From contig CP119321.1 of assembly GCA_029202445.1 (NCBI GenBank), forward strand, positions 1,116,001 to 1,180,000: a stretch of 64,000 nucleotides of DNA, in the 5' to 3' direction. Below, one piece after another: positions 1 to 64,000 of the stretch (position 1 is its first letter; each line of letters begins with the position of its first letter). The translations under genes and the position numbers were made by a program. This DNA is from Candidatus Microbacterium phytovorans (lineage in GTDB: Bacteria > Actinomycetota > Actinomycetes > Actinomycetales > Microbacteriaceae). The notes under the pieces were generated by a model. That model had not been told where the DNA came from and made no database searches. It was given only the letters and a program-made list of their open reading frames with translations.

Positions 1-785
1 CCCGTCCCCTCCAGGCTGGGCTGGCGTCCCTGCAGCGCAACCGTGTCGAGCGCCACGACCGCCAGTTCGAAGGTCTCCTCGACCGTCACGATCCGCTGGT
101 GAGGTGGACACGCCCCGAGCAGCGCCGACAGCAGAGTCGTCTTTCCCGCGTGGGTGGCGCCGGAGACGAGGACGCTTCGACCGGCCACCATCGCGGAGAC
201 GAGGAGGTGTGCCACGTCGGAAGGCACGGATCCGGCCTCCACGAGGTCGGCGAGCGTCCGGCGGTGCGGCACGAACTTGCGGATGTTGACGGACCAGTGC
301 GCACGGGTGATGTCGGGAATCACGACGTGCAGGCGCGAGCCGTCGGGGAGGGACGCGTCGACGAACGGATGGCTGAGGTCGACGCGACGCCCGGTGGTGT
401 GCAGCATCCGCTCGACGAGGTCACGGACGGCCTCGGGGGTGAGGGTGACCGGGACGCGCTCGTTGCGCCCGTCGCGCGCGCAGAACACGCGGTCGGGTGC
501 GTTGATCCAGATCTCCTCGACCGACGGATCTTCCAGAAGGTGTTGGAGAGGGCCGAGACCGGCGATCACCGCGAGCACCTCGCGGGTGACTGCTTCCTCG
601 TCCAGGATGAGCGCGTCCCCGCGCGCCGGGGCGAAGTCGTTGTGTCGGCGGACCTCCGCGGTGACGAGCTGCGCCGCACGTGCCGGGTTGCGTGAGGGTT
701 CGATCTGCTCGGCCCGCAGCCGGTCCCGCACCCGCGCCGCAACCTCGAGCGTCACGGCATCGGCGGTGTCGAGGGCAGAGGGCAT
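1..785 (-). CDS. tadA: TadA/CpaF-family secretion ATPase (C-terminus beyond window)
   Basis: The reverse strand is open from 785 to the window edge, so only the first ~261 residues are present. It resembles CpaF/TadA ATPases that power Tad/Flp pilus assembly or related type II/IV secretion at the inner membrane face. The N-terminal domain contains a GLGPLQHLLEDPSVEEI stretch typical of the family, followed by the nucleotide-binding domain: Walker A GATHAGKT at residues 209-216 and an acidic VTVEETFEL segment at ~233-241. The His in the P-loop is unusual against the common GGTGTGKT form. I chose ATG 785 because GCGAGG lies 9 nt upstream; an in-frame ATG at 794 has that purine run directly against it. 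Further Tad genes would be expected past position 1 but cannot be seen. Confidence 0.85.
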   Translation of the reverse strand, partial: MPSALDTADAVTLEVAARVRDRLRAEQIEPSRNPARAAQLVTAEVRRHNDFAPARGDALILDEEAVTREVLAVIAGLGPLQHLLEDPSVEEIWINAPDRVFCARDGRNERVPVTLTPEAVRDLVERMLHTTGRRVDLSHPFVDASLPDGSRLHVVIPDITRAHWSVNIRKFVPHRRTLADLVEAGSVPSDVAHLLVSAMVAGRSVLVSGATHAGKTTLLSALLGACPPHQRIVTVEETFELAVVALDTVALQGRQPSLEGT

Positions 786-833
786 GCCTGGCATCCTCGC
801 TGCCGTGGCCGCATCGACGCGCGACTTGTCCAC

Positions 834-898
834 AACGCATTCATGCTCCGCATGCGTACGTGTGCATGAAGGCATCCCATGCGTTGCCCCGGACGCAT
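834..898. promoter_or_regulatory. Nested inverted repeats between tadA and FNT gene
   Basis: The divergent intergenic region holds AACGCAT (834-840) with its inverse ATGCGTT (879-885), TTCATGC (840-846) with GCATGAA (864-870), an 8-bp palindrome CGCATGCG (849-856) and a further ACGCAT at 893-898. Such clustered symmetry between divergent genes suggests an operator. No regulator is identified. Confidence 0.4.
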
Positions 899-939
899 TT
901 TCCCTGCCCGCAGGTCGGCGCGGCCTCCCGCGCGCCCGG

Positions 940-945
940 TAGATT
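940..945 (+). promoter_or_regulatory. -10 box TAGATT for FNT gene
   Basis: TANNNT-type hexamer 39 nt before the ATG. This gene would carry a short leader and also has a GAAGGAG ribosome binding site, unlike the leaderless genes elsewhere in the window. Confidence 0.4.
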
Positions 946-984
946 CGCCTCGGCGGACGCGGATCCGCGGAAGGAGCGGGTGCG

Positions 985-1809
985 ATGCTCAGCATCCCCG
1001 AAGCGCTCGACGTGCAGGCCGATGCCGCCGTCCACAAGGTCGAAGCGGTCGGCTCCCCGGGACGGTTCCTTGTGTCGGGGATGCTCGCCGGCGCCTACAT
1101 CGGCATCGGCGTCGTGCTCATGGTGGCGACGGCCGGACCTCTCATCGAAGCGGGAACCGGCCTCGGCAAGCTCGTGAGCGGCCTCGTCTTCGGCGTCGCG
1201 CTCACCCTCGTCGTCTTCGCCGGCGGCGACCTCGCCACCTCCGCGATGATGGTGCTCCCCCAGGGAGCCCTCATGCGCGCCATCCGCCCCTGGCCCGCGC
1301 TCGGCACGCTCCTGGCCACCGTCGCGGCGAACCTCGTCGGCGCGCTGCTGTTCGCCGCGCTCATCGTCGTGTCGGGCGTGCTCCACAGCAACGCGCCCGC
1401 GGGGGCAATGCTGCAGGACATGCTCACCGCGAAGGCCCACGAGGGCCCGGCGGAGCTGTTCGTCCGCGGCATCCTGTGCAATCTGCTCGTCTGCCTAGCC
1501 ATCTGGATGGCCTCGCGCGTCACCACCGAGATCGCGAAGATCGTGCTCATCTTCGCCGCGATCCTCGCCTTCATCAGCTCCGGCTTCGAGCACGTCGTCG
1601 CCAACATGACGACCTACGGCATCGGGCTGTTCGGCGGCTACGCGGATGCCACGGTGGCGCTGTTCGCGACGAACGTGCTGTGGGTGGGGCTCGGCAACCT
1701 CGTCGGCGGCGGCCTGTTCGTGGGCGTCGCGTACTGGGTCGTCGGCGGCTCCCCGCGCCGCGCCCGCGTCGATGCCCCAGGCGCCCCCGCAGCGTCGACT
1801 CTGCGCTGA
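985..1809 (+). CDS. Formate/nitrite transporter (FNT) family channel
   Basis: A 274-residue integral membrane protein of the FocA/NirC family, pentameric channels passing formate, nitrite or similar small anions. Six hydrophobic segments are visible. The family hallmark is seen in GILCNLLVCLAIWM (~residues 164-177) and SSGFEHVVANM (~197-207), the latter holding the conserved His near the pore. The start is supported by GAAGGAG 8 nt upstream. It lies alone between a divergent TadA-type gene and a tRNA. Whether the substrate is nitrite or formate cannot be told from the sequence; no nitrite reductase or formate gene is adjacent. Confidence 0.9.
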   Translation: MLSIPEALDVQADAAVHKVEAVGSPGRFLVSGMLAGAYIGIGVVLMVATAGPLIEAGTGLGKLVSGLVFGVALTLVVFAGGDLATSAMMVLPQGALMRAIRPWPALGTLLATVAANLVGALLFAALIVVSGVLHSNAPAGAMLQDMLTAKAHEGPAELFVRGILCNLLVCLAIWMASRVTTEIAKIVLIFAAILAFISSGFEHVVANMTTYGIGLFGGYADATVALFATNVLWVGLGNLVGGGLFVGVAYWVVGGSPRRARVDAPGAPAASTLR

Positions 1810-1853
1810 GCCTCACACAGGCAGCTCGGCGCGGATTCGAAGGTTCCCGTCGG

Positions 1854-1859
1854 TAGACT
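1854..1859 (+). promoter_or_regulatory. -10 box TAGACT for tRNA-Leu
   Basis: TAGACT ends 10 nt before the first base of the mature tRNA, the expected distance for a short 5' trailer. Confidence 0.5.
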
Positions 1860-1869
1860 GAAGCGGCCC

Positions 1870-1951
1870 GCGGGAGTGGTGAAACTGGCAGACACGCAGG
1901 ATTTAGGTTCCTGTGCCGAAAGGCGTGTGGGTTCAAGTCCCACCTTCCGCA
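1870..1951 (+). tRNA. tRNA-Leu (anticodon UAG)
   Basis: The acceptor stem GCGGGAG pairs with CTTCCGC (one G-U). The anticodon stem CAGGA/TCCTG encloses loop TTTAGGT, giving anticodon TAG at 1904-1906, which reads CUA/CUG codons. A type II (long variable arm) layout and GTTCAAGTC T-loop are present; discriminator is A1951 and CCA is not encoded. The downstream DedA reading frame is open back through this tRNA, which is not its start. Confidence 0.95.
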
Positions 1952-2000
1952 CGGCCGACGGCGTCGAGAGTTCCCTCACGGCACCACGGACACCCATCCG

Positions 2001-2036
2001 CCGACCGACGACCGACCGACGACCGACCGACGGGAC
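2001..2036. repeat. Short GACC/GACG tandem array before dedA-like gene
   Basis: About 35 bp built from alternating GACC and GACG units lies between the tRNA and the DedA start. It may shape the leader mRNA or be replication slippage; no function can be assigned. Confidence 0.6.
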
Positions 2037-2040
2037 TCTC

Positions 2041-2814
2041 GTGCACTCCATCGCTCTCATCCCCTGGCTCGACCCGACCGCCATCATCGAGGCCGCCGGC
2101 CCGTGGGCGCTGCTCGTGGTGTGCTTCATCGTCTTCGCCGAGACGGGCCTGCTGGTCGGCTTCCTCCTGCCGGGCGACACGCTGCTCATCATCTCGGGCC
2201 TGCTCACGCACACGAACGAGATCTTCGGCGTCAACATCTGGGTCGTCTCGCTGCTGATCGCCCTCGCCGCCTTCGTCGGCGGCGAAGTCGGCTATCTCAT
2301 CGGACACAAGGGCGGACCGGCGATCTTCGAACGCAAGGAGTCGGGCCTCTTCAGCCGCAAGAACGTCGAACGCACCAACGCGTTCTTCGTGCGCTACGGC
2401 GGGCTCACGATCATCCTCGCCCGGTTCGTGCCCATCGTCCGCACGTTCGCGCCCGTCGCGGCCGGTGTCGGTCACATGCCGTGGAAGCGGTACAGCCTCT
2501 ACAACTTCATCGGTGCGATGATCTGGGGCTTCGGGCTCACGATGGTCGGCTTCCTCGTCGGGTACATCCCGTGGGTCGCCCACATCGTCACCGAGTACAT
2601 CGACATCATCCTCCTCGTGGCCGTCGGCGGCACCGCGCTCGTCACGCTCTGGCACTACTTCAGCGAGCGTCGCAAGGTGCGTAAGGAGGCGGCTGCCGGC
2701 GGCGACGTCGTGGTCGACGCGGCCGAGGCGCAGGAACTCGTCCTCGACCCCGAGGTGTTCGATCGCGAGCCCGACCTCGGCGGTCACGACGGCGAAGACC
2801 GTCCGCGCAACTGA
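2041..2814 (+). CDS. DedA family membrane protein
   Basis: A 257-residue DedA/SNARE-associated family membrane protein; members are linked to undecaprenyl-phosphate or other lipid carrier recycling and membrane homeostasis. Visible family features are a FLLPGDTLL segment (~residues 40-48) and the ARFVPIVRTFAPVAAG loop (~residues 128-143) with conserved Arg residues, followed by hydrophobic helices. The C-terminus is a charged cytoplasmic tail rich in Asp/Glu. The frame is open upstream, but that stretch is the tRNA-Leu gene, so GTG 2041 is the sensible start; its ribosome site (GACGGGA) is weak. It converges with ku 33 bp away. Confidence 0.88.
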   Translation: MHSIALIPWLDPTAIIEAAGPWALLVVCFIVFAETGLLVGFLLPGDTLLIISGLLTHTNEIFGVNIWVVSLLIALAAFVGGEVGYLIGHKGGPAIFERKESGLFSRKNVERTNAFFVRYGGLTIILARFVPIVRTFAPVAAGVGHMPWKRYSLYNFIGAMIWGFGLTMVGFLVGYIPWVAHIVTEYIDIILLVAVGGTALVTLWHYFSERRKVRKEAAAGGDVVVDAAEAQELVLDPEVFDREPDLGGHDGEDRPRN

Positions 2815-2847
2815 GGCCACCCCGGCGGCAGCCCGTGCGGCAATCCG

Positions 2848-3723
2848 TCAGGACGCCTTCGACGCCTTCTTCGCGGGCTTCTTCTTCTCCGGCGCGGACT
2901 CGCTCGGCTCCTTCGCGTCATCCGACGCTCCGCGCGCCGCACGACTGCGTTCGACGCTCGCCCGCAGCGCCGCCATGAGGTCTATGACTTCACCGCCGCT
3001 CTCGGCATCCTCGGTCTGCCCGAAGGTCTCCGACGTGTCGAGCGCATCGCCCTTCTCGAGTTTCGCGTCGATGAGCGTGCGCAGTTCCTCCTGGTACTCG
3101 TCGGTGAAGGCGGTCGGGTCGAAGTCGCTCGAGAAGCTCTCGACGAGGGATGCCGACAGCTCCAACTCCTTGGCGGAGATCTTGACCGGCTCATCCAGTC
3201 CCGGGAACGCGGCTTCGCGCACCTCGTCGGCCCACAGCAGCGTCTGCAGCACCAGCACGTCGCCTCGCACTCTCAACGCCGCGAGCCGCGTCTTCTGACG
3301 TAGCGAGAAGCGCACGATCGCGGTGCGGTCGGTCTGCTCCAGCGTCTTGCGCAGCAGCACGTAGGCCTTGGGCGACTTCGAGTCCGGCTCGAGGTAGTAG
3401 GCCCGGTCGAGTGTGAGCAGATCGATCTGCTCCGAGGGCACGAACTCGACGACATCGATCTCGCGGCTCCGTTCGGCTGGAAGCGATGCGATGTCGTCCT
3501 TCGTGAGCACGACCGTCCGCTCCCCGTCGTCGTAGGCCTTGTCGATGTCGGCGAAGGGCACCACTTCGCCGTCGATCTCGCAGATCCGCTGGTAGCGGAT
3601 GCGACCGCCGTCTGCGGCATGCACCTGGTGCAACGGCACGTCGTGATCCTCCGTCGCCGAATACACCTTCACGGGCACGTTCACGAGGCCGAAGGTCAGG
3701 GCGCCCTTCCAGATGGATCTCAT
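2848..3723 (-). CDS. ku: Ku protein, DNA end-binding for NHEJ
   Basis: A 291-residue bacterial Ku that forms a homodimeric ring on double-strand DNA ends and recruits LigD. The N-terminus (MRSIWKGALTFGLVNVPVKV) is the canonical Ku start, and the core reads through YYLEPD and the DEPVKISAKELELA-like segment of the family. The C-terminal tail after ~residue 250 is Lys/Ala/Ser rich, the usual DNA-binding extension. ATG 3723 has TGGAGG immediately upstream. It is divergent from ligD with 60 bp between them, so the two NHEJ genes share a regulatory interval. Length matches the family. Confidence 0.96.
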   Translation of the reverse strand: MRSIWKGALTFGLVNVPVKVYSATEDHDVPLHQVHAADGGRIRYQRICEIDGEVVPFADIDKAYDDGERTVVLTKDDIASLPAERSREIDVVEFVPSEQIDLLTLDRAYYLEPDSKSPKAYVLLRKTLEQTDRTAIVRFSLRQKTRLAALRVRGDVLVLQTLLWADEVREAAFPGLDEPVKISAKELELSASLVESFSSDFDPTAFTDEYQEELRTLIDAKLEKGDALDTSETFGQTEDAESGGEVIDLMAALRASVERSRAARGASDDAKEPSESAPEKKKPAKKASKAS

Positions 3724-3771
3724 TCCTCCAGTACACACCGCCTCAGGCCCCGCATGCCAGGGGTTGCCGAT

Positions 3772-3777
3772 TAGCCT
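3772..3777 (+). promoter_or_regulatory. -10 box TAGCCT, leaderless ligD promoter
   Basis: TAGCCT followed by 6 nt then ATG 3784, so transcription should begin at or next to the start codon. No Shine-Dalgarno is present. Confidence 0.55.
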
Positions 3778-3783
3778 TGCGCC

Positions 3784-6264
3784 ATGGCATCCGGAGCGCA
3801 GACGGTCGAGATCGGCGGGCGGCGCCTGCGCGTCAGCAATCTCGACAAGGTCCTGTACCCGGCGACCGGGACGACCAAGGGCGAGGTCATCGACTACTAC
3901 GCGCGCATAGCTCCGCTCCTCCTGCCGGTTCTCGCGGGTCGGCCGGTCACCCGGAAGCGGTGGCCGGAGGGCGTGGATCAACCGCCGTTCTTCGCCAAGG
4001 CGCTCGAGCAGGGCGCGCCGGCGTGGCTTCCGCGACTGCCCATCGAACACTCCTCGGGGGCGAAGGACTATCCCCTCGTGACGGAGACCGCCGCCCTCGT
4101 CTACCTGGCGCAGGTCGCGAGCCTCGAGCTGCACACGCCGCAGTGGCGGTTCGGGAGGGACGGAGAGCGACGGGCACCGGATCGCCTCGTGCTCGATCTC
4201 GATCCCGGCCCCGGGGTGGGGCTGGCCGAGTGCGCCGAGGTCGCACGCTGGTGCCGCACGATCCTCCGAGACCTCGGCCTCGATCCCGTCCCCGTCACGA
4301 GCGGGAGCAAGGGCATCCACCTCTATGCGGCGCTGGAGGGCGATAGGACCAGCGACGAGATCTCCGCCTTCGCGAAGGAACTCGCCCGCGCGCTCGAAGC
4401 CGACCACCCCGACCTCGTCGTCAGCCAGATGAGCAAGAGCGCGCGTCCGGGGAAGGTGTTCCTGGACTGGAGCCAGAACAACGGCTCGAAGACGACCATC
4501 GCCCCCTACTCGCTGCGCGGACGCGAGGAGCCGACGGTCGCGGCGCCTCGATCGTGGGAGGAACTCGACGACCCGGCGCTTCGTCACCTCCTCTTCGACA
4601 CTGTCCTTGCGCGGTCCGACGCGGTGCAGCACGGTGCCGACGACCCGCTACAGCCCCTGAACGCCGCCGCACCGACCGGGAGCGCGCCCTCGGTAGCTGC
4701 AGCGGCACTCGCGCCCTATCTCGCGAAGCGCTCCGCCGATCGCACTCCCGAGCCGATGCCCACCGACCTCACCGCGTCGACACCCGCACCGCCCGAGGCC
4801 GGACGGGGTGCCGTCAGCGACGCGCCGCGCTTCGTGATCCAAGAGCATCACGCGTCGCGGCTCCACTACGACCTCCGGCTCGAACGCGACGGCGTGCTCG
4901 TCAGCTGGGCGGTGCCCCGGGGTGTGCCGTCCACCCCTGCCACCAACCATCTGGCGGTGATGACCGAGCCCCACCCCCTGGAATACCTCACCTTCCACGG
5001 CGAGATCCCCCGCGGAGAGTACGGCGCGGGCACGATGACGGTGTGGGACACCGGCACGTACGACCTCGAGAAGTGGCGTGACGACGAAGTCATCTTCACC
5101 CTCTCGGGCGCCACCGACGGGCCCCTCGGCCGGGTGCGGCTCGCGCTCATCCGCACCTCCGGCGACGGGGAGAAGTCGCAGTGGCTTCTTCACCGCATGA
5201 AGACCGACACCGCCCACACCATCGCCCCCGCTCCGCGCCCCCGGCGCGCCGTCCCCCGCCCCGAGGATAGCGGGCTCGCCGCCTCCACGTCGCCCATCTC
5301 CCCCATGCTGGCCACGCTCGCGACGCCCGCTCAGGCGACGCAGGCGTCCGACCGCTGGGCTCGGGACGGCGACGGCGCCTGGGCCGAGTTCAAATGGGAC
5401 GGCATCCGGGCCCTCGGCACGTGGGACGGCCACCGCCTGCGACTGCACGCGCGCAGCGGCACCGACATCACCGACCGCTACCCCGAACTCACCGCGGGCG
5501 ACGCCGGTCTCGGCAGCGAACCGTGCGTCGTCGACGGGGAGATCGTCGCGCTCGACGCGGCAGGAAGACCCAGCTTCAGCCGGCTGCAGAACCGCATGCA
5601 CCTGACCAACGCGGCAGAGATCCAGCGGGAGACGGTGCGCACGCCGATCGCCTACTTCCTCTTCGACCTCCTCGGACACGGCGGAATGGATGCCACCCGG
5701 CTCCCGCTCCGCGACCGCCGCGCGCTTCTCGAAGACGTGGCCGCGGAAGCCATCGACGCGATCGTCGTGCCGCCCGTCGTCCCCGACGTCGAAGCGGCCC
5801 TCGCGACCGCGCGCGAACTCTCCCTCGAGGGCATCGTGGTGAAGGATCCGCGCTCGCCCTACCGACCCGGAGCACGCAGCGAGCAGTGGCTCAAGGTCAA
5901 GCTCACCCTCACGCAAGACGTGATCGTCGGCGGGATCCGTCCCGGCAAGGGCGGGCGTACGGGGCGAATCGGGTCGTTGCTCCTCGGCATCCCGAGCTCC
6001 GACGGCCTCCGGTACGTCGGGCGCGTCGGCTCCGGTTTCAGCGACGCCACGATCGACCGACTGGAACGGCTGCTCGACCCCCTGCGCACCGACGAGAATC
6101 CCTTCGTCGGTGTGCCGGCCGCCGACGCCTCCGACGCCGAATGGGTGCGTCCCGCCGTGGTCGCGGAGGTGGAGTTCGCCGAGTTCACCCCGTCCGGCAC
6201 TCTCCGCCACGCCCGTTGGCGGGGCCTCCGACCCGACATCGACCCCGCCGACGTCGCGCGCTGA
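3784..6264 (+). CDS. ligD: Multidomain NHEJ DNA ligase LigD (Pol-PE-Lig)
   Basis: An 826-residue LigD in the mycobacterial order polymerase, phosphoesterase, ligase. Residues ~10-300 are the primase-like polymerase domain, with a DLDPG metal-binding Asp pair near 139. Residues ~345-500 are the 3'-phosphoesterase domain, with HHASRLHYDLRLE at ~352 and the HGEIPRGEYG His/Glu motif. Residues ~515-826 are the ATP-dependent ligase, with nucleotidyl-accepting Lys537 in EFKWDGIRA and later motifs EGIVVKD and WLKVK. A Pro/Ala-rich linker joins domains 1 and 2. It repairs double-strand breaks with Ku, encoded divergently. The 3' end lies 18 bp from the convergent CDF gene. Confidence 0.96.
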   Translation: MASGAQTVEIGGRRLRVSNLDKVLYPATGTTKGEVIDYYARIAPLLLPVLAGRPVTRKRWPEGVDQPPFFAKALEQGAPAWLPRLPIEHSSGAKDYPLVTETAALVYLAQVASLELHTPQWRFGRDGERRAPDRLVLDLDPGPGVGLAECAEVARWCRTILRDLGLDPVPVTSGSKGIHLYAALEGDRTSDEISAFAKELARALEADHPDLVVSQMSKSARPGKVFLDWSQNNGSKTTIAPYSLRGREEPTVAAPRSWEELDDPALRHLLFDTVLARSDAVQHGADDPLQPLNAAAPTGSAPSVAAAALAPYLAKRSADRTPEPMPTDLTASTPAPPEAGRGAVSDAPRFVIQEHHASRLHYDLRLERDGVLVSWAVPRGVPSTPATNHLAVMTEPHPLEYLTFHGEIPRGEYGAGTMTVWDTGTYDLEKWRDDEVIFTLSGATDGPLGRVRLALIRTSGDGEKSQWLLHRMKTDTAHTIAPAPRPRRAVPRPEDSGLAASTSPISPMLATLATPAQATQASDRWARDGDGAWAEFKWDGIRALGTWDGHRLRLHARSGTDITDRYPELTAGDAGLGSEPCVVDGEIVALDAAGRPSFSRLQNRMHLTNAAEIQRETVRTPIAYFLFDLLGHGGMDATRLPLRDRRALLEDVAAEAIDAIVVPPVVPDVEAALATARELSLEGIVVKDPRSPYRPGARSEQWLKVKLTLTQDVIVGGIRPGKGGRTGRIGSLLLGIPSSDGLRYVGRVGSGFSDATIDRLERLLDPLRTDENPFVGVPAADASDAEWVRPAVVAEVEFAEFTPSGTLRHARWRGLRPDIDPADVAR

Positions 6265-6282
6265 CGCTCTCGCCTTCGACCG

Positions 6283-7206
6283 TCAGTGCGCCTCGTGCTC
6301 GACGTGCCCCGCCGGCTCCACCTGGAACGTGGAGTGCTCAACGTCGAAGTGCTCCGACAGACAGGACTGGAGGCTCGACAGCAGCGCCGCCGCACGACCG
6401 TCGGCGAGGACGTCGGGATCGACCACCACGTGCGCCGTGAAGACGGGGGCGCCGCGCGTCAACTGCCACACGTGGACGTCGTGCACCTCCACCACCCCCG
6501 GCTTGCTCAGCAGATGCGTGCGGATCTCGGCCACCTGGGTGCCCGCGGGCGCCGACTCGGCCAGCACCGACACCACCTCCTTGAGGAGCGAGACGGCGCG
6601 CGGCACGATCATCGCCGCGATGAGAAGGGAGGCGATCGCATCCGCCGTCACCCATCCGGTCGTCACGATGACGATGGCCGCCACGATGACCGCGACCGAC
6701 CCCAGCAGATCGCCGAGCACCTCCAGGTACGCGCCGCGAACATTGATGCTGCGCTTCTGCGCACTCGACAGGAGCCACAGGGCCACGGCGTTCGCGACGA
6801 GACCGACGATGGCGACCACCAGCATGACTCCGCCCGCGACCTCACCGCCTTCGGGCGCGAGCAGCCGCCGGACACCCTCGACGGCGATCACCGTCGCGAG
6901 CACGACGAGCACGATCCCGTTCACGAGCGCCCCGAAGACCTCCGCTCGCTGGTAGCCGTACGTACGGCGATCGTTGGCCGGCCGAGCGGCCACGATGCTC
7001 GCGACCAACGCGATCACGAGGCCCGTGGCATCCGTGAGCATGTGGGCGGAGTCGGCCAGGAGCGCCAGGGACCCCGACAGCAGCGCACCGACCACCTGCA
7101 CGACGAAGACGACGCCGGTGAGGCCGAGCGAGATCGCGAGCAGGCGGCGGTTGCTCGCCGCTCGGATGCCGTGGCCGTGCGCGTGATCGTGCGCGTGATC
7201 GTGCAT
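6283..7206 (-). CDS. Cation diffusion facilitator (CzcD/ZitB-like) metal exporter
   Basis: A 307-residue CDF transporter exporting Zn2+/Co2+/Cd2+-type divalent metals in exchange for protons. The N-terminus is His-rich (MHDHAHDHAHGHG), a metal-binding tail typical of Zn-CDFs. Six membrane helices follow, with the signature ADSAHMLTDA (His and Asp of the transport site, ~residues 36-45) and a second Asp pair in the fifth helix. The C-terminal ~90 residues form the cytoplasmic dimerisation domain. The ATG is preceded by a TAGCCT -10 box 6 nt away and no ribosome site. No metal-responsive regulator is adjacent. Confidence 0.92.
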   Translation of the reverse strand: MHDHAHDHAHGHGIRAASNRRLLAISLGLTGVVFVVQVVGALLSGSLALLADSAHMLTDATGLVIALVASIVAARPANDRRTYGYQRAEVFGALVNGIVLVVLATVIAVEGVRRLLAPEGGEVAGGVMLVVAIVGLVANAVALWLLSSAQKRSINVRGAYLEVLGDLLGSVAVIVAAIVIVTTGWVTADAIASLLIAAMIVPRAVSLLKEVVSVLAESAPAGTQVAEIRTHLLSKPGVVEVHDVHVWQLTRGAPVFTAHVVVDPDVLADGRAAALLSSLQSCLSEHFDVEHSTFQVEPAGHVEHEAH

Positions 7207-7212
7207 ACGACG

Positions 7213-7218
7213 AGGCTA
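7213..7218 (-). promoter_or_regulatory. -10 box TAGCCT, leaderless CDF promoter
   Basis: Reverse-strand TAGCCT with a 6-nt spacer to ATG 7206. Confidence 0.5.
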
Positions 7219-7271
7219 CGACCGGCGAGGTGCCCGGATGCCGTTTCCGCCGCAGTCGGGAATGAGAACGG

Positions 7272-7868
7272 TTATAGGTCGCGCAGCAGCGGGGCCAGCG
7301 CGCGGAAGGCCCGCGCCCGGTGCGACTGCGCGTTCTTCTCCGCCGCCGTCAGTTCGCCCGCGGTACGTTCTGCGCCGCTCTGACCGTCGGGGATGAAGAT
7401 CGGGTCGTAGCCGAAACCGCCGGCGCCCCTCGCCTGCGTCGCCAGCCGTCCCGGCCAGACGCCCTCGACGACGTGCTCGCCGCCGCCGGGGACGACCAGC
7501 GCGATCACCGAGGTGAAGTGCGCAGCGCGCCGCGGGTCGGCGATATCGGACAGCTGATCGAGCAGCAGCTCGAGATTCGCCGCGGCATCCTTGCGGTGAC
7601 CCGCCCAGTACGCGGAGAACGCACCTGGAGCGCCACCGAGGACGTCTACACAGATTCCCGAGTCATCGGCCAGGGCCGGCAACCCCGTGTGCGCCGCAGC
7701 CGCCCGCGCCTTGATCAGGGCGTTCTCGGCGAAGGTCACGCCGTCTTCGACAGGCTCCGGACCCTCGTAGCCGACGACTTCCAGATCGGGCCGGGTCGCC
7801 GCGACGATGTGACCGAACTCCTCGACCTTGTGGGGGTTGTGGGTCGCGAGGACGACGCGGGATGCCAT
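7272..7868 (-). CDS. rdgB: XTP/dITP pyrophosphatase (RdgB/HAM1)
   Basis: A 198-residue Ham1-family nucleotide pyrophosphatase that hydrolyses ITP, dITP and XTP to keep deaminated purines out of nucleic acids. Visible motifs are LATHNPHKVEEF at the N-terminus (substrate-binding loop), LADDSGICVDVLGGAPG near residues 70-85 (catalytic Asp), and GGFGYDPIF near 149. Length is standard. Its ATG overlaps the stop of rph (TGATG), so it is the last gene of the murI-rph-rdgB operon, an arrangement common in actinobacteria and consistent with translational coupling. Confidence 0.95.
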   Translation of the reverse strand: MASRVVLATHNPHKVEEFGHIVAATRPDLEVVGYEGPEPVEDGVTFAENALIKARAAAAHTGLPALADDSGICVDVLGGAPGAFSAYWAGHRKDAAANLELLLDQLSDIADPRRAAHFTSVIALVVPGGGEHVVEGVWPGRLATQARGAGGFGYDPIFIPDGQSGAERTAGELTAAEKNAQSHRARAFRALAPLLRDL

Positions 7869-8617
7869 CAGGCCTCCGCTGCCTCGTCGGCCAACGCGGC
7901 CGCCTGCTGCTCGCGAAGCGACGCGCACCCGGCCACCCCGAGCTCGAGGAGCGCGTCGAGCTCGCGCTTGTCGAACGGCGCCCCCTCGGCGGTGCCCTGA
8001 ACCTCGACGAAGAGGCCGCGACCGGTGACGACGACGTTCATGTCGGTCTCGGCGCGAACATCCTCGACGTACGCAAGATCGAGCATCGGCTCGCCGTCGA
8101 TGATGCCGACCGAGATCGCCGACACCGAGTCGAGCAGCACCTCGGCCTTCTTCGCGACGAGACCCTTCCGCCGACCCCACTCGATCGCATCGGCCAGTGC
8201 TACGTAAGCGCCCGTGATCGCGGCTGTGCGCGTGCCGCCATCGGCCTGCAGCACATCGCAGTCGATGACGATCGTGTTCTCGCCCAGGGCCTTCGTGTCG
8301 ACGACGGCGCGGAGGGCGCGGCCGATCAGGCGCGAGATCTCATGGGTGCGTCCGCCGACCTTGCCCTTGATCGACTCGCGATCGTTGCGCGAGTTCGTCG
8401 CGCGGGGAAGCATGGCGTACTCGGCCGTCACCCACCCCTTGCCCTTGCCGGTGAGCCATCTGGGGACACCGCCGGTGAACGACGCCGTGCACAGCACTTT
8501 CGTTCCTCCGAACGAGATCAACGCGGAACCCTCCGCATGCGCACTCCACCCGCGCTCGATCACCACCGGTCGAAGCTGATCGATGGTGCGGCCGTCGGCG
8601 CGGACGATGTCGGTCAT
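7868..8617 (-). CDS. rph: Ribonuclease PH
   Basis: A 249-residue phosphorolytic 3'-5' exoribonuclease that trims tRNA 3' ends. The sequence begins with the standard [13 protein letters not shown] segment and continues with [10 protein letters not shown], the [14 protein letters not shown] motif and [26 protein letters not shown], which holds RNA and phosphate contacts, then [14 protein letters not shown]. Length fits the family. ATG 8617 overlaps the murI stop by 4 nt, and its own stop overlaps rdgB by 1 nt. Upstream translation in this frame is antisense-like noise and was discarded. Confidence 0.97.
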
Positions 8618-9441
8618 GGGGTTCCCTTCGGAAGGTCGATTGCTCCGGTCTGCACGAGGCGGACGCTGGCCACGCCGCGCCCCATCAGCCGGTGGGCGAG
8701 GCTCAGGAATTCGTCGGCGGAATCGCCGGTGGCTTCGTAGACGTGGGTCGCCACGGAATCCGGACCCGCGAGGAGATCGCGGGAGACCAGCTGCCGGTAC
8801 ACGTCTTTGGCGGTCTCGGTGTCGCTGGAGACGAGCGACACATCCGGTCCCATGACGTAGCTGATGGCACCCTCGAGGAACGGATAGTGCGTGCACCCGA
8901 GCACCAGCGTGTCGACCCCCGCGTGTCGCAGCGGAGCAAGGTAGTCCTCGGCGACGGCGAGCACGTCAGCGCTGTCGGTGACCCCGGCCTCGACGAACTC
9001 GACGAACCGAGGGCACGCCTGCGCGAACACGCTCAGGCGCTCGTTGACGCCCAGCATGTCCTGGTACACGCCCGATCCGATCGTCCCGGCAGTGCCGATG
9101 ACGCCCACCCGGCCGTTCCTCGTCGTCGACATGGCGGTGCGGACAGCGGGTCCGATCACCTCCACCACCGGTACGTCGTACCGTTCCCGCGCGTCGCGCA
9201 GCATGGCCGCGGATGCCGTGTTGCACGCGATCACGAGCATCTTCACGCCCTGATCCACGAGGGTGTCGAGCACTTCGAGCGCGTACCGGCGCACGTCGGC
9301 GATGGGCTGCGGACCATACGGCGAGTGGGCCGTGTCGCCGATATAGAGCAGCGACTCGCGCGGCAGCAACTGCGAGACCGCTCGCGCGACGGTGAGGCCG
9401 CCGACCCCTGAATCGAAGATCCCGATCGGCGCGTCATTCAC
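8614..9441 (-). CDS. murI: Glutamate racemase
   Basis: A ~275-residue glutamate racemase making D-glutamate for peptidoglycan. The N-terminal [16 protein letters not shown] is the family signature; the two catalytic Cys lie in [10 protein letters not shown] (~residue 73) and LGCTHYPFL (~residue 185). It leads the murI-rph-rdgB operon and overlaps rph by 4 nt. Two GTG starts are possible: 9447, and 9441, which sits 8 nt after a TAGGCT -10 box and gives the usual start just before [12 protein letters not shown] prefer 9441 as a leaderless start; the difference is two residues. Confidence 0.94.
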
Positions 9442-9449
9442 GATCACCC

Positions 9450-9455
9450 AGCCTA
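9450..9455 (-). promoter_or_regulatory. -10 box TAGGCT, murI operon promoter
   Basis: Reverse-strand TAGGCT 8 nt before GTG 9441 (only 2 nt before GTG 9447). The spacing supports the shorter murI start. Confidence 0.5.
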
Positions 9456-9491
9456 CCCGCCCTCCCGTCCCGCACCGTCGGCCGCCGTCGA

Positions 9492-9497
9492 TAGAGT
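9492..9497 (+). promoter_or_regulatory. -10 box TAGAGT, leaderless pncB promoter
   Basis: TAGAGT followed by 6 nt (gacggc) and ATG 9504. Confidence 0.55.
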
Positions 9498-9503
9498 GAC
9501 GGC

Positions 9504-10847
9504 ATGAGCGCCGCGCCGAGCTCCCCCGCGAGCACCGCCCTCCTCACCGACCGCTACGAACTCACGATGCTCGACGCCGCACTGCGCGACGGCACGGCCG
9601 ACCGTCCGTGCGTCTTCGAGCTCTTTGCACGCCGGCTCCCCGGCGCGCGCAGGTTCGGGGTCGTCGCCGGCACCGGGCGCCTCCTCGAGGCAGTGGATCG
9701 CTTCCGCTTCGGTGACGACGAACTGCGCTATCTCCGCGACGAACGAATCGTGGGTCCGGAGACCCTGCGCTTCCTCGAGGGCTTCCGCTTCCGCGGCACC
9801 ATCACCGGATACGCCGAAGGTGAGCTCTACTTCCCCGGCTCACCCGTGCTCACCGTGGAGTCGACCTTCGCCGAAGCGGTCGTCCTGGAAACGCTCGCCC
9901 TCAGCATCCTCAATCACGACTCCGCGGTCGCCAACGCCGCCGCGCGGATGAGCATCGCTGCGGGCGACCGCCCCCTCGCAGAGATGGGATCGCGTCGAGC
10001 GGGTGAACGTTCCGCGGTGGCCGCGGCCCGCGCCGCATACATCACCGGTTTCGGAGCCACCAGCAACCTCGAGGCCGGGCGGCGCTGGGGCATCCCCACG
10101 ATGGGGACGGCGGCCCATTCGTGGACTCTGCTGCACGACAGCGAGGAAGCCGCGTTCCGCAGCCAGATCGAGGCGCACGGTACCGACACGACGCTCCTCA
10201 TCGACACCTACGACATCCGCGAAGGCGTGGCCACCGCGGTGCGGGTGGCCGGCACCGGCCTGGGTGGCGTCCGCATCGACTCGGGCGACCTCCCCACCGT
10301 CGCCGCGGAGGTGCGCGCGCAGCTCGACGAGCTCGGCGCCACCGCGACGCGGATCACCGTCACGAGCGACCTCGACGAATTCGCGATCGCGGCGCTCGCG
10401 GCATCCCCCGTCGACGCCTACGGTGTCGGCACGTCCGTCGTGACCGGGTCGGGCTCCCCGACCGCGGGCATGGTCTACAAGCTGGTCGCCCGCCAAGCCG
10501 GGGACGGATCGTGGATTCCGGTCGCGAAGACCTCGACGGACAAGGGCTCTCGCGGGGGGAGGAAGGCGGCGTTCCGCCAGCTGGAACGCGGGAAGGCCAC
10601 CACCGAGCTCATCACGGTGTCCGACGGCTTCGAGCCGCTCGGCAGCGCCACCGAGTACCCTGACGCGCGCCCCCTCCAGGTCACGCTGATGCAGAACGGC
10701 GACGCCGACGCGTCTCACCTCGGTCCTGCGGGCGTTCGAGCAGCTCGCGAGCACCACGCCCGGGTGCGAGAGGAGCTTCCGGTGCGCGCCCTGGCACTCA
10801 GCCGGTCCGACCCCGCGCTGCCGACGGTCTTCCGCGAGGTGGATTGA
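9504..10847 (+). CDS. pncB: Nicotinate phosphoribosyltransferase
   Basis: A 447-residue nicotinate phosphoribosyltransferase of the NAD salvage pathway, converting nicotinate and PRPP to nicotinate mononucleotide. Family features include [13 protein letters not shown] at residues ~15-27, [12 protein letters not shown] near 160 (active-site loop), [24 protein letters not shown] (~180-203) with the conserved active-site His, and the phosphate-binding VRIDSGDL near 256. It is transcribed alone; its divergent neighbour is murI and the convergent DUF3039 gene ends 8 bp away. No NAD-biosynthesis partner is nearby. Confidence 0.95.
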
Positions 10848-10855
10848 CGGCTGTC

Positions 10856-11122
10856 TCAGCCGATGAGCGACTCATAGATCTCTTTGCAGGTGGGGCACAC
10901 GGGGAACTTGTCCGGGTCGCGCCCGGGAGTCCACTTCTTCCCGCAGAGTGCTCGCACCGGCTTGCCGGTCAGGGCCGACTCGAGGATCTTCTCCTTCTTG
11001 ACGTAATGGGAGAAACGCTCGTGGTCACCGGGTTCGATGCTCTCTTCCCGAATGAGCTCCTCGAGCTCGCGATCGAGGGTGGCAAGGCCTCCCTGGTCGG
11101 GACTGTCCAGTGGCGTGCTCAT
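10856..11122 (-). CDS. DUF3039 zinc-ribbon-like small protein
   Basis: An 88-residue conserved actinobacterial protein of unknown function (DUF3039). The N-terminal half is charged and helical; the C-terminal half has CGKKW (~residue 60) and CPTCKEIY (~residues 76-83), so three Cys that with a His could bind zinc. It is close to invariant in actinobacteria from memory, suggesting a core role in transcription or translation, but no function is known to me. ATG 11122 has TAGACT 8 nt upstream and an overlapping GAGAGG-like stretch on the wrong strand, so a leaderless start is likely. Confidence 0.88.
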   Translation of the reverse strand: MSTPLDSPDQGGLATLDRELEELIREESIEPGDHERFSHYVKKEKILESALTGKPVRALCGKKWTPGRDPDKFPVCPTCKEIYESLIG

Positions 11123-11130
11123 GGAGAGGA

Positions 11131-11136
11131 AGTCTA
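11131..11136 (-). promoter_or_regulatory. -10 box TAGACT for DUF3039 gene
   Basis: Reverse-strand TAGACT with 8 nt to ATG 11122. Confidence 0.45.
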
Positions 11137-11177
11137 GCCGCGGACGCCTCTCCCGGGACGGCCGAGAGCCATACCCG

Positions 11178-12734
11178 TCATGCAGACTCGGCGAACTCCA
11201 TGAGGCGGCCGCCCCGCCGATCGAAGAACCAGCCGCCGAGCAGCATCCCGACGAGCAGTGTCAGCACCCCGACTCCGGCACCGCCCCAGAAGGCGAGCCA
11301 CGCGAACGCGTCCTCGTCGGTGAGCGCGAGCCACGCCCACCACAAGGCCGGAAGGCTCAGTGCGACCGACCCCAGCAGCACGACAGCCTGAGACAGCGCT
11401 CCCCCCGTCCGCTGAGGTTGCTGGAAGGGACCGTCGCCGGGCCGCGAGGCCGGGTACGGGGCAAGCACAGATGAGAGCGAAGAGAGGCCGAGACCGCTGA
11501 GGAAGAGGCTCGCACACACGCCCACCATCGCCGGAAGGATCGCCCACCGCCCGTGCAGGCCGACCGTGACCGGCACCGCGACAGCCAGCAGCGGCACCGC
11601 GATGAGCGTGACCGGCACGAGTCGGCCGAGGCGATCGGCCGACCCGCGCACGGCTGCCGCCACGTGCATCCACAGAGCGGTGGAGTCGTAGGCGAGATCG
11701 TTGTGAGCAACCCAGCCGAGGAAGAGGGCGATGAGCGGGGCCGGGAGGAGAACCGCCACGGACAGCGGCACCCCCACGACGAGGAGCGGCACCATGGTGA
11801 GCACGGCCGACACGGGAACGATGACGAAGTTGACGATGTATCGCGGATCGCGCAGCCAATAGATGAGGCTACGCGCGGCGACCGCCCCCGCAGGCGTGCC
11901 CGGAGTGATCGCGAACCAGCCCAGACCGCGCTGGGCGCGCGTGCTCAGCGGACGCTCCGTCGTCGACAGCAGCCATCGAACCAGGCCCCACCACGCGCCG
12001 GCGAGCCCGAGCACGGTGAGGAGCGCGATCGCCAGCACCGGCCCGGCCGAACCGGCGTGCGCGCGCCACGGTAGCGCCCAGGCGGCGCCCCAAGGTGTGA
12101 GCGCCAGGATATCCACGGCTTCGACCAACTGCGTGGGGATGTCGCCCTCCCACTCCAGCGAAGCGAGGAAGACGACCACCGGCAGCACCACGACGAGAAC
12201 GGCGAGAAGGAACAGGCCCGTGAGCTCTCGAGAACGCCGATGGCGCAGCACGCGTCCCGCGACGGCCGCCGAGACCTTCCCGAAGAGCGCGCACGTGATC
12301 ACGCCGAGGATGGCGGCCAAGACGCCGATCGCCGGCGGGATGCCGTGTCCGCTCCACAGGCCCACCATCGCGGCCGCAACGACTGAGAGGGAGAGAACTG
12401 GTGCGCTGACGATGCTGGCCAGCAGCACCGACCCCGCCAAGGGCGCCGGAGCGACCCCGAAAACGGCGAACCGCCGGGGATCGAGCGGGTCGTCGGGGCC
12501 CCCAATGAGGGGTGTGGCGAAGAACCCGACGGTGACGGCGGCCCCGCCGATGATCGCCACGACCTCGGCGACGTCTTCGGGGGCGGAGCGAAGCCGGAGG
12601 ACACCCCACACCACGGCACCCAACGCGACGAGGAGGGCGACGAGCATTCCGACGGTCTTCGCGATGTGACGCGAGTCCCCCCGGAAGGCACCGAGAAGGA
12701 GATCGAGTCTCAGCCGGAGAACGTGTGCAGCCAC
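11178..12734 (-). CDS. Large ABC transporter permease (multi-pass)
   Basis: A 518-residue, very hydrophobic protein with roughly 12 membrane segments, encoded directly after an ABC ATPase. It is the presumed membrane partner of that ATPase, probably an exporter of the ABC-2-like class; I cannot name a substrate. GTG 12734 was chosen because GGAGGG lies 6 nt upstream; this start lies inside the ATPase gene, giving a 25-nt overlap and translational coupling. The open frame further upstream is only antisense to the ATPase. Two repeated blocks of helices suggest an internal duplication, but this is not proven. Confidence 0.8.
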   Translation of the reverse strand: MAAHVLRLRLDLLLGAFRGDSRHIAKTVGMLVALLVALGAVVWGVLRLRSAPEDVAEVVAIIGGAAVTVGFFATPLIGGPDDPLDPRRFAVFGVAPAPLAGSVLLASIVSAPVLSLSVVAAAMVGLWSGHGIPPAIGVLAAILGVITCALFGKVSAAVAGRVLRHRRSRELTGLFLLAVLVVVLPVVVFLASLEWEGDIPTQLVEAVDILALTPWGAAWALPWRAHAGSAGPVLAIALLTVLGLAGAWWGLVRWLLSTTERPLSTRAQRGLGWFAITPGTPAGAVAARSLIYWLRDPRYIVNFVIVPVSAVLTMVPLLVVGVPLSVAVLLPAPLIALFLGWVAHNDLAYDSTALWMHVAAAVRGSADRLGRLVPVTLIAVPLLAVAVPVTVGLHGRWAILPAMVGVCASLFLSGLGLSSLSSVLAPYPASRPGDGPFQQPQRTGGALSQAVVLLGSVALSLPALWWAWLALTDEDAFAWLAFWGGAGVGVLTLLVGMLLGGWFFDRRGGRLMEFAESA

Positions 12735-14305
12735 TCGAGGCCCTCCACGTCGCTCAGACCACCGGCGAGCTCGACGAACCGCTGTTCGAGAGTCAGCTCG
12801 CCGCGCACTGCGTCGACCGTGCCTTCGGCGAGCACCTGGCCCGCGACGATCACCGCGACGCCCGAGCACACGCGCTCCACGAGGTCCATCCCGTGGGAGG
12901 AGAGCAGCACCGTGCCGCCGTGGGAGACATACGCGGTGAGGATGTCGAGGATAACGGCGCTCGATACAGGGTCGACGGCCTCGAACGGCTCGTCGAGCAC
13001 GAGGACACGCGGCGAGTGGATCATCGCGCCCGCGAGCATGACCTTCTTCGTCATTCCCGCGGAGTAGTCGGCGACGGTGCGACCGAGCGCATCGGTGAGA
13101 TCGAACGCACGTGCCAGGTCGGCCACCCGACTCTCCACGACCGCGGGCGCGAGGCCGCGCAGGACACCGTAGTAGTGGAGCAATTGGCGTCCGGTCAGCC
13201 GGTCGAACGTGCGAAGCCGGTCGGGGAGGATGCCCATCATCCGCTTTGCCCGCGCAGGCTCGGCCGCGAGGTCCACGCCCGCGATCTCGACCGAGCCGCG
13301 GTCGGGCCGGAGGAGCCCCGCGATCATGGACAACGTCGTCGTCTTGCCGGCCCCGTTCGGCCCGACGATCCCGTAGAACGTCCCCGCGGGGATCGACAAG
13401 TCGATGTCGTCGACGGCCCGCGTCTCACCGAACGACTTGGCGATGTTGCGCAGGCGCACCGCAGGCGCGTCCCCCGCGGCATGCGCGGCGGGCGCGATGA
13501 CGTTGGCATCCGGAGCCGCATCCTCGTCATCGGATGCCGACTCCGACAGTGTCGTCGGGGCGATCGCCGGCGTGGCCTGCTCGTCGGGTGCAGGCTCCGG
13601 GGTCGGGTCGAGGTCGTCCCGCAGCTCAGATTCGCTGAGCATCTCGGGCGCGGGTTCGCTCTCCGGCGCGTGTTCGCTCTCGGGGGCGGGATCGCTCTCC
13701 GCTGCGACGTCGACGACATCGTCCTGCGGAAGATCGGCCGCGATGTCCGGCTCGGGTGCGGTCGCCCCCGTTGCTTCCAACCCGCCCGAGATTGCCGGGT
13801 CGATCGCCGCTTCCGCCGCTGCGCGCTCTTGCTCCGCACGGTCGGTCTCCGGCTCAGCAGCGTCTGCCGCGAACCGTGCAGCCGCATCGACCGCCGACAC
13901 ACTCGGCTTGGGCGGCGCCACCGGAGAAGTGTCTGCGACGGGGGTCGCCTCGATGTCCGCCTCAGAAGCGGGCCGCGCCTTCGTCGACTTCGCCGTGCCG
14001 GTCGTCTTCGCGGATCCACCCGCGGGACGCTTCGCGTTGCTCGCGCCTGCGGCAGCCTTCGTCGCCTTCGGAGCAGCCTTCGTGCCTTTCGCCGTCTTCG
14101 CTGCCGTTGCGTTCGCAGTGGACGCGCGAGGCGATTTCGATGTCGAAGGGCGAGGAGCCCGAGGGGTTCGCGGCTTCGCCGGAGGGACAGCTTCAGCGGG
14201 CGCCGCGACCTCGTCTGAGGGGGTCTTCGGAACCGGAGCTGTGGCCGAAGAAGCATCCGCGATCTCGATCGGATCTTCCTGCGACGGCGGGAGAGGGGCT
14301 GTCAC
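12710..14305 (-). CDS. ABC transporter ATPase with long histone-like/acidic N-terminal tail
   Basis: A 531-residue protein in two parts. Residues ~281-531 are a typical ABC ATPase: Walker A GPNGAGKT at 315-322, signature YSAGMTKK, Walker B VLVLDEPFEAVDP and a switch His in SSHGMD. Residues 1-280 are disordered: ~25-115 is a Lys/Ala/Pro/Thr-rich stretch resembling histone-H1-like tails (net basic), and ~140-280 is strongly acidic with PAPES/PEPAP-type repeats. The ATPase part is family-sized alone, so the tail is an added module. It couples to the permease gene downstream. The tail could contact nucleic acid or wall polymer; this is speculation. Confidence 0.9.
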   Translation of the reverse strand: MTAPLPPSQEDPIEIADASSATAPVPKTPSDEVAAPAEAVPPAKPRTPRAPRPSTSKSPRASTANATAAKTAKGTKAAPKATKAAAGASNAKRPAGGSAKTTGTAKSTKARPASEADIEATPVADTSPVAPPKPSVSAVDAAARFAADAAEPETDRAEQERAAAEAAIDPAISGGLEATGATAPEPDIAADLPQDDVVDVAAESDPAPESEHAPESEPAPEMLSESELRDDLDPTPEPAPDEQATPAIAPTTLSESASDDEDAAPDANVIAPAAHAAGDAPAVRLRNIAKSFGETRAVDDIDLSIPAGTFYGIVGPNGAGKTTTLSMIAGLLRPDRGSVEIAGVDLAAEPARAKRMMGILPDRLRTFDRLTGRQLLHYYGVLRGLAPAVVESRVADLARAFDLTDALGRTVADYSAGMTKKVMLAGAMIHSPRVLVLDEPFEAVDPVSSAVILDILTAYVSHGGTVLLSSHGMDLVERVCSGVAVIVAGQVLAEGTVDAVRGELTLEQRFVELAGGLSDVEGLEWLHTFSG

Positions 14306-14311
14306 CCAACC

Positions 14312-14317
14312 AACCTA
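14312..14317 (-). promoter_or_regulatory. -10 box TAGGTT, leaderless ABC operon promoter
   Basis: Reverse-strand TAGGTT with a 6-nt spacer to GTG 14305. Confidence 0.5.
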
Positions 14318-14510
14318 GCAAGTCCGTCGGACCCCACCCACGGACCCGACGCGCGACTCCACACTTCGTCCCGTTGGGGGATGGATATCACGAAAGGGCA
14401 ACGAGCCGGGCGTATTCTGCGGGTTCTCAGGCGACTTCGATAGCATCGGACCCGGCACGAAGGCGTGTCTCCTTGTCGAATAGACAGTGAACACCTTCAG
14501 GAGCATCATC

Positions 14511-15203
14511 GTGACTCTTCAGATCGTCATCCTCGCAGCCGGTATGGGCTCGCGCCTCGGCCGCAGCCTGCCCAAGCCGCTGACCGAGCTCTCCGACGGT
14601 CGCACGATCATGCAGCAGCAGCACGACAACATCCGTGCGGCGTTCGGCTCCGACGCGCGCATCACCACGGTCGTCGGCTACAGGGCGGAGACCATCGTCG
14701 ACGCCTTCCCCGATGCCGACTACGTCTACAACGACCGCTACGACCAGACCAACACGTCCAAGAGCCTGCTCCGCGCACTCCGCGCAACGGGCAAGGGCGG
14801 GGTCCTCTGGATGAACGGCGACGTCGTCTTCGACCCGCGCGTGCTGGGTCGTGCCATCGCACTCGTGGAGCGCGGCCAGTCTTTCGTCGCCGTCAACACC
14901 GCCAAGGTGAGCGACGAAGAGGTCAAGTACACCGTCACTCCCGCGGGGCACATCGATGAGCTGTCCAAGACCGTCGTGGGAGGTGTCGGCGAAGCCGTCG
15001 GCATCAACTTCATCTCCGCCGCCGACAAGCGCACGCTGATCGCACACCTCTCACAGGTCGACGACCAGGACTACTTCGAGCGGGGCATCGAGAAGGCGAT
15101 CGCCGAGAACGGACTTCGCGTCGAGCCCCTCGACATCTCCGACCTCTACGCCGTCGAGATCGACTTCGCCGAAGACCTCGAGCGCGCCAATCAGTTCGTC
15201 TGA
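14511..15203 (+). CDS. Nucleotidyltransferase, LicC/phosphocholine cytidylyltransferase-like
   Basis: A 230-residue NTP-transferase-fold protein. The N-terminal IVILAAGMGSRLGRSLPKPL is the nucleotide-binding signature of sugar-1-phosphate and phosphocholine nucleotidyltransferases; NDRYDQTNTSKSL (~residues 75-87) and the metal-binding LWMNGDVVF (~101-109) fit the LicC/CTP-using subgroup. It likely makes an activated precursor for surface polymers, such as a CDP-linked alcohol or amine; the TagF-like genes 5 kb downstream fit this loosely. GTG 14511 has AGGAG 8 nt upstream and is preferred over GTG 14487. The 205-bp upstream region is otherwise non-coding. Confidence 0.85.
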   Translation: MTLQIVILAAGMGSRLGRSLPKPLTELSDGRTIMQQQHDNIRAAFGSDARITTVVGYRAETIVDAFPDADYVYNDRYDQTNTSKSLLRALRATGKGGVLWMNGDVVFDPRVLGRAIALVERGQSFVAVNTAKVSDEEVKYTVTPAGHIDELSKTVVGGVGEAVGINFISAADKRTLIAHLSQVDDQDYFERGIEKAIAENGLRVEPLDISDLYAVEIDFAEDLERANQFV

Positions 15204-15263
15204 CGCGGGCTCGCGGCCCTGACGACGCGCCGCCGCCCTCAGGGCCCGCCCAGCGAGGGCTCT

Positions 15264-15269
15264 TAGGAT
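15264..15269 (+). promoter_or_regulatory. -10 box TAGGAT upstream of 15279 gene
   Basis: TAGGAT 9 nt before ATG 15279, slightly further than in the other leaderless candidates. Confidence 0.4.
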
Positions 15270-15278
15270 CGACCCGAC

Positions 15279-16244
15279 ATGGCCGAGGTCCACCGCATCC
15301 ACTCCCTGCCCGACGACGCGCCCTGGGACGGCGGGATTCCCCCCGAGGGCTCCCCCGAACACCCGCGCGTCGTGCGGATGCTCGACCGTGTGCTGGCCGT
15401 GCAGCGCCCCGCCGTCATCGCGCATCTCCGTAGTATCCGCCTGCGCCACCCCGATGCTGACGCCGGACAGATCGCGCGGATACTCGAACGTCGTTATCTG
15501 GCCGCCGTGACGACGGGAGGTGCCGCCGTCGGCGCCACCGCTGTCGTACCCGGGATCGGGACCGGAATGACGCTCGCACTCAGCGGCGCCGAAACCGTCG
15601 TGTTCCTCGAGGCGACGGCGCTCTTCGCGCAGTCCATGGCCGAACTGCACGGCATCCGCGTCGATGACCCCGACCGCGCGCGTGCGCTCGTCCTCACGCT
15701 CATGCTCGGCTCCGAAGGCGTCGATCTCGTCTCACAGTGGGCGCGACAGGCGTCGGGGCGTGGCGGCTCACGTGACAAGTACTGGGGCGAACTCGTCACG
15801 AAGTCGCTCCCGCGAGCGGCTATGGGACCGCTCGTCGACCGTCTCAAGACCGCCTTCGTCCGACAGTTCGCCGCCAAGGGCGGGGCTTCGATCCTCGGGA
15901 AGGCGCTGCCGTTCGGCATCGGAGCGGCCGTCGGCGGCACCGGCAATCACCTGCTCGGACGTCGGGTCGTCGTCCACGCACGCCGCGCCTTCGGGATCCC
16001 GCCCGCAACGTACCCTGCGGCCTTGGAGCCGCAGCCGGGCGCAGAGCGGATGGAGCGCTCGATGATGCGCGCCGCCCGCCATGCCGGCGGCAGGGTGGCG
16101 GGTGCGGGACGCGCGCTGTCGGATGCCGTCGTGCGAGCCGCCACTCCGCGGCGCGGCACACCCTCCTCTCGAAAGGGCGTCACAGCCACCGACGACGCGG
16201 CCGATCCGGCCGCGGGCGAGGGTGGCGACCGGCACCAAACGTGA
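15279..16244 (+). CDS. Conserved hypothetical protein with Gly/Ala-rich hydrophobic core
   Basis: A 321-residue protein I do not recognise with certainty. Residues ~75-115 form a Gly/Ala/Thr-rich hydrophobic stretch including VVPGIGTGMTLAL, and ~200-225 contain a second small-residue hydrophobic run. The rest is helical and charged, with a basic disordered C-terminus (~270-321). The PGxGT-containing segment is reminiscent of EcsC-like or colicin-like membrane-inserting helices, but this is weak. It has its own -10 box and no evident operon partners. Codon use matches its neighbours, so it is a genuine resident gene. Confidence 0.75.
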   Translation: MAEVHRIHSLPDDAPWDGGIPPEGSPEHPRVVRMLDRVLAVQRPAVIAHLRSIRLRHPDADAGQIARILERRYLAAVTTGGAAVGATAVVPGIGTGMTLALSGAETVVFLEATALFAQSMAELHGIRVDDPDRARALVLTLMLGSEGVDLVSQWARQASGRGGSRDKYWGELVTKSLPRAAMGPLVDRLKTAFVRQFAAKGGASILGKALPFGIGAAVGGTGNHLLGRRVVVHARRAFGIPPATYPAALEPQPGAERMERSMMRAARHAGGRVAGAGRALSDAVVRAATPRRGTPSSRKGVTATDDAADPAAGEGGDRHQT

Positions 16245-16350
16245 CGCGCCGCGCCCCTCGCGTCTCCTCCCCATCGAGGTGAGTCGCGGTGTTCTCCCCA
16301 GCACCTCGCAAGCACCTGCGGAGGACGCCTCGGGCGTCGGACTCGGTTCC

Positions 16351-16356
16351 TACGGT
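16351..16356 (+). promoter_or_regulatory. -10 box TACGGT, leaderless promoter
   Basis: TACGGT followed by 6 nt (GGAGGG) then ATG 16363. The GGAGGG is too close to the ATG to act as a ribosome site. Confidence 0.4.
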
Positions 16357-16362
16357 GGAGGG

Positions 16363-16647
16363 ATGATGCGCACCAGGGAATCCGAACTGTCCACGGCCTA
16401 CCCCGTCCCGTGGCGTGTCGAGCGCGTAAGCGACAGCCACCCGCTCGTCGTGAACTCCGGCTCCGAGCCCGCCGAAGCCGTGCGCGTGTTCCGGTCCGAT
16501 GGCGATACCGCGCATTGGGGCAGCCTCGCACCGGGCGAGACGCTCGACGTCTGTCTGTGCGACGCGGACCTCGACACCGTGATCGTCACATTGTGCTGGT
16601 TCCGGCGCTCCACCGGGGTCGAGTACGCGTGGCGCTTCGTGATGTGA
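16363..16647 (+). CDS. Small hypothetical protein (94 aa)
   Basis: A 94-residue protein of unknown function. The sequence looks globular and beta-rich, with alternating hydrophobics and a run such as AHWGSLAPGETLDVCLCDADLDTVIVTLCWFRR. That pattern suggests a small beta-sandwich (an FxxDGxxxHWGxLxPGE-like surface) rather than a regulator. Three Cys are present without a CxxC motif. ATG 16363 fits a leaderless start after TACGGT; a second ATG follows at once. Codon bias supports coding. No partner is obvious; it lies between two other unknown genes. Confidence 0.65.
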   Translation: MMRTRESELSTAYPVPWRVERVSDSHPLVVNSGSEPAEAVRVFRSDGDTAHWGSLAPGETLDVCLCDADLDTVIVTLCWFRRSTGVEYAWRFVM

Positions 16648-16693
16648 CGGAGCGGATCGTGCGGCAACGATGGCGAGACGTACGGGCGCGGCG

Positions 16694-16699
16694 CACAAT
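16694..16699 (+). promoter_or_regulatory. -10-like CACAAT before 16706 gene
   Basis: CACAAT with a 6-nt spacer to ATG 16706; first base deviates from TANNNT. Confidence 0.35.
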
Positions 16700-16705
16700 G
16701 GACGC

Positions 16706-16960
16706 ATGGGACTGTTCCAGCAACGACCGGAGGAGCCGAGCGAGTGGGCGGGTCTGCCCGCCGAGCCGTGGGAGCCTCGGGGTCCCGCCGAACTCCTCGA
16801 GGAGCCTGCCGGATCGGCCGCCTCCGTGGCGGAGATCCCGCTGTTCGGCGACATCCCCGCGCGCACGACGATCGCCTACACGGCTGCGCCCGATCAGACG
16901 AAGGAAGCGTGGGTGCAGCCTCAGGGAGCGCCCGTCGACGGTGCCGACGACGCGGACTGA
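16706..16960 (+). CDS. Small acidic conserved hypothetical protein (84 aa)
   Basis: An 84-residue, strongly acidic, Pro/Glu-rich protein beginning MGLFQQRPEEPSEWAGLPAE. The opening looks like a conserved short motif that I believe recurs in Microbacteriaceae, but I cannot name a family. The C-terminal half is low complexity and probably disordered. No ribosome site is seen before ATG 16706; the CACAAT box 6 nt upstream suggests leaderless expression. It converges with the XRE regulator 25 bp away. Function unknown. Confidence 0.7.
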   Translation: MGLFQQRPEEPSEWAGLPAEPWEPRGPAELLEEPAGSAASVAEIPLFGDIPARTTIAYTAAPDQTKEAWVQPQGAPVDGADDAD

Positions 16961-16985
16961 GTGCGCGCCGCGCGCGACGACCGGC

Positions 16986-17294
16986 TCAGCCGACCGACTC
17001 GCGACGACGGAGCTCGCGACGGAAGTCTGCCTCGGAATAGGGCGTGAGGTCTGGCGGCAGATCGTCGGCCCCGAGTCCGGCGACGAACTCCTCGGCCTTG
17101 ACGTCGAGCGCCGTCGCCAACTGGATGAGCACGTACAGCGTCGGGTTGCCCTGACCGTTCTCGATCCGCGCGAGGTGGGAGACGTCGAGGTCGGCGCGCT
17201 CCGCGAGAGTCTTGCGGCTGATCGTCTGCTCATCGCGGAGAGAACGCACGAGGCGTCCCACGTGAGCGGATGCGCGGGAGCGTGCTTCAGCCAT
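16986..17294 (-). CDS. XRE-family helix-turn-helix regulator
   Basis: A 102-residue DNA-binding protein with a Cro/C1-type HTH at residues ~10-68: VRSLRDEQTISRKTLAERADLDVSHLARIE then NGQGNPTLYVLIQLATALDV. This resembles small housekeeping XRE regulators rather than phage repressors, as there is no peptidase or cupin domain. ATG 17294 has GGAGG 8 nt upstream. CATGCAT elements occur at its start codon and at 17338-17345 in the upstream interval, a possible autoregulatory site. Its targets are unknown; the divergent neighbour is the maltokinase-like gene. Confidence 0.88.
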   Translation of the reverse strand: MAEARSRASAHVGRLVRSLRDEQTISRKTLAERADLDVSHLARIENGQGNPTLYVLIQLATALDVKAEEFVAGLGADDLPPDLTPYSEADFRRELRRRESVG

Positions 17295-17407
17295 GCATCC
17301 AGCCTCCGGGCATCGCGCTCTTTGTCAGGCGGGTTTCATGCATGGGCTTTGATGCGTAGGATGCCCCTTCACCCGCGCGCTGCTCGACACCATCGCGATC
17401 ACGGCAA

Positions 17408-17413
17408 TACGCT
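17408..17413 (+). promoter_or_regulatory. -10 box TACGCT, leaderless mak-like promoter
   Basis: TACGCT followed by 6 nt (cgcgtc) and ATG 17420. Confidence 0.5.
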
Positions 17414-17419
17414 CGCGTC

Positions 17420-18763
17420 ATGGACAGCACGCTGGCGTGCCTCGTCGAATGGATGCCGCGCCAGCGCTGGTACTCCTCGAAGGGCCGCTCCCCCCTCCTG
17501 CGTCTCCTCACGACGCACGAGTGGCCGTCGGACGACCCCTCCGCCCGCGTGCGCACGCTCATCGTCGCCGATGAGGGAGCCGCTGTCACGGTCGTCTACC
17601 AGGTGCCCCTCGTGCTGCGAACCGTGCCACCTTCCGATGCGGCGGCGATCGTCGGTACGACGGAGGACGGGATCGTCCTGATCGACGGCCCTCGAGACGT
17701 TGCGTACACCGCCGCCCTGTGGAGAGCGCTCGACGCCACGCGCGGCGAGTCGACCTCGGCGGCCGACCCACACGCGCCCGTCCCTCGCGCTCGCGTACTC
17801 ACGGGCGAGCAGTCGAACACCTCCGTCATCTTCGAACTCGAAGGCGCACCTCCGGTCATCTGCAAGGTCTTCCGTCAGCTGCATCCGGGGATCAACCCCG
17901 ACATCGAGCTCCAGACAGCACTGGCCGAATCGGGTTCCCGGCACGTCCCTCGCGCCCGTGGGGCTGTGGCCGCATCGTGGGCCTCGCCAGACGGATCGGG
18001 GCCCACCGAGGGCTCGCTCGCGTTCGCTCAGGAGTTTCTTCCGGACGTCGCGGACGCGTGGCGCGTCGCTCGGCAGGCCGCGGAGTCGGGCGAGTCGTTC
18101 GCGGCATCCGCGCACGCTCTGGGCGCCGCCACGGCAGACGTGCACCTGAGCCTTGCCCGGGTGCTGCCGACCGCTGCCGCCGACCCGCAGGCGAGGGAAG
18201 CGATCGGTGCCGCGTGGCGGCGGCGCCTCGACATCGCCACCTCGGAGGTGCCCGCTCTGACCCGGCACCGCGACACGATCGCCGCGGTCTACGCGCGCGC
18301 CCATGACGCCGTGTGGGAGCCGCTGCAGAGGATCCACGGCGACTACCACCTCGGTCAGGTGCTGCACGCACAAGGCCGAGGATGGATCCTGCTGGACTTC
18401 GAGGGCGAGCCGATGCGTCCGATGAGCGAACGTCGTCGTCCGGACTCGCCCCTCCGCGACATCGCCGGCATGCTCCGGTCATTCGACTACGTCGCCGGTT
18501 CGCTGAGCACGGGCGGCGGGACACCACCCCCGAACCCCGCCTGGGCGGAGGAAGCGCGACGGGCCTTCCTCAGCGGATATGAAGCACGCAGCGGACACCC
18601 GGCCACGGGTCCCCTGCTCGATGCTTTCGAACTCGACAAGGCCGTGTACGAGGCGATCTATGAGAGCCGCAACCGGCCGGAATGGTTGGACATTCCGCTC
18701 GCGGCGATCGACCGACTCGTGGCGCGCGGGGCGACGGTGTCCCCTCCCGCGACCTCCGAGTAG
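17420..18763 (+). CDS. mak: Maltokinase-like phosphotransferase
   Basis: A 447-residue protein resembling maltokinases, which use ATP to make maltose-1-phosphate for the GlgE alpha-glucan pathway. The N-terminal ~100 residues match the cap domain (MPRQRWYSSKGR), followed by a kinase-like fold with GEQSNTSVIFELEG, the catalytic HGDYHLGQVL (~residue 307) and metal-binding LLDFEGEP (~residues 323-330). Both catalytic Asp are present, so it should be active. The usual partners treS, glgE and glgB are not in the window; the next gene is an acyltransferase, 14 bp downstream. Substrate assignment rests on family likeness. Confidence 0.85.
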   Translation: MDSTLACLVEWMPRQRWYSSKGRSPLLRLLTTHEWPSDDPSARVRTLIVADEGAAVTVVYQVPLVLRTVPPSDAAAIVGTTEDGIVLIDGPRDVAYTAALWRALDATRGESTSAADPHAPVPRARVLTGEQSNTSVIFELEGAPPVICKVFRQLHPGINPDIELQTALAESGSRHVPRARGAVAASWASPDGSGPTEGSLAFAQEFLPDVADAWRVARQAAESGESFAASAHALGAATADVHLSLARVLPTAAADPQAREAIGAAWRRRLDIATSEVPALTRHRDTIAAVYARAHDAVWEPLQRIHGDYHLGQVLHAQGRGWILLDFEGEPMRPMSERRRPDSPLRDIAGMLRSFDYVAGSLSTGGGTPPPNPAWAEEARRAFLSGYEARSGHPATGPLLDAFELDKAVYEAIYESRNRPEWLDIPLAAIDRLVARGATVSPPATSE

Positions 18764-18777
18764 ATACCCTGGAGAGG

Positions 18778-19917
18778 ATGTCCAGTCCCTCGCCTCGGGT
18801 CGCCGGCCGCATCGCGAGCCTCGACGGCCTTCGCGGGCTCGCCGCGACGATCGTCCTCCTCCATCACTGGCTCCTCATCGCGCGGCCGCTGCTGGAGGGG
18901 AGCCTGAGCTGGGCGATCATCTCGCAGTCCCCCGTCAAGCTCCTCACCGCCGGCAACGAGGCGGTGCTGGTCTTCTTCGTCCTGTCGGGGCTGGTCGTCG
19001 TGCTGCCCGTGTTCCGACCCGGCTTCTCGTGGATGGGCTTCCTCTCCGCGCGCATCGTCCGTTTGTACGGGCCGGTGATCGCGGCCCTCGCTCTGAGCGT
19101 CGCCCTGATCTACCTGGTGCCGCGCGACCGCTCGACGATGCCAGAGGGCTCGTGGATGGCGGAGACCCACGCCACGGACGTGACGTGGCAGAGCTTCCTC
19201 TTCCAGGCATCCCTCGTGCCACGTCAGTACCCCCTGAACAACCCGCTGTGGTCGCTCCACTGGGAGCTCCTGTATTCGATCCTGCTCCCCTTCGCCACCG
19301 CTCTCGCGCTCCTGGTGCGCCGGTGGGCGCTGACCGCGGTGGTCGTATGCTGTGCCATCAGCCTCGTAGGGCGCGTGTTCGAGCAGAGCGAGCTCCTGTA
19401 CTTCCCGATCTTCCTGATCGGCACCATCATGGCGGCCCGGATGCCCGACCTCCTCGCGTGGGTCGAGCGTCCACGCGCGCGCTGGTTCATGCCGACGTTC
19501 GCCGCGGCGAGCGTCGTCATGCTGATCGCGAGTTGGCTCGCGCGTCCGATCGCTCCGAGCGGGAGCGAACTGAGCCACGTGCTGTGGGCGCTGGCGGCGC
19601 CGGGAGCGGCGGGCATCGTCGTCGTGAGCCTGGCATGGGCGCCGGCGATTCGCTTCCTCGAGACGCGGCCTCTGCAGTGGCTGGGCAAGATCTCCTTCAG
19701 CCTCTACCTCGTGCACGTCCCGGTGCTCGCAACACTCGCATTCGCTCTCGGCTCCGACCAGTGGCCCCTGATCGGCATCATCGGAATCCCCCTGAGCCTC
19801 CTGGTCGCCTGGGCGTTCTATCAGGCGGTCGAAGCTAGAATCCATCAGGCCGCGCGCCGCGTGCACCGCGCCGTCGCCGCTCGCGCGAATCGTCGCGCTG
19901 GCGAAGTCGCGCCCTGA
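18778..19917 (+). CDS. Membrane acyltransferase (acyltransferase family 3, OafA-like)
   Basis: A 379-residue multi-spanning acyltransferase that O-acylates surface carbohydrates or lipids. The N-terminal RIASLDGLRGLAATIVLLHHW carries the catalytic His and Arg of the family; about ten membrane helices follow, with WSLHWELLYSILLP near residue 158. ATG 18778 sits just after GGAGAGG, 14 bp past the maltokinase-like gene. It precedes the teichoic-acid-type genes and may decorate the same polymer or a glycolipid; this is inferred from position only. Confidence 0.9.
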   Translation: MSSPSPRVAGRIASLDGLRGLAATIVLLHHWLLIARPLLEGSLSWAIISQSPVKLLTAGNEAVLVFFVLSGLVVVLPVFRPGFSWMGFLSARIVRLYGPVIAALALSVALIYLVPRDRSTMPEGSWMAETHATDVTWQSFLFQASLVPRQYPLNNPLWSLHWELLYSILLPFATALALLVRRWALTAVVVCCAISLVGRVFEQSELLYFPIFLIGTIMAARMPDLLAWVERPRARWFMPTFAAASVVMLIASWLARPIAPSGSELSHVLWALAAPGAAGIVVVSLAWAPAIRFLETRPLQWLGKISFSLYLVHVPVLATLAFALGSDQWPLIGIIGIPLSLLVAWAFYQAVEARIHQAARRVHRAVAARANRRAGEVAP

Positions 19918-19945
19918 CCGTCTGCAACGAGAGCCTCCTACCGTC

Positions 19946-22432
19946 ATGCCCATCCGTCTGCCCGCAGCCGCCCGCACGGCGCTCCGACGCGCGGGCCGCA
20001 TTCTCGCCGCTGAGCAGATCGCGCTCTCGCGCCTGCGCCCCATCCAACCCCGCACCGTTCTCTATGAGTCGTTCGCGGGAAACGGCGCGCTGTGCAACCC
20101 GGAGGCGATCTTCCGAGCGCTCCTCGCCCATCCCGACTTCGCTGACCTTCAGCACGTGTGGGCGCTGAGCGAACCGCACGCCATCGCCGCTCTGCGGAGC
20201 GAGTTCCGAGGAGTTCGCAACGTGCGGATCGTGCGGCGCGGTGGCGCCGCCTATTGGCGCGCCCTGTCCACCGCCGGCTACCTCGTGAACAACGCGACGT
20301 TCCCCCCGGCGTTCGGGAAGCGGAGCGGACAGATCTACCTCAACACGTGGCACGGCACGCCGCTGAAGCTCATGGGGTTCGACATGCCCGGCGGCGCGAT
20401 CGAGTCTGCCAACACCCTCCGCAACCTGCTCGCCGCCGACTACCTCCTCGCGGCGAACCCCTTCATGACCGAGGTCATGTACGAGGGCGCGTACCAGTTG
20501 CGCAACGTCTATCGCGGTTCCATCGTCGAGGAGGGCTATCCGCGCATCGATAGACAGCGCATGACGGATGCCGAAGCGAGCGCCGTTCGGGCCGACCTCG
20601 CCCGAAGCATGGGGCTGCCGTTGGCAGACCGCCGGCTGGTCGTGTTCGCGCCGACGTGGCGAGGGTCGTCGTTCCAGTCCCCCGACGCCGATCTCGCGCA
20701 CCTGGCCGACCAGGCCGAGCGACTGCAGCGTGAACTCGGCGACGACGCGATCGTGCTCGTGAAGACGCATCAGATCGTGCACGCGCTGGCACGCCGCATC
20801 CCCTCACTGCAGCGGCTGCTCATCCCCCAGACACTTCCGACGAACGTCCTGCTGGGCGTGGCCGATGCCCTCGTGACCGACTACTCCTCGATCTTCTTCG
20901 ACTACCTCGCCACCGGACGTCCCATCGGCTTCCTCGTCCCCGACGGCGACGCGTACGCCGCCGAACGTGGAACGTACCTTCCGCTGGATGAGCTTCCGGG
21001 TCCGGTCCACACAGACCCCTCGGCTCTGGGCTCCGCCCTGGCATCCCTCATGGCATCCGATGCCGCGCGCCACCCGCGTTACGACGAGTGGGCCGAGCGG
21101 TTCACCCCTTACGAAGACGGCGGCGCGACGTCACGCGTCATCGACGTGGTGTTCCGGGGCCGCACCGAAGGCCGGCGCGTCCGCACGGCCGTACGCGACG
21201 GGCGGACGCGCCTGCTCTTCTACCTCGGTGGCATCCGGATGAACGGGATCACCACTTCGGCGGTGAACCTGCTGAACTCGCTCGATCCCGAACGCTACGA
21301 CGTGACGGCGCTCATGGCCCTGCCGCGCGGGGAGACGACCCGCCGGAACCAGCAGCGTTTGCATCCCGGCATCCGCCAGGTGTTCCGCATCGGCGGCATG
21401 AACGGTTTGAAGGTCCGCCAGCTCGCACGCCGCGTTGCCGACGTGAGCACCGACCCGCTGCGGGCACACCGCCGTCTCGGTCACCGCACGCTGTGGCACG
21501 ACGAGTGGACGCGCATCTTCGGTTCCGCGAAGTTCGACTGGGTGGCAGACTTCAGCGGCTACAGCCCGTTCTGGGCGCACCTCATGCTCCACTCCCCACG
21601 CGCCGTGCGCGCCATCTGGCTGCACAACGAGATGGCGGCGGACCGGGAACGCACCGTGGGTGGACGGCAGCCGTTCCGCCACTCCCTCGGTCGGGTGTTC
21701 GCGATGTACCGCGCCTACGACCAGCTCGTGTCGGTGTCGCCGGCTCTGACGGCGCTCAATCGCGACGAACTCTCCGCCTATGCTCCGGCCGATCGCTTCC
21801 GCACGCTGCGCAATCTTCCCGACGCCGTCGGGGCCCCCTCGCCGGCGCCGCGCCAGTCCGAGGATTCGGAGGACGGCCTCGTGGAGGGCTGGCGCACAGC
21901 CCTCGCGGAGCCGGATCGTCGGCGCTTCGTGACGGTCGGACGTCTGTCGACGGAGAAGAACCACGCGCGTCTCATCCGCGCCTTCGCTCGCGTTCACGCC
22001 GACGCACCGCACACCCAGCTGTTCATCGTCGGCGGGGGTCCGCTTGCCGGAGTGCTTCGCGAGCAGGTGCAGCAGGCGGGGTTGGATGCCGCGGTGTTCC
22101 TCACCGGACCTCAGGACGACCCGCTGTCGATCATGCGCCGCAGCGACTGCTTCGTCTTGTCGAGCGACTACGAAGGTCAGCCGATGGTTCTCATCGAAGC
22201 CGCGCAGCTCGGCCTCCCTATCGTCTCTACGGCCTTCGGCTCCGCGGAGGGCGCCCTGCCTGGCGACGCGATGCACATCGTGCCGCGCGACGACGATGCT
22301 CTGGCGTCGGGAATGCGCGCGTTCCTCGACGGCGACGTTCCCCCCACGAGCCTCGACGTCGCCGAGTACACGGCGGAGGTGCTGGCCCAGTTCGACACGC
22401 TGATGCCGGATCCGGGATCATCGAGGGCATGA
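19946..22432 (+). CDS. Fusion of CDP-glycerol glycerophosphotransferase and GT4-type glycosyltransferase
   Basis: An 828-residue two-domain protein. Residues ~35-410 are a TagF/TagB-type CDP-glycerol glycerophosphotransferase with NTWHGTPLKLM (~132), FAPTWRG (~233) and VTDYSSIFFDYLATGRP (~310). Residues ~420-828 are a GT-B glycosyltransferase with VGRLSTEKNHARLI (~664) and SDYEGQPMVLIEAAQLGLP (~740). These activities are usually separate enzymes. Fusion implies coupled addition of glycerol- or ribitol-phosphate and a sugar in wall teichoic acid or a related polymer. The stop overlaps the next GT2 gene (ATGA). It is likely cytoplasmic and membrane associated. Confidence 0.9.
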   Translation: MPIRLPAAARTALRRAGRILAAEQIALSRLRPIQPRTVLYESFAGNGALCNPEAIFRALLAHPDFADLQHVWALSEPHAIAALRSEFRGVRNVRIVRRGGAAYWRALSTAGYLVNNATFPPAFGKRSGQIYLNTWHGTPLKLMGFDMPGGAIESANTLRNLLAADYLLAANPFMTEVMYEGAYQLRNVYRGSIVEEGYPRIDRQRMTDAEASAVRADLARSMGLPLADRRLVVFAPTWRGSSFQSPDADLAHLADQAERLQRELGDDAIVLVKTHQIVHALARRIPSLQRLLIPQTLPTNVLLGVADALVTDYSSIFFDYLATGRPIGFLVPDGDAYAAERGTYLPLDELPGPVHTDPSALGSALASLMASDAARHPRYDEWAERFTPYEDGGATSRVIDVVFRGRTEGRRVRTAVRDGRTRLLFYLGGIRMNGITTSAVNLLNSLDPERYDVTALMALPRGETTRRNQQRLHPGIRQVFRIGGMNGLKVRQLARRVADVSTDPLRAHRRLGHRTLWHDEWTRIFGSAKFDWVADFSGYSPFWAHLMLHSPRAVRAIWLHNEMAADRERTVGGRQPFRHSLGRVFAMYRAYDQLVSVSPALTALNRDELSAYAPADRFRTLRNLPDAVGAPSPAPRQSEDSEDGLVEGWRTALAEPDRRRFVTVGRLSTEKNHARLIRAFARVHADAPHTQLFIVGGGPLAGVLREQVQQAGLDAAVFLTGPQDDPLSIMRRSDCFVLSSDYEGQPMVLIEAAQLGLPIVSTAFGSAEGALPGDAMHIVPRDDDALASGMRAFLDGDVPPTSLDVAEYTAEVLAQFDTLMPDPGSSRA

Positions 22433-23514
22433 CCCGCGACGCCGCCGTCCCTCCCGCCGGAGCGGGCGTCACGTTCGTCATGCCTGTGCTGAACGAGCGG
22501 GACTATCTGGAGCGTGCCGTTCACACGGTTCTCGCGCAGGATGTCGACGGCCCGAGTGAGCTCGTGCTCGCGCTCGGCCCGTCGACCGACGGAACGACCC
22601 GCCTCGCGGAGGAGCTGGCGTCCCATGACGCCCGTATCCGCCTCGTCCACAACCCCGCCGCCGACATCCCGATCGGCCTCAATCTCGCGATCGCCGCGGG
22701 CAGCTTCCCCACGATCGTGCGCGTCGACGCGCACTCCGAACTCGCTCCCGGGTACACCCGCCGAGCCCTCGACACTCTCGCCGAGGTGCGCGCGGCCAAC
22801 GTGGGCGGCGTCATGCGCGCGGAGGGTCGAACCGCCTTCCAGCGCGCCGTGGCATGGGCATACAACTCGCCGATCGGCCTCGGCGGAGGCGCGTACCACG
22901 GCGGCCATACGGCGGGCGAAGCCGAGTCTGCCTATCTGGGTGTCCTGCGGCGCAGCGTGCTGGAGGAGGTCGGAGGATTCGACGAGTCGATCCGTCGGGG
23001 TGAGGACTGGGAGTTGAACCTCCGCATCCGCAGAGCCGGTTACCGGGTGTGGTTCGATCCGAGCCTGTCCGTGACCTATTGGCCGCGCGAGCGCTGGTTG
23101 CGGCTGGTCCGACAGTTCCACGCGACCGGAATCTGGCGAGGCGAGCTCGTGCGCCGCTACGGACGTCGCAACTCCGCGCGATTCTTCGCGCCCCCGGCGC
23201 TGGCACTCGCCATCATCGTGTCGGTCGTCGTCGGCCTTCTCCAAGCGATCGGCGTGGTCCGCGGTCCGGCCTCCTCCTGGGCGTGGCTGGCCCACATCCC
23301 CGTGGCGGCCTACGCGGTGGTGCTCATGATCGTGGCCAGTCTCCCGCCGTCGAGCGGGATGCCGCGGCGCACGCTGCGGGAACGCCTCTGGAGCCTCGCA
23401 GTGCTGCCCTCCATGCACGTGGCGTGGGGCACCGGCTTTCTTCGCGGGGTGGCACGCGGCGCGCGTGACACCGTCGACACTTCCCGCCTGCGCCGTAACA
23501 CTCCCCTGCCCTGA
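22429..23514 (+). CDS. Family 2 glycosyltransferase, ExoA-like
   Basis: A 361-residue glycosyltransferase. The N-terminal GT-A domain has VTFVMPVLNERDYLERAV, an LGPSTDGT nucleotide loop, the metal-binding VRVDAHSEL (DxD-like) near residue 101, and a GEDWELNLRIRRAGYRVW acceptor region. C-terminal hydrophobic segments (~260-320) anchor it in the membrane, as in succinoglycan ExoA. ATG 22429 overlaps the preceding gene by 4 nt and GAGGG lies close upstream. It completes the forward polymer cluster; a 29-bp gap separates it from the convergent CAP gene. Confidence 0.92.
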   Translation: MTRDAAVPPAGAGVTFVMPVLNERDYLERAVHTVLAQDVDGPSELVLALGPSTDGTTRLAEELASHDARIRLVHNPAADIPIGLNLAIAAGSFPTIVRVDAHSELAPGYTRRALDTLAEVRAANVGGVMRAEGRTAFQRAVAWAYNSPIGLGGGAYHGGHTAGEAESAYLGVLRRSVLEEVGGFDESIRRGEDWELNLRIRRAGYRVWFDPSLSVTYWPRERWLRLVRQFHATGIWRGELVRRYGRRNSARFFAPPALALAIIVSVVVGLLQAIGVVRGPASSWAWLAHIPVAAYAVVLMIVASLPPSSGMPRRTLRERLWSLAVLPSMHVAWGTGFLRGVARGARDTVDTSRLRRNTPLP

Positions 23515-23529
23515 CGGCGATCACGCCGT
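23514..23529. terminator. Short palindrome between convergent genes
   Basis: ACGGCG-atca-CGCCGT between the convergent GT2 and CAP genes. It lacks a T-tract, so it is only a weak terminator candidate. Confidence 0.3.
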
Positions 23530-23542
23530 GGGCGGCGTCTCG

Positions 23543-25558
23543 TCACCCGTACGGATCGAACATCTTCACCGTGTACCGGTACGTGGACGCCGCGGCACCT
23601 CGGATGCCGGTCACGCTCACGGTGTAGCTCCGCGACGACGAGCCCTTAGGGAGCACGACGCCGCTCACCTGGAAGGTGATCGTGTTCGGACCGTACCCGT
23701 CGACGACGGTGTACTTCCGGACGGACAGCTTCGTTCCGCTTCCGTTGGTGACCGTGACCCGAGCGTTCCGGAAATCGGCGCCGGGGTCAGACGAGGACAG
23801 CGACCAGAGCCCCTCGGGATTCAACTGTTTGGGGAACCATCCGGCTGACGGCCACTCCATCCAGTCCGGCTCCGCGTTGTACCGGGAGGTGACGGGACCG
23901 TTGGTGCCCATCACGGTGAGAGTGTTGGCCTTGCTCGTGGAGCCGGTACCCATGGCGGTGATCGTGGGTTCGAGAATCCAGCGGCGATGACCGGCTACGA
24001 CGTTGGAGGGCCCCGGGTCGTCCATGTAGCCGACGACGGCACGGGCGCCGGTGGCGTAGTTGAGCGAGCCGCTGAACCCGCTGCCGAGGTAGAGATTCGA
24101 TCGTGCGGCCGCCGACGCGCCCGACGAAGACCAGCAGGCGCCGGACCTGCTCGGGTAGTGGGTGATCTGGTTCCGTGCCTGCATCATGAGCGAGTTTCGC
24201 AGGGCGGGCGCACGCCAGCTCGAGACGAATCGAACGCCGTCGAGCTGGTTGAGGGCACGCACGACGTTGACGGCGTTGAGCGTGGCACGCTGGGAGGCCG
24301 CGGACTCGGACCCGAGCACGCAGCCGCGGGTGCTGCCGGTCCACCCGGTCGTGACCCGCAGCCCGGGTGCGAGGATGCGCTTGTAGGCGGAGGCGACCGA
24401 TGCCCGGCTGGATGTGCGCAGCAGCAGCACGCGGTCCGACGTCGCCGACGTCATCGTCGCCGCCGCGTATCCGCTCTTGCGCCCGGCGACCTTCACGACG
24501 ATGTTCTTCCCGGACTGTGCCGTGGTCAGCACGAATGACCGGGAGTCGGCATCGGGGATGGCGACGTGATCGGCGTACCACTGGATGCGCAGTGTCGTGC
24601 CGGTGGTCCATGTTCCCGTTCGCACGGTCAGCTTCTCGCCGTACTTCACCGTCCCGCTGATCGTGGGGACGGGCGCGAGGATGGCCTTGGGCGTCGCCGT
24701 CGACGTGCGGGCGACAGCGGCGAAGCCGGGCTTGCTCCCCGTGACGGCGACCGAAATCCGTTCGTGCTGCTGCGCAGCGGCGAGCACGAGCGTACGACTC
24801 TGCGCCCCCGGGATCGGGATGCCGTCGCCCAGCCATTGATAGGTGAAGCCGACACCGGCATCCCACGTCCCTGTGACGGCGGTGAGCTTGCTACCGACCC
24901 GCGCCGTTCCCGACACCGTCGGGATGGGCGTGAGGGAGAGCTGACTCGGGCCTGTGGAGGTCTGGGTGACGATGCCGCTGAACTCGAACCACCCGCTCGA
25001 GCCCAGGTCGCCCCACACCTGCCACGTCAGCGTGTGGGTACCGGCGACCGGAAGCCGCCACGACTTCCCGGTGGAGGAGACGACGGCGGTGTCGGACGTC
25101 GGGACGGGGATGACTCCGTCGATCTGCCGCAACGGGTTGCTCTGGGCGGTGGTGGTGGTGAGCGCCGGGAGGGTGATGCGCTGGTGGGAGAGGTCCGCCG
25201 TCTCGAGCTTGGCGAGGCCTGCGAGCGGGCGTGCGTCCAGGATGCGGTTGCCGCCCAGCCACGCGGAGGTCAGGTTCACGAGGGCCTCGATGCCGCCGAG
25301 GTTGTCGATGTCGCCGAAGCCGTCGCCCTCGCTCGCGTAGAGGTACTCGATACTCGCGGCTTCCGTCGTGGTGACAGGCGCATCCGGCGCACGTTCCCAT
25401 GAGAGCGACGCGTTCACCGCTCGCTGAAGGTCGGGATCGGCGAAGACGACGTCGTCCACCGCCTCGGCGGGTGGTGCCGCGGCGACGAGTGCGACGACCA
25501 GCGCGGTCGACGACAGCACAGCGCGGAAGACCGGACGCGACGATGCAGCAGCGGACAT
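23543..25558 (-). CDS. Secreted CAP-domain protein with LRR-like and two Ig-like repeats
   Basis: A 671-residue exported protein. A signal peptide spans ~1-34 (hydrophobic VVALVAAAPPAEA). Residues ~40-150 resemble a short leucine-rich region as in internalin-type proteins. Two ~80-residue Ig-like repeats follow (~211-290 and ~297-377), each with a PTxSGTxxxGxKLT start and YQW or IQWY core. A CAP/SCP-like domain lies at ~415-575 with ITHYPS and AGHRRWILEP, then a C-terminal beta domain. ATG 25558 has GGGGG 6 nt upstream and avoids an N-terminal extension before the signal peptide. No LPxTG motif or anchor is seen, so it is probably released or bound to wall polymer made by the flanking genes. 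Confidence 0.85.
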   Translation of the reverse strand: MSAAASSRPVFRAVLSSTALVVALVAAAPPAEAVDDVVFADPDLQRAVNASLSWERAPDAPVTTTEAASIEYLYASEGDGFGDIDNLGGIEALVNLTSAWLGGNRILDARPLAGLAKLETADLSHQRITLPALTTTTAQSNPLRQIDGVIPVPTSDTAVVSSTGKSWRLPVAGTHTLTWQVWGDLGSSGWFEFSGIVTQTSTGPSQLSLTPIPTVSGTARVGSKLTAVTGTWDAGVGFTYQWLGDGIPIPGAQSRTLVLAAAQQHERISVAVTGSKPGFAAVARTSTATPKAILAPVPTISGTVKYGEKLTVRTGTWTTGTTLRIQWYADHVAIPDADSRSFVLTTAQSGKNIVVKVAGRKSGYAAATMTSATSDRVLLLRTSSRASVASAYKRILAPGLRVTTGWTGSTRGCVLGSESAASQRATLNAVNVVRALNQLDGVRFVSSWRAPALRNSLMMQARNQITHYPSRSGACWSSSGASAAARSNLYLGSGFSGSLNYATGARAVVGYMDDPGPSNVVAGHRRWILEPTITAMGTGSTSKANTLTVMGTNGPVTSRYNAEPDWMEWPSAGWFPKQLNPEGLWSLSSSDPGADFRNARVTVTNGSGTKLSVRKYTVVDGYGPNTITFQVSGVVLPKGSSSRSYTVSVTGIRGAAASTYRYTVKMFDPYG

Positions 25559-25578
25559 GATGACCCCCGTCAGGACGC

Positions 25579-25597
25579 CCCCAGCGACATCCTGGGG
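25579..25597 (-). promoter_or_regulatory. Leader hairpin and promoter region of CAP gene
   Basis: CCCCAG (25579-25584) and CTGGGG (25592-25597) can pair across 7 nt in the CAP leader, just upstream of its ribosome site. A reverse-strand CACAAT -10-like box lies at 25600-25605. Confidence 0.35.
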
Positions 25598-25639
25598 CTC
25601 ATTGTGCCGCACCGACGCGTGCGGCGACAGAGGGCGAGG

Positions 25640-27121
25640 TCAGCGCGTCAAATACTTCTGATCCAGAAGGCGCGCAACGACACGCTCGGCGGCATGTCCG
25701 TCATCCCGTGCATTGAAGCGCTCACGCCACGACGCGTACCGGTCGAGGTAGCGCTGCTCGACATCGCCGTCGAGGATCGCGGCCTCGAGCTGCTCCTGCG
25801 TCGCCGTGAGCGGTCCGGGCGCGTGACGCTCGAGGTCGAAGTAGAAGCCGCGCAACTCCCCCCGGTAATGATCGAGGTCGGGGGCGAAGAAGTAGATCGG
25901 CTTCCCCGTGACCGTGAAGTCGAACATGACCGAGGAGTAGTCCGTCACGAGCATGTCGGCGACCAGCAGCAGACGGGAGACATCGGGATACGAGGTGACG
26001 TCGATGACGCGCGGGCGACGTCGATCGCCGGCGTCCCCGACATCTCCGCCGCGGGTGGTCGCGTCCTCCCCGGCAGAGAGCGTGCGCGAGTGGCCGCGCA
26101 CGAGAACGACCGTGCCGGTGGCCGCGGCGAGCCGCTGGAGGTCGAGGAAGTCGACGACCTGATCTCTGTCGTCACGCCAGGTCGGGGCGTAGAGGAGGAC
26201 ACGGTCGTCCTCGCCGAGCCCCAGCTGCCCGCGTACGTCGGCTCCGTCACCCCTGACCAGCACGTCGTTGCGCGGGTATCCCTCGATCCAGACCGGACGG
26301 CGGCGGAACGCGTACGCACCCCGAAGGATGCCGGCGGCATAGGGGTTCTGGGCGAGAAGCACGTTCCATCGGCGCGCCTCACGCAGCACCGCCACAGCGC
26401 GCCGGAGGTGGAACCCGGGCCGGTGGAGGGCCAGGCGTTTGAGGGGCGTCCCATGCCACGTCTGAAGGACCACCTGACCCGGGCGGCGTACGAAACGACG
26501 CCGCAGCCAGTCGTTGACCACGAGCAGTCGCGCGGCTCCTCGCGCACGCCACCACTCAGGACTGCCTTCCACCACCGGTATCGCACCCTCGGGAACGGCG
26601 ACGGAGAGATCGGCGACGCTCCAGTAGCGAACCAGCCCCGGCAGGACGCGAGTGAGCTCTCGATCGATGGCCAGCGGGTTGCAGCTCGCATTGCGACCAT
26701 AGAAGCTCTCGAAGAACACAGCCTCCTCGAGTCCCAGCGGGCGGGTGGCGTACCGGCGCTCGAGGGCGTCCTGCCCCTCGCCCGAATCGTAGGCCGGATC
26801 GATCGGCGGGCCGATCTCGACGTGCCCGTCGTGCAACGAAGCGCGAAGCAGCCCCAGCTGTGCAAGCGGGAGGTCGACGTCGACGGGCAGCACGGTGCCA
26901 TCGTCGGCACTCACCCGGAGGCTGTACCTCCCGGCCGGCAGCGGCAGGGGGTCGCTCCCCCAGCGTGCGGCCCGCAGCGGGACGACGGCGCGCCACGTCT
27001 TCCCACGACCGGTCACGGCAGCCGACACGCTTGCTCGGGGCCCGCGCAGTTCCACGGCAGGTCTGGCGCCGCTGCCGTGCAGTTCCAGCACGGGTCCTTC
27101 GGCGAATCGTGCGCGGATCAT
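25640..27121 (-). CDS. CDP-glycerol glycerophosphotransferase family protein (TagF-like)
   Basis: A 493-residue enzyme of the TagB/TagF family that adds polyol phosphate from a CDP-linked donor to a growing teichoic-acid-type chain. Residues 1-~140 are a beta-rich extra domain of unknown role. The catalytic GT-B-like part follows with ESFYGRNASCNP (~155), QTWHGTPLKRLAL (~228), YAPTWRDD (~314) and VTDYSSVMFDFTVTGKP (~405). ATG 27121 overlaps the stop of the upstream TagF-like gene by 4 nt. The stop is 81 bp before the CAP gene start, on the same strand. Confidence 0.9.
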   Translation of the reverse strand: MIRARFAEGPVLELHGSGARPAVELRGPRASVSAAVTGRGKTWRAVVPLRAARWGSDPLPLPAGRYSLRVSADDGTVLPVDVDLPLAQLGLLRASLHDGHVEIGPPIDPAYDSGEGQDALERRYATRPLGLEEAVFFESFYGRNASCNPLAIDRELTRVLPGLVRYWSVADLSVAVPEGAIPVVEGSPEWWRARGAARLLVVNDWLRRRFVRRPGQVVLQTWHGTPLKRLALHRPGFHLRRAVAVLREARRWNVLLAQNPYAAGILRGAYAFRRRPVWIEGYPRNDVLVRGDGADVRGQLGLGEDDRVLLYAPTWRDDRDQVVDFLDLQRLAAATGTVVLVRGHSRTLSAGEDATTRGGDVGDAGDRRRPRVIDVTSYPDVSRLLLVADMLVTDYSSVMFDFTVTGKPIYFFAPDLDHYRGELRGFYFDLERHAPGPLTATQEQLEAAILDGDVEQRYLDRYASWRERFNARDDGHAAERVVARLLDQKYLTR

Positions 27122-28377
27122 GCCGTCGCTCCTCTCCGGCCGCCCCGTACGCGGTGCCGCGCGCCCTGCAACGCCCGGATGCGGCGATGCACGCGTTCGG
27201 TGTTGCCGCCGTCCCGATGGGCGTGGACCGCGCGGTCGAGAGCGACGGCGCGCGCGACGCGGCGTTCGCGCTCGTCGGCGTCCGAGAGGACGTGCTCCAC
27301 CTGCGCGACGGCGTGGGTCCACGACTGCGCCTCGGAATCGTGCGTCACCTCGGCGTAGTGGCCGTAGAAGCCCCGTTCTCGCGCGTAGGCGACGGCATCG
27401 GGGGCGAGGAAGACCACCGGCAGAGGCACGAGAGAAGCATCGAAGATGAGCGACGAGTAGTCGGTCAGCAGAAGGCTCATCGCCGGGAGAAGCGGTGTCA
27501 CGTCGGCGACGAGGTCGCTTCCGAGCAGCCTCACGCGCTCACCCAACCCCGGCGTGTAGTCCCCCGCGCCGAGCGGATGCGACCGCACGAGCAGCATTGC
27601 ATCGGTCGCCTCCAGCGCCGCGCGGATGCTCACCCAGTCGGCCTCGGTGGGCACCGCGGGATCGGGAGCGCCGTCACGCCAGGTGGGTGCATAGAGCACG
27701 AGACGCCGATCCCCGACATCGCCGACCGCCGCGACGACCGCCGCGCGTGCCCGCGCACGTCGCTCCTCGTCCGTCCCCTGTGACAGCACGTCGACCCGGG
27801 GTTCGCCCGTCACCGGGACCCGCTCGTCGGATAGCGCGAAGGCGGACTCGAGGCGCCCCCGGACGACGTGCGACGCGGCCGGCAGCAGGGCGATGCGTCG
27901 CTGCGTCGCGCGATACAGCGCCGCGATCAGCGGACGGAGCAGGGGAAGAGGGGCACGGAGGGTGGCGGGAGAGTCCAGGCCGATCCGCTTCAGCGGGATC
28001 CCGTGCCAGAGCTGCACGAGCAATCCCCCACCCGTCGCGTAGCGGTTGACGTCTCCGAACCCGTGGGTGACCACGATGACCTCGGCGCGTGCCGTGCGCC
28101 AGAAGCCGCGCAGCGACCCCTTGCGGACGGTGGGGATGCCGCGCGCAGCGGCCTCGGCATCCTGTCGCTCGTCGGCGGTCAGCCAGACCGCGCGCGCTCC
28201 CTCACGGGTCGCGACCTGCCACAGCGCGAGGGCACCGTCCGCGATTCCCACCGCACAGCCGAACACCCAGGCGTCGCGCGAGCGGGGAACGATCGCTGTC
28301 ACGAGGCGTCCGATCGCGTAGAGCGGGATACGCGCCAACTGGGCGGCGTTGCCCGCAGAGAAGGAGAAGGACGCCAC
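27118..28377 (-). CDS. CDP-glycerol glycerophosphotransferase family protein (TagB/TagF-like)
   Basis: A 419-residue polyol-phosphate transferase-like protein. Key motifs: VQLWHGIPLKRIGL (~121), LYAPTWRDG (~229) and LLTDYSSLIFDASL (~303). It lacks the N-terminal beta domain of its downstream partner, with which it overlaps by 4 nt, so the two probably act consecutively in one polymer. GTG 28377 lies 6 nt after TAGGCT, and both sit inside a perfect 16-bp inverted repeat (28368-28406). The start is therefore predicted leaderless. The N-terminal ~30 residues are hydrophobic/basic, fitting membrane association. Confidence 0.9.
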   Translation of the reverse strand: MASFSFSAGNAAQLARIPLYAIGRLVTAIVPRSRDAWVFGCAVGIADGALALWQVATREGARAVWLTADERQDAEAAARGIPTVRKGSLRGFWRTARAEVIVVTHGFGDVNRYATGGGLLVQLWHGIPLKRIGLDSPATLRAPLPLLRPLIAALYRATQRRIALLPAASHVVRGRLESAFALSDERVPVTGEPRVDVLSQGTDEERRARARAAVVAAVGDVGDRRLVLYAPTWRDGAPDPAVPTEADWVSIRAALEATDAMLLVRSHPLGAGDYTPGLGERVRLLGSDLVADVTPLLPAMSLLLTDYSSLIFDASLVPLPVVFLAPDAVAYARERGFYGHYAEVTHDSEAQSWTHAVAQVEHVLSDADERERRVARAVALDRAVHAHRDGGNTERVHRRIRALQGARHRVRGGRRGATA

Positions 28378-28406
28378 CCCGCGAGCCTATCGCGGGGTGG
28401 CGTCCT
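28368..28406 (-). terminator. Perfect 16-bp inverted repeat: htrA terminator overlapping tagF-like promoter and start
   Basis: Arms 28368-28383 and 28391-28406 are perfectly complementary around a 7-nt loop. Read leftward it follows the htrA stop by ~43 nt and is followed by a pyrimidine-rich TTCTCCTTCTC tail, as in an intrinsic terminator. The loop holds TAGGCT (-10 box) and the 3' arm holds GTG 28377. Confidence 0.75.
28384..28389 (-). promoter_or_regulatory. -10 box TAGGCT inside hairpin loop
   Basis: Reverse-strand TAGGCT with a 6-nt spacer to GTG 28377, located in the loop of the inverted repeat. Confidence 0.55.
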
Positions 28407-28448
28407 GTCTTCCGTGGCGACCTCCCGGGCGCAGCGAGGTTGGGCGGG

Positions 28449-29915
<1,467 letters not shown>

Positions 29916-30001
29916 GGCGTTTCCTTCTTTCCAAGACGACTTCAGCATGGCCCCGGTTTCTGTGCGTTCCTTATGCCCGCACCCCGATGTCGCTATGCGT
30001 G

Positions 30002-30007
30002 TAGCGT
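30002..30007 (+). promoter_or_regulatory. -10 box TAGCGT, leaderless aminotransferase promoter
   Basis: TAGCGT followed by 7 nt and ATG 30015. Confidence 0.45.
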
Positions 30008-30014
30008 GAGGCCG

Positions 30015-31229
30015 ATGCGACACGTCCCCGGAGCCTGGTCCCGCGCTGCCCGCGGAGCAGGCCTCCTCGGTCCCGACGGCACCGGCATCCCCACCATCTT
30101 CGCCGAGATGAGCGCCCTCGCGGTCGAACACGGAGCGATCAACCTCGGGCAGGGCTTCCCCGACGAGGACGGCCCGGCCGTCGTCCTCGAAGCGGCTCGT
30201 GCCGCGATCGCCTCCGGAGGCAACCAGTATCCGCCGGGACGCGGAACCGCGGACCTGCGCGCGGCGATCTCCGAGCATCAAGCGCGCTTCTACGGCATCC
30301 CCGTGGATCCCGACCGCGAGGTGCTCGTGACCGCCGGGGCGACCGAAGGGCTCGCGGCGACGCTTCTCGCGCTCATCGACGGTCCGGGCGACGAGGTCGT
30401 CGTCTTCGAGCCCTACTACGACGCCTACGCCGCGTGTGTCGCTCTCGCCGGTGCGCGCCTCGTGACGGTGCCGCTGCGACGGCCCGACTTCCAGCCCGAT
30501 GCGGACGACCTCCGCCGCGCCGTCACCGACCGCACGCGCGTCATCCTCGTCAACGACCCGCACAACCCCACGGGTGCTGTGCTGACCGAGGACGTCCTGG
30601 ACGAGGTGGTGCGGCTGGCCGCTCGTCACGACGCAGTCATCGTGACCGACGAGGTCTACGAGCACCTGGTGTTCGGCGCGCCTCACGTGCCCATCGCACG
30701 CCGCGAGGAGGCACGGGAGCGCACGCTCACGATCTCGTCCGGAGGGAAGACGTTCTCCACGACGGGCTGGAAGATCGGCTGGGTCACCGGCCCGGCGGAG
30801 CTCGTCGACGCGGTGCTCGCGGTCAAGCAGTGGCTCACGTACGTCAACGGCGGACCCTTCCAGCCGGCGATCGCGGTGGGGTTGCGCCTGGACGACGGAT
30901 TCTTCACAGATCTCGCCGCCACGCTCGCCGACAAGCACGAGGTGCTGGCGGCCGGCCTTCGCTCCGCGGGCTTCGACGTGATCCCGCCGCGTGGCGGCTA
31001 CTTCACCGTCGCGGATGCAGCGGACCTCTGCGATCGACTGGGCGTAGCGGATGCCGATGCCCTCTGCCGTCTGATGCCCGCCCGCGCGGGGGTCGCCGCG
31101 ATCCCGTTGACCGCGTTCGTCACGCCCGAGCATCGGCAGGACTACGCGACGCTCGTGCGATTCGCCGCATGCAAGCGGGTGGACGTCATCGAGGAGGCAT
31201 CGGCGCGCCTGGCCGCCCTCGGTCGCTGA
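30015..31229 (+). CDS. PLP-dependent class I/II aminotransferase (DapC / glutamine transaminase-like)
   Basis: A 404-residue fold-type I aminotransferase very similar in layout to mycobacterial DapC and to kynurenine/glutamine transaminases. Motifs: INLGQGFPDEDGP (~37), NQYPPGRGTADLR (~70), DPHNPTGAVL (~180), TDEVYEHLVF (~212) and SSGGKTFSTTGWKIGW (~240) with the PLP-binding Lys. It may make N-succinyl-diaminopimelate precursors, or transaminate keto acids such as the methionine-salvage keto acid using glutamine. The convergent neighbour is an omega-amidase-like hydrolase, which favours the second view. ATG 30015 fits a leaderless start. Confidence 0.92.
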   Translation: MRHVPGAWSRAARGAGLLGPDGTGIPTIFAEMSALAVEHGAINLGQGFPDEDGPAVVLEAARAAIASGGNQYPPGRGTADLRAAISEHQARFYGIPVDPDREVLVTAGATEGLAATLLALIDGPGDEVVVFEPYYDAYAACVALAGARLVTVPLRRPDFQPDADDLRRAVTDRTRVILVNDPHNPTGAVLTEDVLDEVVRLAARHDAVIVTDEVYEHLVFGAPHVPIARREEARERTLTISSGGKTFSTTGWKIGWVTGPAELVDAVLAVKQWLTYVNGGPFQPAIAVGLRLDDGFFTDLAATLADKHEVLAAGLRSAGFDVIPPRGGYFTVADAADLCDRLGVADADALCRLMPARAGVAAIPLTAFVTPEHRQDYATLVRFAACKRVDVIEEASARLAALGR

Positions 31230-31235
31230 CGCTGC

Positions 31236-32072
31236 TCAGCTGCGCGTCGCGTCGGGGGCCGGTGTTCCCGTGCGCGGTGTGACGGCGAACCGCCGTAGCC
31301 GCAGTGCGGGGTTGACGCGACGCACACGATCGACCGCCTCGGGGTCGAGGTGTGCCACCGCGACATCCCTAGCGGTCCCCACAGCGGCGATCTCGACCCC
31401 CTGAGGGTCGACGATCATGGAGGCGCCGACACCGAGAGGCGGCGGATGATCCGCCGCCGCGACGAAGAGGGTGTTCTCGATGGCGCGCGCGTGCAGGAGC
31501 GTGCGCCAGTGGTGCTCTTTGAGCGGACCGCGTACCCACTCCGCCGCGACGAGCACGACATGAGCGCCCGTGTCGGCGAGCAGTCGTGCCACTTCCGGGA
31601 AGCGCAGGTCGTAGCAGGTCATCAAGGCGAAGCGGATGCCGTCGACCTCGAACGTCTGGGGCTCGCCGATCTCCCCCGGCTCGACCCAATCCGACTCCCG
31701 CTGACCGAAGGCGTCGTAGAGGTGCAGTTTCCGGTAGACGGCCCGCACGCCCGACCCGTCGACGGCGATCACAGCGTTGCGCACCCGCCGTCCACCCCCG
31801 CGTTCGAGGAGGCCTGCCACCACCGTGACGCCGTGGCGCTGCGCGAGCTCGCGGAGCGCGCCGGCGAACGGACCGTCGATCTCCTGGGCGTGCTCGACGA
31901 GCGAGTCGTCGAAAGGATCGAGGAAGTAGCTCGCGTACTCCGGGAACAGGACGACGCGCGCTCCCCGCGCTGCGGCGCGTTCGGTGAGCTCGCCGATGGC
32001 CGCGAGGTTGGCGTCCTCATCAGCCGTCGGAGCGAACTGCGCGACCGCGACGGCGACGGCATCCCGGCTCAT
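31236..32072 (-). CDS. Carbon-nitrogen hydrolase (nitrilase superfamily, omega-amidase-like)
   Basis: A 278-residue nitrilase-superfamily amidase. The Glu-Lys-Cys catalytic triad is visible in LFPEYAS (~43), YRKLHLYDAF (~113) and LMTCYDLRFPE (~151), with a second Glu in the WVRGPLKEHHW region. Length and motifs fit omega-amidases and related deaminated-glutathione amidases, which hydrolyse small omega-amides. It ends 6 bp from the convergent aminotransferase gene. Its start overlaps the stop of the DUF6328 gene (ATGA), so the two are co-transcribed. Exact substrate is inferred. Confidence 0.92.
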   Translation of the reverse strand: MSRDAVAVAVAQFAPTADEDANLAAIGELTERAAARGARVVLFPEYASYFLDPFDDSLVEHAQEIDGPFAGALRELAQRHGVTVVAGLLERGGGRRVRNAVIAVDGSGVRAVYRKLHLYDAFGQRESDWVEPGEIGEPQTFEVDGIRFALMTCYDLRFPEVARLLADTGAHVVLVAAEWVRGPLKEHHWRTLLHARAIENTLFVAAADHPPPLGVGASMIVDPQGVEIAAVGTARDVAVAHLDPEAVDRVRRVNPALRLRRFAVTPRTGTPAPDATRS

Positions 32073-32599
32073 CGACTGCTCGCTTCGATCCGATGCGAGC
32101 GCACGAGGACGGGCATGACGATCCAGAGGAGGACGATGACGAGGGCCATCACGCCGCCCGTCACCCAGGCGGCGGCGTCACCCACCACGATGTCGAACAC
32201 GAATGCCACCACACCCACCATCATGGCGGACACCGTCAGCAGGGCGGTCAGCAGTGAGGCGTGGCCGTAGGCGACGATGGTCGGCTTCACACCGCGCCGG
32301 AACAGCAGACGGTGCAGGGCGACCGGTGCGAGCGCGATGATCGCGCTGAGCGCCGCGAGTACCACCAGTACGAGGTAGAACGTCCGCTGCCCCGACGACA
32401 GGTCGGCGAACGCCGGCTGGAACGCGAGCGCCAGAAGGAATCCCGTCAGGATCTGGGTCCCGGTCTGCAGCACCCGCAGCTCCTGCAGGACCTCGCTCCA
32501 GTTGCGGTCCGCACGCTCGTTGGCCGTCTCCTCGCGCCCGTCGCCCGGGCGGGCGTCCGGCGCGGGGTCGGCGGCGGGTGAGGCCGATGTGGATCCCAT
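32069..32599 (-). CDS. DUF6328 family membrane protein
   Basis: A 176-residue protein with a disordered N-terminus (~1-30), then the characteristic WSEVLQELRVLQTGTQILTGFLLALAF segment and four membrane helices. The family is common in actinobacteria and its function is unknown to me. ATG 32599 has GAGG 7 nt upstream and gives a family-sized protein; a longer upstream frame is Ser/Arg-rich noise. It leads a two-gene unit with the amidase, overlapping by 4 nt. Confidence 0.85.
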   Translation of the reverse strand: MGSTSASPAADPAPDARPGDGREETANERADRNWSEVLQELRVLQTGTQILTGFLLALAFQPAFADLSSGQRTFYLVLVVLAALSAIIALAPVALHRLLFRRGVKPTIVAYGHASLLTALLTVSAMMVGVVAFVFDIVVGDAAAWVTGGVMALVIVLLWIVMPVLVRSHRIEASSR

Positions 32600-32661
32600 G
32601 CGGCCATCCTCGCTCGCCACACTCGTCTGGGACAACAGGACGCTCCGACGGACGCAGCCGG

Positions 32662-32691
32662 TTCGACGCGGTCTCAGATCCGTGCTAGGCT
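32662..32691 (+). promoter_or_regulatory. Promoter of initiator tRNA
   Basis: TTCGAC (-35, 32662-32667) and TAGGCT (-10, 32686-32691) with an 18-bp spacer. The -10 ends 12 nt before the mature tRNA. Confidence 0.6.
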
Positions 32692-32703
32692 CGCTTCTTG
32701 TGC

Positions 32704-32777
32704 CGCGGGGTGGAGCAGCTCGGTAGCTCGCTGGGCTCATAACCCAGAGGTCGCAGGTTCAAATCCTGTCCCCGCAA
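32704..32777 (+). tRNA. Initiator tRNA-fMet (anticodon CAU)
   Basis: A 74-nt tRNA without encoded CCA. Initiator hallmarks are visible: the first pair is C1-A72 (mismatched), and the anticodon stem CTGGG/CCCAG carries the three consecutive G-C pairs next to loop CTCATAA, anticodon CAT. T-arm GTTCAAATC is standard. Confidence 0.96.
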
Positions 32778-32782
32778 CAGAT

Positions 32783-32819
32783 GAAGAAGGCGTCCCGATG
32801 GGGACGCCTTCTTCTTTTT
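32783..32819 (+). terminator. Intrinsic terminator after tRNA-fMet
   Basis: A perfect 14-bp stem (32783-32796 with 32801-32814), 4-nt loop and a TTTTT run at 815-819 relative to 32000. It ends the tRNA transcript and may also serve the convergent MarR gene. Confidence 0.92.
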
Positions 32820-32840
32820 GCGTGCCGACCAGCAGATTCG

Positions 32841-33338
32841 TCACGCGGTGGCGGACGGGTTCGCGTCTGGCTCCTGTGTCAGCGCCTCCTCCATGTCGCC
32901 GAGGAATCGGACGATCGCGCGCAGTTCGTCGTCGCTGTAGGACTCCACCGCCACGCGCATCTTCGTCATGCGCGCGCCGAGGTGTCGATAGAACTCGGTG
33001 CGCGCCGCCTCGGACAGCACGACGATCCGGGCGCGTCGGTCGTGGGGGTGCGGTCGCCGTTCGAGGTGACCGCTCCGGGTCAGCCGGTCGAGCAGCTTCG
33101 TCGTGGAGGCGGTGGAGATGGCCAGATGCGACGCGATGTCGTGGGGCGACACCCAGTGCCCGCGCTGCTCCCGCACGATGAGCATGCGCAGGGCGGCGAG
33201 GTCGCTCGCGTTCATGTCCATGTCGCCGCGTAGAGTTCCGTGCATACGGTCCATCGCGTCGGAGAATGCACGCACGGCACGCATCGCCTCGAGCACGAGC
33301 CCGTCGCGGGGAGTCGTGGGTACCCATCTCTCCTGCAC
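32841..33338 (-). CDS. MarR-family regulator (CrtR-like) of the carotenoid operon
   Basis: A 165-residue winged-helix repressor. The DNA-binding core reads DIASHLAISTASTTKLLDRLTRSGHLERR then PHPHDRRARIVVL, the MarR recognition helix and wing; flanking helices form the dimer interface. It is divergent from idi-crtE with 74 bp between them. In Corynebacterium glutamicum a MarR repressor (CrtR) sits in the same position and responds to prenyl diphosphates, so this gene probably regulates the crt operon. GTG 33338 has AGGAGG 10 nt upstream. The regulatory link is inferred from position and family. Confidence 0.88.
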   Translation of the reverse strand: MQERWVPTTPRDGLVLEAMRAVRAFSDAMDRMHGTLRGDMDMNASDLAALRMLIVREQRGHWVSPHDIASHLAISTASTTKLLDRLTRSGHLERRPHPHDRRARIVVLSEAARTEFYRHLGARMTKMRVAVESYSDDELRAIVRFLGDMEEALTQEPDANPSATA

Positions 33339-33382
33339 CGTGTGGACACCTCCTGTCAGAGTAGGTAGTATCGCTGAAAATC

Positions 33383-33397
33383 GCTAGATAAACTAGC
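33383..33397. promoter_or_regulatory. Candidate operator palindrome in the crt divergent promoter
   Basis: GCTAG-ataaa-CTAGC, a perfect 5-bp inverted repeat in the AT-rich middle of the MarR/idi interval. TANNNT boxes overlap or flank it on both strands (TAGTAT 33367-33372, TAAACT 33389-33394 forward; TAGTTT reverse at 33390-33395), so a bound MarR dimer could block both promoters. Confidence 0.5.
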
Positions 33398-33412
33398 AAT
33401 GGAGGTAATCGC

Positions 33413-33961
33413 ATGTCGCCGACAGAGCTCGTCGTCCTACTCGATGACGACGGACGGGAGATCGGCACGGCTCCGAAGGCCAGTGTGCACGGAACCGACA
33501 CTGCGCTGCACCTCGCATTCTCCTGCCACGTCTACAACTCCCGAGGCGAAACCCTCGTCACTCGGCGCGCGCTCGACAAGGGCACCTGGCCGGGGGTGTG
33601 GAGCAACTCCTTCTGCGGACACCCGCGTCCCGCCGAGCCCGTCATCGATGCCGTCCACCGGCGCGCCGAGCACGAGCTGGGCATCACGCTGCGCGACGTG
33701 CGACTCGCCCTCCCCCTGTTCCGCTACCGCGCCGTCGACGCGAGCGGCATCGTGGAGCACGAAGTCTGCCCCGTTTACATCGCGGTGACGGACGACGAGC
33801 CCGACCTCAATCCGCGCGAGGTGGCCGAGGCTCGCTGGGTCGACCCGGTGGGATTGGCCACGGGATTGCGCGTGACCCCGTGGGCCTTCAGCCCCTGGCT
33901 CGTGCTCCAGGCCGAGCAGCTCGACGTGCTCTCCAACGGGCAGGAGCGGAGAGCCTCGTGA
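33413..33961 (+). CDS. idi: Isopentenyl-diphosphate delta-isomerase (type I)
   Basis: A 182-residue Nudix-fold IPP isomerase converting IPP to DMAPP, feeding carotenoid synthesis. Visible are HLAFSCHVYNSRGETLVTRR, the catalytic Cys in WSNSFCGHPRP (~residues 63-73), and the metal-binding Glu/His in RRAEHELGI, plus EHEVCPVY with the second catalytic Glu. GGAGG lies 7 nt before ATG 33413. It is the first gene of the crt operon; its stop overlaps the crtE GTG. Length is standard. Confidence 0.95.
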   Translation: MSPTELVVLLDDDGREIGTAPKASVHGTDTALHLAFSCHVYNSRGETLVTRRALDKGTWPGVWSNSFCGHPRPAEPVIDAVHRRAEHELGITLRDVRLALPLFRYRAVDASGIVEHEVCPVYIAVTDDEPDLNPREVAEARWVDPVGLATGLRVTPWAFSPWLVLQAEQLDVLSNGQERRAS

Positions 33962-35013
33962 TCGAGCTCGCTCCCGAGCACCGCGAGAGCGTCGACGGTG
34001 CCATCGATCGCGCCCTGACGCGATTGGCCGCGCGCGCCCGACCCCACGGCGAATCGGCGCAAGCCCTCACCGCCGCCGTTCACGCCGCCGCGGCCGACGG
34101 CAAACGGCTGCGCCCGGCACTGGTCGTCGCCGCGTTCACGGCGTATGGCGGGGACACGGATGCCGTCCCCGCACTGTGGGACGTCGCAGCCGCGTTCGAG
34201 ATCCTGCACACGGCGCTCCTCGTCCACGACGACCTGATCGACCGCGACGACGAGCGCCGTGGCATCCCGAATGTCTCGGGGCGATTCCGCGCGCGGGCCC
34301 AGAGCTTCGGGGCAGATGCGCACGGCACGGCCGTCGTCGCGGATGCTGCGGCCGTCCTCGCGGGGGATCTTCTCCTCTTCGAGGCCACGCGCCTGGTCGC
34401 GACAGCGGCTCTCACCGACGTCGAGCGGGACGAGTTGTTCGCGGTGCTCGACGAAGCGCTCCTCGTGTCGGCGGTCGGCGAACTGGCCGACGCCGAGCAC
34501 GCGGCACGCGCCGATCTACCCGACGCCGAAGCGCTGCTGACCGCGGCACACGACAAGACGGCCGTGTACTCCTTCCGCGCCCCGTTGCGCGCCGGCGCCA
34601 TCCTCGCCGGCGCCGCCTCGCACCCCGCCCTCGCCGACGCGGCGGCGGCCCTCGGGCTCGCGTTCCAACTCGTCGACGACCTGATCGGCACTTTCGGCTC
34701 CCGCAGCCAAGCCGGGCGAGACCCCGGCGCCGATCTGCGCGAGGCCAAGCGAACGCCGCTGATCGCGCTGGCACGGCAGAGCGAGTCGTGGTCCCGCGTG
34801 AGCGACGCTCTGGCCGAGGCCCATACGGGACCGATCGCCGTGCGCCGTGCGCAGCGCGAGATCGAGGCGAGCGGTGCACGTGCGGGTGTCGAGGAGCTCG
34901 TGCGAGCCAACCTCCGCCGCGCCCGGGCCCACGCGGCATCCCCCGAGCTGCCGCCCCCTGCCGTCATGCTCCTCGCGGGGATCGCGGATGCCATCGAGCG
35001 GCGCATTCCGTGA
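33958..35013 (+). CDS. crtE: Polyprenyl (geranylgeranyl) diphosphate synthase
   Basis: A 351-residue trans-prenyltransferase making GGPP, the C20 precursor of carotenoids. The first Asp-rich motif is HDDLIDRDDERRG (~residues 88-100) and the second is LVDDLIG (~residues 238-244), a DDxxG form often seen in actinobacterial CrtE. GKRLRPAL near 45 binds IPP. GTG 33958 overlaps the idi stop, with GGAGAG just upstream. Its own stop overlaps crtB. Chain length C20 is inferred from the operon, not from sequence. Confidence 0.93.
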   Translation: MIELAPEHRESVDGAIDRALTRLAARARPHGESAQALTAAVHAAAADGKRLRPALVVAAFTAYGGDTDAVPALWDVAAAFEILHTALLVHDDLIDRDDERRGIPNVSGRFRARAQSFGADAHGTAVVADAAAVLAGDLLLFEATRLVATAALTDVERDELFAVLDEALLVSAVGELADAEHAARADLPDAEALLTAAHDKTAVYSFRAPLRAGAILAGAASHPALADAAAALGLAFQLVDDLIGTFGSRSQAGRDPGADLREAKRTPLIALARQSESWSRVSDALAEAHTGPIAVRRAQREIEASGARAGVEELVRANLRRARAHAASPELPPPAVMLLAGIADAIERRIP

Positions 35014-35861
35014 CGGGCGGTGAGCTGTACGACCGGTGCGCGCGCGATGCCGCAGCGGCCGTCATCGCGAACTACTCGACGTCCTTCGCGCTCGCGACGC
35101 GTCTCCTCGGACCGCGCGTACGCCCCCAGGTGCGCGAGATCTACGCGCTGGTCCGTGTGGCCGACGAGATCGTCGATGGCGCCGCTGAGGCCGCCGGTCT
35201 CGACCGCGATCAGCAACGTGTACTCCTGGACGCCTTGGAGACCGAGACCCTCGCGGCCATAGACCGCGGATTCAGTGTCGACCTCATCGTTCATGCATTC
35301 GCCACGACGGCTCGCTCCTGCGGCATCGGCGAAGACCTCATCCGTCCGTTCTTCTCGTCGATGCGCACCGATCTCGACCTCGCCGCGCACGACGCGGCAT
35401 CCCACGAGTCCTACGTCTACGGTTCCGCCGAGGTGGTCGGCCTCATGTGCCTGCAGGTGTTCGTCAACGCAGGTTCCCCGGTACCGCGCGCCCCCGACGC
35501 GCGCCTGGTCGAGGGTGCCAGACGGCTGGGAGCCGCCTTCCAGGACATCAACTTCCTGCGCGACCAGGCAGACGACTCCGAGCGCCTGGGCCGGGACTAT
35601 CTCGGGATCGGCGGGACGACCGACCGAGCCACCGTGCTCAAGCGCATCGATCGCGACCTCGACGCCGCGGCCGCCGTGATCCCCGAGCTGCCACGGGATT
35701 GCCGACGCGCCGTCACGACAGCCCACGGCCTGTTCAGAGAGCTCGCCATACGTCTGCGCGACTCGGACGAGAACGTGCGCGTCAGCGTTCCCCGCACCGT
35801 CAAGGCACGGATCGCCGCTCGGGCGATCGCGGGCCGCGCACCCCGGAGGTCTCCCTCATGA
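35010..35861 (+). CDS. crtB: Phytoene synthase
   Basis: A 283-residue squalene/phytoene synthase joining two GGPP to phytoene. Motifs: YSTSFALATRLL near residue 22, the first Asp-rich YALVRVADEIVDG (~45-57), and the second QDINFLRDQADD (~175-186), with an RLGRDYLG segment following. GTG 35010 overlaps crtE; the stop overlaps crtI by 4 nt. The ribosome site is weak, consistent with coupling to crtE translation. Confidence 0.95.
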   Translation: MTGGELYDRCARDAAAAVIANYSTSFALATRLLGPRVRPQVREIYALVRVADEIVDGAAEAAGLDRDQQRVLLDALETETLAAIDRGFSVDLIVHAFATTARSCGIGEDLIRPFFSSMRTDLDLAAHDAASHESYVYGSAEVVGLMCLQVFVNAGSPVPRAPDARLVEGARRLGAAFQDINFLRDQADDSERLGRDYLGIGGTTDRATVLKRIDRDLDAAAAVIPELPRDCRRAVTTAHGLFRELAIRLRDSDENVRVSVPRTVKARIAARAIAGRAPRRSPS

Positions 35862-37420
35862 GCCGCACAGCGACGATCATCGGCGGTGGCATCGCGGGGC
35901 TCGCGACCGCAGCCCTTCTCGCGGAGGACGGCTGGTCGGTCACGCTCTTCGAGGCCCGCGACGACGTCGGCGGGCGCGCGGGCAGCTGGACGCGCGATGG
36001 ATTCCGCTTCGATACCGGCCCGAGCTGGTACCTCATGCCCGAGGTGTTCGATCACTTCTTCGCCCTGCTGGGCACGAGCTCTGAGGCCGAGCTCGATCTC
36101 GTGCCCCTGACCCCCGCATACCGCGTGTACGCGCAGCCCGACGGCGAGGGCCCCGGTGACCGCGTCGACGTCGTCACGGGCCGGGACGCCGTGCGGGAAC
36201 TGTTCGAGTCGCGCGAACCCGGCTCGGGTCCGCGCCTGGATGCGTATCTCGACTCCGCGGCGGACGCGTACGACCTGGCGGTGTCGCAGTTCCTGTACGA
36301 CACCTACGCCTCGACCGAGGGCCTGCGCGACCGTCGGGTGCTGTCGCAGTTGGGGCGCCTCGCACCGCTGCTGTTGCGGCCCCTCGCGTCGCACGTCGCC
36401 CGGTTCTTCTCCGACCCCGTGCTGCGCCAGATCCTGGGCTACCCGGCGGTCTTCCTGGGCGCCTCGCCGTTCGACGCGCCGAGTCTCTACCACCTGATGT
36501 CGCACCTCGATCTCGATGACGGCGTGCAGTACCCCCGCGGTGGCTTCACGGAGGTGATCGCGGCGATAGAGCGGTTGGCCCGCGCCCGCGGTGTCGACAT
36601 CCGTACGAACGCCGCAGTCGACGAGATCCTCGTCGAGAACCGATCGGCGACGGGGGTCAGGCTTGCCGACGGGCACGTCCACCTCTCCGACATCGTCGTC
36701 TCCGGCGCCGACCTCCACCACACCGAGACGGCCCTCCTGCCCGCCGCGCACCGCGCCTACCCCGAACGGTGGTGGCGACGCCGCAAGCCCGGCCCCGGCG
36801 CCCTGCTGCTCCTTCTCGGGGTAGACGGAGACCTCCCGGAGCTGGAGCACCACACGCTGTTGTTCGCCCGCGACTGGGAGAAGAACTTCGGCGACATCTA
36901 CGGTGCGCAGACGCGTATTCCCGAACCGGCATCCCTGTACGTGTGCCGTCCGTCGGCGACCGATGACACCGTGGCGCCCGCGGGATCGGAGAACCTGTTC
37001 GTCCTGGTTCCGATTCCCGCCGACCCCGCACTCGGTCACGGCGGCGTCGATCGCGGCGGCGACGCGCGCGTGGAAGAGATGGCCGATCGGGTCATCGATC
37101 AGATCGCACAGTGGGCCGGCATCCCTGATCTCGCCGCCCGCGTCCGCGTGCGTCGCACGATCATGCCCGCCGACTTCGAGCAGGATCTGCATGCGTGGCG
37201 CGGCGGGGCGCTCGGGCTGTCGCACACGCTCACTCAGAGCGCGATCTTCCGCCCCCGCAACGCGTCGTCGAAGGTCGCCGACCTCTACTACGCCGGCTCG
37301 ACGGTGCTGCCCGGCATCGGGCTTCCCATGTGCCTCATCTCGGCGGAACTCGTGGTCAAGCGCCTCCGCGGCGACCGCGGAGCCGGGCGACTTCCCGTGC
37401 CGGCGCGGGCGGAGGACTGA
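35858..37420 (+). CDS. crtI: Phytoene desaturase (CrtI)
   Basis: A 520-residue FAD-dependent desaturase turning phytoene into lycopene in four steps. The N-terminal Rossmann motif GGGIAGLATAALLAEDGWSVTLFEARDDVGGR is intact, followed by DTGPSWYLMPEVF; the C-terminal LYYAGSTVLPGIGLPMCLISAEL is the CrtI signature. ATG 35858 has GGAGG 8 nt upstream and overlaps crtB. Length matches bacterial CrtI. Confidence 0.96.
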   Translation: MSRTATIIGGGIAGLATAALLAEDGWSVTLFEARDDVGGRAGSWTRDGFRFDTGPSWYLMPEVFDHFFALLGTSSEAELDLVPLTPAYRVYAQPDGEGPGDRVDVVTGRDAVRELFESREPGSGPRLDAYLDSAADAYDLAVSQFLYDTYASTEGLRDRRVLSQLGRLAPLLLRPLASHVARFFSDPVLRQILGYPAVFLGASPFDAPSLYHLMSHLDLDDGVQYPRGGFTEVIAAIERLARARGVDIRTNAAVDEILVENRSATGVRLADGHVHLSDIVVSGADLHHTETALLPAAHRAYPERWWRRRKPGPGALLLLLGVDGDLPELEHHTLLFARDWEKNFGDIYGAQTRIPEPASLYVCRPSATDDTVAPAGSENLFVLVPIPADPALGHGGVDRGGDARVEEMADRVIDQIAQWAGIPDLAARVRVRRTIMPADFEQDLHAWRGGALGLSHTLTQSAIFRPRNASSKVADLYYAGSTVLPGIGLPMCLISAELVVKRLRGDRGAGRLPVPARAED

Positions 37421-37421
37421 C

Positions 37422-37760
37422 GTGCCCGGACTGTACCTGGCGTGCCTGCTCGTGTCCGCCACCGGACTCGCGCTGCTCGACGCGCGCTTCCGGCTCGTAC
37501 TGTGGTCGGCGGGCGCCGGTCGCGCTGCGGCGGCGATCGCCCTCGGAACGGCCTTCTTCCTCGCGTGGGATGCCGTCGGCATCGCCGCGGGGGTGTTCGT
37601 CAAGGGCGACAGCCCTCTCCTGCTGGGTTGGGACCTCGCCCCCCACCTTCCGGTGGAGGAACCGGTCTTCCTGGCCTTCCTCTGCTACCTGGCCCTCCTC
37701 GTACACGGGGCCGTGAGCCGGCGTCAGGAGCGGATGCGGGTCGCGGACGAGAAGGCGTGA
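37422..37760 (+). CDS. crtYe: C50 carotenoid cyclase subunit (CrtYe-like)
   Basis: A 112-residue membrane protein with three hydrophobic helices, matching the small heterodimeric lycopene/C50-carotenoid cyclase subunits (CrtYc/CrtYe). The PVEEPVFLAFLCYLALL stretch (~residues 76-92) is the family signature. GTG 37422 has GGAGG 6 nt upstream, immediately after crtI. It should function with the next gene product. Epsilon versus gamma ring specificity cannot be read by eye. Confidence 0.88.
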   Translation: MPGLYLACLLVSATGLALLDARFRLVLWSAGAGRAAAAIALGTAFFLAWDAVGIAAGVFVKGDSPLLLGWDLAPHLPVEEPVFLAFLCYLALLVHGAVSRRQERMRVADEKA

Positions 37761-38062
37761 TGTACGGCGTGATCGTGCTGCCGTTCGTCGCGGTGACGAT
37801 CGCCGTGACCCTCGCCACCCTGCGGATGCCGCACTTCCCCGCTCGCATGGCGGGGTCCGGCATCGCCGCGGCCGTGCTGCTGATACTCACCGCCGTCTTC
37901 GACAATGTCATGATCGCGGCGGGCCTCTTCACCTACCCGGAGCATCTCATCAGCGGGGTGCGCATCGGCCTCGCACCCATCGAAGACTTCTCCTACCCGC
38001 TCTGCGCCGCGTTCCTCGTGCCCGCGGTGCGCACTCTCCTCGAACGGCGGCGCGTCTCATGA
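37760..38062 (+). CDS. crtYf: C50 carotenoid cyclase subunit (CrtYf-like)
   Basis: A 100-residue membrane protein with three helices, second subunit of the heterodimeric cyclase. AVFDNVMIAAGLFTYPE (~residues 45-61) and IEDFSYPLCAAFLVP (~residues 74-88) are typical. Its ATG overlaps the crtYe stop by one base and its stop overlaps crtEb by four, so the whole cyclase-elongase segment is translationally coupled. Confidence 0.88.
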   Translation: MYGVIVLPFVAVTIAVTLATLRMPHFPARMAGSGIAAAVLLILTAVFDNVMIAAGLFTYPEHLISGVRIGLAPIEDFSYPLCAAFLVPAVRTLLERRRVS

Positions 38063-38925
38063 CCGGAACCCTGCGGCAGCTCCTTCTCGCGTCGAGACCC
38101 GTCAGCTGGATCAACACCGCGTACCCGTTCGCGGCGGCGTACCTGCTTTCCACGCGACAGATCGACGCCACGCTCATCGTCGGCACGATCTTCTTCCTGG
38201 TGCCCTACAACCTCGCGATGTACGGCATCAACGATGTGTTCGACTACGAATCCGATCTCCGCAATCCCCGTAAGGGGGGCGCACAGGGGTCGGTCCTCGA
38301 CCGACGCTTCCATCGTGTCACGTTGTGGGCCTCTGCGATCGCATCCTTGCCCTTCTTCGTCTACCTCGCCATCGTCGGCTCACCGGCGTCGTGGCTCGTC
38401 CTCGCACTCAGCCTCTTCTTCGTCGTGTTCTATTCCGCTCCCCCGCTCCGGCTCAAGGAGCGACCCGTAGCCGACTCGATCACGAGCAGCATCCACTTCT
38501 TCTCCCCCGCCGTCTACGCTCTCGTGCTCGCCGGTGCGACCTGGACCTGGCCGCTCGTCGCGGTCATCGCCGCGTTCGCGCTATGGGGCGTGGCCTCCCA
38601 CGCGTTCGGTGCGGTGCAGGACATCGTCGCCGACCGGGAGGCGGGCATCGCCTCCGTCGCCACAGTCCTGGGGGCCCGACCGACCGTCCGGCTCGCGCTG
38701 GGCTGCTACGCCGCCGCCGGACTCGTCGTCCTCGGCGCGGCCTGGCCCGGCCCGTTCGCGGCCCTGCTGGTGATCCCCTACCTCGTTGCCGTGTGGCCGT
38801 ATCGTCATCTCGCCGACGCGGACTGCGCCGCAGCGACCACGGGGTGGCGCCGCTTCCTATGGATCAATCAGCTGACCGGCTTCGGCGTGACGCTCCTGCT
38901 CATCTGGTGGTGGTTCGTCGCCTGA
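38059..38925 (+). CDS. crtEb: Lycopene elongase / UbiA-type prenyltransferase
   Basis: A 288-residue UbiA-superfamily prenyltransferase that adds two C5 units to lycopene, giving the C50 skeleton. About eight membrane helices are seen. The Asp-rich active-site motif is YGINDVFDYESD (~residues 55-66), with a second Asp motif in AVQDIVADREAGI (~188-200). It closes the operon, whose gene set (crtE-B-I-Ye-Yf-Eb) is that of decaprenoxanthin-type pigment producers. A strong hairpin follows. Confidence 0.92.
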   Translation: MTGTLRQLLLASRPVSWINTAYPFAAAYLLSTRQIDATLIVGTIFFLVPYNLAMYGINDVFDYESDLRNPRKGGAQGSVLDRRFHRVTLWASAIASLPFFVYLAIVGSPASWLVLALSLFFVVFYSAPPLRLKERPVADSITSSIHFFSPAVYALVLAGATWTWPLVAVIAAFALWGVASHAFGAVQDIVADREAGIASVATVLGARPTVRLALGCYAAAGLVVLGAAWPGPFAALLVIPYLVAVWPYRHLADADCAAATTGWRRFLWINQLTGFGVTLLLIWWWFVA

Positions 38926-38982
38926 TGCCGCAGTGGCCCTGACACCGCGCCGGCCTCACGCTTCGACGGCGCTGCGCATACG

Positions 38983-39021
38983 CCGACGGGCGGGTCCCCC
39001 ATGGAGGAACCCGCCCGTCGG
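38983..39021. terminator. Bidirectional hairpin between crtEb and UPF0182 gene
   Basis: CCGACGGGCGGGT (38983-38995) pairs perfectly with ACCCGCCCGTCGG (39009-39021), 13 bp with a 13-nt loop, placed between convergent genes. No long T-tract, so efficiency is uncertain. Confidence 0.7.
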
Positions 39022-39035
39022 ATCGTCTCGTGTCG

Positions 39036-41945
39036 TCAGTCGCCGCTCAGCGCGAGCAGCCGCTCGACGGCATCCGTGAGCTTCTTGTCGGCCTCGGCGA
39101 AGGCCGTGAGGTCTCCCGCCTTCAGTGCCGCGTCCCGCTCCTCCATCGCCGTGCGGGCGGCCGCCAGCGCCTGCTCGAGCGAATCGCCGTTCTGGCCGCC
39201 GGTGCCGGGATCGGTACCCGGCGTCTCGCTCGGCGACGGAGTCGGTGTCGGCGTCGGCGTCACGTCTCCGTCGCCGGTGCTGGCACCGGAATCTCCGCCG
39301 AAGATCTCGTCGAGCGCCTCCTGCAGCGTGTCTTCGAAGGCAACCTTGTCACCGAAGGCGACGAGGATCTTCCGGAGCGCCGGCAGCTGGGTTCCGCTGG
39401 AGGCCTGCACGAAGACGGGCTGCACGTAGAGCAGACCGCCGCCGACCGGCAGCGTCAGCAGGTTGCCGTTGAGTACCTCGGACTGCCCCTGCTTCAGCAG
39501 GTTCACCTGCGAGGAGATCTCCTGGTTCGAGTTGAAGGTGTTCTGCACCTGACCCGGGCCCGGCACGCTCACGTCGGCACTGATCTCCAGCATCCGCAGC
39601 TTGCCGTACCCCTCGCCCTTCACGCCCTTCTCCGACCCGGCGTTCGCATCGACGGCCAAATAGCCCATCAGCACGTTCCTCGACCCCTCGCCCTCGGAGG
39701 CAGGGATGAACGACGAGAACATCGAGTACGACGGAGCGTCCTGCCCCGGCATCTGCATCGTCAGGTAGTACGGAGGCTGGAGCACATCGCGGTTGGACAC
39801 CGGGTCGTTCGGCGTCTTCCACGCGTTGTCGCGCGCGTAGAACGAGGCTGCGTCGTCGACGTGGTAGGTGCCGAGCATGGCGCGCTGCACCTTGAAGAGG
39901 TCGCTCGGGTAGCGCACGTGGCTCATCAGATCGCCGGACATCTCCGAGATGGGCTTGAGCGTGTTCGGATACACGTTCTGCCACGCCTTGAGCAGCGGGT
40001 CGGTCTCGTCCCACGCGTACAGCGTGACGGAGCCGTCGTACGCGTCGACGGTCGCCTTCACGGAGTTGCGGATGTAGTTGATGTCGTCGAGCGCGACGCG
40101 CGCGGCGGTTGTCGTCGTGTCGCTGATGGCCTGACGGAGGCTCACGATCGACGAGTACGGGTAGTTCGCACTCAGCGTGTACCCGTCGACGATCCAGACG
40201 ATCCGGCCGTCGACGATCGACGGGTACGGGTCGTTGTCGAGCTCGAGGTACGGTGCCGCCTTCTGCACACGCGTCAGCGGATCGCGGTCGTAGAGGATCT
40301 GCGACTTCTCGTTGACGGCATCCGAGAAGAGGATGTCGGTCGACTGGAACTTCAGGGAGTAGATGAGCCGGTTGAAGATGCCACCGATCTCCGGCCCACC
40401 GTCGCCCGAGAAGGTCGTCTTCGTCTGCGCCGCGCCCTCGTCGGTGCCGCGCGGGTAGTCCAGCTCGATGTCGTCCGTACCCTCGGGCGCGCCGACGATC
40501 GAGTAGGTGGGCGACGACTCGCCGAAGTAGATCCGCGGCTCGTACTTCTCCTGCGACGTCAGCACGCCCGAAGCCGGGATTCCACGCTCGAGGAAGACGG
40601 GGTCGCCGTCGGGCGTGCGGTCGTTACCCTTTGCCGCGACCATGCCGTAGCCGTGGGTGTAGACGAGCGTCGTGTTGTACCACGATGCCGCCTGACCGAG
40701 CTGGGAGAGGTTGAGCTCACGCACGGCCGTGACCGTGTCCTGCGACTTGCCGTCGATCTCGTACCGGTCGACGTCGAGCGCCTCGGGGAACTGGTAGTAC
40801 GACCGGTACTGCTCCAGCTGACGCACCGTCGGCGGGATGATCGCCGGGTCCATGATGCGGATGGACGAGGTGGTCTCGGCATCCTCGCGCAACTGGCCGG
40901 ACTCCACCGTGGTGCGCGCGGTGTAGTCCTCCTTCTCGAGGCCGTCGATGCCGTACGCGGCCTTCGTCGCGTCGATGTTGCGCTGGTAGTAGGTGCTCTC
41001 GAGGCGCTCCTGGTTGGGGATCACCTGGAACTGGTTGACGAACCACGGGTACGCGACGCCCACGACGAGCGACGACACGATGAGAAGACCGGTCGCGATG
41101 AGCGGGAAACGCCAGCGACCGATGATCGCCGTGACGAAGAACAGCGCGGCGACGATCGCCGCGACGATCGAGAGGATCGCAAGCCCGGGGATGATCGCGT
41201 TCACATCGGTGTAGCCGGCGCCGGTGATGCGATCGTTCTGGGCGAGGAGCGTCTTGTAGCGGTCGAGCCAGATGCTGACCGCCTGCACCGCGAGGTAGAG
41301 ACCCGCCAGCACGGCGAGCTGGATACGCGCCGACTTCGAGATCCGAAGCTCGCGCTGGCCGACGCGAACGGCACCGTAGAGGTAGGCGACGACGGCGGTG
41401 ACAGCGAGGCACACGAGCAGAACGGCTGACGCGAAGCCGAGAACGGAGCTGTAGAACGGGAGCTCGAAGAGATAGAAGCCGGTGTCCAGACCGAACTGCG
41501 GGTCGGCCTTCCCCGTGGAAACGCGGTTCAGCCACAGCCACACCGTCTCCCACTGGGCCGACGCGGCGAAGCCGGAGAAGAACCCGAAGAAGACCGGGAT
41601 TCCCCACATCGCGAGACGGCGCAGCGGCTCGACCACCTCCTGGTAGTGGTCGAGTTGCGAGGTGAGCCGGGCGTACACCGGCCGTAGTCGGTAGGCGAGC
41701 TGGATGGCCACGAAGACGGGGATCGCCATGGCGGCGAAGCCGATGACGAACATGGTCACGCGCGCGGTCCACTGCGTCACGAGGACGCTGTCGAACCCGA
41801 GCTGCTCGTACCACAGCCAGTCGGCGAAGAGGCTCGCGAAGGTGAAGAACGCCACCACGAGGGCGGCGATCACCGCGAGGGTGATGCCGACGGCGCGGCG
41901 GAGCGGACTGGGCGTGGCCTGGTTCGGCGCTGAGGTCGTGGTCAC
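39036..41945 (-). CDS. UPF0182 family large membrane protein
   Basis: A 969-residue protein of the actinobacterial UPF0182 family (Rv3193c-like). Seven membrane helices fill residues ~15-310, with short loops such as FADWLWYEQLGFDSV. The remaining ~600 residues form a large extracytoplasmic domain, followed by a Thr/Pro-rich linker (~870-905) and an acidic coiled-coil-like tail. Function unknown. GTG 41945 lies 6 nt after TAGGAT; the intervening GGAGGG is too close for a normal ribosome site. It is downstream of the Lon/PDZ gene on the same strand, an association conserved in actinobacteria. Confidence 0.93.
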   Translation of the reverse strand: MTTTSAPNQATPSPLRRAVGITLAVIAALVVAFFTFASLFADWLWYEQLGFDSVLVTQWTARVTMFVIGFAAMAIPVFVAIQLAYRLRPVYARLTSQLDHYQEVVEPLRRLAMWGIPVFFGFFSGFAASAQWETVWLWLNRVSTGKADPQFGLDTGFYLFELPFYSSVLGFASAVLLVCLAVTAVVAYLYGAVRVGQRELRISKSARIQLAVLAGLYLAVQAVSIWLDRYKTLLAQNDRITGAGYTDVNAIIPGLAILSIVAAIVAALFFVTAIIGRWRFPLIATGLLIVSSLVVGVAYPWFVNQFQVIPNQERLESTYYQRNIDATKAAYGIDGLEKEDYTARTTVESGQLREDAETTSSIRIMDPAIIPPTVRQLEQYRSYYQFPEALDVDRYEIDGKSQDTVTAVRELNLSQLGQAASWYNTTLVYTHGYGMVAAKGNDRTPDGDPVFLERGIPASGVLTSQEKYEPRIYFGESSPTYSIVGAPEGTDDIELDYPRGTDEGAAQTKTTFSGDGGPEIGGIFNRLIYSLKFQSTDILFSDAVNEKSQILYDRDPLTRVQKAAPYLELDNDPYPSIVDGRIVWIVDGYTLSANYPYSSIVSLRQAISDTTTTAARVALDDINYIRNSVKATVDAYDGSVTLYAWDETDPLLKAWQNVYPNTLKPISEMSGDLMSHVRYPSDLFKVQRAMLGTYHVDDAASFYARDNAWKTPNDPVSNRDVLQPPYYLTMQMPGQDAPSYSMFSSFIPASEGEGSRNVLMGYLAVDANAGSEKGVKGEGYGKLRMLEISADVSVPGPGQVQNTFNSNQEISSQVNLLKQGQSEVLNGNLLTLPVGGGLLYVQPVFVQASSGTQLPALRKILVAFGDKVAFEDTLQEALDEIFGGDSGASTGDGDVTPTPTPTPSPSETPGTDPGTGGQNGDSLEQALAAARTAMEERDAALKAGDLTAFAEADKKLTDAVERLLALSGD

Positions 41946-41951
41946 CCCTCC

Positions 41952-41957
41952 ATCCTA
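41952..41957 (-). promoter_or_regulatory. -10 box TAGGAT, leaderless UPF0182 promoter
   Basis: Reverse-strand TAGGAT with a 6-nt spacer to GTG 41945. Confidence 0.5.
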
Positions 41958-42042
41958 GGCGCGTGCATTCTGGGTGGATGCCGTGGGGATTCCTCGACTT
42001 CTCCCGGCACCGAGCCGCGACAGGCGACGGTGAGGGCGGGAG

Positions 42043-43161
42043 TCAGCGGCAGGTCGGGAGGGTGTCGAGGTCTCCCCCGTCTCGCAGCGTCGAGAGCACG
42101 TCGAGCGCATCGTCGAGAGTGGCGACCGAGAAGACGCGGAGCCCGGCGGGTACATGGCCGACGACCTCGTTGCAGTTGCTCTCGGGAGCGAGGAAGTAGT
42201 CCGCGCCCGCTCCCGAAGCGCCGTAGAGCTTCTGGCGGATGCCGCCGATCGGCCCGACCGTCCCCGCCGAATCGATCGTTCCGGTTCCCGCGACGTCCAG
42301 GCCCCCGTTGAGCTCCCCCTCGCTGAGGGTGTCGATGATCCCGAGCGCGAACATCATCCCGGCGCTCGGGCCGCCGACGTTGTCGAGCTGGATGGTCACG
42401 TCGATGGGGAACACGTAGTCGTGCAGCGTCGTCACCCCGATGAGCCAGAGCTGCTCGCCGTCGATGTCGGTGCGCCGGGGCTGGATCTCGACGTCCTCCG
42501 TCTTGTCGCCGCGCTCGATGGTCAGCCGGACGGGCGCGCCGTCGGCCGCATTGATGAGGTCGCGGAGCGCGCCGGTATCGGTGACGGCGGTGCCGTCGAC
42601 GGCACGGATGATGTCGTCGGGCTCGAGGATGCCGGTCGCCGCGGAGTCATCGGTGAGCGAGTAGACGCGAACCATCGGCTTCACGTCGTAGCCGAGCTCG
42701 GTGAGCGCCGCGGCCGTCGCCTCCTTCTGCGAGTCGACCATCATCGCCGCACTCTGCTCGTTGCGCTCCTCGGTGGTCTGATCGGCCGGGAAGATGTCGT
42801 CGAGGGGAAGGACCGCACGCGAAGGATCGAACCACGCGAGCGCGAGCTCGAACCACGACGGTGTGCGATCGCGATTGCCGACGACCTGCACCGTGAGGAG
42901 GTCGAGCGAACCGCTCGTCTCGAAGGTGTCGGCGCCGGCCACCGAGATCAGCGGCACCTGGGTGCCGTCGGGTCCCTCCGCCGTCCCGAGCGTGTTGAAG
43001 ACGGGACCGGGCTGCTGGACGACGAACGACGTGGGCAGGACGGTGAGAGCGAGAAGCGCGACGAGGGCGACGGTGACCGCCCAGATGCCCGCGATCGTGG
43101 TGCGCGGCATCCGCCGGCGAGGGGCGCGCACGATGTCGTCGCGTTCATCGAACAGTGCCAC
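42043..43161 (-). CDS. Lon-like PDZ-containing serine protease (YlbL/Rv3194c family)
   Basis: A 372-residue membrane-anchored protease. A transmembrane anchor lies at ~21-44, a PDZ domain at ~155-230 (ATGILEPDDIIRAVDG), and a C-terminal Lon-type proteolytic domain with the Ser266-Lys311 dyad (GGPSAGMM and GGIRQKLYGA). It probably degrades or processes substrates at the outer membrane face. GTG 43161 has GGAAGG 6 nt upstream; a downstream ATG at residue 18 would cut the basic N-terminus. Divergent from the DUF2342 gene. The same neighbours occur in mycobacteria. Confidence 0.93.
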   Translation of the reverse strand: MALFDERDDIVRAPRRRMPRTTIAGIWAVTVALVALLALTVLPTSFVVQQPGPVFNTLGTAEGPDGTQVPLISVAGADTFETSGSLDLLTVQVVGNRDRTPSWFELALAWFDPSRAVLPLDDIFPADQTTEERNEQSAAMMVDSQKEATAAALTELGYDVKPMVRVYSLTDDSAATGILEPDDIIRAVDGTAVTDTGALRDLINAADGAPVRLTIERGDKTEDVEIQPRRTDIDGEQLWLIGVTTLHDYVFPIDVTIQLDNVGGPSAGMMFALGIIDTLSEGELNGGLDVAGTGTIDSAGTVGPIGGIRQKLYGASGAGADYFLAPESNCNEVVGHVPAGLRVFSVATLDDALDVLSTLRDGGDLDTLPTCR

Positions 43162-43285
43162 GTCTGACCTTCCTGGCCGGACGTTCGCCGCCGGCGTACA
43201 CGAGACGGGTCCGAGCCGGACGGGCCGCGAACACGTGCGACTAGCGTAGAACGCGATGTCATCATCCTGCTGAAAGGCGCCTGAC

Positions 43286-44698
43286 ATGACCGACGACGAG
43301 CGACCCGACCCCGACGACTTCGCGGAGATCCTCCGCAATCTGCTCGGCGGGCACGGCGGGTTCGACCCCGAGCAGCTCGAGCAGCTGCGCGGGTTGGGGA
43401 TCGACCCGGCGATGGCCCAGCAGATGATGCGCCAGCTCCAGGGCGCATTCGCCGCCGGCGGCGACGGCGGCATCGACTGGTCGTCGGCGCGCACGCAGGC
43501 ACTGCACTTGGCCAACAAGGACGGGCTGGGGATCACGACCGGCGACCGTCAGGACTTCGATCAGGCGTTCGGCCTCGCAACCCTGTGGCTCAGTGAGGCG
43601 ACGGCCATCTCCGATCTCCCGACGCCCGCTCGAGCGCTCACGCGCGGACAGTGGGTCGAGGCGACGCTCCCCGTGTGGCAGGAGCTCGCCGAGCCGGTAG
43701 CGACCTCGATCGCGGACGCGATGACCGAGGCCATCGGCACGCAGCTCCCGGAGGAGATGCGGGACGTCGCGGCCGGCGCCGGCCGCCTCATGCGGACGGT
43801 CGGCGGCTCGCTCTTCGCCGCGCAGCTGGGAGCGGTGATCGGCGCGCTGTCGCAGGAGGTGGTGTCGGGAGGCGATGTCGGCATCCCGGTGATGCCCGAC
43901 GGGCAAGCCGCCATCCTGCCGCAGAACTTCGCGGACTTCGGGCGCGACCTCGAGATCGACGACGAGCAGCTGGCGTTGTACCTGGCCACCCGCGAACTCG
44001 CCCACGCTCGCCTCTTCCGGCACGCCCGCTGGCTGCGCCTTCACGTCATCTCGCAGGTGACCGAGTTCGCCCGCGGCCTGCACGTCGACACCGACGCTCT
44101 CGAGGAACTCGCGTCGCGCTTCGATCCCTCGGCGCCGGAAGAACTCCGCCAGGCCCTCGAGTCCGGCGCGCTCCTCCCTGCGCGTTCCGAGGCCCAGACG
44201 GCGGCGCTCGCACGGCTGGAGAACCTCCTGGCGACGATCGAAGGATGGGTCGACGTCGTGACGGCGGATGCCACGATCCGGCTGCCCGCCGCCGACCGTA
44301 TCGCCGAGGCGGTACGTCGCCGACGTGCGGTGGGCGGGCCCGCGGAGCGCGCCATGGGTTCGCTGGTCGGACTCGAGCTGCGTCCGAGGCGTTTGCGCGA
44401 GGCGGCCGCCATGTGGCGCGCGGTGACCGACGCTGTGGGCACAGCGGAGCGCGACGCTCTGTGGGACTACCCCGACTTGATGCCTTCTGCCGAGGACATC
44501 GACGATCCTGCCGCTCTCGTGGAGAGGCTGCGTGCGCACGCCCGCGGCGACGCTCCTGTCCGCGACGCGATGGACGACGCCCTCGACGCGCTGCTCGCGG
44601 AGGCCGCCGACGCGGAGGCCGCGCCCGAGCAGGGGGAAGACCGCTCAGACCGGCGCGACTCCGCCGACGACGGCCCGGAAGGTCCGCGGCCCGTCTGA
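43286..44698 (+). CDS. Zinc-dependent metalloprotease family protein (DUF2342)
   Basis: A 470-residue protein of the DUF2342 / zincin-like family (Rv3195-like), sometimes labelled F420-associated. An N-terminal acidic helical region is followed by a helical core; LYLATRELAHARLF (~residues 231-244) is the family's HExxH-like metal-site helix in which the first His is absent, as is usual for this group. The C-terminal ~40 residues are acidic and disordered. ATG 43286 has GAAAGG upstream. True protease activity is unproven. Confidence 0.9.
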   Translation: MTDDERPDPDDFAEILRNLLGGHGGFDPEQLEQLRGLGIDPAMAQQMMRQLQGAFAAGGDGGIDWSSARTQALHLANKDGLGITTGDRQDFDQAFGLATLWLSEATAISDLPTPARALTRGQWVEATLPVWQELAEPVATSIADAMTEAIGTQLPEEMRDVAAGAGRLMRTVGGSLFAAQLGAVIGALSQEVVSGGDVGIPVMPDGQAAILPQNFADFGRDLEIDDEQLALYLATRELAHARLFRHARWLRLHVISQVTEFARGLHVDTDALEELASRFDPSAPEELRQALESGALLPARSEAQTAALARLENLLATIEGWVDVVTADATIRLPAADRIAEAVRRRRAVGGPAERAMGSLVGLELRPRRLREAAAMWRAVTDAVGTAERDALWDYPDLMPSAEDIDDPAALVERLRAHARGDAPVRDAMDDALDALLAEAADAEAAPEQGEDRSDRRDSADDGPEGPRPV

Positions 44699-44759
44699 GC
44701 CCCGCGTCACGCCGACGCGCGTCTGTGGACAGTTCTCGCGACGCACGCACGGGTGCGTC

Positions 44760-44765
44760 GACAAT
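44760..44765 (+). promoter_or_regulatory. -10-like GACAAT before 44772 gene
   Basis: GACAAT with a 6-nt spacer to ATG 44772; no ribosome site is seen. Confidence 0.35.
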
Positions 44766-44771
44766 CGATGG

Positions 44772-45644
44772 ATGCTTCGGCTCGCTCCCTCTCACGTGCC
44801 CCTGTGGCGATCTCCCACCTCGGTGCAGTTCGGCGCCGACGCCGTCGTTCGTGTCGACGACATCGCCCCCTGGCAGGAACGTCTGCTCGACGCGCTCGTC
44901 GACGGCATCCCCGACGCGATGGCCATTCCGCTCGCCGGGAACCTCGGCGCAGACCGCGACGCGGCTGAGCGCTTCCTGGAGCGGATCCGCCCGGCACTCG
45001 TCGACGGTTCCCCCCGCCCGCCGAGAGTCGCACTCGAACTCCCGGAGAAGCTCAGCCACGAGGAGGGCGCGACATTCGCACGGGCACTCTTCTCGAGCGG
45101 ACTCGACGTAGACGTGCGCCGGTGGTCGCATGACGGCCACCGTGTCCCCGTCGTCGTCGTGGCCCACCGTCTCCTCGACCCGCGTCGGGTGGCACAGCTC
45201 ATCCGTGCCGACATCGTGCATCTGCCCGTGGAGCTCTCTGGCGACCGGGTCACCGTCGGTCCGCTCGTCGTACCCGGCCGCACCGCGTGCGAAGCGTGCC
45301 GGCATGCGCACCGGCGCGACGCCGACTCCGCGTGGCCGGTCATCGCGGCGCAGCTCCTCTCGCGCGCTCCGACGCCCACCGATCCTGCGCTACTCCAGGA
45401 GTCGGCGCTCCTCGCCGCCCGTATGCTGCGCGGTGCGTCACCGGTCGAGCCGCCCGACGGTCGTCATCACGACGTGTCGCACTCGGTCAGCGTGTCGTCT
45501 TCGAGCGTGCGCCGGACCTGGCGCGCGCATCGCCCGCACGCAGAGTGCTTGTGCCGATCTCCTGAAGGAACCGCGAGCGCTGCCGCTCTCGATGCCCCGC
45601 CGCCTGAGCCCACGACAGCGACAGCGTTCGCGCGGCCCGCGTGA
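44772..45644 (+). CDS. ThiF/TOMM-cyclodehydratase-like protein (Rv3196 type)
   Basis: A 290-residue protein resembling the actinobacterial TOMM leader-binding or ThiF-like family. The diagnostic part is VGPLVVPGRTACEACRHAHRRDAD (~residues 160-183), with two Cys, and the C-terminal HAECLCRSPEGTASA (~residues 252-266) with a second Cys pair; together they could bind zinc. No precursor peptide gene or adjoining YcaO is visible, so it probably acts outside peptide modification. The last 158 bp overlap the 3' end of uvrD2 on the opposite strand. Confidence 0.8.
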   Translation: MLRLAPSHVPLWRSPTSVQFGADAVVRVDDIAPWQERLLDALVDGIPDAMAIPLAGNLGADRDAAERFLERIRPALVDGSPRPPRVALELPEKLSHEEGATFARALFSSGLDVDVRRWSHDGHRVPVVVVAHRLLDPRRVAQLIRADIVHLPVELSGDRVTVGPLVVPGRTACEACRHAHRRDADSAWPVIAAQLLSRAPTPTDPALLQESALLAARMLRGASPVEPPDGRHHDVSHSVSVSSSSVRRTWRAHRPHAECLCRSPEGTASAAALDAPPPEPTTATAFARPA

Positions 45645-47205
45645 TCCCGACGTAAGCGAGTCGCCTTTCCTCGTCGACCGCCTCGAACGTCATCGCGTAC
45701 GAGATCGGGAGGAGCCCCTCCGACAACCCGACCAGATGGACGTGCGGCCACTCCAGTCCCTTTGCCGCGTGCAGCGTCGCCAGGGTGACCGTGCGCAGCG
45801 TCGGCTCGTGCTGATCCTTGGCGCGGGCCTGCAAGCCGTCCGTGAACCGACGGAGTGTCATCCCCTCCGGAGCCTCCTCGGCCAGGCGCAGCAGCGCCGA
45901 GCGTGCTTCCCACGCCTCCCGCAGCGCACCCCCCGCGGCCGGCGGCTCGTCGGTGAGCCCGAGCGAGCGCAGCACGTCCCTCACCGCGGCGACGAATCCG
46001 CCCTCCGTGGGCGCGACCGACGCACCGCGCAGCGCCAACAACGCCTGGCGCACCTCGGGGAGGTCGAAGAAGCGGGTTCCGCCGAGCACGGAAGCAGGGA
46101 TGCCTCGGGCCGCGAGCGCGGCGAGGAGCTCGGCAGACTGCGCGTTGGCCCGGTACAGGACCGCGATGTCGCCGGGATCCTCGCCAGCCGCCAGGAGATC
46201 GGCGATCCGCGCCGCCACACCGCGGGCCTCCGCGACGTCGTCGGGGTAGGCGGTGACCTCCGGGGCCGCCGTGGTCTCGGCATCCGAGTGCAATCGCAGC
46301 GCGCCGGGCCTCCCGCGCATGAGCTCGTTCGCGACGTCGAGGATGCCGGGATCGGAGCGGTAGTTGCGCTCGAGTCGCACGACGGTGGCGTCCGCATACC
46401 GGTCGCCGAAGCCGAGCAGGTACCGAGGGTCGGCTCCCGCGAAGGAGTAGATGGTCTGGCTCGCGTCGCCGACCACGCACAGGTCGCGCCGGTCGCCGAG
46501 CCAGAGTTCGAGAAGTCGGTTCTGCAGGGGCGAGACGTCCTGGTACTCGTCCACCGTGAAGTGCCGATATTGCTCGCGCACCTGCGCCGCCACGCGTGGT
46601 TCCGCCTCCAGCATCCCCGCGCAGGCGAGCAGCACGTCTTCGAAGTCGAGCTGGCGTCGCTCGTCCTTGAGCTTCTCGTACGCGTGCTGAAGGTCGACGA
46701 GCGCCTGGATGCCGACGCCCCCGACCGCGTCGGGTCGATCGCGCGCCGCCTGCTCGATCGACCTGAGCGTGACCTTTCGCCATTCGATCCGCGCGGCGAC
46801 ATCGCGCAGCGTCGCGCCGTCGAGGCGGAGGCCCAAGGCATCCGCTGCCTGACCGAGCAGTTTCACCTTGCCCGACAGGATCGTGGGGGCGACGTCGCCG
46901 GCGACCTGCGGCCAGAAGTGATTGAGCTGGGCCAGCGCCGCCGCGTGGAAGGTCCGGGCCGCGACACCCGCCACGCCCAGAGCGCGCAGCCGGCCGCGCA
47001 TCTCACCCGCGGCCTTCGCCGTGAACGTGACCGCCATCACCCTCGTCGGGGAGTACGCGCCGGTGTCGACACCGTGGGCGATGCGGTGCGTGATGACGCG
47101 CGTCTTGCCGGTCCCGGCCCCCGCCAGGACGCACACCGGTCCGCGCAGCGTCGCCGCCGCCTCCCGCTGCGCGTCGTCGAGTCCGTCGAGCGGATCCGTC
47201 GTCAC
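45487..47205 (-). CDS. uvrD2: UvrD/Rep-type DNA helicase (UvrD2-like)
   Basis: A 572-residue SF1A helicase. Walker A AGAGTGKT at 28-35, Walker B VDEYQDV near 213, ERNYRS near 276, and TLHAAKGLEW with VGITRAAR toward the C-terminus are all intact. Mycobacterial UvrD2 is about 700 residues with a C-terminal HRDC/Cys-containing region; here the protein stops shortly after SRFLQEI, so those modules are missing. GTG 47205 overlaps the nudC stop by 4 nt. The 3' end overlaps the convergent ThiF-like gene. Confidence 0.92.
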   Translation of the reverse strand: MTTDPLDGLDDAQREAAATLRGPVCVLAGAGTGKTRVITHRIAHGVDTGAYSPTRVMAVTFTAKAAGEMRGRLRALGVAGVAARTFHAAALAQLNHFWPQVAGDVAPTILSGKVKLLGQAADALGLRLDGATLRDVAARIEWRKVTLRSIEQAARDRPDAVGGVGIQALVDLQHAYEKLKDERRQLDFEDVLLACAGMLEAEPRVAAQVREQYRHFTVDEYQDVSPLQNRLLELWLGDRRDLCVVGDASQTIYSFAGADPRYLLGFGDRYADATVVRLERNYRSDPGILDVANELMRGRPGALRLHSDAETTAAPEVTAYPDDVAEARGVAARIADLLAAGEDPGDIAVLYRANAQSAELLAALAARGIPASVLGGTRFFDLPEVRQALLALRGASVAPTEGGFVAAVRDVLRSLGLTDEPPAAGGALREAWEARSALLRLAEEAPEGMTLRRFTDGLQARAKDQHEPTLRTVTLATLHAAKGLEWPHVHLVGLSEGLLPISYAMTFEAVDEERRLAYVGITRAARTLSLSWAQAAGHRERQRSRFLQEIGTSTLRAGDARARSGARSKTTR

Positions 47206-48122
47206 GGCCGATCCTCGTCGGCATCGATCCAGTCGCGGATCAAACGGTGAGCGATCGAGGCCGCCCCCGGCAGCTGGACATCGCCGGCGCCGTCGAAAGC
47301 CGCGCGGAGCTCGGCGCGGGTGAACCACCGCACGTCCACGATCTCCTCGCCGTCCGCCCGAGCAGCGTCCGGATCGTCCGCGACCGCATGGAACCCGAGC
47401 ATGAGCGAGCGCGGGTAAGGCCACGCCTGCGAGCCGCGATAGCGGATGCCGCGCACGACAACCCCTGATTCCTCGGCGATCTCGCGCACGATGGCGGACT
47501 CGAGCGACTCGCCCGCCTCCACGAACCCGGCGAAGGCGGAGTACACGTTGCGCTGCGCCCAGCGGGCGTTCTTGCCCAGCAGCAGGCGATCGCCGGACGC
47601 GTCGGTGACGGCCACGATCACGGCAGGATCGGTGCGCGGGAAGTGCTCACGCCCGCACACCGTGCACCGACGCGACCATCCCGCCGCTCGCAGTTCCGTG
47701 ATCCCGCCGCATCGCGGGCAGTACCGCGAATCGAGCAGCCACCGGCCGAGCGCCAGCGCGTTCACGAACACGGATGCCTCTTCCGGCGGCAGGTCGCCGC
47801 CCACCGCGCGCAGCGCCCCCCACTCCGGTGTCGGGACGGGAGCCTCGGCGTCGGCGTCGAACGCGGCGACGAGCAGGGCGGCGCCCCCGGCATCCCTGCC
47901 GAGGAAGGCCCAGGCCGCCTCTCCTCTGACGGCATCCGGCGCCACGAACGCGAGCGAGCCCGTCGGCGCGAGCGGGGCCTGATCTCCCCACACCACGAGT
48001 ACGCGGCTCGCGGAATCCTTGCGCAGCTTCGCCACGAGATCGGACACCAGGCGCTCGTCGGCGGCTCGATCGTGCGATGCGCGCGCCAACGGAGGCGTAT
48101 GCGGGGTGTCCTTCGGCGACAT
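47202..48122 (-). CDS. nudC: NAD(+) diphosphatase NudC
   Basis: A 306-residue Nudix hydrolase cleaving NADH, and in some bacteria removing NAD caps from RNA. A zinc ribbon is seen in YCPRCGG...CTVCGREHFPR (~residues 133-160). The Nudix box is GFVEAGESLESAIVREIAEESGV (glycine to valine in full), and the NudC-specific SQAWPYPRSLMLGF follows. ATG 48122 has GAGAGG ~6 nt upstream. It leads the nudC-uvrD2 pair, an order kept in mycobacteria (Rv3199c-Rv3198c). Confidence 0.94.
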   Translation of the reverse strand: MSPKDTPHTPPLARASHDRAADERLVSDLVAKLRKDSASRVLVVWGDQAPLAPTGSLAFVAPDAVRGEAAWAFLGRDAGGAALLVAAFDADAEAPVPTPEWGALRAVGGDLPPEEASVFVNALALGRWLLDSRYCPRCGGITELRAAGWSRRCTVCGREHFPRTDPAVIVAVTDASGDRLLLGKNARWAQRNVYSAFAGFVEAGESLESAIVREIAEESGVVVRGIRYRGSQAWPYPRSLMLGFHAVADDPDAARADGEEIVDVRWFTRAELRAAFDGAGDVQLPGAASIAHRLIRDWIDADEDRP

Positions 48123-48173
48123 CGAGGACCTCTCTTGCGGGCGTGGCGCGGAGGCGCCGAGACGTGCCCCGCC

Positions 48174-48179
48174 TACCCT
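48174..48179 (+). promoter_or_regulatory. -10 box TACCCT, leaderless promoter
   Basis: TACCCT followed by 7 nt and ATG 48187. Confidence 0.5.
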
Positions 48180-48186
48180 GGGGGGC

Positions 48187-49410
48187 ATGGCACGCTCACC
48201 CCTCACTCTAGCCGCGTCGGTGACGTCCGCTCTGCCTCGGGCGGGCGTGGTGAGCGTCGCCGCTCTCTCCGAGAACGCTGCCGGGCGGTATGACAGCGCG
48301 CTGGCGACGCTCGACGACGGTCGCCAGGTCGTCGTCCGTGTGCCCACCGATGCCGACGCCGATCGCGACCTCCGCGGGGAGGCTCGCGCCCTGCAGGCTC
48401 TCACCGCGGGGGTGCGCGCGGTGCTGCCGCTGGCCGCGCCCGTCATCCTGGGCGACACGGTGCTCGACGCGCGCCCGGTGGTCGTGCACTCGTGGCTGCC
48501 CGGCTACCGCGTCGACGCGGGCCACGTGCCCCCCGGTCCCGGAGTCGCAACGGAACTCGCTGCCGCCATCGCCGCCGTGCACGCTCTGCCCACCTCGGTC
48601 GTCCGCGACGGCGGCCTGCCGGCGCTCGATGCCGCCCAGGTGCGTGCGGAGGCCGAGCGGCTGCTCGACCGCGCCGAGGCCACCGGGGCGCTCCCGTTCG
48701 GCCTGTTGCGACGTTGGAGCGCTGCGGTCGCCGCCGACGAACTCTGGCGATTCGAGACGACGGTCGTCCTCGGCGGCGTCGACCCGGCATCGTTCCTGTT
48801 CGAAGACGATGCCGACGACGTCCCCCGCATCACGGGCCTTCTGCAGTGGGGCGGGTTGTCGGTGGGCGACCCTGCGGTCGATCTTCGATGGCTCGCCTCC
48901 GCTCCCGATGCGCGCACCGATGTGCTCGACGCCTACGCCGTCTCCTCCCCCCGCGCCGTCGACGGAGCGCTGTCAGAGCGTGCGCGGCTCCATGCCGAAC
49001 TGGAGTTCGCCTCGTGGCTCGTCCACGGCCACGCCGCAGGTTCGGAGAGCGTCGTCGCCGACGCCGTCGCCCTGCTCGAGGCGCTCGACGAAAGCGTGCG
49101 AGACGCTCCCCCGCTCGCGCAGGACTCCGTCACCGTCGACGACGCGTTCGCTGCCATCGGGCGCGTGCCGCAGGCTGCGGCCGTCGACACGTCGATGCAG
49201 ACCGACACGTACGACGCCGACGCCCTCTCCGAATACACCGCGGACGACACCGGATCATCGGCGCCGAGCGAAGACGAGACCGCTCCCCTCGAGCTGTCGG
49301 ACTGGGTGCGGCCCGAGCCCGCCGGCGATGCGACGGCCGCGCACGCGGACGACGACGATCCCGAAGCCGCGGCCCGCAACGCGCTGCGCCGCTGGACCGA
49401 AACCGCCTGA
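48187..49410 (+). CDS. APH-fold phosphotransferase homologue, predicted pseudokinase
   Basis: A 407-residue protein with the aminoglycoside-phosphotransferase/kinase fold: an N-lobe with VVVRVPTD (likely the beta-strand Lys replaced by Arg) and a C-lobe ending GDPAVDLRWL. The catalytic HGDxxxxN motif is replaced by LGGVDPAS at 195-202, so catalytic Asp and metal-binding Asn are lost; the second metal Asp (IDWG/IDFG) is Gln220 in LLQWGG. Residues ~310-407 are an acidic disordered tail. It is wedged between nudC and adnB. It is unlikely to phosphorylate anything and may be a binding or scaffold protein. Confidence 0.85.
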   Translation: MARSPLTLAASVTSALPRAGVVSVAALSENAAGRYDSALATLDDGRQVVVRVPTDADADRDLRGEARALQALTAGVRAVLPLAAPVILGDTVLDARPVVVHSWLPGYRVDAGHVPPGPGVATELAAAIAAVHALPTSVVRDGGLPALDAAQVRAEAERLLDRAEATGALPFGLLRRWSAAVAADELWRFETTVVLGGVDPASFLFEDDADDVPRITGLLQWGGLSVGDPAVDLRWLASAPDARTDVLDAYAVSSPRAVDGALSERARLHAELEFASWLVHGHAAGSESVVADAVALLEALDESVRDAPPLAQDSVTVDDAFAAIGRVPQAAAVDTSMQTDTYDADALSEYTADDTGSSAPSEDETAPLELSDWVRPEPAGDATAAHADDDDPEAAARNALRRWTETA

Positions 49411-49420
49411 CGCCCGCGCT

Positions 49421-52400
49421 CTAGCCGCGCAGGATGAGGTCGTCGGCCACGTAGTAGAGGACGACATCGATGTCGGACAGCGCGATGCCGTGTTTCGCGT
49501 GATACGCCCGGCGGTACAGCTCTAGCTGCACCATGCGCTCGGCGCGTTCGGCGGCTGTGCGAGGCGGGCGGCCGGTCTTCCAGTCCACGATCTCGATGCG
49601 GCCGTCGCGCTGGTACACCGCGTCGAGTTTGCAGATGACGACGTGTGGAGCGCCGTCGTCGAGCAGGTCGTCGGCCGTGAAGTCGATCTCCGTCTCCACC
49701 TCTATCGGTTGCAGGTCAGCCCATTCGGATGCCAGGAACCGCTCCTTCAGCTCGGCGAGAGCGTGCTGATCGGCCGACGATCCGATGAAGGCATCGTCGT
49801 CCTGCTCCCACAGGCCATCGTCGTCCGACGCGCCGGCACCGCTGATTCCCGATCGCTGCTCGACCCAGGCGTGGAAGAGGGTGCCCAGACGCGTTTGCCG
49901 GTACGGGCGTTCCGGCAGCGGACGGGCTGCCGCCGCTGCAGCCGCCGAGTAGTTCCCGACGAAGTCCTTGAACCGCGACGCCGGGATCCGTGTCGGCGCC
50001 GACGGGGCCGGCCCGGCCCGGCGGGCGTCGCGCTCGGCTAGGAGGAGCGACAGATCGCGTGACGGCGCAGGGCGCGGATCTCTCTGCGCGCGGGCGACGG
50101 CATCGGCGGCGGCCTGCACCCGTGACCGGCGGGAGCCCAACGGGTCCATCGGCCAGGCGAGCAGACGCTGCTGGTCGAGATAGGGGTTCTCCCCCGTATC
50201 TTCTGGCAGTTCCAGCGAGAGGTCGAGCGCATCGGCGATCTCGATGAGATAGCGGCTGGCGCGGCGTGCCGAGCGCGTGCCCGACCACGAGGCGCCCGTC
50301 AAGAGGAGGTGATCGCGCGCTCGCGTCACCGCGACGTAGGCGAGCCGCCGCTCCTCATCCTGCCGACGCTCGTCGAGTTCCGCGCGGAACACGGCGAGTT
50401 CGTCGCGCACGTCCTGTTGCGTGGGCGCGTCGTCGAGGGACCATCGCAGGCGCGGGAGCCAGCCGCGGTCACCGCGGAACGGGTAGGGCAGAACGCCGAA
50501 GCGCAGCCAACCCAAGCCGTCTCGTGCCTTCGCCGGCAGTTCCTCCTCGACGCAGCGGACGACCGCCACGGCATCCCACTCCAAGCCCTTCGAGCCGTGG
50601 ATCGTGAGCAGTTGAACCACGTCTTCCTCGGGCGGCTCCGTACGCGGCGCGAACTCGTCGAGTCGTTCCGCCCGGTCGAGCCAGGCGAGCAATGCGGACA
50701 GTGAGCCGGAGTCATCGGTGGCGAGGAACCCGTGCAGCTCGTCGACGAAGGCCCGCAACTGGTCACTGGCGATGCGTGCCGGACCGCGCGCTTCGTTCGC
50801 GGCCAGCTCGATGTCCAGGCGCAGTTCGATCTCGATGAGTCGCACGAGATCGGGCACCGGGAGTCCGATCGCTCTGCGCAAGCCCGCGAACACGGCCCCG
50901 GCGTCGCGCAGCCGCTCGATGCCCGCATCGCTGAATCCGTCGAGCCAACCGTGACCGGCCGGTTGCCGGACGATCCAGTCGAGGGCGTCGACGAGCGACG
51001 CCGCATCACTGCGACGCATGAGCGACACGACGTCGGCGTCGAGGGGCTGCAGAGCGGTGTCGTGCCGGACGAGTCGCCGGGCGAGGCTCGCGAGGGCCCG
51101 CAGATCGGCGAGTCCGATCGCCCACCGCGGCCCCGAGAGCAGCCGAATCAGCGCCGAACCGGCCGTCGGATCGCTGATGACGCGGAGCGCCGAGACCACG
51201 TCGACCACTTCCGGAGTCGACAGCAGGCCGCCGAGCCCCAGGATGCGGTGGGGAATCCCCCGGCGCGCGAGGGCGTCCGCGAAGCGCACCATGTGCTTCT
51301 TCGCGCGAAACAGCACAGCGCCGGTCGTCGCGCGCCCTGTCTCCGACCGGGTCGCCCTCAACGTCTCGAACCACGCGGCGACGCGCTCCGCCTCCGCGTC
51401 GACGTCTTCATCGAAGGCGACCTCGACGCGCCCGGCGGGAGCCTCGGGACGTGCACGCAGCGCGTCGACCCGCACGGGCGACCGCTCGGACAGCGGAGAC
51501 AGCACGGCGTTCGCCGCCCCCAGCACCGCCTCGCTGTTGCGCCAGCTCGTCAGCAGCGAGTACTCGGACGACTCCCCTCCCTCAGCGAACGCGGCCCGGA
51601 AGCCGCCGAGATTTCCCGCACTCGCGCCGCGCCAGCCATAGATCGACTGATGAGGATCGCCGACGGCCATGACCGCGGTGCCCGCGAACACCGTCGCGAG
51701 CAGATCACTCTGCACGACGGACGTGTCCTGATACTCGTCGAGGAGCACGACCCGGAATCTATCGCGCAGCTCCGTCGCCACGGCGGGGTGGCGCTGAGCG
51801 ATCTCGAGCGCTCCCGCAACCTGATCCGAGAAGTCGATCACCCCCCGCCGCCGCTTCTGACGCGCATACTCTCGAGCGAGCGCCGTGAGCACGCCCAGGC
51901 CGTCTATCGCGCCGAGGGCCTTCTCCACCTCGGCGTACACCCCCTGGCCACGGCGCGCCGACGGTCGATCACGGATCTCGGCCAGCCCTGCCGGGAATGC
52001 GGCGAGCTCATCGAGGTCGACGAGGTTGTCGGCGGCATCCCGAGCGATCCGCAGGGCGGCGTCGATGATGGTCGACGGTCGGTACTCGATCCCGTCCAGT
52101 CGCGGATCGTCGGCATCGTGCACGACACGACGCATGAGAAGCCAGGCAGCAGACTCACTGAGGACCACGGCCTCGGGGTCGCGCCCCACCCGCACGGCGT
52201 TCTCGCGCACGATGGCGTCCGCGAAGCTGTTGTAGGTGGCGACGGTCGGGCGGTGCAGGAGCGCATCGGGATCCGGATCGACGGCGAGACCCGGCGCAAG
52301 AGCGTCCAGCGCCACCCGGCGCGCGCCATCCCCCGCTCCCGCACGCTCGATCCGCGCGAACACGTCGAGGCGGCCCTCGGCGTGGAGCTCCGGAAGTGTC

Positions 52401-52708
52401 GACAGCATGCCGCGCCGCTCGAACTCCGCCAATCGCTGAAGCCGGCGATGGATGCGCTCGGCCAACTCGCCGGCTGCCTTCCGCGTGAACGTCAGACCGA
52501 GCACCTGATCGCGACGCACGAGGCCGTTGGCGACGAGCCACACGACACGGCCCGCCATCGTCTCGGTCTTGCCGCTGCCCGCGCCGGCGACGACGAGCGC
52601 AGGCGCAAGAGGTGCAGAGATCACGGCAGCCTGCTCGTCGGTCGGCGGGAACTGTCCGAGGGCCGCGGCGATGACGCGCGGAGAGAGAAGGGGCACGGAT
52701 GCCGTCAC
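49421..52708 (-). CDS. adnB: AdnB-like helicase-nuclease subunit
   Basis: A 1095-residue RecB-type motor-nuclease matching AdnB of the actinobacterial AdnAB end-resection complex. Walker A AGAGSGKT at 41-48, helicase motifs VLLDEYQDTS and TIHGSKGLEW, and a C-terminal RecB-family nuclease with LDAVYQRDGRIEIVDWKTG then QLELYRRAY near the end are intact. GTG 52708 overlaps the adnA stop by 4 nt; an ATG 36 nt upstream is possible but less coupled. AdnB acts with AdnA to unwind and trim double-strand breaks for recombination. Confidence 0.92.
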   Translation of the reverse strand: MTASVPLLSPRVIAAALGQFPPTDEQAAVISAPLAPALVVAGAGSGKTETMAGRVVWLVANGLVRRDQVLGLTFTRKAAGELAERIHRRLQRLAEFERRGMLSTLPELHAEGRLDVFARIERAGAGDGARRVALDALAPGLAVDPDPDALLHRPTVATYNSFADAIVRENAVRVGRDPEAVVLSESAAWLLMRRVVHDADDPRLDGIEYRPSTIIDAALRIARDAADNLVDLDELAAFPAGLAEIRDRPSARRGQGVYAEVEKALGAIDGLGVLTALAREYARQKRRRGVIDFSDQVAGALEIAQRHPAVATELRDRFRVVLLDEYQDTSVVQSDLLATVFAGTAVMAVGDPHQSIYGWRGASAGNLGGFRAAFAEGGESSEYSLLTSWRNSEAVLGAANAVLSPLSERSPVRVDALRARPEAPAGRVEVAFDEDVDAEAERVAAWFETLRATRSETGRATTGAVLFRAKKHMVRFADALARRGIPHRILGLGGLLSTPEVVDVVSALRVISDPTAGSALIRLLSGPRWAIGLADLRALASLARRLVRHDTALQPLDADVVSLMRRSDAASLVDALDWIVRQPAGHGWLDGFSDAGIERLRDAGAVFAGLRRAIGLPVPDLVRLIEIELRLDIELAANEARGPARIASDQLRAFVDELHGFLATDDSGSLSALLAWLDRAERLDEFAPRTEPPEEDVVQLLTIHGSKGLEWDAVAVVRCVEEELPAKARDGLGWLRFGVLPYPFRGDRGWLPRLRWSLDDAPTQQDVRDELAVFRAELDERRQDEERRLAYVAVTRARDHLLLTGASWSGTRSARRASRYLIEIADALDLSLELPEDTGENPYLDQQRLLAWPMDPLGSRRSRVQAAADAVARAQRDPRPAPSRDLSLLLAERDARRAGPAPSAPTRIPASRFKDFVGNYSAAAAAAARPLPERPYRQTRLGTLFHAWVEQRSGISGAGASDDDGLWEQDDDAFIGSSADQHALAELKERFLASEWADLQPIEVETEIDFTADDLLDDGAPHVVICKLDAVYQRDGRIEIVDWKTGRPPRTAAERAERMVQLELYRRAYHAKHGIALSDIDVVLYYVADDLILRG

Positions 52709-55700
52709 GTCGCGCTCACCGCCCCGACGGTGTGGATGCGGCACAGGCCGCGAGTGTGATCGTCACGGCAGTGGGCTTCGTAGGGAGCGAGGAACTCGCG
52801 CGCGCCGATCACCTGGACCGCGTCGCGGATGCGGGCGAGGAAGGCCTCGCGGGTCTCGTCGTCGAACGGCGGTTGCGTGGGAGTGGCGTAGGGCGTGGTG
52901 CGGGTCTGCCGGAGCACGAGGAGCTTCGCGCCGCCCGTCGGCATCCCGGCCGCCGCCGCGATCGCGCCCCGCTCCTGAGCGAGCTGGTAGGCGCTCAATT
53001 GAGGATGCGCTGCGGCGGCGGCCGCGCCGGTCGCCTGCGTGCGCCCGGTCTTCAGGTCGACGATGACGACCGTGCCCGACGGCGTGAGCTCCACCCGGTC
53101 GACCGTCCCACTGATGACGGCCGGCATCGCCGCACCCTCTACCGGCACCTCGAGCTCGAAGTGTGGTTCGGCGCTTAGGAGGCGCGTGCCGTCGGTCTCC
53201 CGGTCACGCAGATAGCGAGCCAGCCGCGAGATCAGGTCGCGGGCGCGGGTGCGTTCGGCTCGTTCGATCCACGCCGCCTCGAATTCCAGCTCACCCCACC
53301 GCTGCTCCACGAGCGTCCAGAGCGCCGCGTCATCGCCGCCCTCGGCATGCTCCAACGCCGCGTGGATCAACGTGCCGAGACCTGCCGTGACGCTGGCACC
53401 GTCGCCGCCGAGATCGCTGATCACCCAATTGAGCTGACACTCGTCGATCGATTCCAGCTTCGACGGCGAGATGCGCGCAGGCTCCGTCTCGAGGTCGTAG
53501 AGCGGCGTGGTCGTCGACGGCGAAGCGAGCCCGTACCAGTGCTCCGGCGACGCGCCGGGCACCCCGGCGTCGGCCAGAAGAGCGAGCTGACCGGCCGCGT
53601 CGCGCCGAACCGCCGGCGGCACGCCGTCGGCGGTGAGCGCGCGACGATGCTGAGCGACGAGGCCCCGCAACGAGAGCGGATGCTCCGCGGATGCCGGAGC
53701 CGGCGACGTGGACGGGAGGAGCTCGAACAGCGCGCTCGGGCCGGTGTCGTCGTCGTCGACCGCGGTCACGATCAACAGGGACCGTGCCCGCGACACCGCA
53801 CGGGCGAAGAGTCTGAGCTCGTCGTGGAGCACCCCCCGCCGGCGATCGACGGTGGCGGGGTCGATGCCGGCCGCGAGCCCGAGACGCCACGTCTCCAGGA
53901 GGCTCCCGCGCACGCGCAGGTTGGGCCACACCCCGTCCTGGACGCCCGCCACCACGACGGTGTCGAACTCCGCGCCGAGCGCGCCGGCGGGGGTCATGAC
54001 GCGCACTGCCTGGGGCGGCAGGGGCGCACTCAAGCGGTCTTCCGCGACATCGGAGTCGCGCACGCCACGCAGGAAGTCCAGGGGCGACGTGCCGTCTTCG
54101 CGCTCGCCGTGCCGCTTAGCGGCCTGGAAGAGCGCGACGACGGCATCCAGGTCGCGACCCGCCTGCTCGGCGAGCGGGCCGTGTCCGCGCGACGTCTCGT
54201 GCCACGCGCGCTCGCGGCCCGAACGCTCCCACACCGTCCAGAGCAGCTCGTGGGCCGTGGCGCCCTCGGCGATCTGCGCGCGGACCAGGCCGAGCGTCTC
54301 GGCTGCGCGGGCCGCGCGACGCCCTTCACGTGTGTCGAGGAGTTCGAACTCGAGCGGATGCCGCATCGCCGACAGCAGCAGCTCACGCGGCGCCGACTCG
54401 TCGGGCTCCTCCCGCCGCAGTGCATCGTGCCGCAGAGCCGTGCGCAGCCGGCGCAACTCGACGGTGTCCAGTCCCGTGGCGCGCAGAACGTCGACGACGT
54501 CGTCGGGCTCCCAGACGTCGGGGTCGACAGCGGCGAGCTCGACCACCCACAGCAGGTCTCGCACCGCGGCCGAGGAGGCGAGAGTGCGCGTGGGGCCCGT
54601 CGCGCCGGTCGGCACGTCGCGCGCACCCAGCTCATCCTCGAGCGCGGCGACCTGGCGTGCGTCGTGGGCGATCACGGCGCACTGTGCCCACGGCACGCCG
54701 TCGTGCACATGACGTTCACGCAGCAGGCGCGCGATCGTGTCGTACTCCTCGGCTGTCGACCGCAGCGTGCGCACACGCACCGAGGCACGCACGTCGGCGG
54801 CGTGGTCCTCTCCGCCGGGTGGTCGCCGATGCGAGACGATGCCGCCGGCACCGATCCGGGAGGTCACCTCCGCCACGAGGTCGCGATGCGCGCCCGTACC
54901 GCGGTGCACCTTCGGCAGGACGTGCACGGGAAGCGACGCGGCGAGGCGCGCGAAGTTCTCGGGCGAGGCGCCGCGGAACGACCCCGAGCTGATGTCGGGG
55001 TCGCCGAAGGCCAGCACGCTCGCGCCGCGATCGCGCAGCGCTTCGAGAAGCTCCACCCCGCCCCTGGTGAGCTCCTGCGCATCGTCGACGAGGACGACCC
55101 GCAGCCGCGAGACGGCGCCGAGCTCCCGCGCATCGGACGGCAGCGAACGCAGCAGCCGGACAGCCTCACGCAGGAGGCCCGCGGCATCCCTGTGCGCGCC
55201 GCGCATCCGCGCGCGCACGTCGTGGTACTCGGCGGCGAAGCCGGCCAACGAACGCCAGATCTCGACGTCGTCTTCTGCGGCACGCCGCGCAAGAGCGGGC
55301 GCATCGATTCCCAGCGTCGTCATCTCGGCGAGGAACGCGCGCACCTCGGCACGGAACCCACGGGTCGCGCGCACCTCGGAGGGGAGCCACGACGGCCACC
55401 GCGACGGGCCCGTCGCCTCGTCTTCGGCGTCGCCCGCGAGCAGGTCCTGCACAATGCGGTCTTCGTCAGGACCGGTGAGCAACTGGGGCGGGTCGGCGTC
55501 GGCGGCGACGAGTACCGATCGGACGATCTGGAAGGCGAGGGCGGCCACCGACTTCGCCAGCGGTCCTGCCGTCGCCACGCCGACCGCGAGCGCGAGATCG
55601 TCACGCAGCGCCGTCGCCGCGGGACGGGTCGGGGTCAGCACGACGAGCTCCTCCGGCGTGATCCCGCCGTCGGAGATCAGGCGGGCGGTGCGCGTGAGGA

Positions 55701-55815
55701 TCGTCGACGTCTTCCCGGTGCCCGCTGCCCCCGCCACGACACCGGAGGCCTCGGGCGGCAGCTCCACGATCGCGCGCTGGGCGTCGTCGACGGCCCGGAC
55801 GGGAAGGAGCGGCAT
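52705..55815 (-). CDS. adnA: AdnA-like helicase-nuclease subunit
   Basis: A 1036-residue partner of AdnB. Walker A GAAGTGKT is at residues 29-36 and VLVDDAQEL is the Walker B-like motif, while later helicase motifs look weaker than in AdnB, fitting the subsidiary motor role known for AdnA. The C-terminal nuclease motif VVIVDLKTGRTQ and QLSAYQLAQ are present. ATG 55815 lies 7 nt after TAGCGT, so the mRNA is probably leaderless. It is divergent from the DUF3107 gene. Confidence 0.92.
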   Translation of the reverse strand: MPLLPVRAVDDAQRAIVELPPEASGVVAGAAGTGKTSTILTRTARLISDGGITPEELVVLTPTRPAATALRDDLALAVGVATAGPLAKSVAALAFQIVRSVLVAADADPPQLLTGPDEDRIVQDLLAGDAEDEATGPSRWPSWLPSEVRATRGFRAEVRAFLAEMTTLGIDAPALARRAAEDDVEIWRSLAGFAAEYHDVRARMRGAHRDAAGLLREAVRLLRSLPSDARELGAVSRLRVVLVDDAQELTRGGVELLEALRDRGASVLAFGDPDISSGSFRGASPENFARLAASLPVHVLPKVHRGTGAHRDLVAEVTSRIGAGGIVSHRRPPGGEDHAADVRASVRVRTLRSTAEEYDTIARLLRERHVHDGVPWAQCAVIAHDARQVAALEDELGARDVPTGATGPTRTLASSAAVRDLLWVVELAAVDPDVWEPDDVVDVLRATGLDTVELRRLRTALRHDALRREEPDESAPRELLLSAMRHPLEFELLDTREGRRAARAAETLGLVRAQIAEGATAHELLWTVWERSGRERAWHETSRGHGPLAEQAGRDLDAVVALFQAAKRHGEREDGTSPLDFLRGVRDSDVAEDRLSAPLPPQAVRVMTPAGALGAEFDTVVVAGVQDGVWPNLRVRGSLLETWRLGLAAGIDPATVDRRRGVLHDELRLFARAVSRARSLLIVTAVDDDDTGPSALFELLPSTSPAPASAEHPLSLRGLVAQHRRALTADGVPPAVRRDAAGQLALLADAGVPGASPEHWYGLASPSTTTPLYDLETEPARISPSKLESIDECQLNWVISDLGGDGASVTAGLGTLIHAALEHAEGGDDAALWTLVEQRWGELEFEAAWIERAERTRARDLISRLARYLRDRETDGTRLLSAEPHFELEVPVEGAAMPAVISGTVDRVELTPSGTVVIVDLKTGRTQATGAAAAAAHPQLSAYQLAQERGAIAAAAGMPTGGAKLLVLRQTRTTPYATPTQPPFDDETREAFLARIRDAVQVIGAREFLAPYEAHCRDDHTRGLCRIHTVGAVSAT

Positions 55816-55822
55816 GGCATCC

Positions 55823-55828
55823 ACGCTA
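55823..55828 (-). promoter_or_regulatory. -10 box TAGCGT, leaderless adnAB promoter
   Basis: Reverse-strand TAGCGT with a 7-nt spacer to ATG 55815. Confidence 0.45.
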
Positions 55829-55904
55829 GCCGCAGCGCCCGACACTCAGCGGTGTCGTAGAGTCGAAGTGGCGCGTGAGATCACGTGCCGGAAAGGCAGT
55901 CACC

Positions 55905-56129
55905 GTGGAGATCCGTATCGGCCTCGCGAACACCCCGCGAGAGCTCAGCTTCGAGTCCGACGAGTCGGCGGACGCCGTCAAGAGCGCCGTGACCGGCGCG
56001 CTCGAGGCGGGAACGAGCCACCTCTCCTTCACCGACTCCAAGGGCAACTCCTTCGTCGTGCCGACGGCCGCGATCACCTTCGTCGAGGTCGGCACCGACC
56101 AGTCCCGTCGCGTCGGCTTCGTCGCCTGA
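55905..56129 (+). CDS. DUF3107 family protein (TB9.4-like)
   Basis: A 74-residue conserved actinobacterial protein (DUF3107, like M. tuberculosis TB9.4/Rv3208A). It begins VEIRIGLANTPRELSFES and ends FVEVGTDQSRRVGF, a compact alpha/beta fold. Function unknown; strong conservation suggests a core role. GTG 55905 has AAAGG ~8 nt upstream and gives the family's usual start. The next gene begins one base after its stop, so they are coupled. Confidence 0.92.
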   Translation: MEIRIGLANTPRELSFESDESADAVKSAVTGALEAGTSHLSFTDSKGNSFVVPTAAITFVEVGTDQSRRVGFVA

Positions 56130-56130
56130 C

Positions 56131-56421
56131 ATGCAGATCATCATCGCGCTGGTGTTCGGCGCGGCGGTCGGCGGCCTCCTGCACTTCGTGCAGTCGGGTC
56201 GCGATGCACGTGGCGTCGCTCTGGCACCGCTGCTGGGGGCCCTCACCGGCGGCCTGGTCTGGCTCGTCCTCACCTGGGTCGGTGTCACGACGCTGAATCC
56301 GTGGCTGTGGCTCGTGTCGTTCGCGGCGCCGCTCGTCGTCGTGCCGCTCACTCTGCTTCTGCTCACGCGCACGCGCGCCGCTCACGATGCTCGTGAGCGC
56401 GTGCGCCTCGGCATCGCCTGA
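56131..56421 (+). CDS. Small membrane protein, three predicted helices
   Basis: A 96-residue hydrophobic protein with helices at ~1-20, ~32-52 and ~57-80 and a basic cytoplasmic tail. I do not recognise a family. It begins one base after the DUF3107 stop (TGAcATG) and lacks a separate promoter, so it belongs to a two-gene operon. It converges with the ferritin-like gene 15 bp away. Codon use supports a genuine gene. Confidence 0.8.
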   Translation: MQIIIALVFGAAVGGLLHFVQSGRDARGVALAPLLGALTGGLVWLVLTWVGVTTLNPWLWLVSFAAPLVVVPLTLLLLTRTRAAHDARERVRLGIA

Positions 56422-56436
56422 TCGCGAGGGATGCCG

Positions 56437-57153
56437 TCAGGCGTCCAGGCCCATGTGTGCCATGCGGCGCGAGTGCGCCCCGAGCAGTTCCGTGAAGACC
56501 GGCTCCACCCGCTTCTCCTCGGCCGCATCCAGCGACTGCGGACGCAGCGCCCCACGCGCGATGAGCAGCGTGTCGCCGACCAGCCGACGTCCCCACAGCG
56601 CGAGCAGGGACTTCCACTCCGCATCGGCCGCGATCGCAGCCGTGATGATCTGGACGAGCGCGTCACGATCGTCATCGCGGTCGAGGATGTCTGCCACGCG
56701 GCGACCCGTCGAGGCGTAGCTGGCCGAGAGCGAGCGGTAGAAGTCGTCGAGCATGCCGGCCGTGATGTGCACGGAGAGCATGGTCTCCAGCGGCCGTGCC
56801 CCATGGGTGGCCCGCCGGAACGCATCCAGCGGCTCGCGGAAGGGCAGCATCAGATCCAGCGGATCGTCGCCGCGGTCGCGGATGACCTCCACGAGTGCCC
56901 TGTGCTTCAGCAGGGCCGACCCGGCAGCGAGAGAGAGCGACTCCTTGTGGGTGAGGTCGGGTGTCGGCGCGATGAGCTCGCTCAGCGTCTCGAAGTAGCC
57001 GAGCTGCAGGTACGCGGCCTGCCCGAGGAACGTGTCGATGTCGGGGGCGAGCTCTTCGAAATCGACGCGCGAGACGTCACCGTGATCGCCGCGCGAACGC
57101 ACGCGGAGTGTGCGATCGGGGGCGTGCCCGCGCTGCCAGAACCACCTCACCAC
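56437..57153 (-). CDS. Ferritin-like fold-containing protein (Rv3210c type)
   Basis: A 238-residue helical protein of the actinobacterial ferritin-like family. Helices include YLQLGYFETLSEL, KHRALVEVI and the FYRSLSASYAS stretch; Glu and His residues suitable for a metal site are spread through them, but a complete di-iron EXXH pair is not obvious by eye. It sits directly upstream, divergently, of the DEAD-box helicase, as in mycobacteria (Rv3210c-Rv3211). GTG 57153 lies 6 nt after TAGGCT, so translation is probably leaderless. Biochemical role unknown. Confidence 0.88.
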   Translation of the reverse strand: MVRWFWQRGHAPDRTLRVRSRGDHGDVSRVDFEELAPDIDTFLGQAAYLQLGYFETLSELIAPTPDLTHKESLSLAAGSALLKHRALVEVIRDRGDDPLDLMLPFREPLDAFRRATHGARPLETMLSVHITAGMLDDFYRSLSASYASTGRRVADILDRDDDRDALVQIITAAIAADAEWKSLLALWGRRLVGDTLLIARGALRPQSLDAAEEKRVEPVFTELLGAHSRRMAHMGLDA

Positions 57154-57159
57154 GGGTAC

Positions 57160-57165
57160 AGCCTA
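57160..57165 (-). promoter_or_regulatory. -10 box TAGGCT, leaderless ferritin-like promoter
   Basis: Reverse-strand TAGGCT with a 6-nt spacer to GTG 57153. Confidence 0.5.
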
Positions 57166-57221
57166 GGCCGAAGCCGCGCGCCACGCGGGAGGCGCCCGCG
57201 TGAGGCGGTGACCCCCTGGGA

Positions 57222-57255
57222 TAGGCTGGGCAGGTCCCGGCGTCGGATCGGGACC
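57222..57255 (+). promoter_or_regulatory. Promoter and 5'-terminal hairpin of DEAD-box helicase leader
   Basis: TAGGCT at 57222-57227 predicts transcription start near 57234 and a ~97-nt leader. GGTCCCG (57233-57239) and CGGGACC (57249-57255) form a 7-bp stem at the very 5' end of that RNA. Confidence 0.5.
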
Positions 57256-57330
57256 CCCGCGCCTGTGGCTGAGTGAAGGGCGTGGACCCCATCACCCGGC
57301 GGCTTCTCACCGCCAGACAGGCACGGAAAA

Positions 57331-58851
57331 GTGACGACATTCGTCGAACTCGGCGTCGACCAGGACATCGTGGATGCTCTCTCCACCAAGGGGATCGTTG
57401 ACGCGTTCCCCATTCAGGAGCAGACCATCCCGCTCGGCCTGCCCGGTCAGGACATCATCGGCCAGGCGAAGACCGGTACCGGCAAGACCTTCGGCTTCGG
57501 CATCCCCGTCGTCCAGCGTCTGGGCCTCGACCCCGCGCCGGGCGTCAAGGCTCTGATCGTCGTCCCGACGCGTGAGCTCGCGGTGCAGGTCTACGAAGAC
57601 ATGGACATGCTGACGTCCAATCGCGCCACGAGCGTCGTCGCCATCTACGGCGGCAAGGCCTACGAAGGTCAGATCGACCAGTTGAAGGCGGGCGCGCAGA
57701 TCGTCGTCGGCACCCCCGGCCGCCTCATCGACCTCAACAATCAGCGCCTCCTCGACCTCTCGAACGCGACCGAGGTCGTGCTCGACGAGGCCGACAAGAT
57801 GCTCGACCTCGGATTCCTCCCCGACATCGAGAAGATCTTCTCGAAGGTCGCTCCCGTCCGGCACACGCAGCTGTTCTCGGCCACGATGCCCGGTCCGATC
57901 GTCGCACTCGCCCGCCGCTTCATGTCCAACCCGATCCACATCCGGGCGACCGATCCCGACGAGGGCCTCACGCAGGCCAACATCCGCCACCTCGTCTACC
58001 GGGCCCACTCGCTCGACAAGGACGAGGTCATCGCCCGCATCCTGCAGGCCGAAGGCCGCGGCAAGACCGTCGTCTTCACCCGCACCAAGCGCGCCGCCCA
58101 GCGCCTCGTCGACGAACTCAACGACCGCGGCTTCAACGCGGGCGCCGTGCACGGCGACATGAGTCAGGAGTCCCGCGAGCGCTCGATGGCGGCCTTCAAG
58201 GCCGGCAAGAAGGACATCCTCATCGCGACCGACGTGGCCGCGCGCGGTATCGACGTGGACGACGTCACGCACGTGATCAACCACACCATCCCCGACGACG
58301 AGAAGACCTACCTCCACCGTGCCGGACGCACCGGCCGCGCCGGCAAGACCGGCATCGCGGTGACCTTCGTGGACTGGGAGGACCTACACAAGTGGGCCCT
58401 CATCAACCGCGCCCTCGAATTCGGGCAGCCCGAGCCCGTCGAGACCTACTCGTCGAGCCCGCACCTCTTCGAGGAGCTCGACATCCCCGCCGGCACGAAG
58501 GGCCGCATCGCCACCGCGCCGAAGACCCAGACGATCCGCACGACGCAGCCCGCACGGGCCGCGGATGCCGCAGCGGAGGCTACGAGCGAGGGGGGAACGC
58601 GACGTCGCCGGCGTCGCCGCACCGGCTCCGACCAGGCACGCGTCGGTTCCACCTTCGCGGAAGAGGCGTCCGCCTCCTCGCGCGGTGAGGCGTCGGTGGC
58701 GATCGATGCCGGGAGCGGGCGCGACGCCGACGGCGCGGGAACGCACGACGGCTCCGGCAAGGAGCACCACGACGGCAAGCCCGCCGCCGCCCGTCGTCGA
58801 CGTCGCCGTCGCGGCGGATCCGGTGGTGGCACGGCCGTCGCCGGCGCCTGA
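57331..58851 (+). CDS. DEAD-box ATP-dependent RNA helicase
   Basis: A 506-residue RNA helicase (Rv3211/RhlE-like) for RNA unwinding in ribosome assembly or decay. Q motif FPIQEQTIP, Walker A AKTGTGKT (~46-53), VLDEADKML, FSATMPG and HRAGRTGRAG are all intact. The C-terminal ~100 residues are disordered with two Arg clusters (RRRRRRR) and a Gly-rich end, typical RNA-binding tails. GTG 57331 has only GGAA close upstream. Its long structured leader contrasts with the leaderless genes around it and may mediate cold or autogenous control. Confidence 0.93.
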   Translation: MTTFVELGVDQDIVDALSTKGIVDAFPIQEQTIPLGLPGQDIIGQAKTGTGKTFGFGIPVVQRLGLDPAPGVKALIVVPTRELAVQVYEDMDMLTSNRATSVVAIYGGKAYEGQIDQLKAGAQIVVGTPGRLIDLNNQRLLDLSNATEVVLDEADKMLDLGFLPDIEKIFSKVAPVRHTQLFSATMPGPIVALARRFMSNPIHIRATDPDEGLTQANIRHLVYRAHSLDKDEVIARILQAEGRGKTVVFTRTKRAAQRLVDELNDRGFNAGAVHGDMSQESRERSMAAFKAGKKDILIATDVAARGIDVDDVTHVINHTIPDDEKTYLHRAGRTGRAGKTGIAVTFVDWEDLHKWALINRALEFGQPEPVETYSSSPHLFEELDIPAGTKGRIATAPKTQTIRTTQPARAADAAAEATSEGGTRRRRRRRTGSDQARVGSTFAEEASASSRGEASVAIDAGSGRDADGAGTHDGSGKEHHDGKPAAARRRRRRRGGSGGGTAVAGA

Positions 58852-58862
58852 CACCTGCCCCG

Positions 58863-59759
58863 TCAGGGGTATACCGGGTCGCTTCCCGAGCCGAGGTCCA
58901 CGATCCTTGCGACCATGTCGTCGGAGGTCGTATTCTCCCCCGGCAGGTTGGGCTTGCCCAACCCGTGGTAGTCACTGGAGCCCGTGACGATCAGGTCGCG
59001 TTCGGCCACGAGAGAGCGCAGCCGCGCCAGCGCGGGCTCCTGATTCTCCCGATGCCCGAGCTCGTATCCGGCGAGACCCGCGTCGAGCATGTCCCGCGTG
59101 AGTCGCGCGGGCAGGAGACCGGCGCGACCTGCCGGATGCGCGATGATCGCGACTCCCCCGGCGCGGGTCACCGCCGAGACCGCCGTGACCGGATCGGGCG
59201 CGAAGAGGTCGATGTAGTAGTCGCTGGCGGGATGAAGGATGCCGGCGAAGGCGTCGCCGCGATCACGTGCGAACCCTTTCGCGACGAGCGCGTCCGCGAT
59301 GTGCGGTCGCCCGACGGTGGCACCGGTCGCGGTCTGAGCGACGATGTCGTCCCAGTGCAGGTCGTAGTCGCGCGAGATGCGGTCGGCCATGCCCCGCGCC
59401 CGCGTCAGCCGCGAGTCGCGGATGCGTTCGGTGAGCGCCCGGAGACTCGGGTCGTCGGGGTCGAACAGGTAGGCCAGCACGTGCACGCTCCGCCATTCGT
59501 GTCGCGCGGAGAGTTCCATGCCCGGCAGGAAGGTCATCCCGAGCGACCCCGTCGCCTCGGCCGCTTCAGCCCACCCGGATGTCGTGTCGTGGTCGGTCAG
59601 GGCAACGGTGCGGAGTCCATGCCGGTGAGCGGCGGCCATCACGGTGGCCGGCGGCTCTGTTCCGTCAGAGTGATCGGAGTGCAGGTGCAGATCGCTCGGA
59701 CCGGCGAAACGGCGGTGAGCGCGGGCCGCATCGACCCGGGGTTCACCGCTTTCCGACAT
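58863..59759 (-). CDS. PHP-domain phosphoesterase
   Basis: A 298-residue PHP-family metal-dependent phosphoesterase. The trinuclear metal ligands are visible: DLHLHSDHSDGT (~residues 23-34), LTDHDTTSG (~54-62), GMELSA (~80) and a late GSSDYHG. Such enzymes act as 3',5'-bisphosphate or oligonucleotide phosphatases, or as RNase AM-like exonucleases; which one is unclear. ATG 59759 lies 7 nt after TACGCT. It converges with the helicase gene and diverges from the EEP gene 58 bp away. Confidence 0.9.
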   Translation of the reverse strand: MSESGEPRVDAARAHRRFAGPSDLHLHSDHSDGTEPPATVMAAAHRHGLRTVALTDHDTTSGWAEAAEATGSLGMTFLPGMELSARHEWRSVHVLAYLFDPDDPSLRALTERIRDSRLTRARGMADRISRDYDLHWDDIVAQTATGATVGRPHIADALVAKGFARDRGDAFAGILHPASDYYIDLFAPDPVTAVSAVTRAGGVAIIAHPAGRAGLLPARLTRDMLDAGLAGYELGHRENQEPALARLRSLVAERDLIVTGSSDYHGLGKPNLPGENTTSDDMVARIVDLGSGSDPVYP

Positions 59760-59766
59760 GACCACG

Positions 59767-59772
59767 AGCGTA
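59767..59772 (-). promoter_or_regulatory. -10 box TACGCT, leaderless PHP promoter
   Basis: Reverse-strand TACGCT with a 7-nt spacer to ATG 59759, back to back with the EEP promoter. Confidence 0.5.
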
Positions 59773-59804
59773 GCGCGATGGCGGGAACTCCCAGCCTGCT
59801 GTCC

Positions 59805-59810
59805 TAGAGT
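59805..59810 (+). promoter_or_regulatory. -10 box TAGAGT, leaderless EEP promoter
   Basis: TAGAGT followed by 7 nt and GTG 59818. Confidence 0.5.
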
Positions 59811-59817
59811 CGGGGCC

Positions 59818-60855
59818 GTGCTGCGGTTGCTCGGGATCCTCGTGACGGTGGCTTTCGCGATCTCTGCCGCGATCGTCACCTGGCCCCAGTTCTTCCGCCT
59901 CGAACGGGCCTTCCCCTTCGCCCAGATCGTGTCGCTCCGCGGGCCCCTCGTGCTCGCCTTCGGCCTCGTCGCCCTGCTCGCGCTGCTGCTGTGTCTGGCG
60001 CGCACGGCGCGAGGATTCGCGGTGTCGGTGCTGATCGTGGCGCTCGTCGCGTCCGGCGCGAACGCGGCGATCATGCTGGCGCGCGGCACCGGCGCGGCTA
60101 CGCTCCCGAGCAAGACGGACGGGTCCCTGCGCGTCATGACCTGGAACACGGCGGGCGCAGCGACCGACCCGGCGATCATCGCGCGTACCGCCGTCGCCAT
60201 GCAGGCAGACATCGTCGCGCTGCCGGAGACGACGATCGAGACGGGCGAGGACGTCGCCGTCGCGATGCGCGAGATGGGGCACCCGATGTGGGCGCACCAC
60301 GAAGACTTCGGCGACCGCGAGGACTACCCCGACTGGGATGCCAACTCGACGACACTGCTCATCTCCCCGGACCTGGGCGACTACGCCGTGGTCGAGTCCT
60401 CCTCCGATGGCACGACCAACACGTCCGCCGTGCCGAGCGTCGTCGCGATGCCCGTGGAGGGCGAGGGTCCGATCGTCGTCGCCGTGCACGCCGTCGCTCC
60501 CCGCCAGAACGCGATGGATGCGTGGCGCAGCGACCTCCAGTGGATCGCCGACCAGTGCGCGGCCGACGACGTCATCCTCGCGGGCGACTTCAACGCCACC
60601 GTCGATCACATGGACCGCTTGGGCACCGACGGAGGAACGCTCGGTCGCTGCCACGATGCGACCAGCGAGACGGGCAACGGCGCGGTCGGCACCTGGTCGA
60701 CGACGTGGCCCTCACTGCTGGGGACGCCGATCGATCACGTCATGGCGACCGACCGGTGGAAGCCCGTGGCATCCGTCGTCCTCGGCACCCTCGACGATGC
60801 CGGGAGCGACCATCGCCCGGTCATCGTGCAGTTCGAACGCGCGGGCGCTGACTGA
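59818..60855 (+). CDS. Membrane-anchored endonuclease/exonuclease/phosphatase family protein
   Basis: A 345-residue protein with three N-terminal membrane helices (~residues 1-95) and an EEP catalytic domain on the outer face. Catalytic residues are visible in MTWNTAGA, ALPETT, AGDFNATVDH (~255) and GSDHRPVIV at the end. Substrate could be a phosphodiester, lipid or nucleic acid; topology favours an extracytoplasmic target. GTG 59818 fits leaderless expression; an upstream in-frame ATG would extend into the divergent promoter and is rejected. Confidence 0.9.
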   Translation: MLRLLGILVTVAFAISAAIVTWPQFFRLERAFPFAQIVSLRGPLVLAFGLVALLALLLCLARTARGFAVSVLIVALVASGANAAIMLARGTGAATLPSKTDGSLRVMTWNTAGAATDPAIIARTAVAMQADIVALPETTIETGEDVAVAMREMGHPMWAHHEDFGDREDYPDWDANSTTLLISPDLGDYAVVESSSDGTTNTSAVPSVVAMPVEGEGPIVVAVHAVAPRQNAMDAWRSDLQWIADQCAADDVILAGDFNATVDHMDRLGTDGGTLGRCHDATSETGNGAVGTWSTTWPSLLGTPIDHVMATDRWKPVASVVLGTLDDAGSDHRPVIVQFERAGAD

Positions 60856-60870
60856 CCGGCGGCGAAGTGC

Positions 60871-60876
60871 GAGACT
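60871..60876 (+). promoter_or_regulatory. -10-like GAGACT before pepP
   Basis: GAGACT with a 7-nt spacer to ATG 60884; weaker than the others. Confidence 0.35.
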
Positions 60877-60883
60877 GGATGCC

Positions 60884-62302
60884 ATGAGCACGAGCGACAG
60901 CGACACGATCGCCGACACCCCCGCCACGGCAGAGCCGCAGGAGAACGCGAACCGCAAGCAGCCCTTCCCGCAGGGCTTCCTCGACACGATCTCGACGGGG
61001 TGGGCGGAACGGCCCGACGCCACCCCGGTGGAACGCGCGCAGGCTCCCTATGCCGCCGCTCGGCGCCGGGCCGTCTCCGCGGCGTTCCCGGGGCGGCGCC
61101 TCGTCATCCCCGCCGGCTCGCTCAAGCAGCGCTCCAACGACACGGACTACCCGTTCCGTGCGCACTCCGCGTTCGCCCACCTCACGGGTTGGGCGTCCGA
61201 CGCCGTCCCCGACTCGGTCCTCGTCTTCGACCCCTCGGACGACGGCCACACCGCGACGGTGTACCTGCGTGAGCGCGCAGATCGCACGACGGCCGAGTTC
61301 TACGCGGATGCCACGGTCGGCGAGTTCTGGATCGGCCCGCGTCCGGCGCTGGCCGGCGTGGCAGCCGACCTCGGCATCGCGACGGCGCACCTCGACGATT
61401 TCACACCGGCTGAGGGCGATGTCGTGCTGGATGCCGACGCGGATCTCACCCGGTTCGTCTCGGAGCTGCGGCTCGTGAAGGACGCGTACGAGATCGAGCA
61501 GATGCGGCAGGCCGTCGCGGTGACCGCCCGCGGATTCGACGACATCGTCGCCGACCTCCCGCGCATCGCGCAGACGCCGCGCGGCGAGCGTGCGGTGGAA
61601 GGGATCTTCCACCACCGAGCACGGGTCGAGGGCAACGGCGAGGGGTACGACACGATCGCCGCCTCCGGGCCGCACGCGTGCTATCTGCACTGGACGCGCA
61701 ATGACGGTCCCGTCGTCGCCGGAGACCTGATCCTCATCGACGCGGGCGCGGAAGTCGACAGCCTCTACACCGCCGACATCACCCGCACCCTCCCGGTATC
61801 GGGCACGTTCACGCCGATCCAGCGGAAGATCTACGAAGCCGTCCGGGAAGCCGCCGATGCCGCCTTCGCGGCAGCGCGCCCCGGCGTGACCTTCCGTTCG
61901 ATCCACGAGGCGGCCATGCGTGTGATCGCGGCGCGCGTCGCGGAATGGGGTCTGCTCCCCGTCTCGGCCGAGGAGGCGCTGGATGCCGACAACGGCGGCC
62001 AGCACCGCCGCTACATGGTGCACGGAACGAGCCACCACCTCGGGATCGACGTGCACGACTGCGCCCAGGCCCGACGGGAGATGTACTACGACGGCATCCT
62101 GGAAGCGGGGATGGTGTTCACGATCGAGCCCGGTCTCTACTTCCAGATCGACGACCTGACCGTGCCGGAGGAGTTCCGTGGAATCGGGGTGCGCATCGAG
62201 GATGACATCCTCATGACGGCGGACGGACCCGAGAACCTCTCCGCCGGCATCCCTCGCACCGCGGACGAGGTCGAGGCCTGGATCGCGCGGCTCACCGCGT
62301 GA
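60884..62302 (+). CDS. pepP: Xaa-Pro aminopeptidase (aminopeptidase P)
   Basis: A 472-residue metallopeptidase removing N-terminal residues before proline. The N-terminal domain spans ~40-200; the pita-bread catalytic domain carries the two-metal ligands in LIDAGAEVDSLYTADITRT, HGTSHHLGIDVHD, FTIEPGLY and GVRIEDDI. All five ligands appear present. The first ~25 residues are a disordered acidic lead. The stop overlaps the GTG of the next gene, so the two are coupled. Confidence 0.95.
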   Translation: MSTSDSDTIADTPATAEPQENANRKQPFPQGFLDTISTGWAERPDATPVERAQAPYAAARRRAVSAAFPGRRLVIPAGSLKQRSNDTDYPFRAHSAFAHLTGWASDAVPDSVLVFDPSDDGHTATVYLRERADRTTAEFYADATVGEFWIGPRPALAGVAADLGIATAHLDDFTPAEGDVVLDADADLTRFVSELRLVKDAYEIEQMRQAVAVTARGFDDIVADLPRIAQTPRGERAVEGIFHHRARVEGNGEGYDTIAASGPHACYLHWTRNDGPVVAGDLILIDAGAEVDSLYTADITRTLPVSGTFTPIQRKIYEAVREAADAAFAAARPGVTFRSIHEAAMRVIAARVAEWGLLPVSAEEALDADNGGQHRRYMVHGTSHHLGIDVHDCAQARREMYYDGILEAGMVFTIEPGLYFQIDDLTVPEEFRGIGVRIEDDILMTADGPENLSAGIPRTADEVEAWIARLTA

Positions 62303-64000
62303 GCTACACCCCTCCGCCGACGACGACGACACGCCCTCAGTTGGAGGGCGTACACGGCTTCGCCGCCTCGACGCACTGGCTCGCCACCGGTGCGGCGCAG
62401 GCGGTGCTCGAGCGCGGCGGGAACGCGTTCGACGCGGTCGTGGCGGGCGGGTTCGTCCTCCACGTGGTGGAGCCGCACCTCAACGGACCCGGCGGTGATC
62501 TGGTCGGAATCTTCCAGACTGCCGGCGCGACCGCTCCGACGGTCCTCATGGGCCAGGGCGCTGCTCCCCGCGGTGCGACGATCGCGCACTTCCGCGCGCA
62601 GGGTCTCGAGCTCGTGCCCGGCGCGGGCGGGCTCGCGGCCGCCGTTCCGCTCGCCGTCGACGCGTGGCTCCTGCTTCTGCGCGACCACGGCACCCTCGAC
62701 CTCGATGACGTGCTGGGCGCCGCGATCACCTATGCGCGCGAGGGTCACCCGCTCCTCCCCGCAGCGGCGGCGACCATCGGACGAGTGGCAGAACTCTTCC
62801 GTGCGCACTGGCCGACGTCCGCGGCGTTGTGGATGCCGGAGGGCACCGCGCCCCGCGGCGGCGATCTCGTGCGCAACCCCGCCTATGCCGACGTCCTGCA
62901 GGATCTCGCCGACACGTCCGCGGCGGCCGGGGGCGATCGGGGTGCTCGCATCGACGCCGCCCGCGCGCGCTGGCGGACGATCCTGCACGCCGCCGTCGCC
63001 TTCCTCGCGCACCCTCATCGGCACTCCACGGGAACTGATCACGCCGCCGTCCTCGCCGATGCGGACGTCGACTCCCTCGCCGCCTCGTACGAGCCGGCGG
63101 TCACGGCGACGTTCCGCGGCCGCACGGTCGCGAAGGCGGGGACGTGGACGCAGGGTCCGGCGCTGCTGCAGGCGCTGCGCCTTCTGGAGCCGATGACCGA
63201 CGACCGCCTCGACCCGTCCACCGTCGATGGCGCGCACACGATCATCGAAGTGCTCAAGCTCGCCCTGGCCGATCGAGACGCGCACTTCGGCGACGGCGTC
63301 GATCCGAGCCCGCTGCTCGACGATGCGTACCTGGACGGTCGGCGCACTCTCCTCGGTGCACAGGCCTCGCAGGAGTGGCGTCCAGGCTCCCCCACGGGTG
63401 AAGCGCCTCACCGCCCACCGCTGTTCACGGCATCCGCTGCGGATTCGGGGACGGGAGAGCCCACGGTGTCGTCCAGCGGCGAGACCCGAGGCGACACCTG
63501 TCACATCGACGTCGTGGACCGCTGGGGGAACATCGTCGCCGTGACACCTTCTGGCGGGTGGCTCCAGTCGTCGCCGACGGTGCCCGAACTCGGCTTCTGC
63601 CTGGGCACGCGCCTGCAGATGTGCTGGCTCGACCCCGAGTCGCCCTCCGCGTTGCGGCCCGGCGCGCGTCCGCGGACGACGCTCACTCCGACCCTGCTCT
63701 TGGAGGACGGGCTCCCCGTCGCCGCCCTCGGCACGCCCGGAGGTGACCAGCAGGATCAATGGCAGCTCCCCCTTCTGCTGCGGATGCTCGTCGGCGGCTA
63801 CACCGCGCAGGAGGCGATCGACGCACCGACCCTGCACACCACCGCTCTCATCGACTCCTTCTGGCCGCGCACCTGGAATCCGGCCGGGGTGGTCGCGGAG
63901 GACCGCCTCGGCGACGATGTCATCGCCGGGCTGATCGAGCGCGGTCACGACGTGAGACGTGCGGGTGACTGGACCCTCGGCAGGCTGTCGGCGGTCGGCA
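62299..64000 (+). CDS. Gamma-glutamyltransferase-family amidohydrolase (C-terminus beyond window)
   Basis: The frame stays open from GTG 62299 to the window edge, giving 567 residues. It is an Ntn-hydrolase of the GGT superfamily, with an ERGGNAFDAVVAGGF start region, EPHLNGPGGDL (~66-76), and a predicted autocleavage/nucleophile Thr in GDTCHIDVVDRWGN (~residue 401). The later TPSGGWLQSSP and GFCLGTRLQM segments resemble the YwrD/HpxW-type subgroup (oxamate amidohydrolase-like) rather than classical GGT. No signal peptide is seen, so it is cytoplasmic. GTG overlaps the pepP stop by 4 nt. Confidence 0.88.
   Translation, partial: MSYTPPPTTTTRPQLEGVHGFAASTHWLATGAAQAVLERGGNAFDAVVAGGFVLHVVEPHLNGPGGDLVGIFQTAGATAPTVLMGQGAAPRGATIAHFRAQGLELVPGAGGLAAAVPLAVDAWLLLLRDHGTLDLDDVLGAAITYAREGHPLLPAAAATIGRVAELFRAHWPTSAALWMPEGTAPRGGDLVRNPAYADVLQDLADTSAAAGGDRGARIDAARARWRTILHAAVAFLAHPHRHSTGTDHAAVLADADVDSLAASYEPAVTATFRGRTVAKAGTWTQGPALLQALRLLEPMTDDRLDPSTVDGAHTIIEVLKLALADRDAHFGDGVDPSPLLDDAYLDGRRTLLGAQASQEWRPGSPTGEAPHRPPLFTASAADSGTGEPTVSSSGETRGDTCHIDVVDRWGNIVAVTPSGGWLQSSPTVPELGFCLGTRLQMCWLDPESPSALRPGARPRTTLTPTLLLEDGLPVAALGTPGGDQQDQWQLPLLLRMLVGGYTAQEAIDAPTLHTTALIDSFWPRTWNPAGVVAEDRLGDDVIAGLIERGHDVRRAGDWTLGRLSAVG

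Follow-up and report, generated by a model that had tools for sequence, protein, structure and literature searches.

A retained, predicted pseudokinase with a macrolide-kinase-like fold, encoded in a helicase gene block of Candidatus Microbacterium phytovorans

For the macrolide kinase MphH, the accessible part of PMC5760710 names Glu196, His201 and Asp214 as the catalytic residues. Bacterial proteins that keep a kinase fold while their catalytic motifs are gone have been reviewed as seven Hanks-type families (ActPs1-3, GLW, CP1, DYD and DLHK), some of them mainly actinobacterial; the word 'aph' is absent from the main text of that review, as far as it is accessible (PMC12599244). The families described there are relatives of serine/threonine kinases, whereas the protein presented here, which likewise keeps its fold but not its catalytic motifs, is placed by Pfam and structure matches in the APH/macrolide-kinase branch. 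Another actinobacterial pseudokinase, MviN of mycobacteria, forms a pair with FhaA and is thought to work via the reading of a phosphothreonine. We found no description of the present protein in the literature, most subscription papers being outside our reach.

The gene belongs to Candidatus Microbacterium phytovorans, and its 407-residue product had been read in an initial annotation as a catalytically dead APH-like kinase. It lies in the window, by which we mean the whole stretch of DNA analysed: 64,000 nucleotides of contig CP119321.1, positions 1,116,001 to 1,180,000. Upstream, on the opposite strand, are encoded a NUDIX/zinc-ribbon protein (nudC) and then a UvrD-type helicase; downstream, again on the opposite strand, two UvrD-helicase/PD-(D/E)XK proteins (Table 1). 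We take the three helicase genes to be uvrD2, adnB and adnA from the gene order, and the location between nudC-uvrD2 and adnBA is as first annotated. Near the UvrD-type helicase, ORF 44532-45644 (+) matches TIGR03882 (TOMM leader-peptide-binding/cyclodehydratase-like) with E 2e-7, below the cut-off.

Table 1 Features of the pseudokinase gene and its neighbours, in positions of the window.
Feature	Position	Strand	Basis or remark
Pseudokinase gene: APH/Mph fold and acidic tail, 407 aa	48187..49410	+	ORF, Pfam, predicted structure
TACCCT, resembling a -10 element, 13 nt upstream of ATG; leaderless promoter by prediction	48174..48179	+	sequence; TANNNT here conserved order-wide
Codons 195-202, LGGVDPAS replacing HGDxxxxH/N	48769..48792	+	alignment
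Codon 220, Gln at the metal-binding Asp position	48844..48846	+	alignment
Codons 227-236, GDPAVDLRWL scaffold motif	48865..48894	+	alignment
Tail, codons about 308-407: acidic, mostly disordered by prediction	49108..49407	+	tail census, AlphaFold2
nudC-like NADH pyrophosphatase, divergent neighbour	47202..48122	-	start 48122 by eye; mechanical ORF extends to 48458
UvrD-type helicase (uvrD2 by position)	45487..47424	-	mechanical ORF, start unrefined
adnB-like helicase-nuclease, convergent neighbour	49421..52744	-	mechanical ORF
adnA-like helicase-nuclease	52705..55845	-	mechanical ORF

The APH-like fold that had been proposed is confirmed. The protein matches the Pfam APH family (PF01636) over residues 38-249 with 49.9 bits, for a cut-off of 23.2; its only other Pfam match, TilS, is sub-cut-off. 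The closest solved relatives by sequence are MphA (5igh, E 5e-13) and MphH (E 4e-8), and a profile of the family returns the same top two, with E 1.9e-34 and 2.3e-32, respectively. In the AlphaFold2 model, based on 67 sequences, the core has a pLDDT of 84-98 in each ten-residue block up to residue 300, and the tail is mostly below 52, except for a C-terminal helix (392-406). Aligned with VIA-align, the modelled core finds its best match in MphH (5uxc; Z 26.3, rmsd 2.9, 280 residues). Matches within 1 of the top Z include APH(2'')-IIIa and MphA, and the best 50 are Mph or APH proteins. NCBIfam cut-offs for Mph are not reached: the best score, with MphA, is 48 of 550 bits.

The likeness to MphA and MphH extends over residues 1-305 and includes the RVP strand and the DPAxDL motif. 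The window protein differs from them in having lost all three catalytic positions, in its extra acidic tail and in its single, order-wide locus. Glu196, His201 and Asp214 of MphH align with Gly197, Ser202 and Gln220, so that none of the residues defining an Mph enzyme (a catalytic Asp/Glu, a His/Asn and a metal-binding Asp) is present. A kinase fold, the absence of canonical catalytic residues and a retained gene together make the protein a predicted pseudokinase.

The initial annotation had HGDxxxxN replaced by LGGVDPAS at residues 195-202. The replacement is exact; the ancestral motif is better written HGDxxxxH/N, since MphA and many intact orthologues have His in place of the Asn. We followed these positions through 374 orthologue rows, unique within each set, where genus, family and order denote kinship groups of the genome collection around the window's genome. 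Of 121 genus genomes with a match, 98 contribute one row each; a further 108 rows represent 80 other genera of the family, and 163 unique rows come from outside the family (88 order and 80 named rows, five shared). In the genus, the catalytic Asp occurs in 0/98 rows (Gly in 96), His is changed to Leu in 95 and the metal Asp is present in 39/98. Whether the degenerate motif is fixed among orthologues had been proposed as a check; in the genus, what is fixed is that HGD has lost its His and its Asp, together with the residues replacing them (Leu195 in 95/98, Gly197 in 96/98). Gln220 is not fixed: it was correctly seen in the window protein and is found in only 2/98 rows. Other genera of the family have the catalytic Asp in 3/108 rows and the metal Asp in 10/108. 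Over the whole family the catalytic Asp is missing from 203/206 rows, both the full triad and the pair of Asp are found in 0/206, and a single row (L311) combines Glu with Asp. In the GDPAVDLRWL scaffold, described at first as kept along with the acidic tail, Asp228 and Asp232 are found in 374/374 rows.

As far as examined, this loss is particular to the gene among APH proteins. In ten control genomes of the genus we obtained 42 APH-family matches and read 30 loci, five of which were this gene; the other proteins carry both the catalytic and the metal Asp in 25/25 cases (19 by pattern, six by eye).

Outside the family, the 163 rows have the catalytic Asp in 137 cases, Glu in 2, the metal Asp in 53 and both Asp in 46: the loop is usually kept and the metal ligand usually lost. 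The full triad (Asp/Glu, His/Asn, Asp) occurs in 30/163. Intact orthologues, which the initial annotation would have taken as a sign of recent decay, do exist, for example in Occultella or Cellulomonas, but all lie in other families; the loss is therefore old and recurrent rather than recent. A quick IQ-TREE phylogeny of 146 rows (142 of the 374 orthologue rows and four of the outgroup), made without the motif columns, separates the orthologues from MphH-like and other APH copies (SH-aLRT 98). It requires a minimum of 16 state changes for the catalytic Asp and 29 for the metal Asp, counts in which Glu is scored as loss, the outgroup is included and no direction is given. The full-triad form would be the ancestral one. 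Family f4, whose rows evolve fast, is placed by the tree within the window's family with long branches, which is probably an artefact of the tree. Separate MphH-like copies with HGE[IV]YPAH and LDW stand outside the orthologue clade; they come from the same genus (L095, in G042) and from family f7 (L183, in G403).

That the protein is a still-active enzyme of unusual chemistry, using a relocated or substituted catalytic residue or performing a non-kinase reaction such as AMPylation, strikes us as quite improbable. AMPylation by a kinase-like protein has an analogue in SelO. The fixation of the replacing motif in the genus would suit such chemistry, as would Glu190, which lies seven residues ahead of the lost Asp of the catalytic loop and is fixed in the genus only (94/98, variable elsewhere), and the conservation of lineages with HGD but no metal Asp. 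However, no conserved acid two residues further on replaces the catalytic Asp (position 199 is Gly in 25, Gln in 22, Asp in 18 and Thr in 17 of the 98 genus rows), and the metal position drifts within the genus.

The gene gives a single match in its own genome and is retained almost everywhere in the order. It was found in 118/119 genomes of the genus, in 247/249 of the family (225/225 of good quality) and in 241/248 of the order (228/233 of good quality), the seven misses there having 250-1060 contigs; genomes of about 0.8-0.9 Mb still carry it (G414, G532, G133). At the level of the class, a single-sequence search matched 19/197 genomes, 16 of them in-order. With the profile, 166/197 genomes match something, at no more than 100.8 bits outside the order versus 290-443 for the 16 in-order genomes. 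A few genus genomes contain a second, weak match (G042, G077). We also considered a defence-system gene and set the idea aside, there being no PADLOC match up to E 1.

Selection was estimated from sixty close pairs with a core identity of 0.88-0.985, each sequence being used once. For the core, the 24 genus pairs have a median dN/dS of 0.07 (range 0.03-0.13), the 10 pairs from other family genera 0.05, the 7 order pairs 0.08 and the 19 named pairs 0.09 (up to 0.21). Choosing pairs by protein identity lowers the absolute values; the sets can be compared with each other more fairly. Clades that lack catalytic residues are constrained at least as much as HGD clades. In the tail, dN/dS is higher, 0.06-0.78 where defined.

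A reading of the gene as the decaying remnant of a macrolide (antibiotic) kinase is hard to reconcile with these values. Macrolide kinases are indeed the nearest families, the motifs changed many times, and in one genus genome of low completeness (G090) the gene is split over three frames. The selection data strongly oppose decay all the same, as do the near-universal retention, the conserved promoter element, the undiminished constraint on clades that lack catalytic residues and the existence of separate intact MphH-like copies in the same genus and in f7; we hold this reading to be highly improbable. A recent pseudogene or a sequencing artefact is ruled out by the retention, the motif census and the low dN/dS.

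The neighbours were checked by script, in flanks mostly of 1.5-3.5 kb. In the genus, nudC is divergent upstream and adnB convergent downstream in 98/98 rows. At least one of nudC, the UvrD-type helicase and adnB is in place in 108/108 rows of other family genera, 86/88 of the order and 80/80 named rows, giving 372/374 in total. On inspection the two exceptions are still in the same block: in L164 adnB is 2.4 kb away, and in L145 the gene is inverted in place. This last inversion, between adnB and nudC (G455:C76:564-7736), puts all these genes on one strand. In family f4, the gene adjoins the UvrD-type helicase in 8/8 genomes and adnB is matched on a different contig or at a distance of more than 80 kb; conversely, 20 rows keep adnB with neither nudC nor a UvrD-type helicase within the flank examined. 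A search for the nuclease part of adnB, which is divergent in sequence, left three of 30 genomes without a match: G199 and G507, incomplete or fragmented, and G430, listed as 100% complete.

The gene has in addition a predicted promoter of its own, a newly noticed order-wide element of leaderless type. TANNNT stands 11-16 nt before the start codon in 97/97 genus rows, 108/108 of other family genera, 79/81 of the order and 79/80 named ones (363/366), with an offset of 12 or 13 nt in 360 rows. In a control interval 41-46 nt upstream it occurs in no row of any set, and in the window TANNNT precedes by 12-13 nt only 9/1759 and 8/1950 [AG]TG triplets on the two strands. Shine-Dalgarno-like words are found in 2, 7, 3 and 0 rows (genus, other family, order, named). 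Start codons are ATG in the family, with one GTG, and mostly GTG outside it. Altogether, this predicts a leaderless mRNA from the gene's own promoter. A LexA-like pattern searched as an SOS box with up to 3 mismatches was uninformative (the window has 88 matches for 41 expected, and the interval from nudC to the gene has none).

Outside the order, one genome (G619, L200/L453) has an Mph-like gene with HGDLCPEH and LDW, convergent with adnB-adnA. An Exo_endo_phos ORF intervenes there, no nudC match occurs in the 12.3 kb covered and no TANNNT is found before the mechanical start. It is possibly a distant orthologue with the ancestral motif.

With nudC in divergent and adnB in convergent orientation to it, the gene is linked to DNA repair by its position only, and such stability of gene order would be expected from function and from simple descent alike. 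By that position, UvrD2 and AdnAB are candidate partners. In the accessible part of PMC13309787, dUTPase is a protein regulator of mycobacterial AdnAB. Together with the expected neighbours in 372/374 rows and the two others in the same block, this precedent would suit a partner protein dedicated to regulating UvrD2 and/or AdnAB in the processing of double-strand breaks, a refinement of our preferred reading that names the partner. We consider it tentative and on the unlikely side: the gene is on the strand opposite to both neighbours and has its own predicted promoter, f4 keeps it by the UvrD-type helicase with adnB elsewhere, the 20 rows keep adnB with neither other neighbour in the flank examined, and descent alone can stabilise the order of a whole block.

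The acidic tail evolves fast and bears, as newly noticed in the sequences, short motifs specific to the family and to the genus. Its median length is 138 residues in the genus and 63, 54 and 9 in the other sets (other family, order, named); in tails of at least 40 residues, D+E minus K+R amounts to 12.5-22%. T[AGQE][PT][IVL] is found in 63/98 genus tails and 59/108 of other family genera (shuffle means 7.0 and 4.9), and elsewhere in 5/86 and 4/80, near shuffles. A[LMFI]x[RH]W occurs within the last 45 residues of 90/98 genus tails (shuffle mean 0.04), and a stricter form in 80/98 and in zero tails of the other three sets. The window protein has DETAPLEL and, in its C-terminal helix, RNALRRW. 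By analogy with MviN and FhaA, the acidic-Thr-x-Pro-Ile motif could suit a phosphothreonine reader domain, although MviN belongs to another branch of the kinase fold. Seven orthologues were scanned for a known domain fused to their long tails, with nothing above cut-off. Being lineage-specific, the tail motifs cannot be the order-wide function.

The protein probably descends from a macrolide-kinase-like enzyme and is now fixed as a binding protein without catalytic function. Its catalytic residues are lost, and the gene is nonetheless retained near-universally, in the same place and under strong selection; most likely, then, it binds other molecules and is not an enzyme. What had been described as a dead kinase beside recombination motors survives as a retained, constrained pseudokinase with a probable binding or regulatory role; a tie to the motors stays conjectural, given the gene's orientation, its own predicted promoter and the f4 genomes. 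What we infer is that the protein is inactive, that it binds, that its cleft holds a ligand and that its transcription is leaderless. The ancestor would have been an active small-molecule kinase within the nudC-uvrD2/adnBA block, and phosphotransfer would have been lost at or near the base of the family, the protein being retained as a binder of something. Its ordered kinase-like domain (1-305) would do the binding, the cleft perhaps still occupied by a nucleotide or ligand, and the disordered acidic tail would offer short motifs to a partner: acidic-Thr-x-Pro-Ile/Val/Leu in the family and a C-terminal ALRRW-type helix in the genus.

Several observations weigh against this non-catalytic binding protein. 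A catalytic residue can be replaced, as MphH has Glu for Asp according to the accessible text of PMC5760710, and Glu190 near the loop is genus-fixed. In the genus, 39/98 rows still have the metal Asp. Beyond the family, the catalytic Asp is mostly intact (137/163) and inactivity there rests on the metal Asp, which 53/163 rows contain, so that some catalysis may belong to the function across the order; where the triad is kept, the protein may be enzymatically active.

The protein reaches sub-cut-off scores with macrolide-phosphotransferase models, and could be mistaken for a resistance enzyme even though it is without the residues needed. A wider proposal, which we regard as unlikely, sees it as a core protein of the whole order, its antibiotic-kinase fold converted into a regulator of the UvrD2/AdnAB genome-maintenance block that would be non-catalytic and possibly essential, catalytic residues being lost repeatedly in separate lineages and the binding function kept. 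Should the partner be UvrD2 or AdnAB, the protein would give an entry into how AdnAB is regulated, a subject called largely unexplored in the accessible part of PMC13309787. The orthologues form a natural series, from the full triad through HGD without the metal Asp to no catalytic residue at all, that is useful for the study of kinase folds without catalysis.
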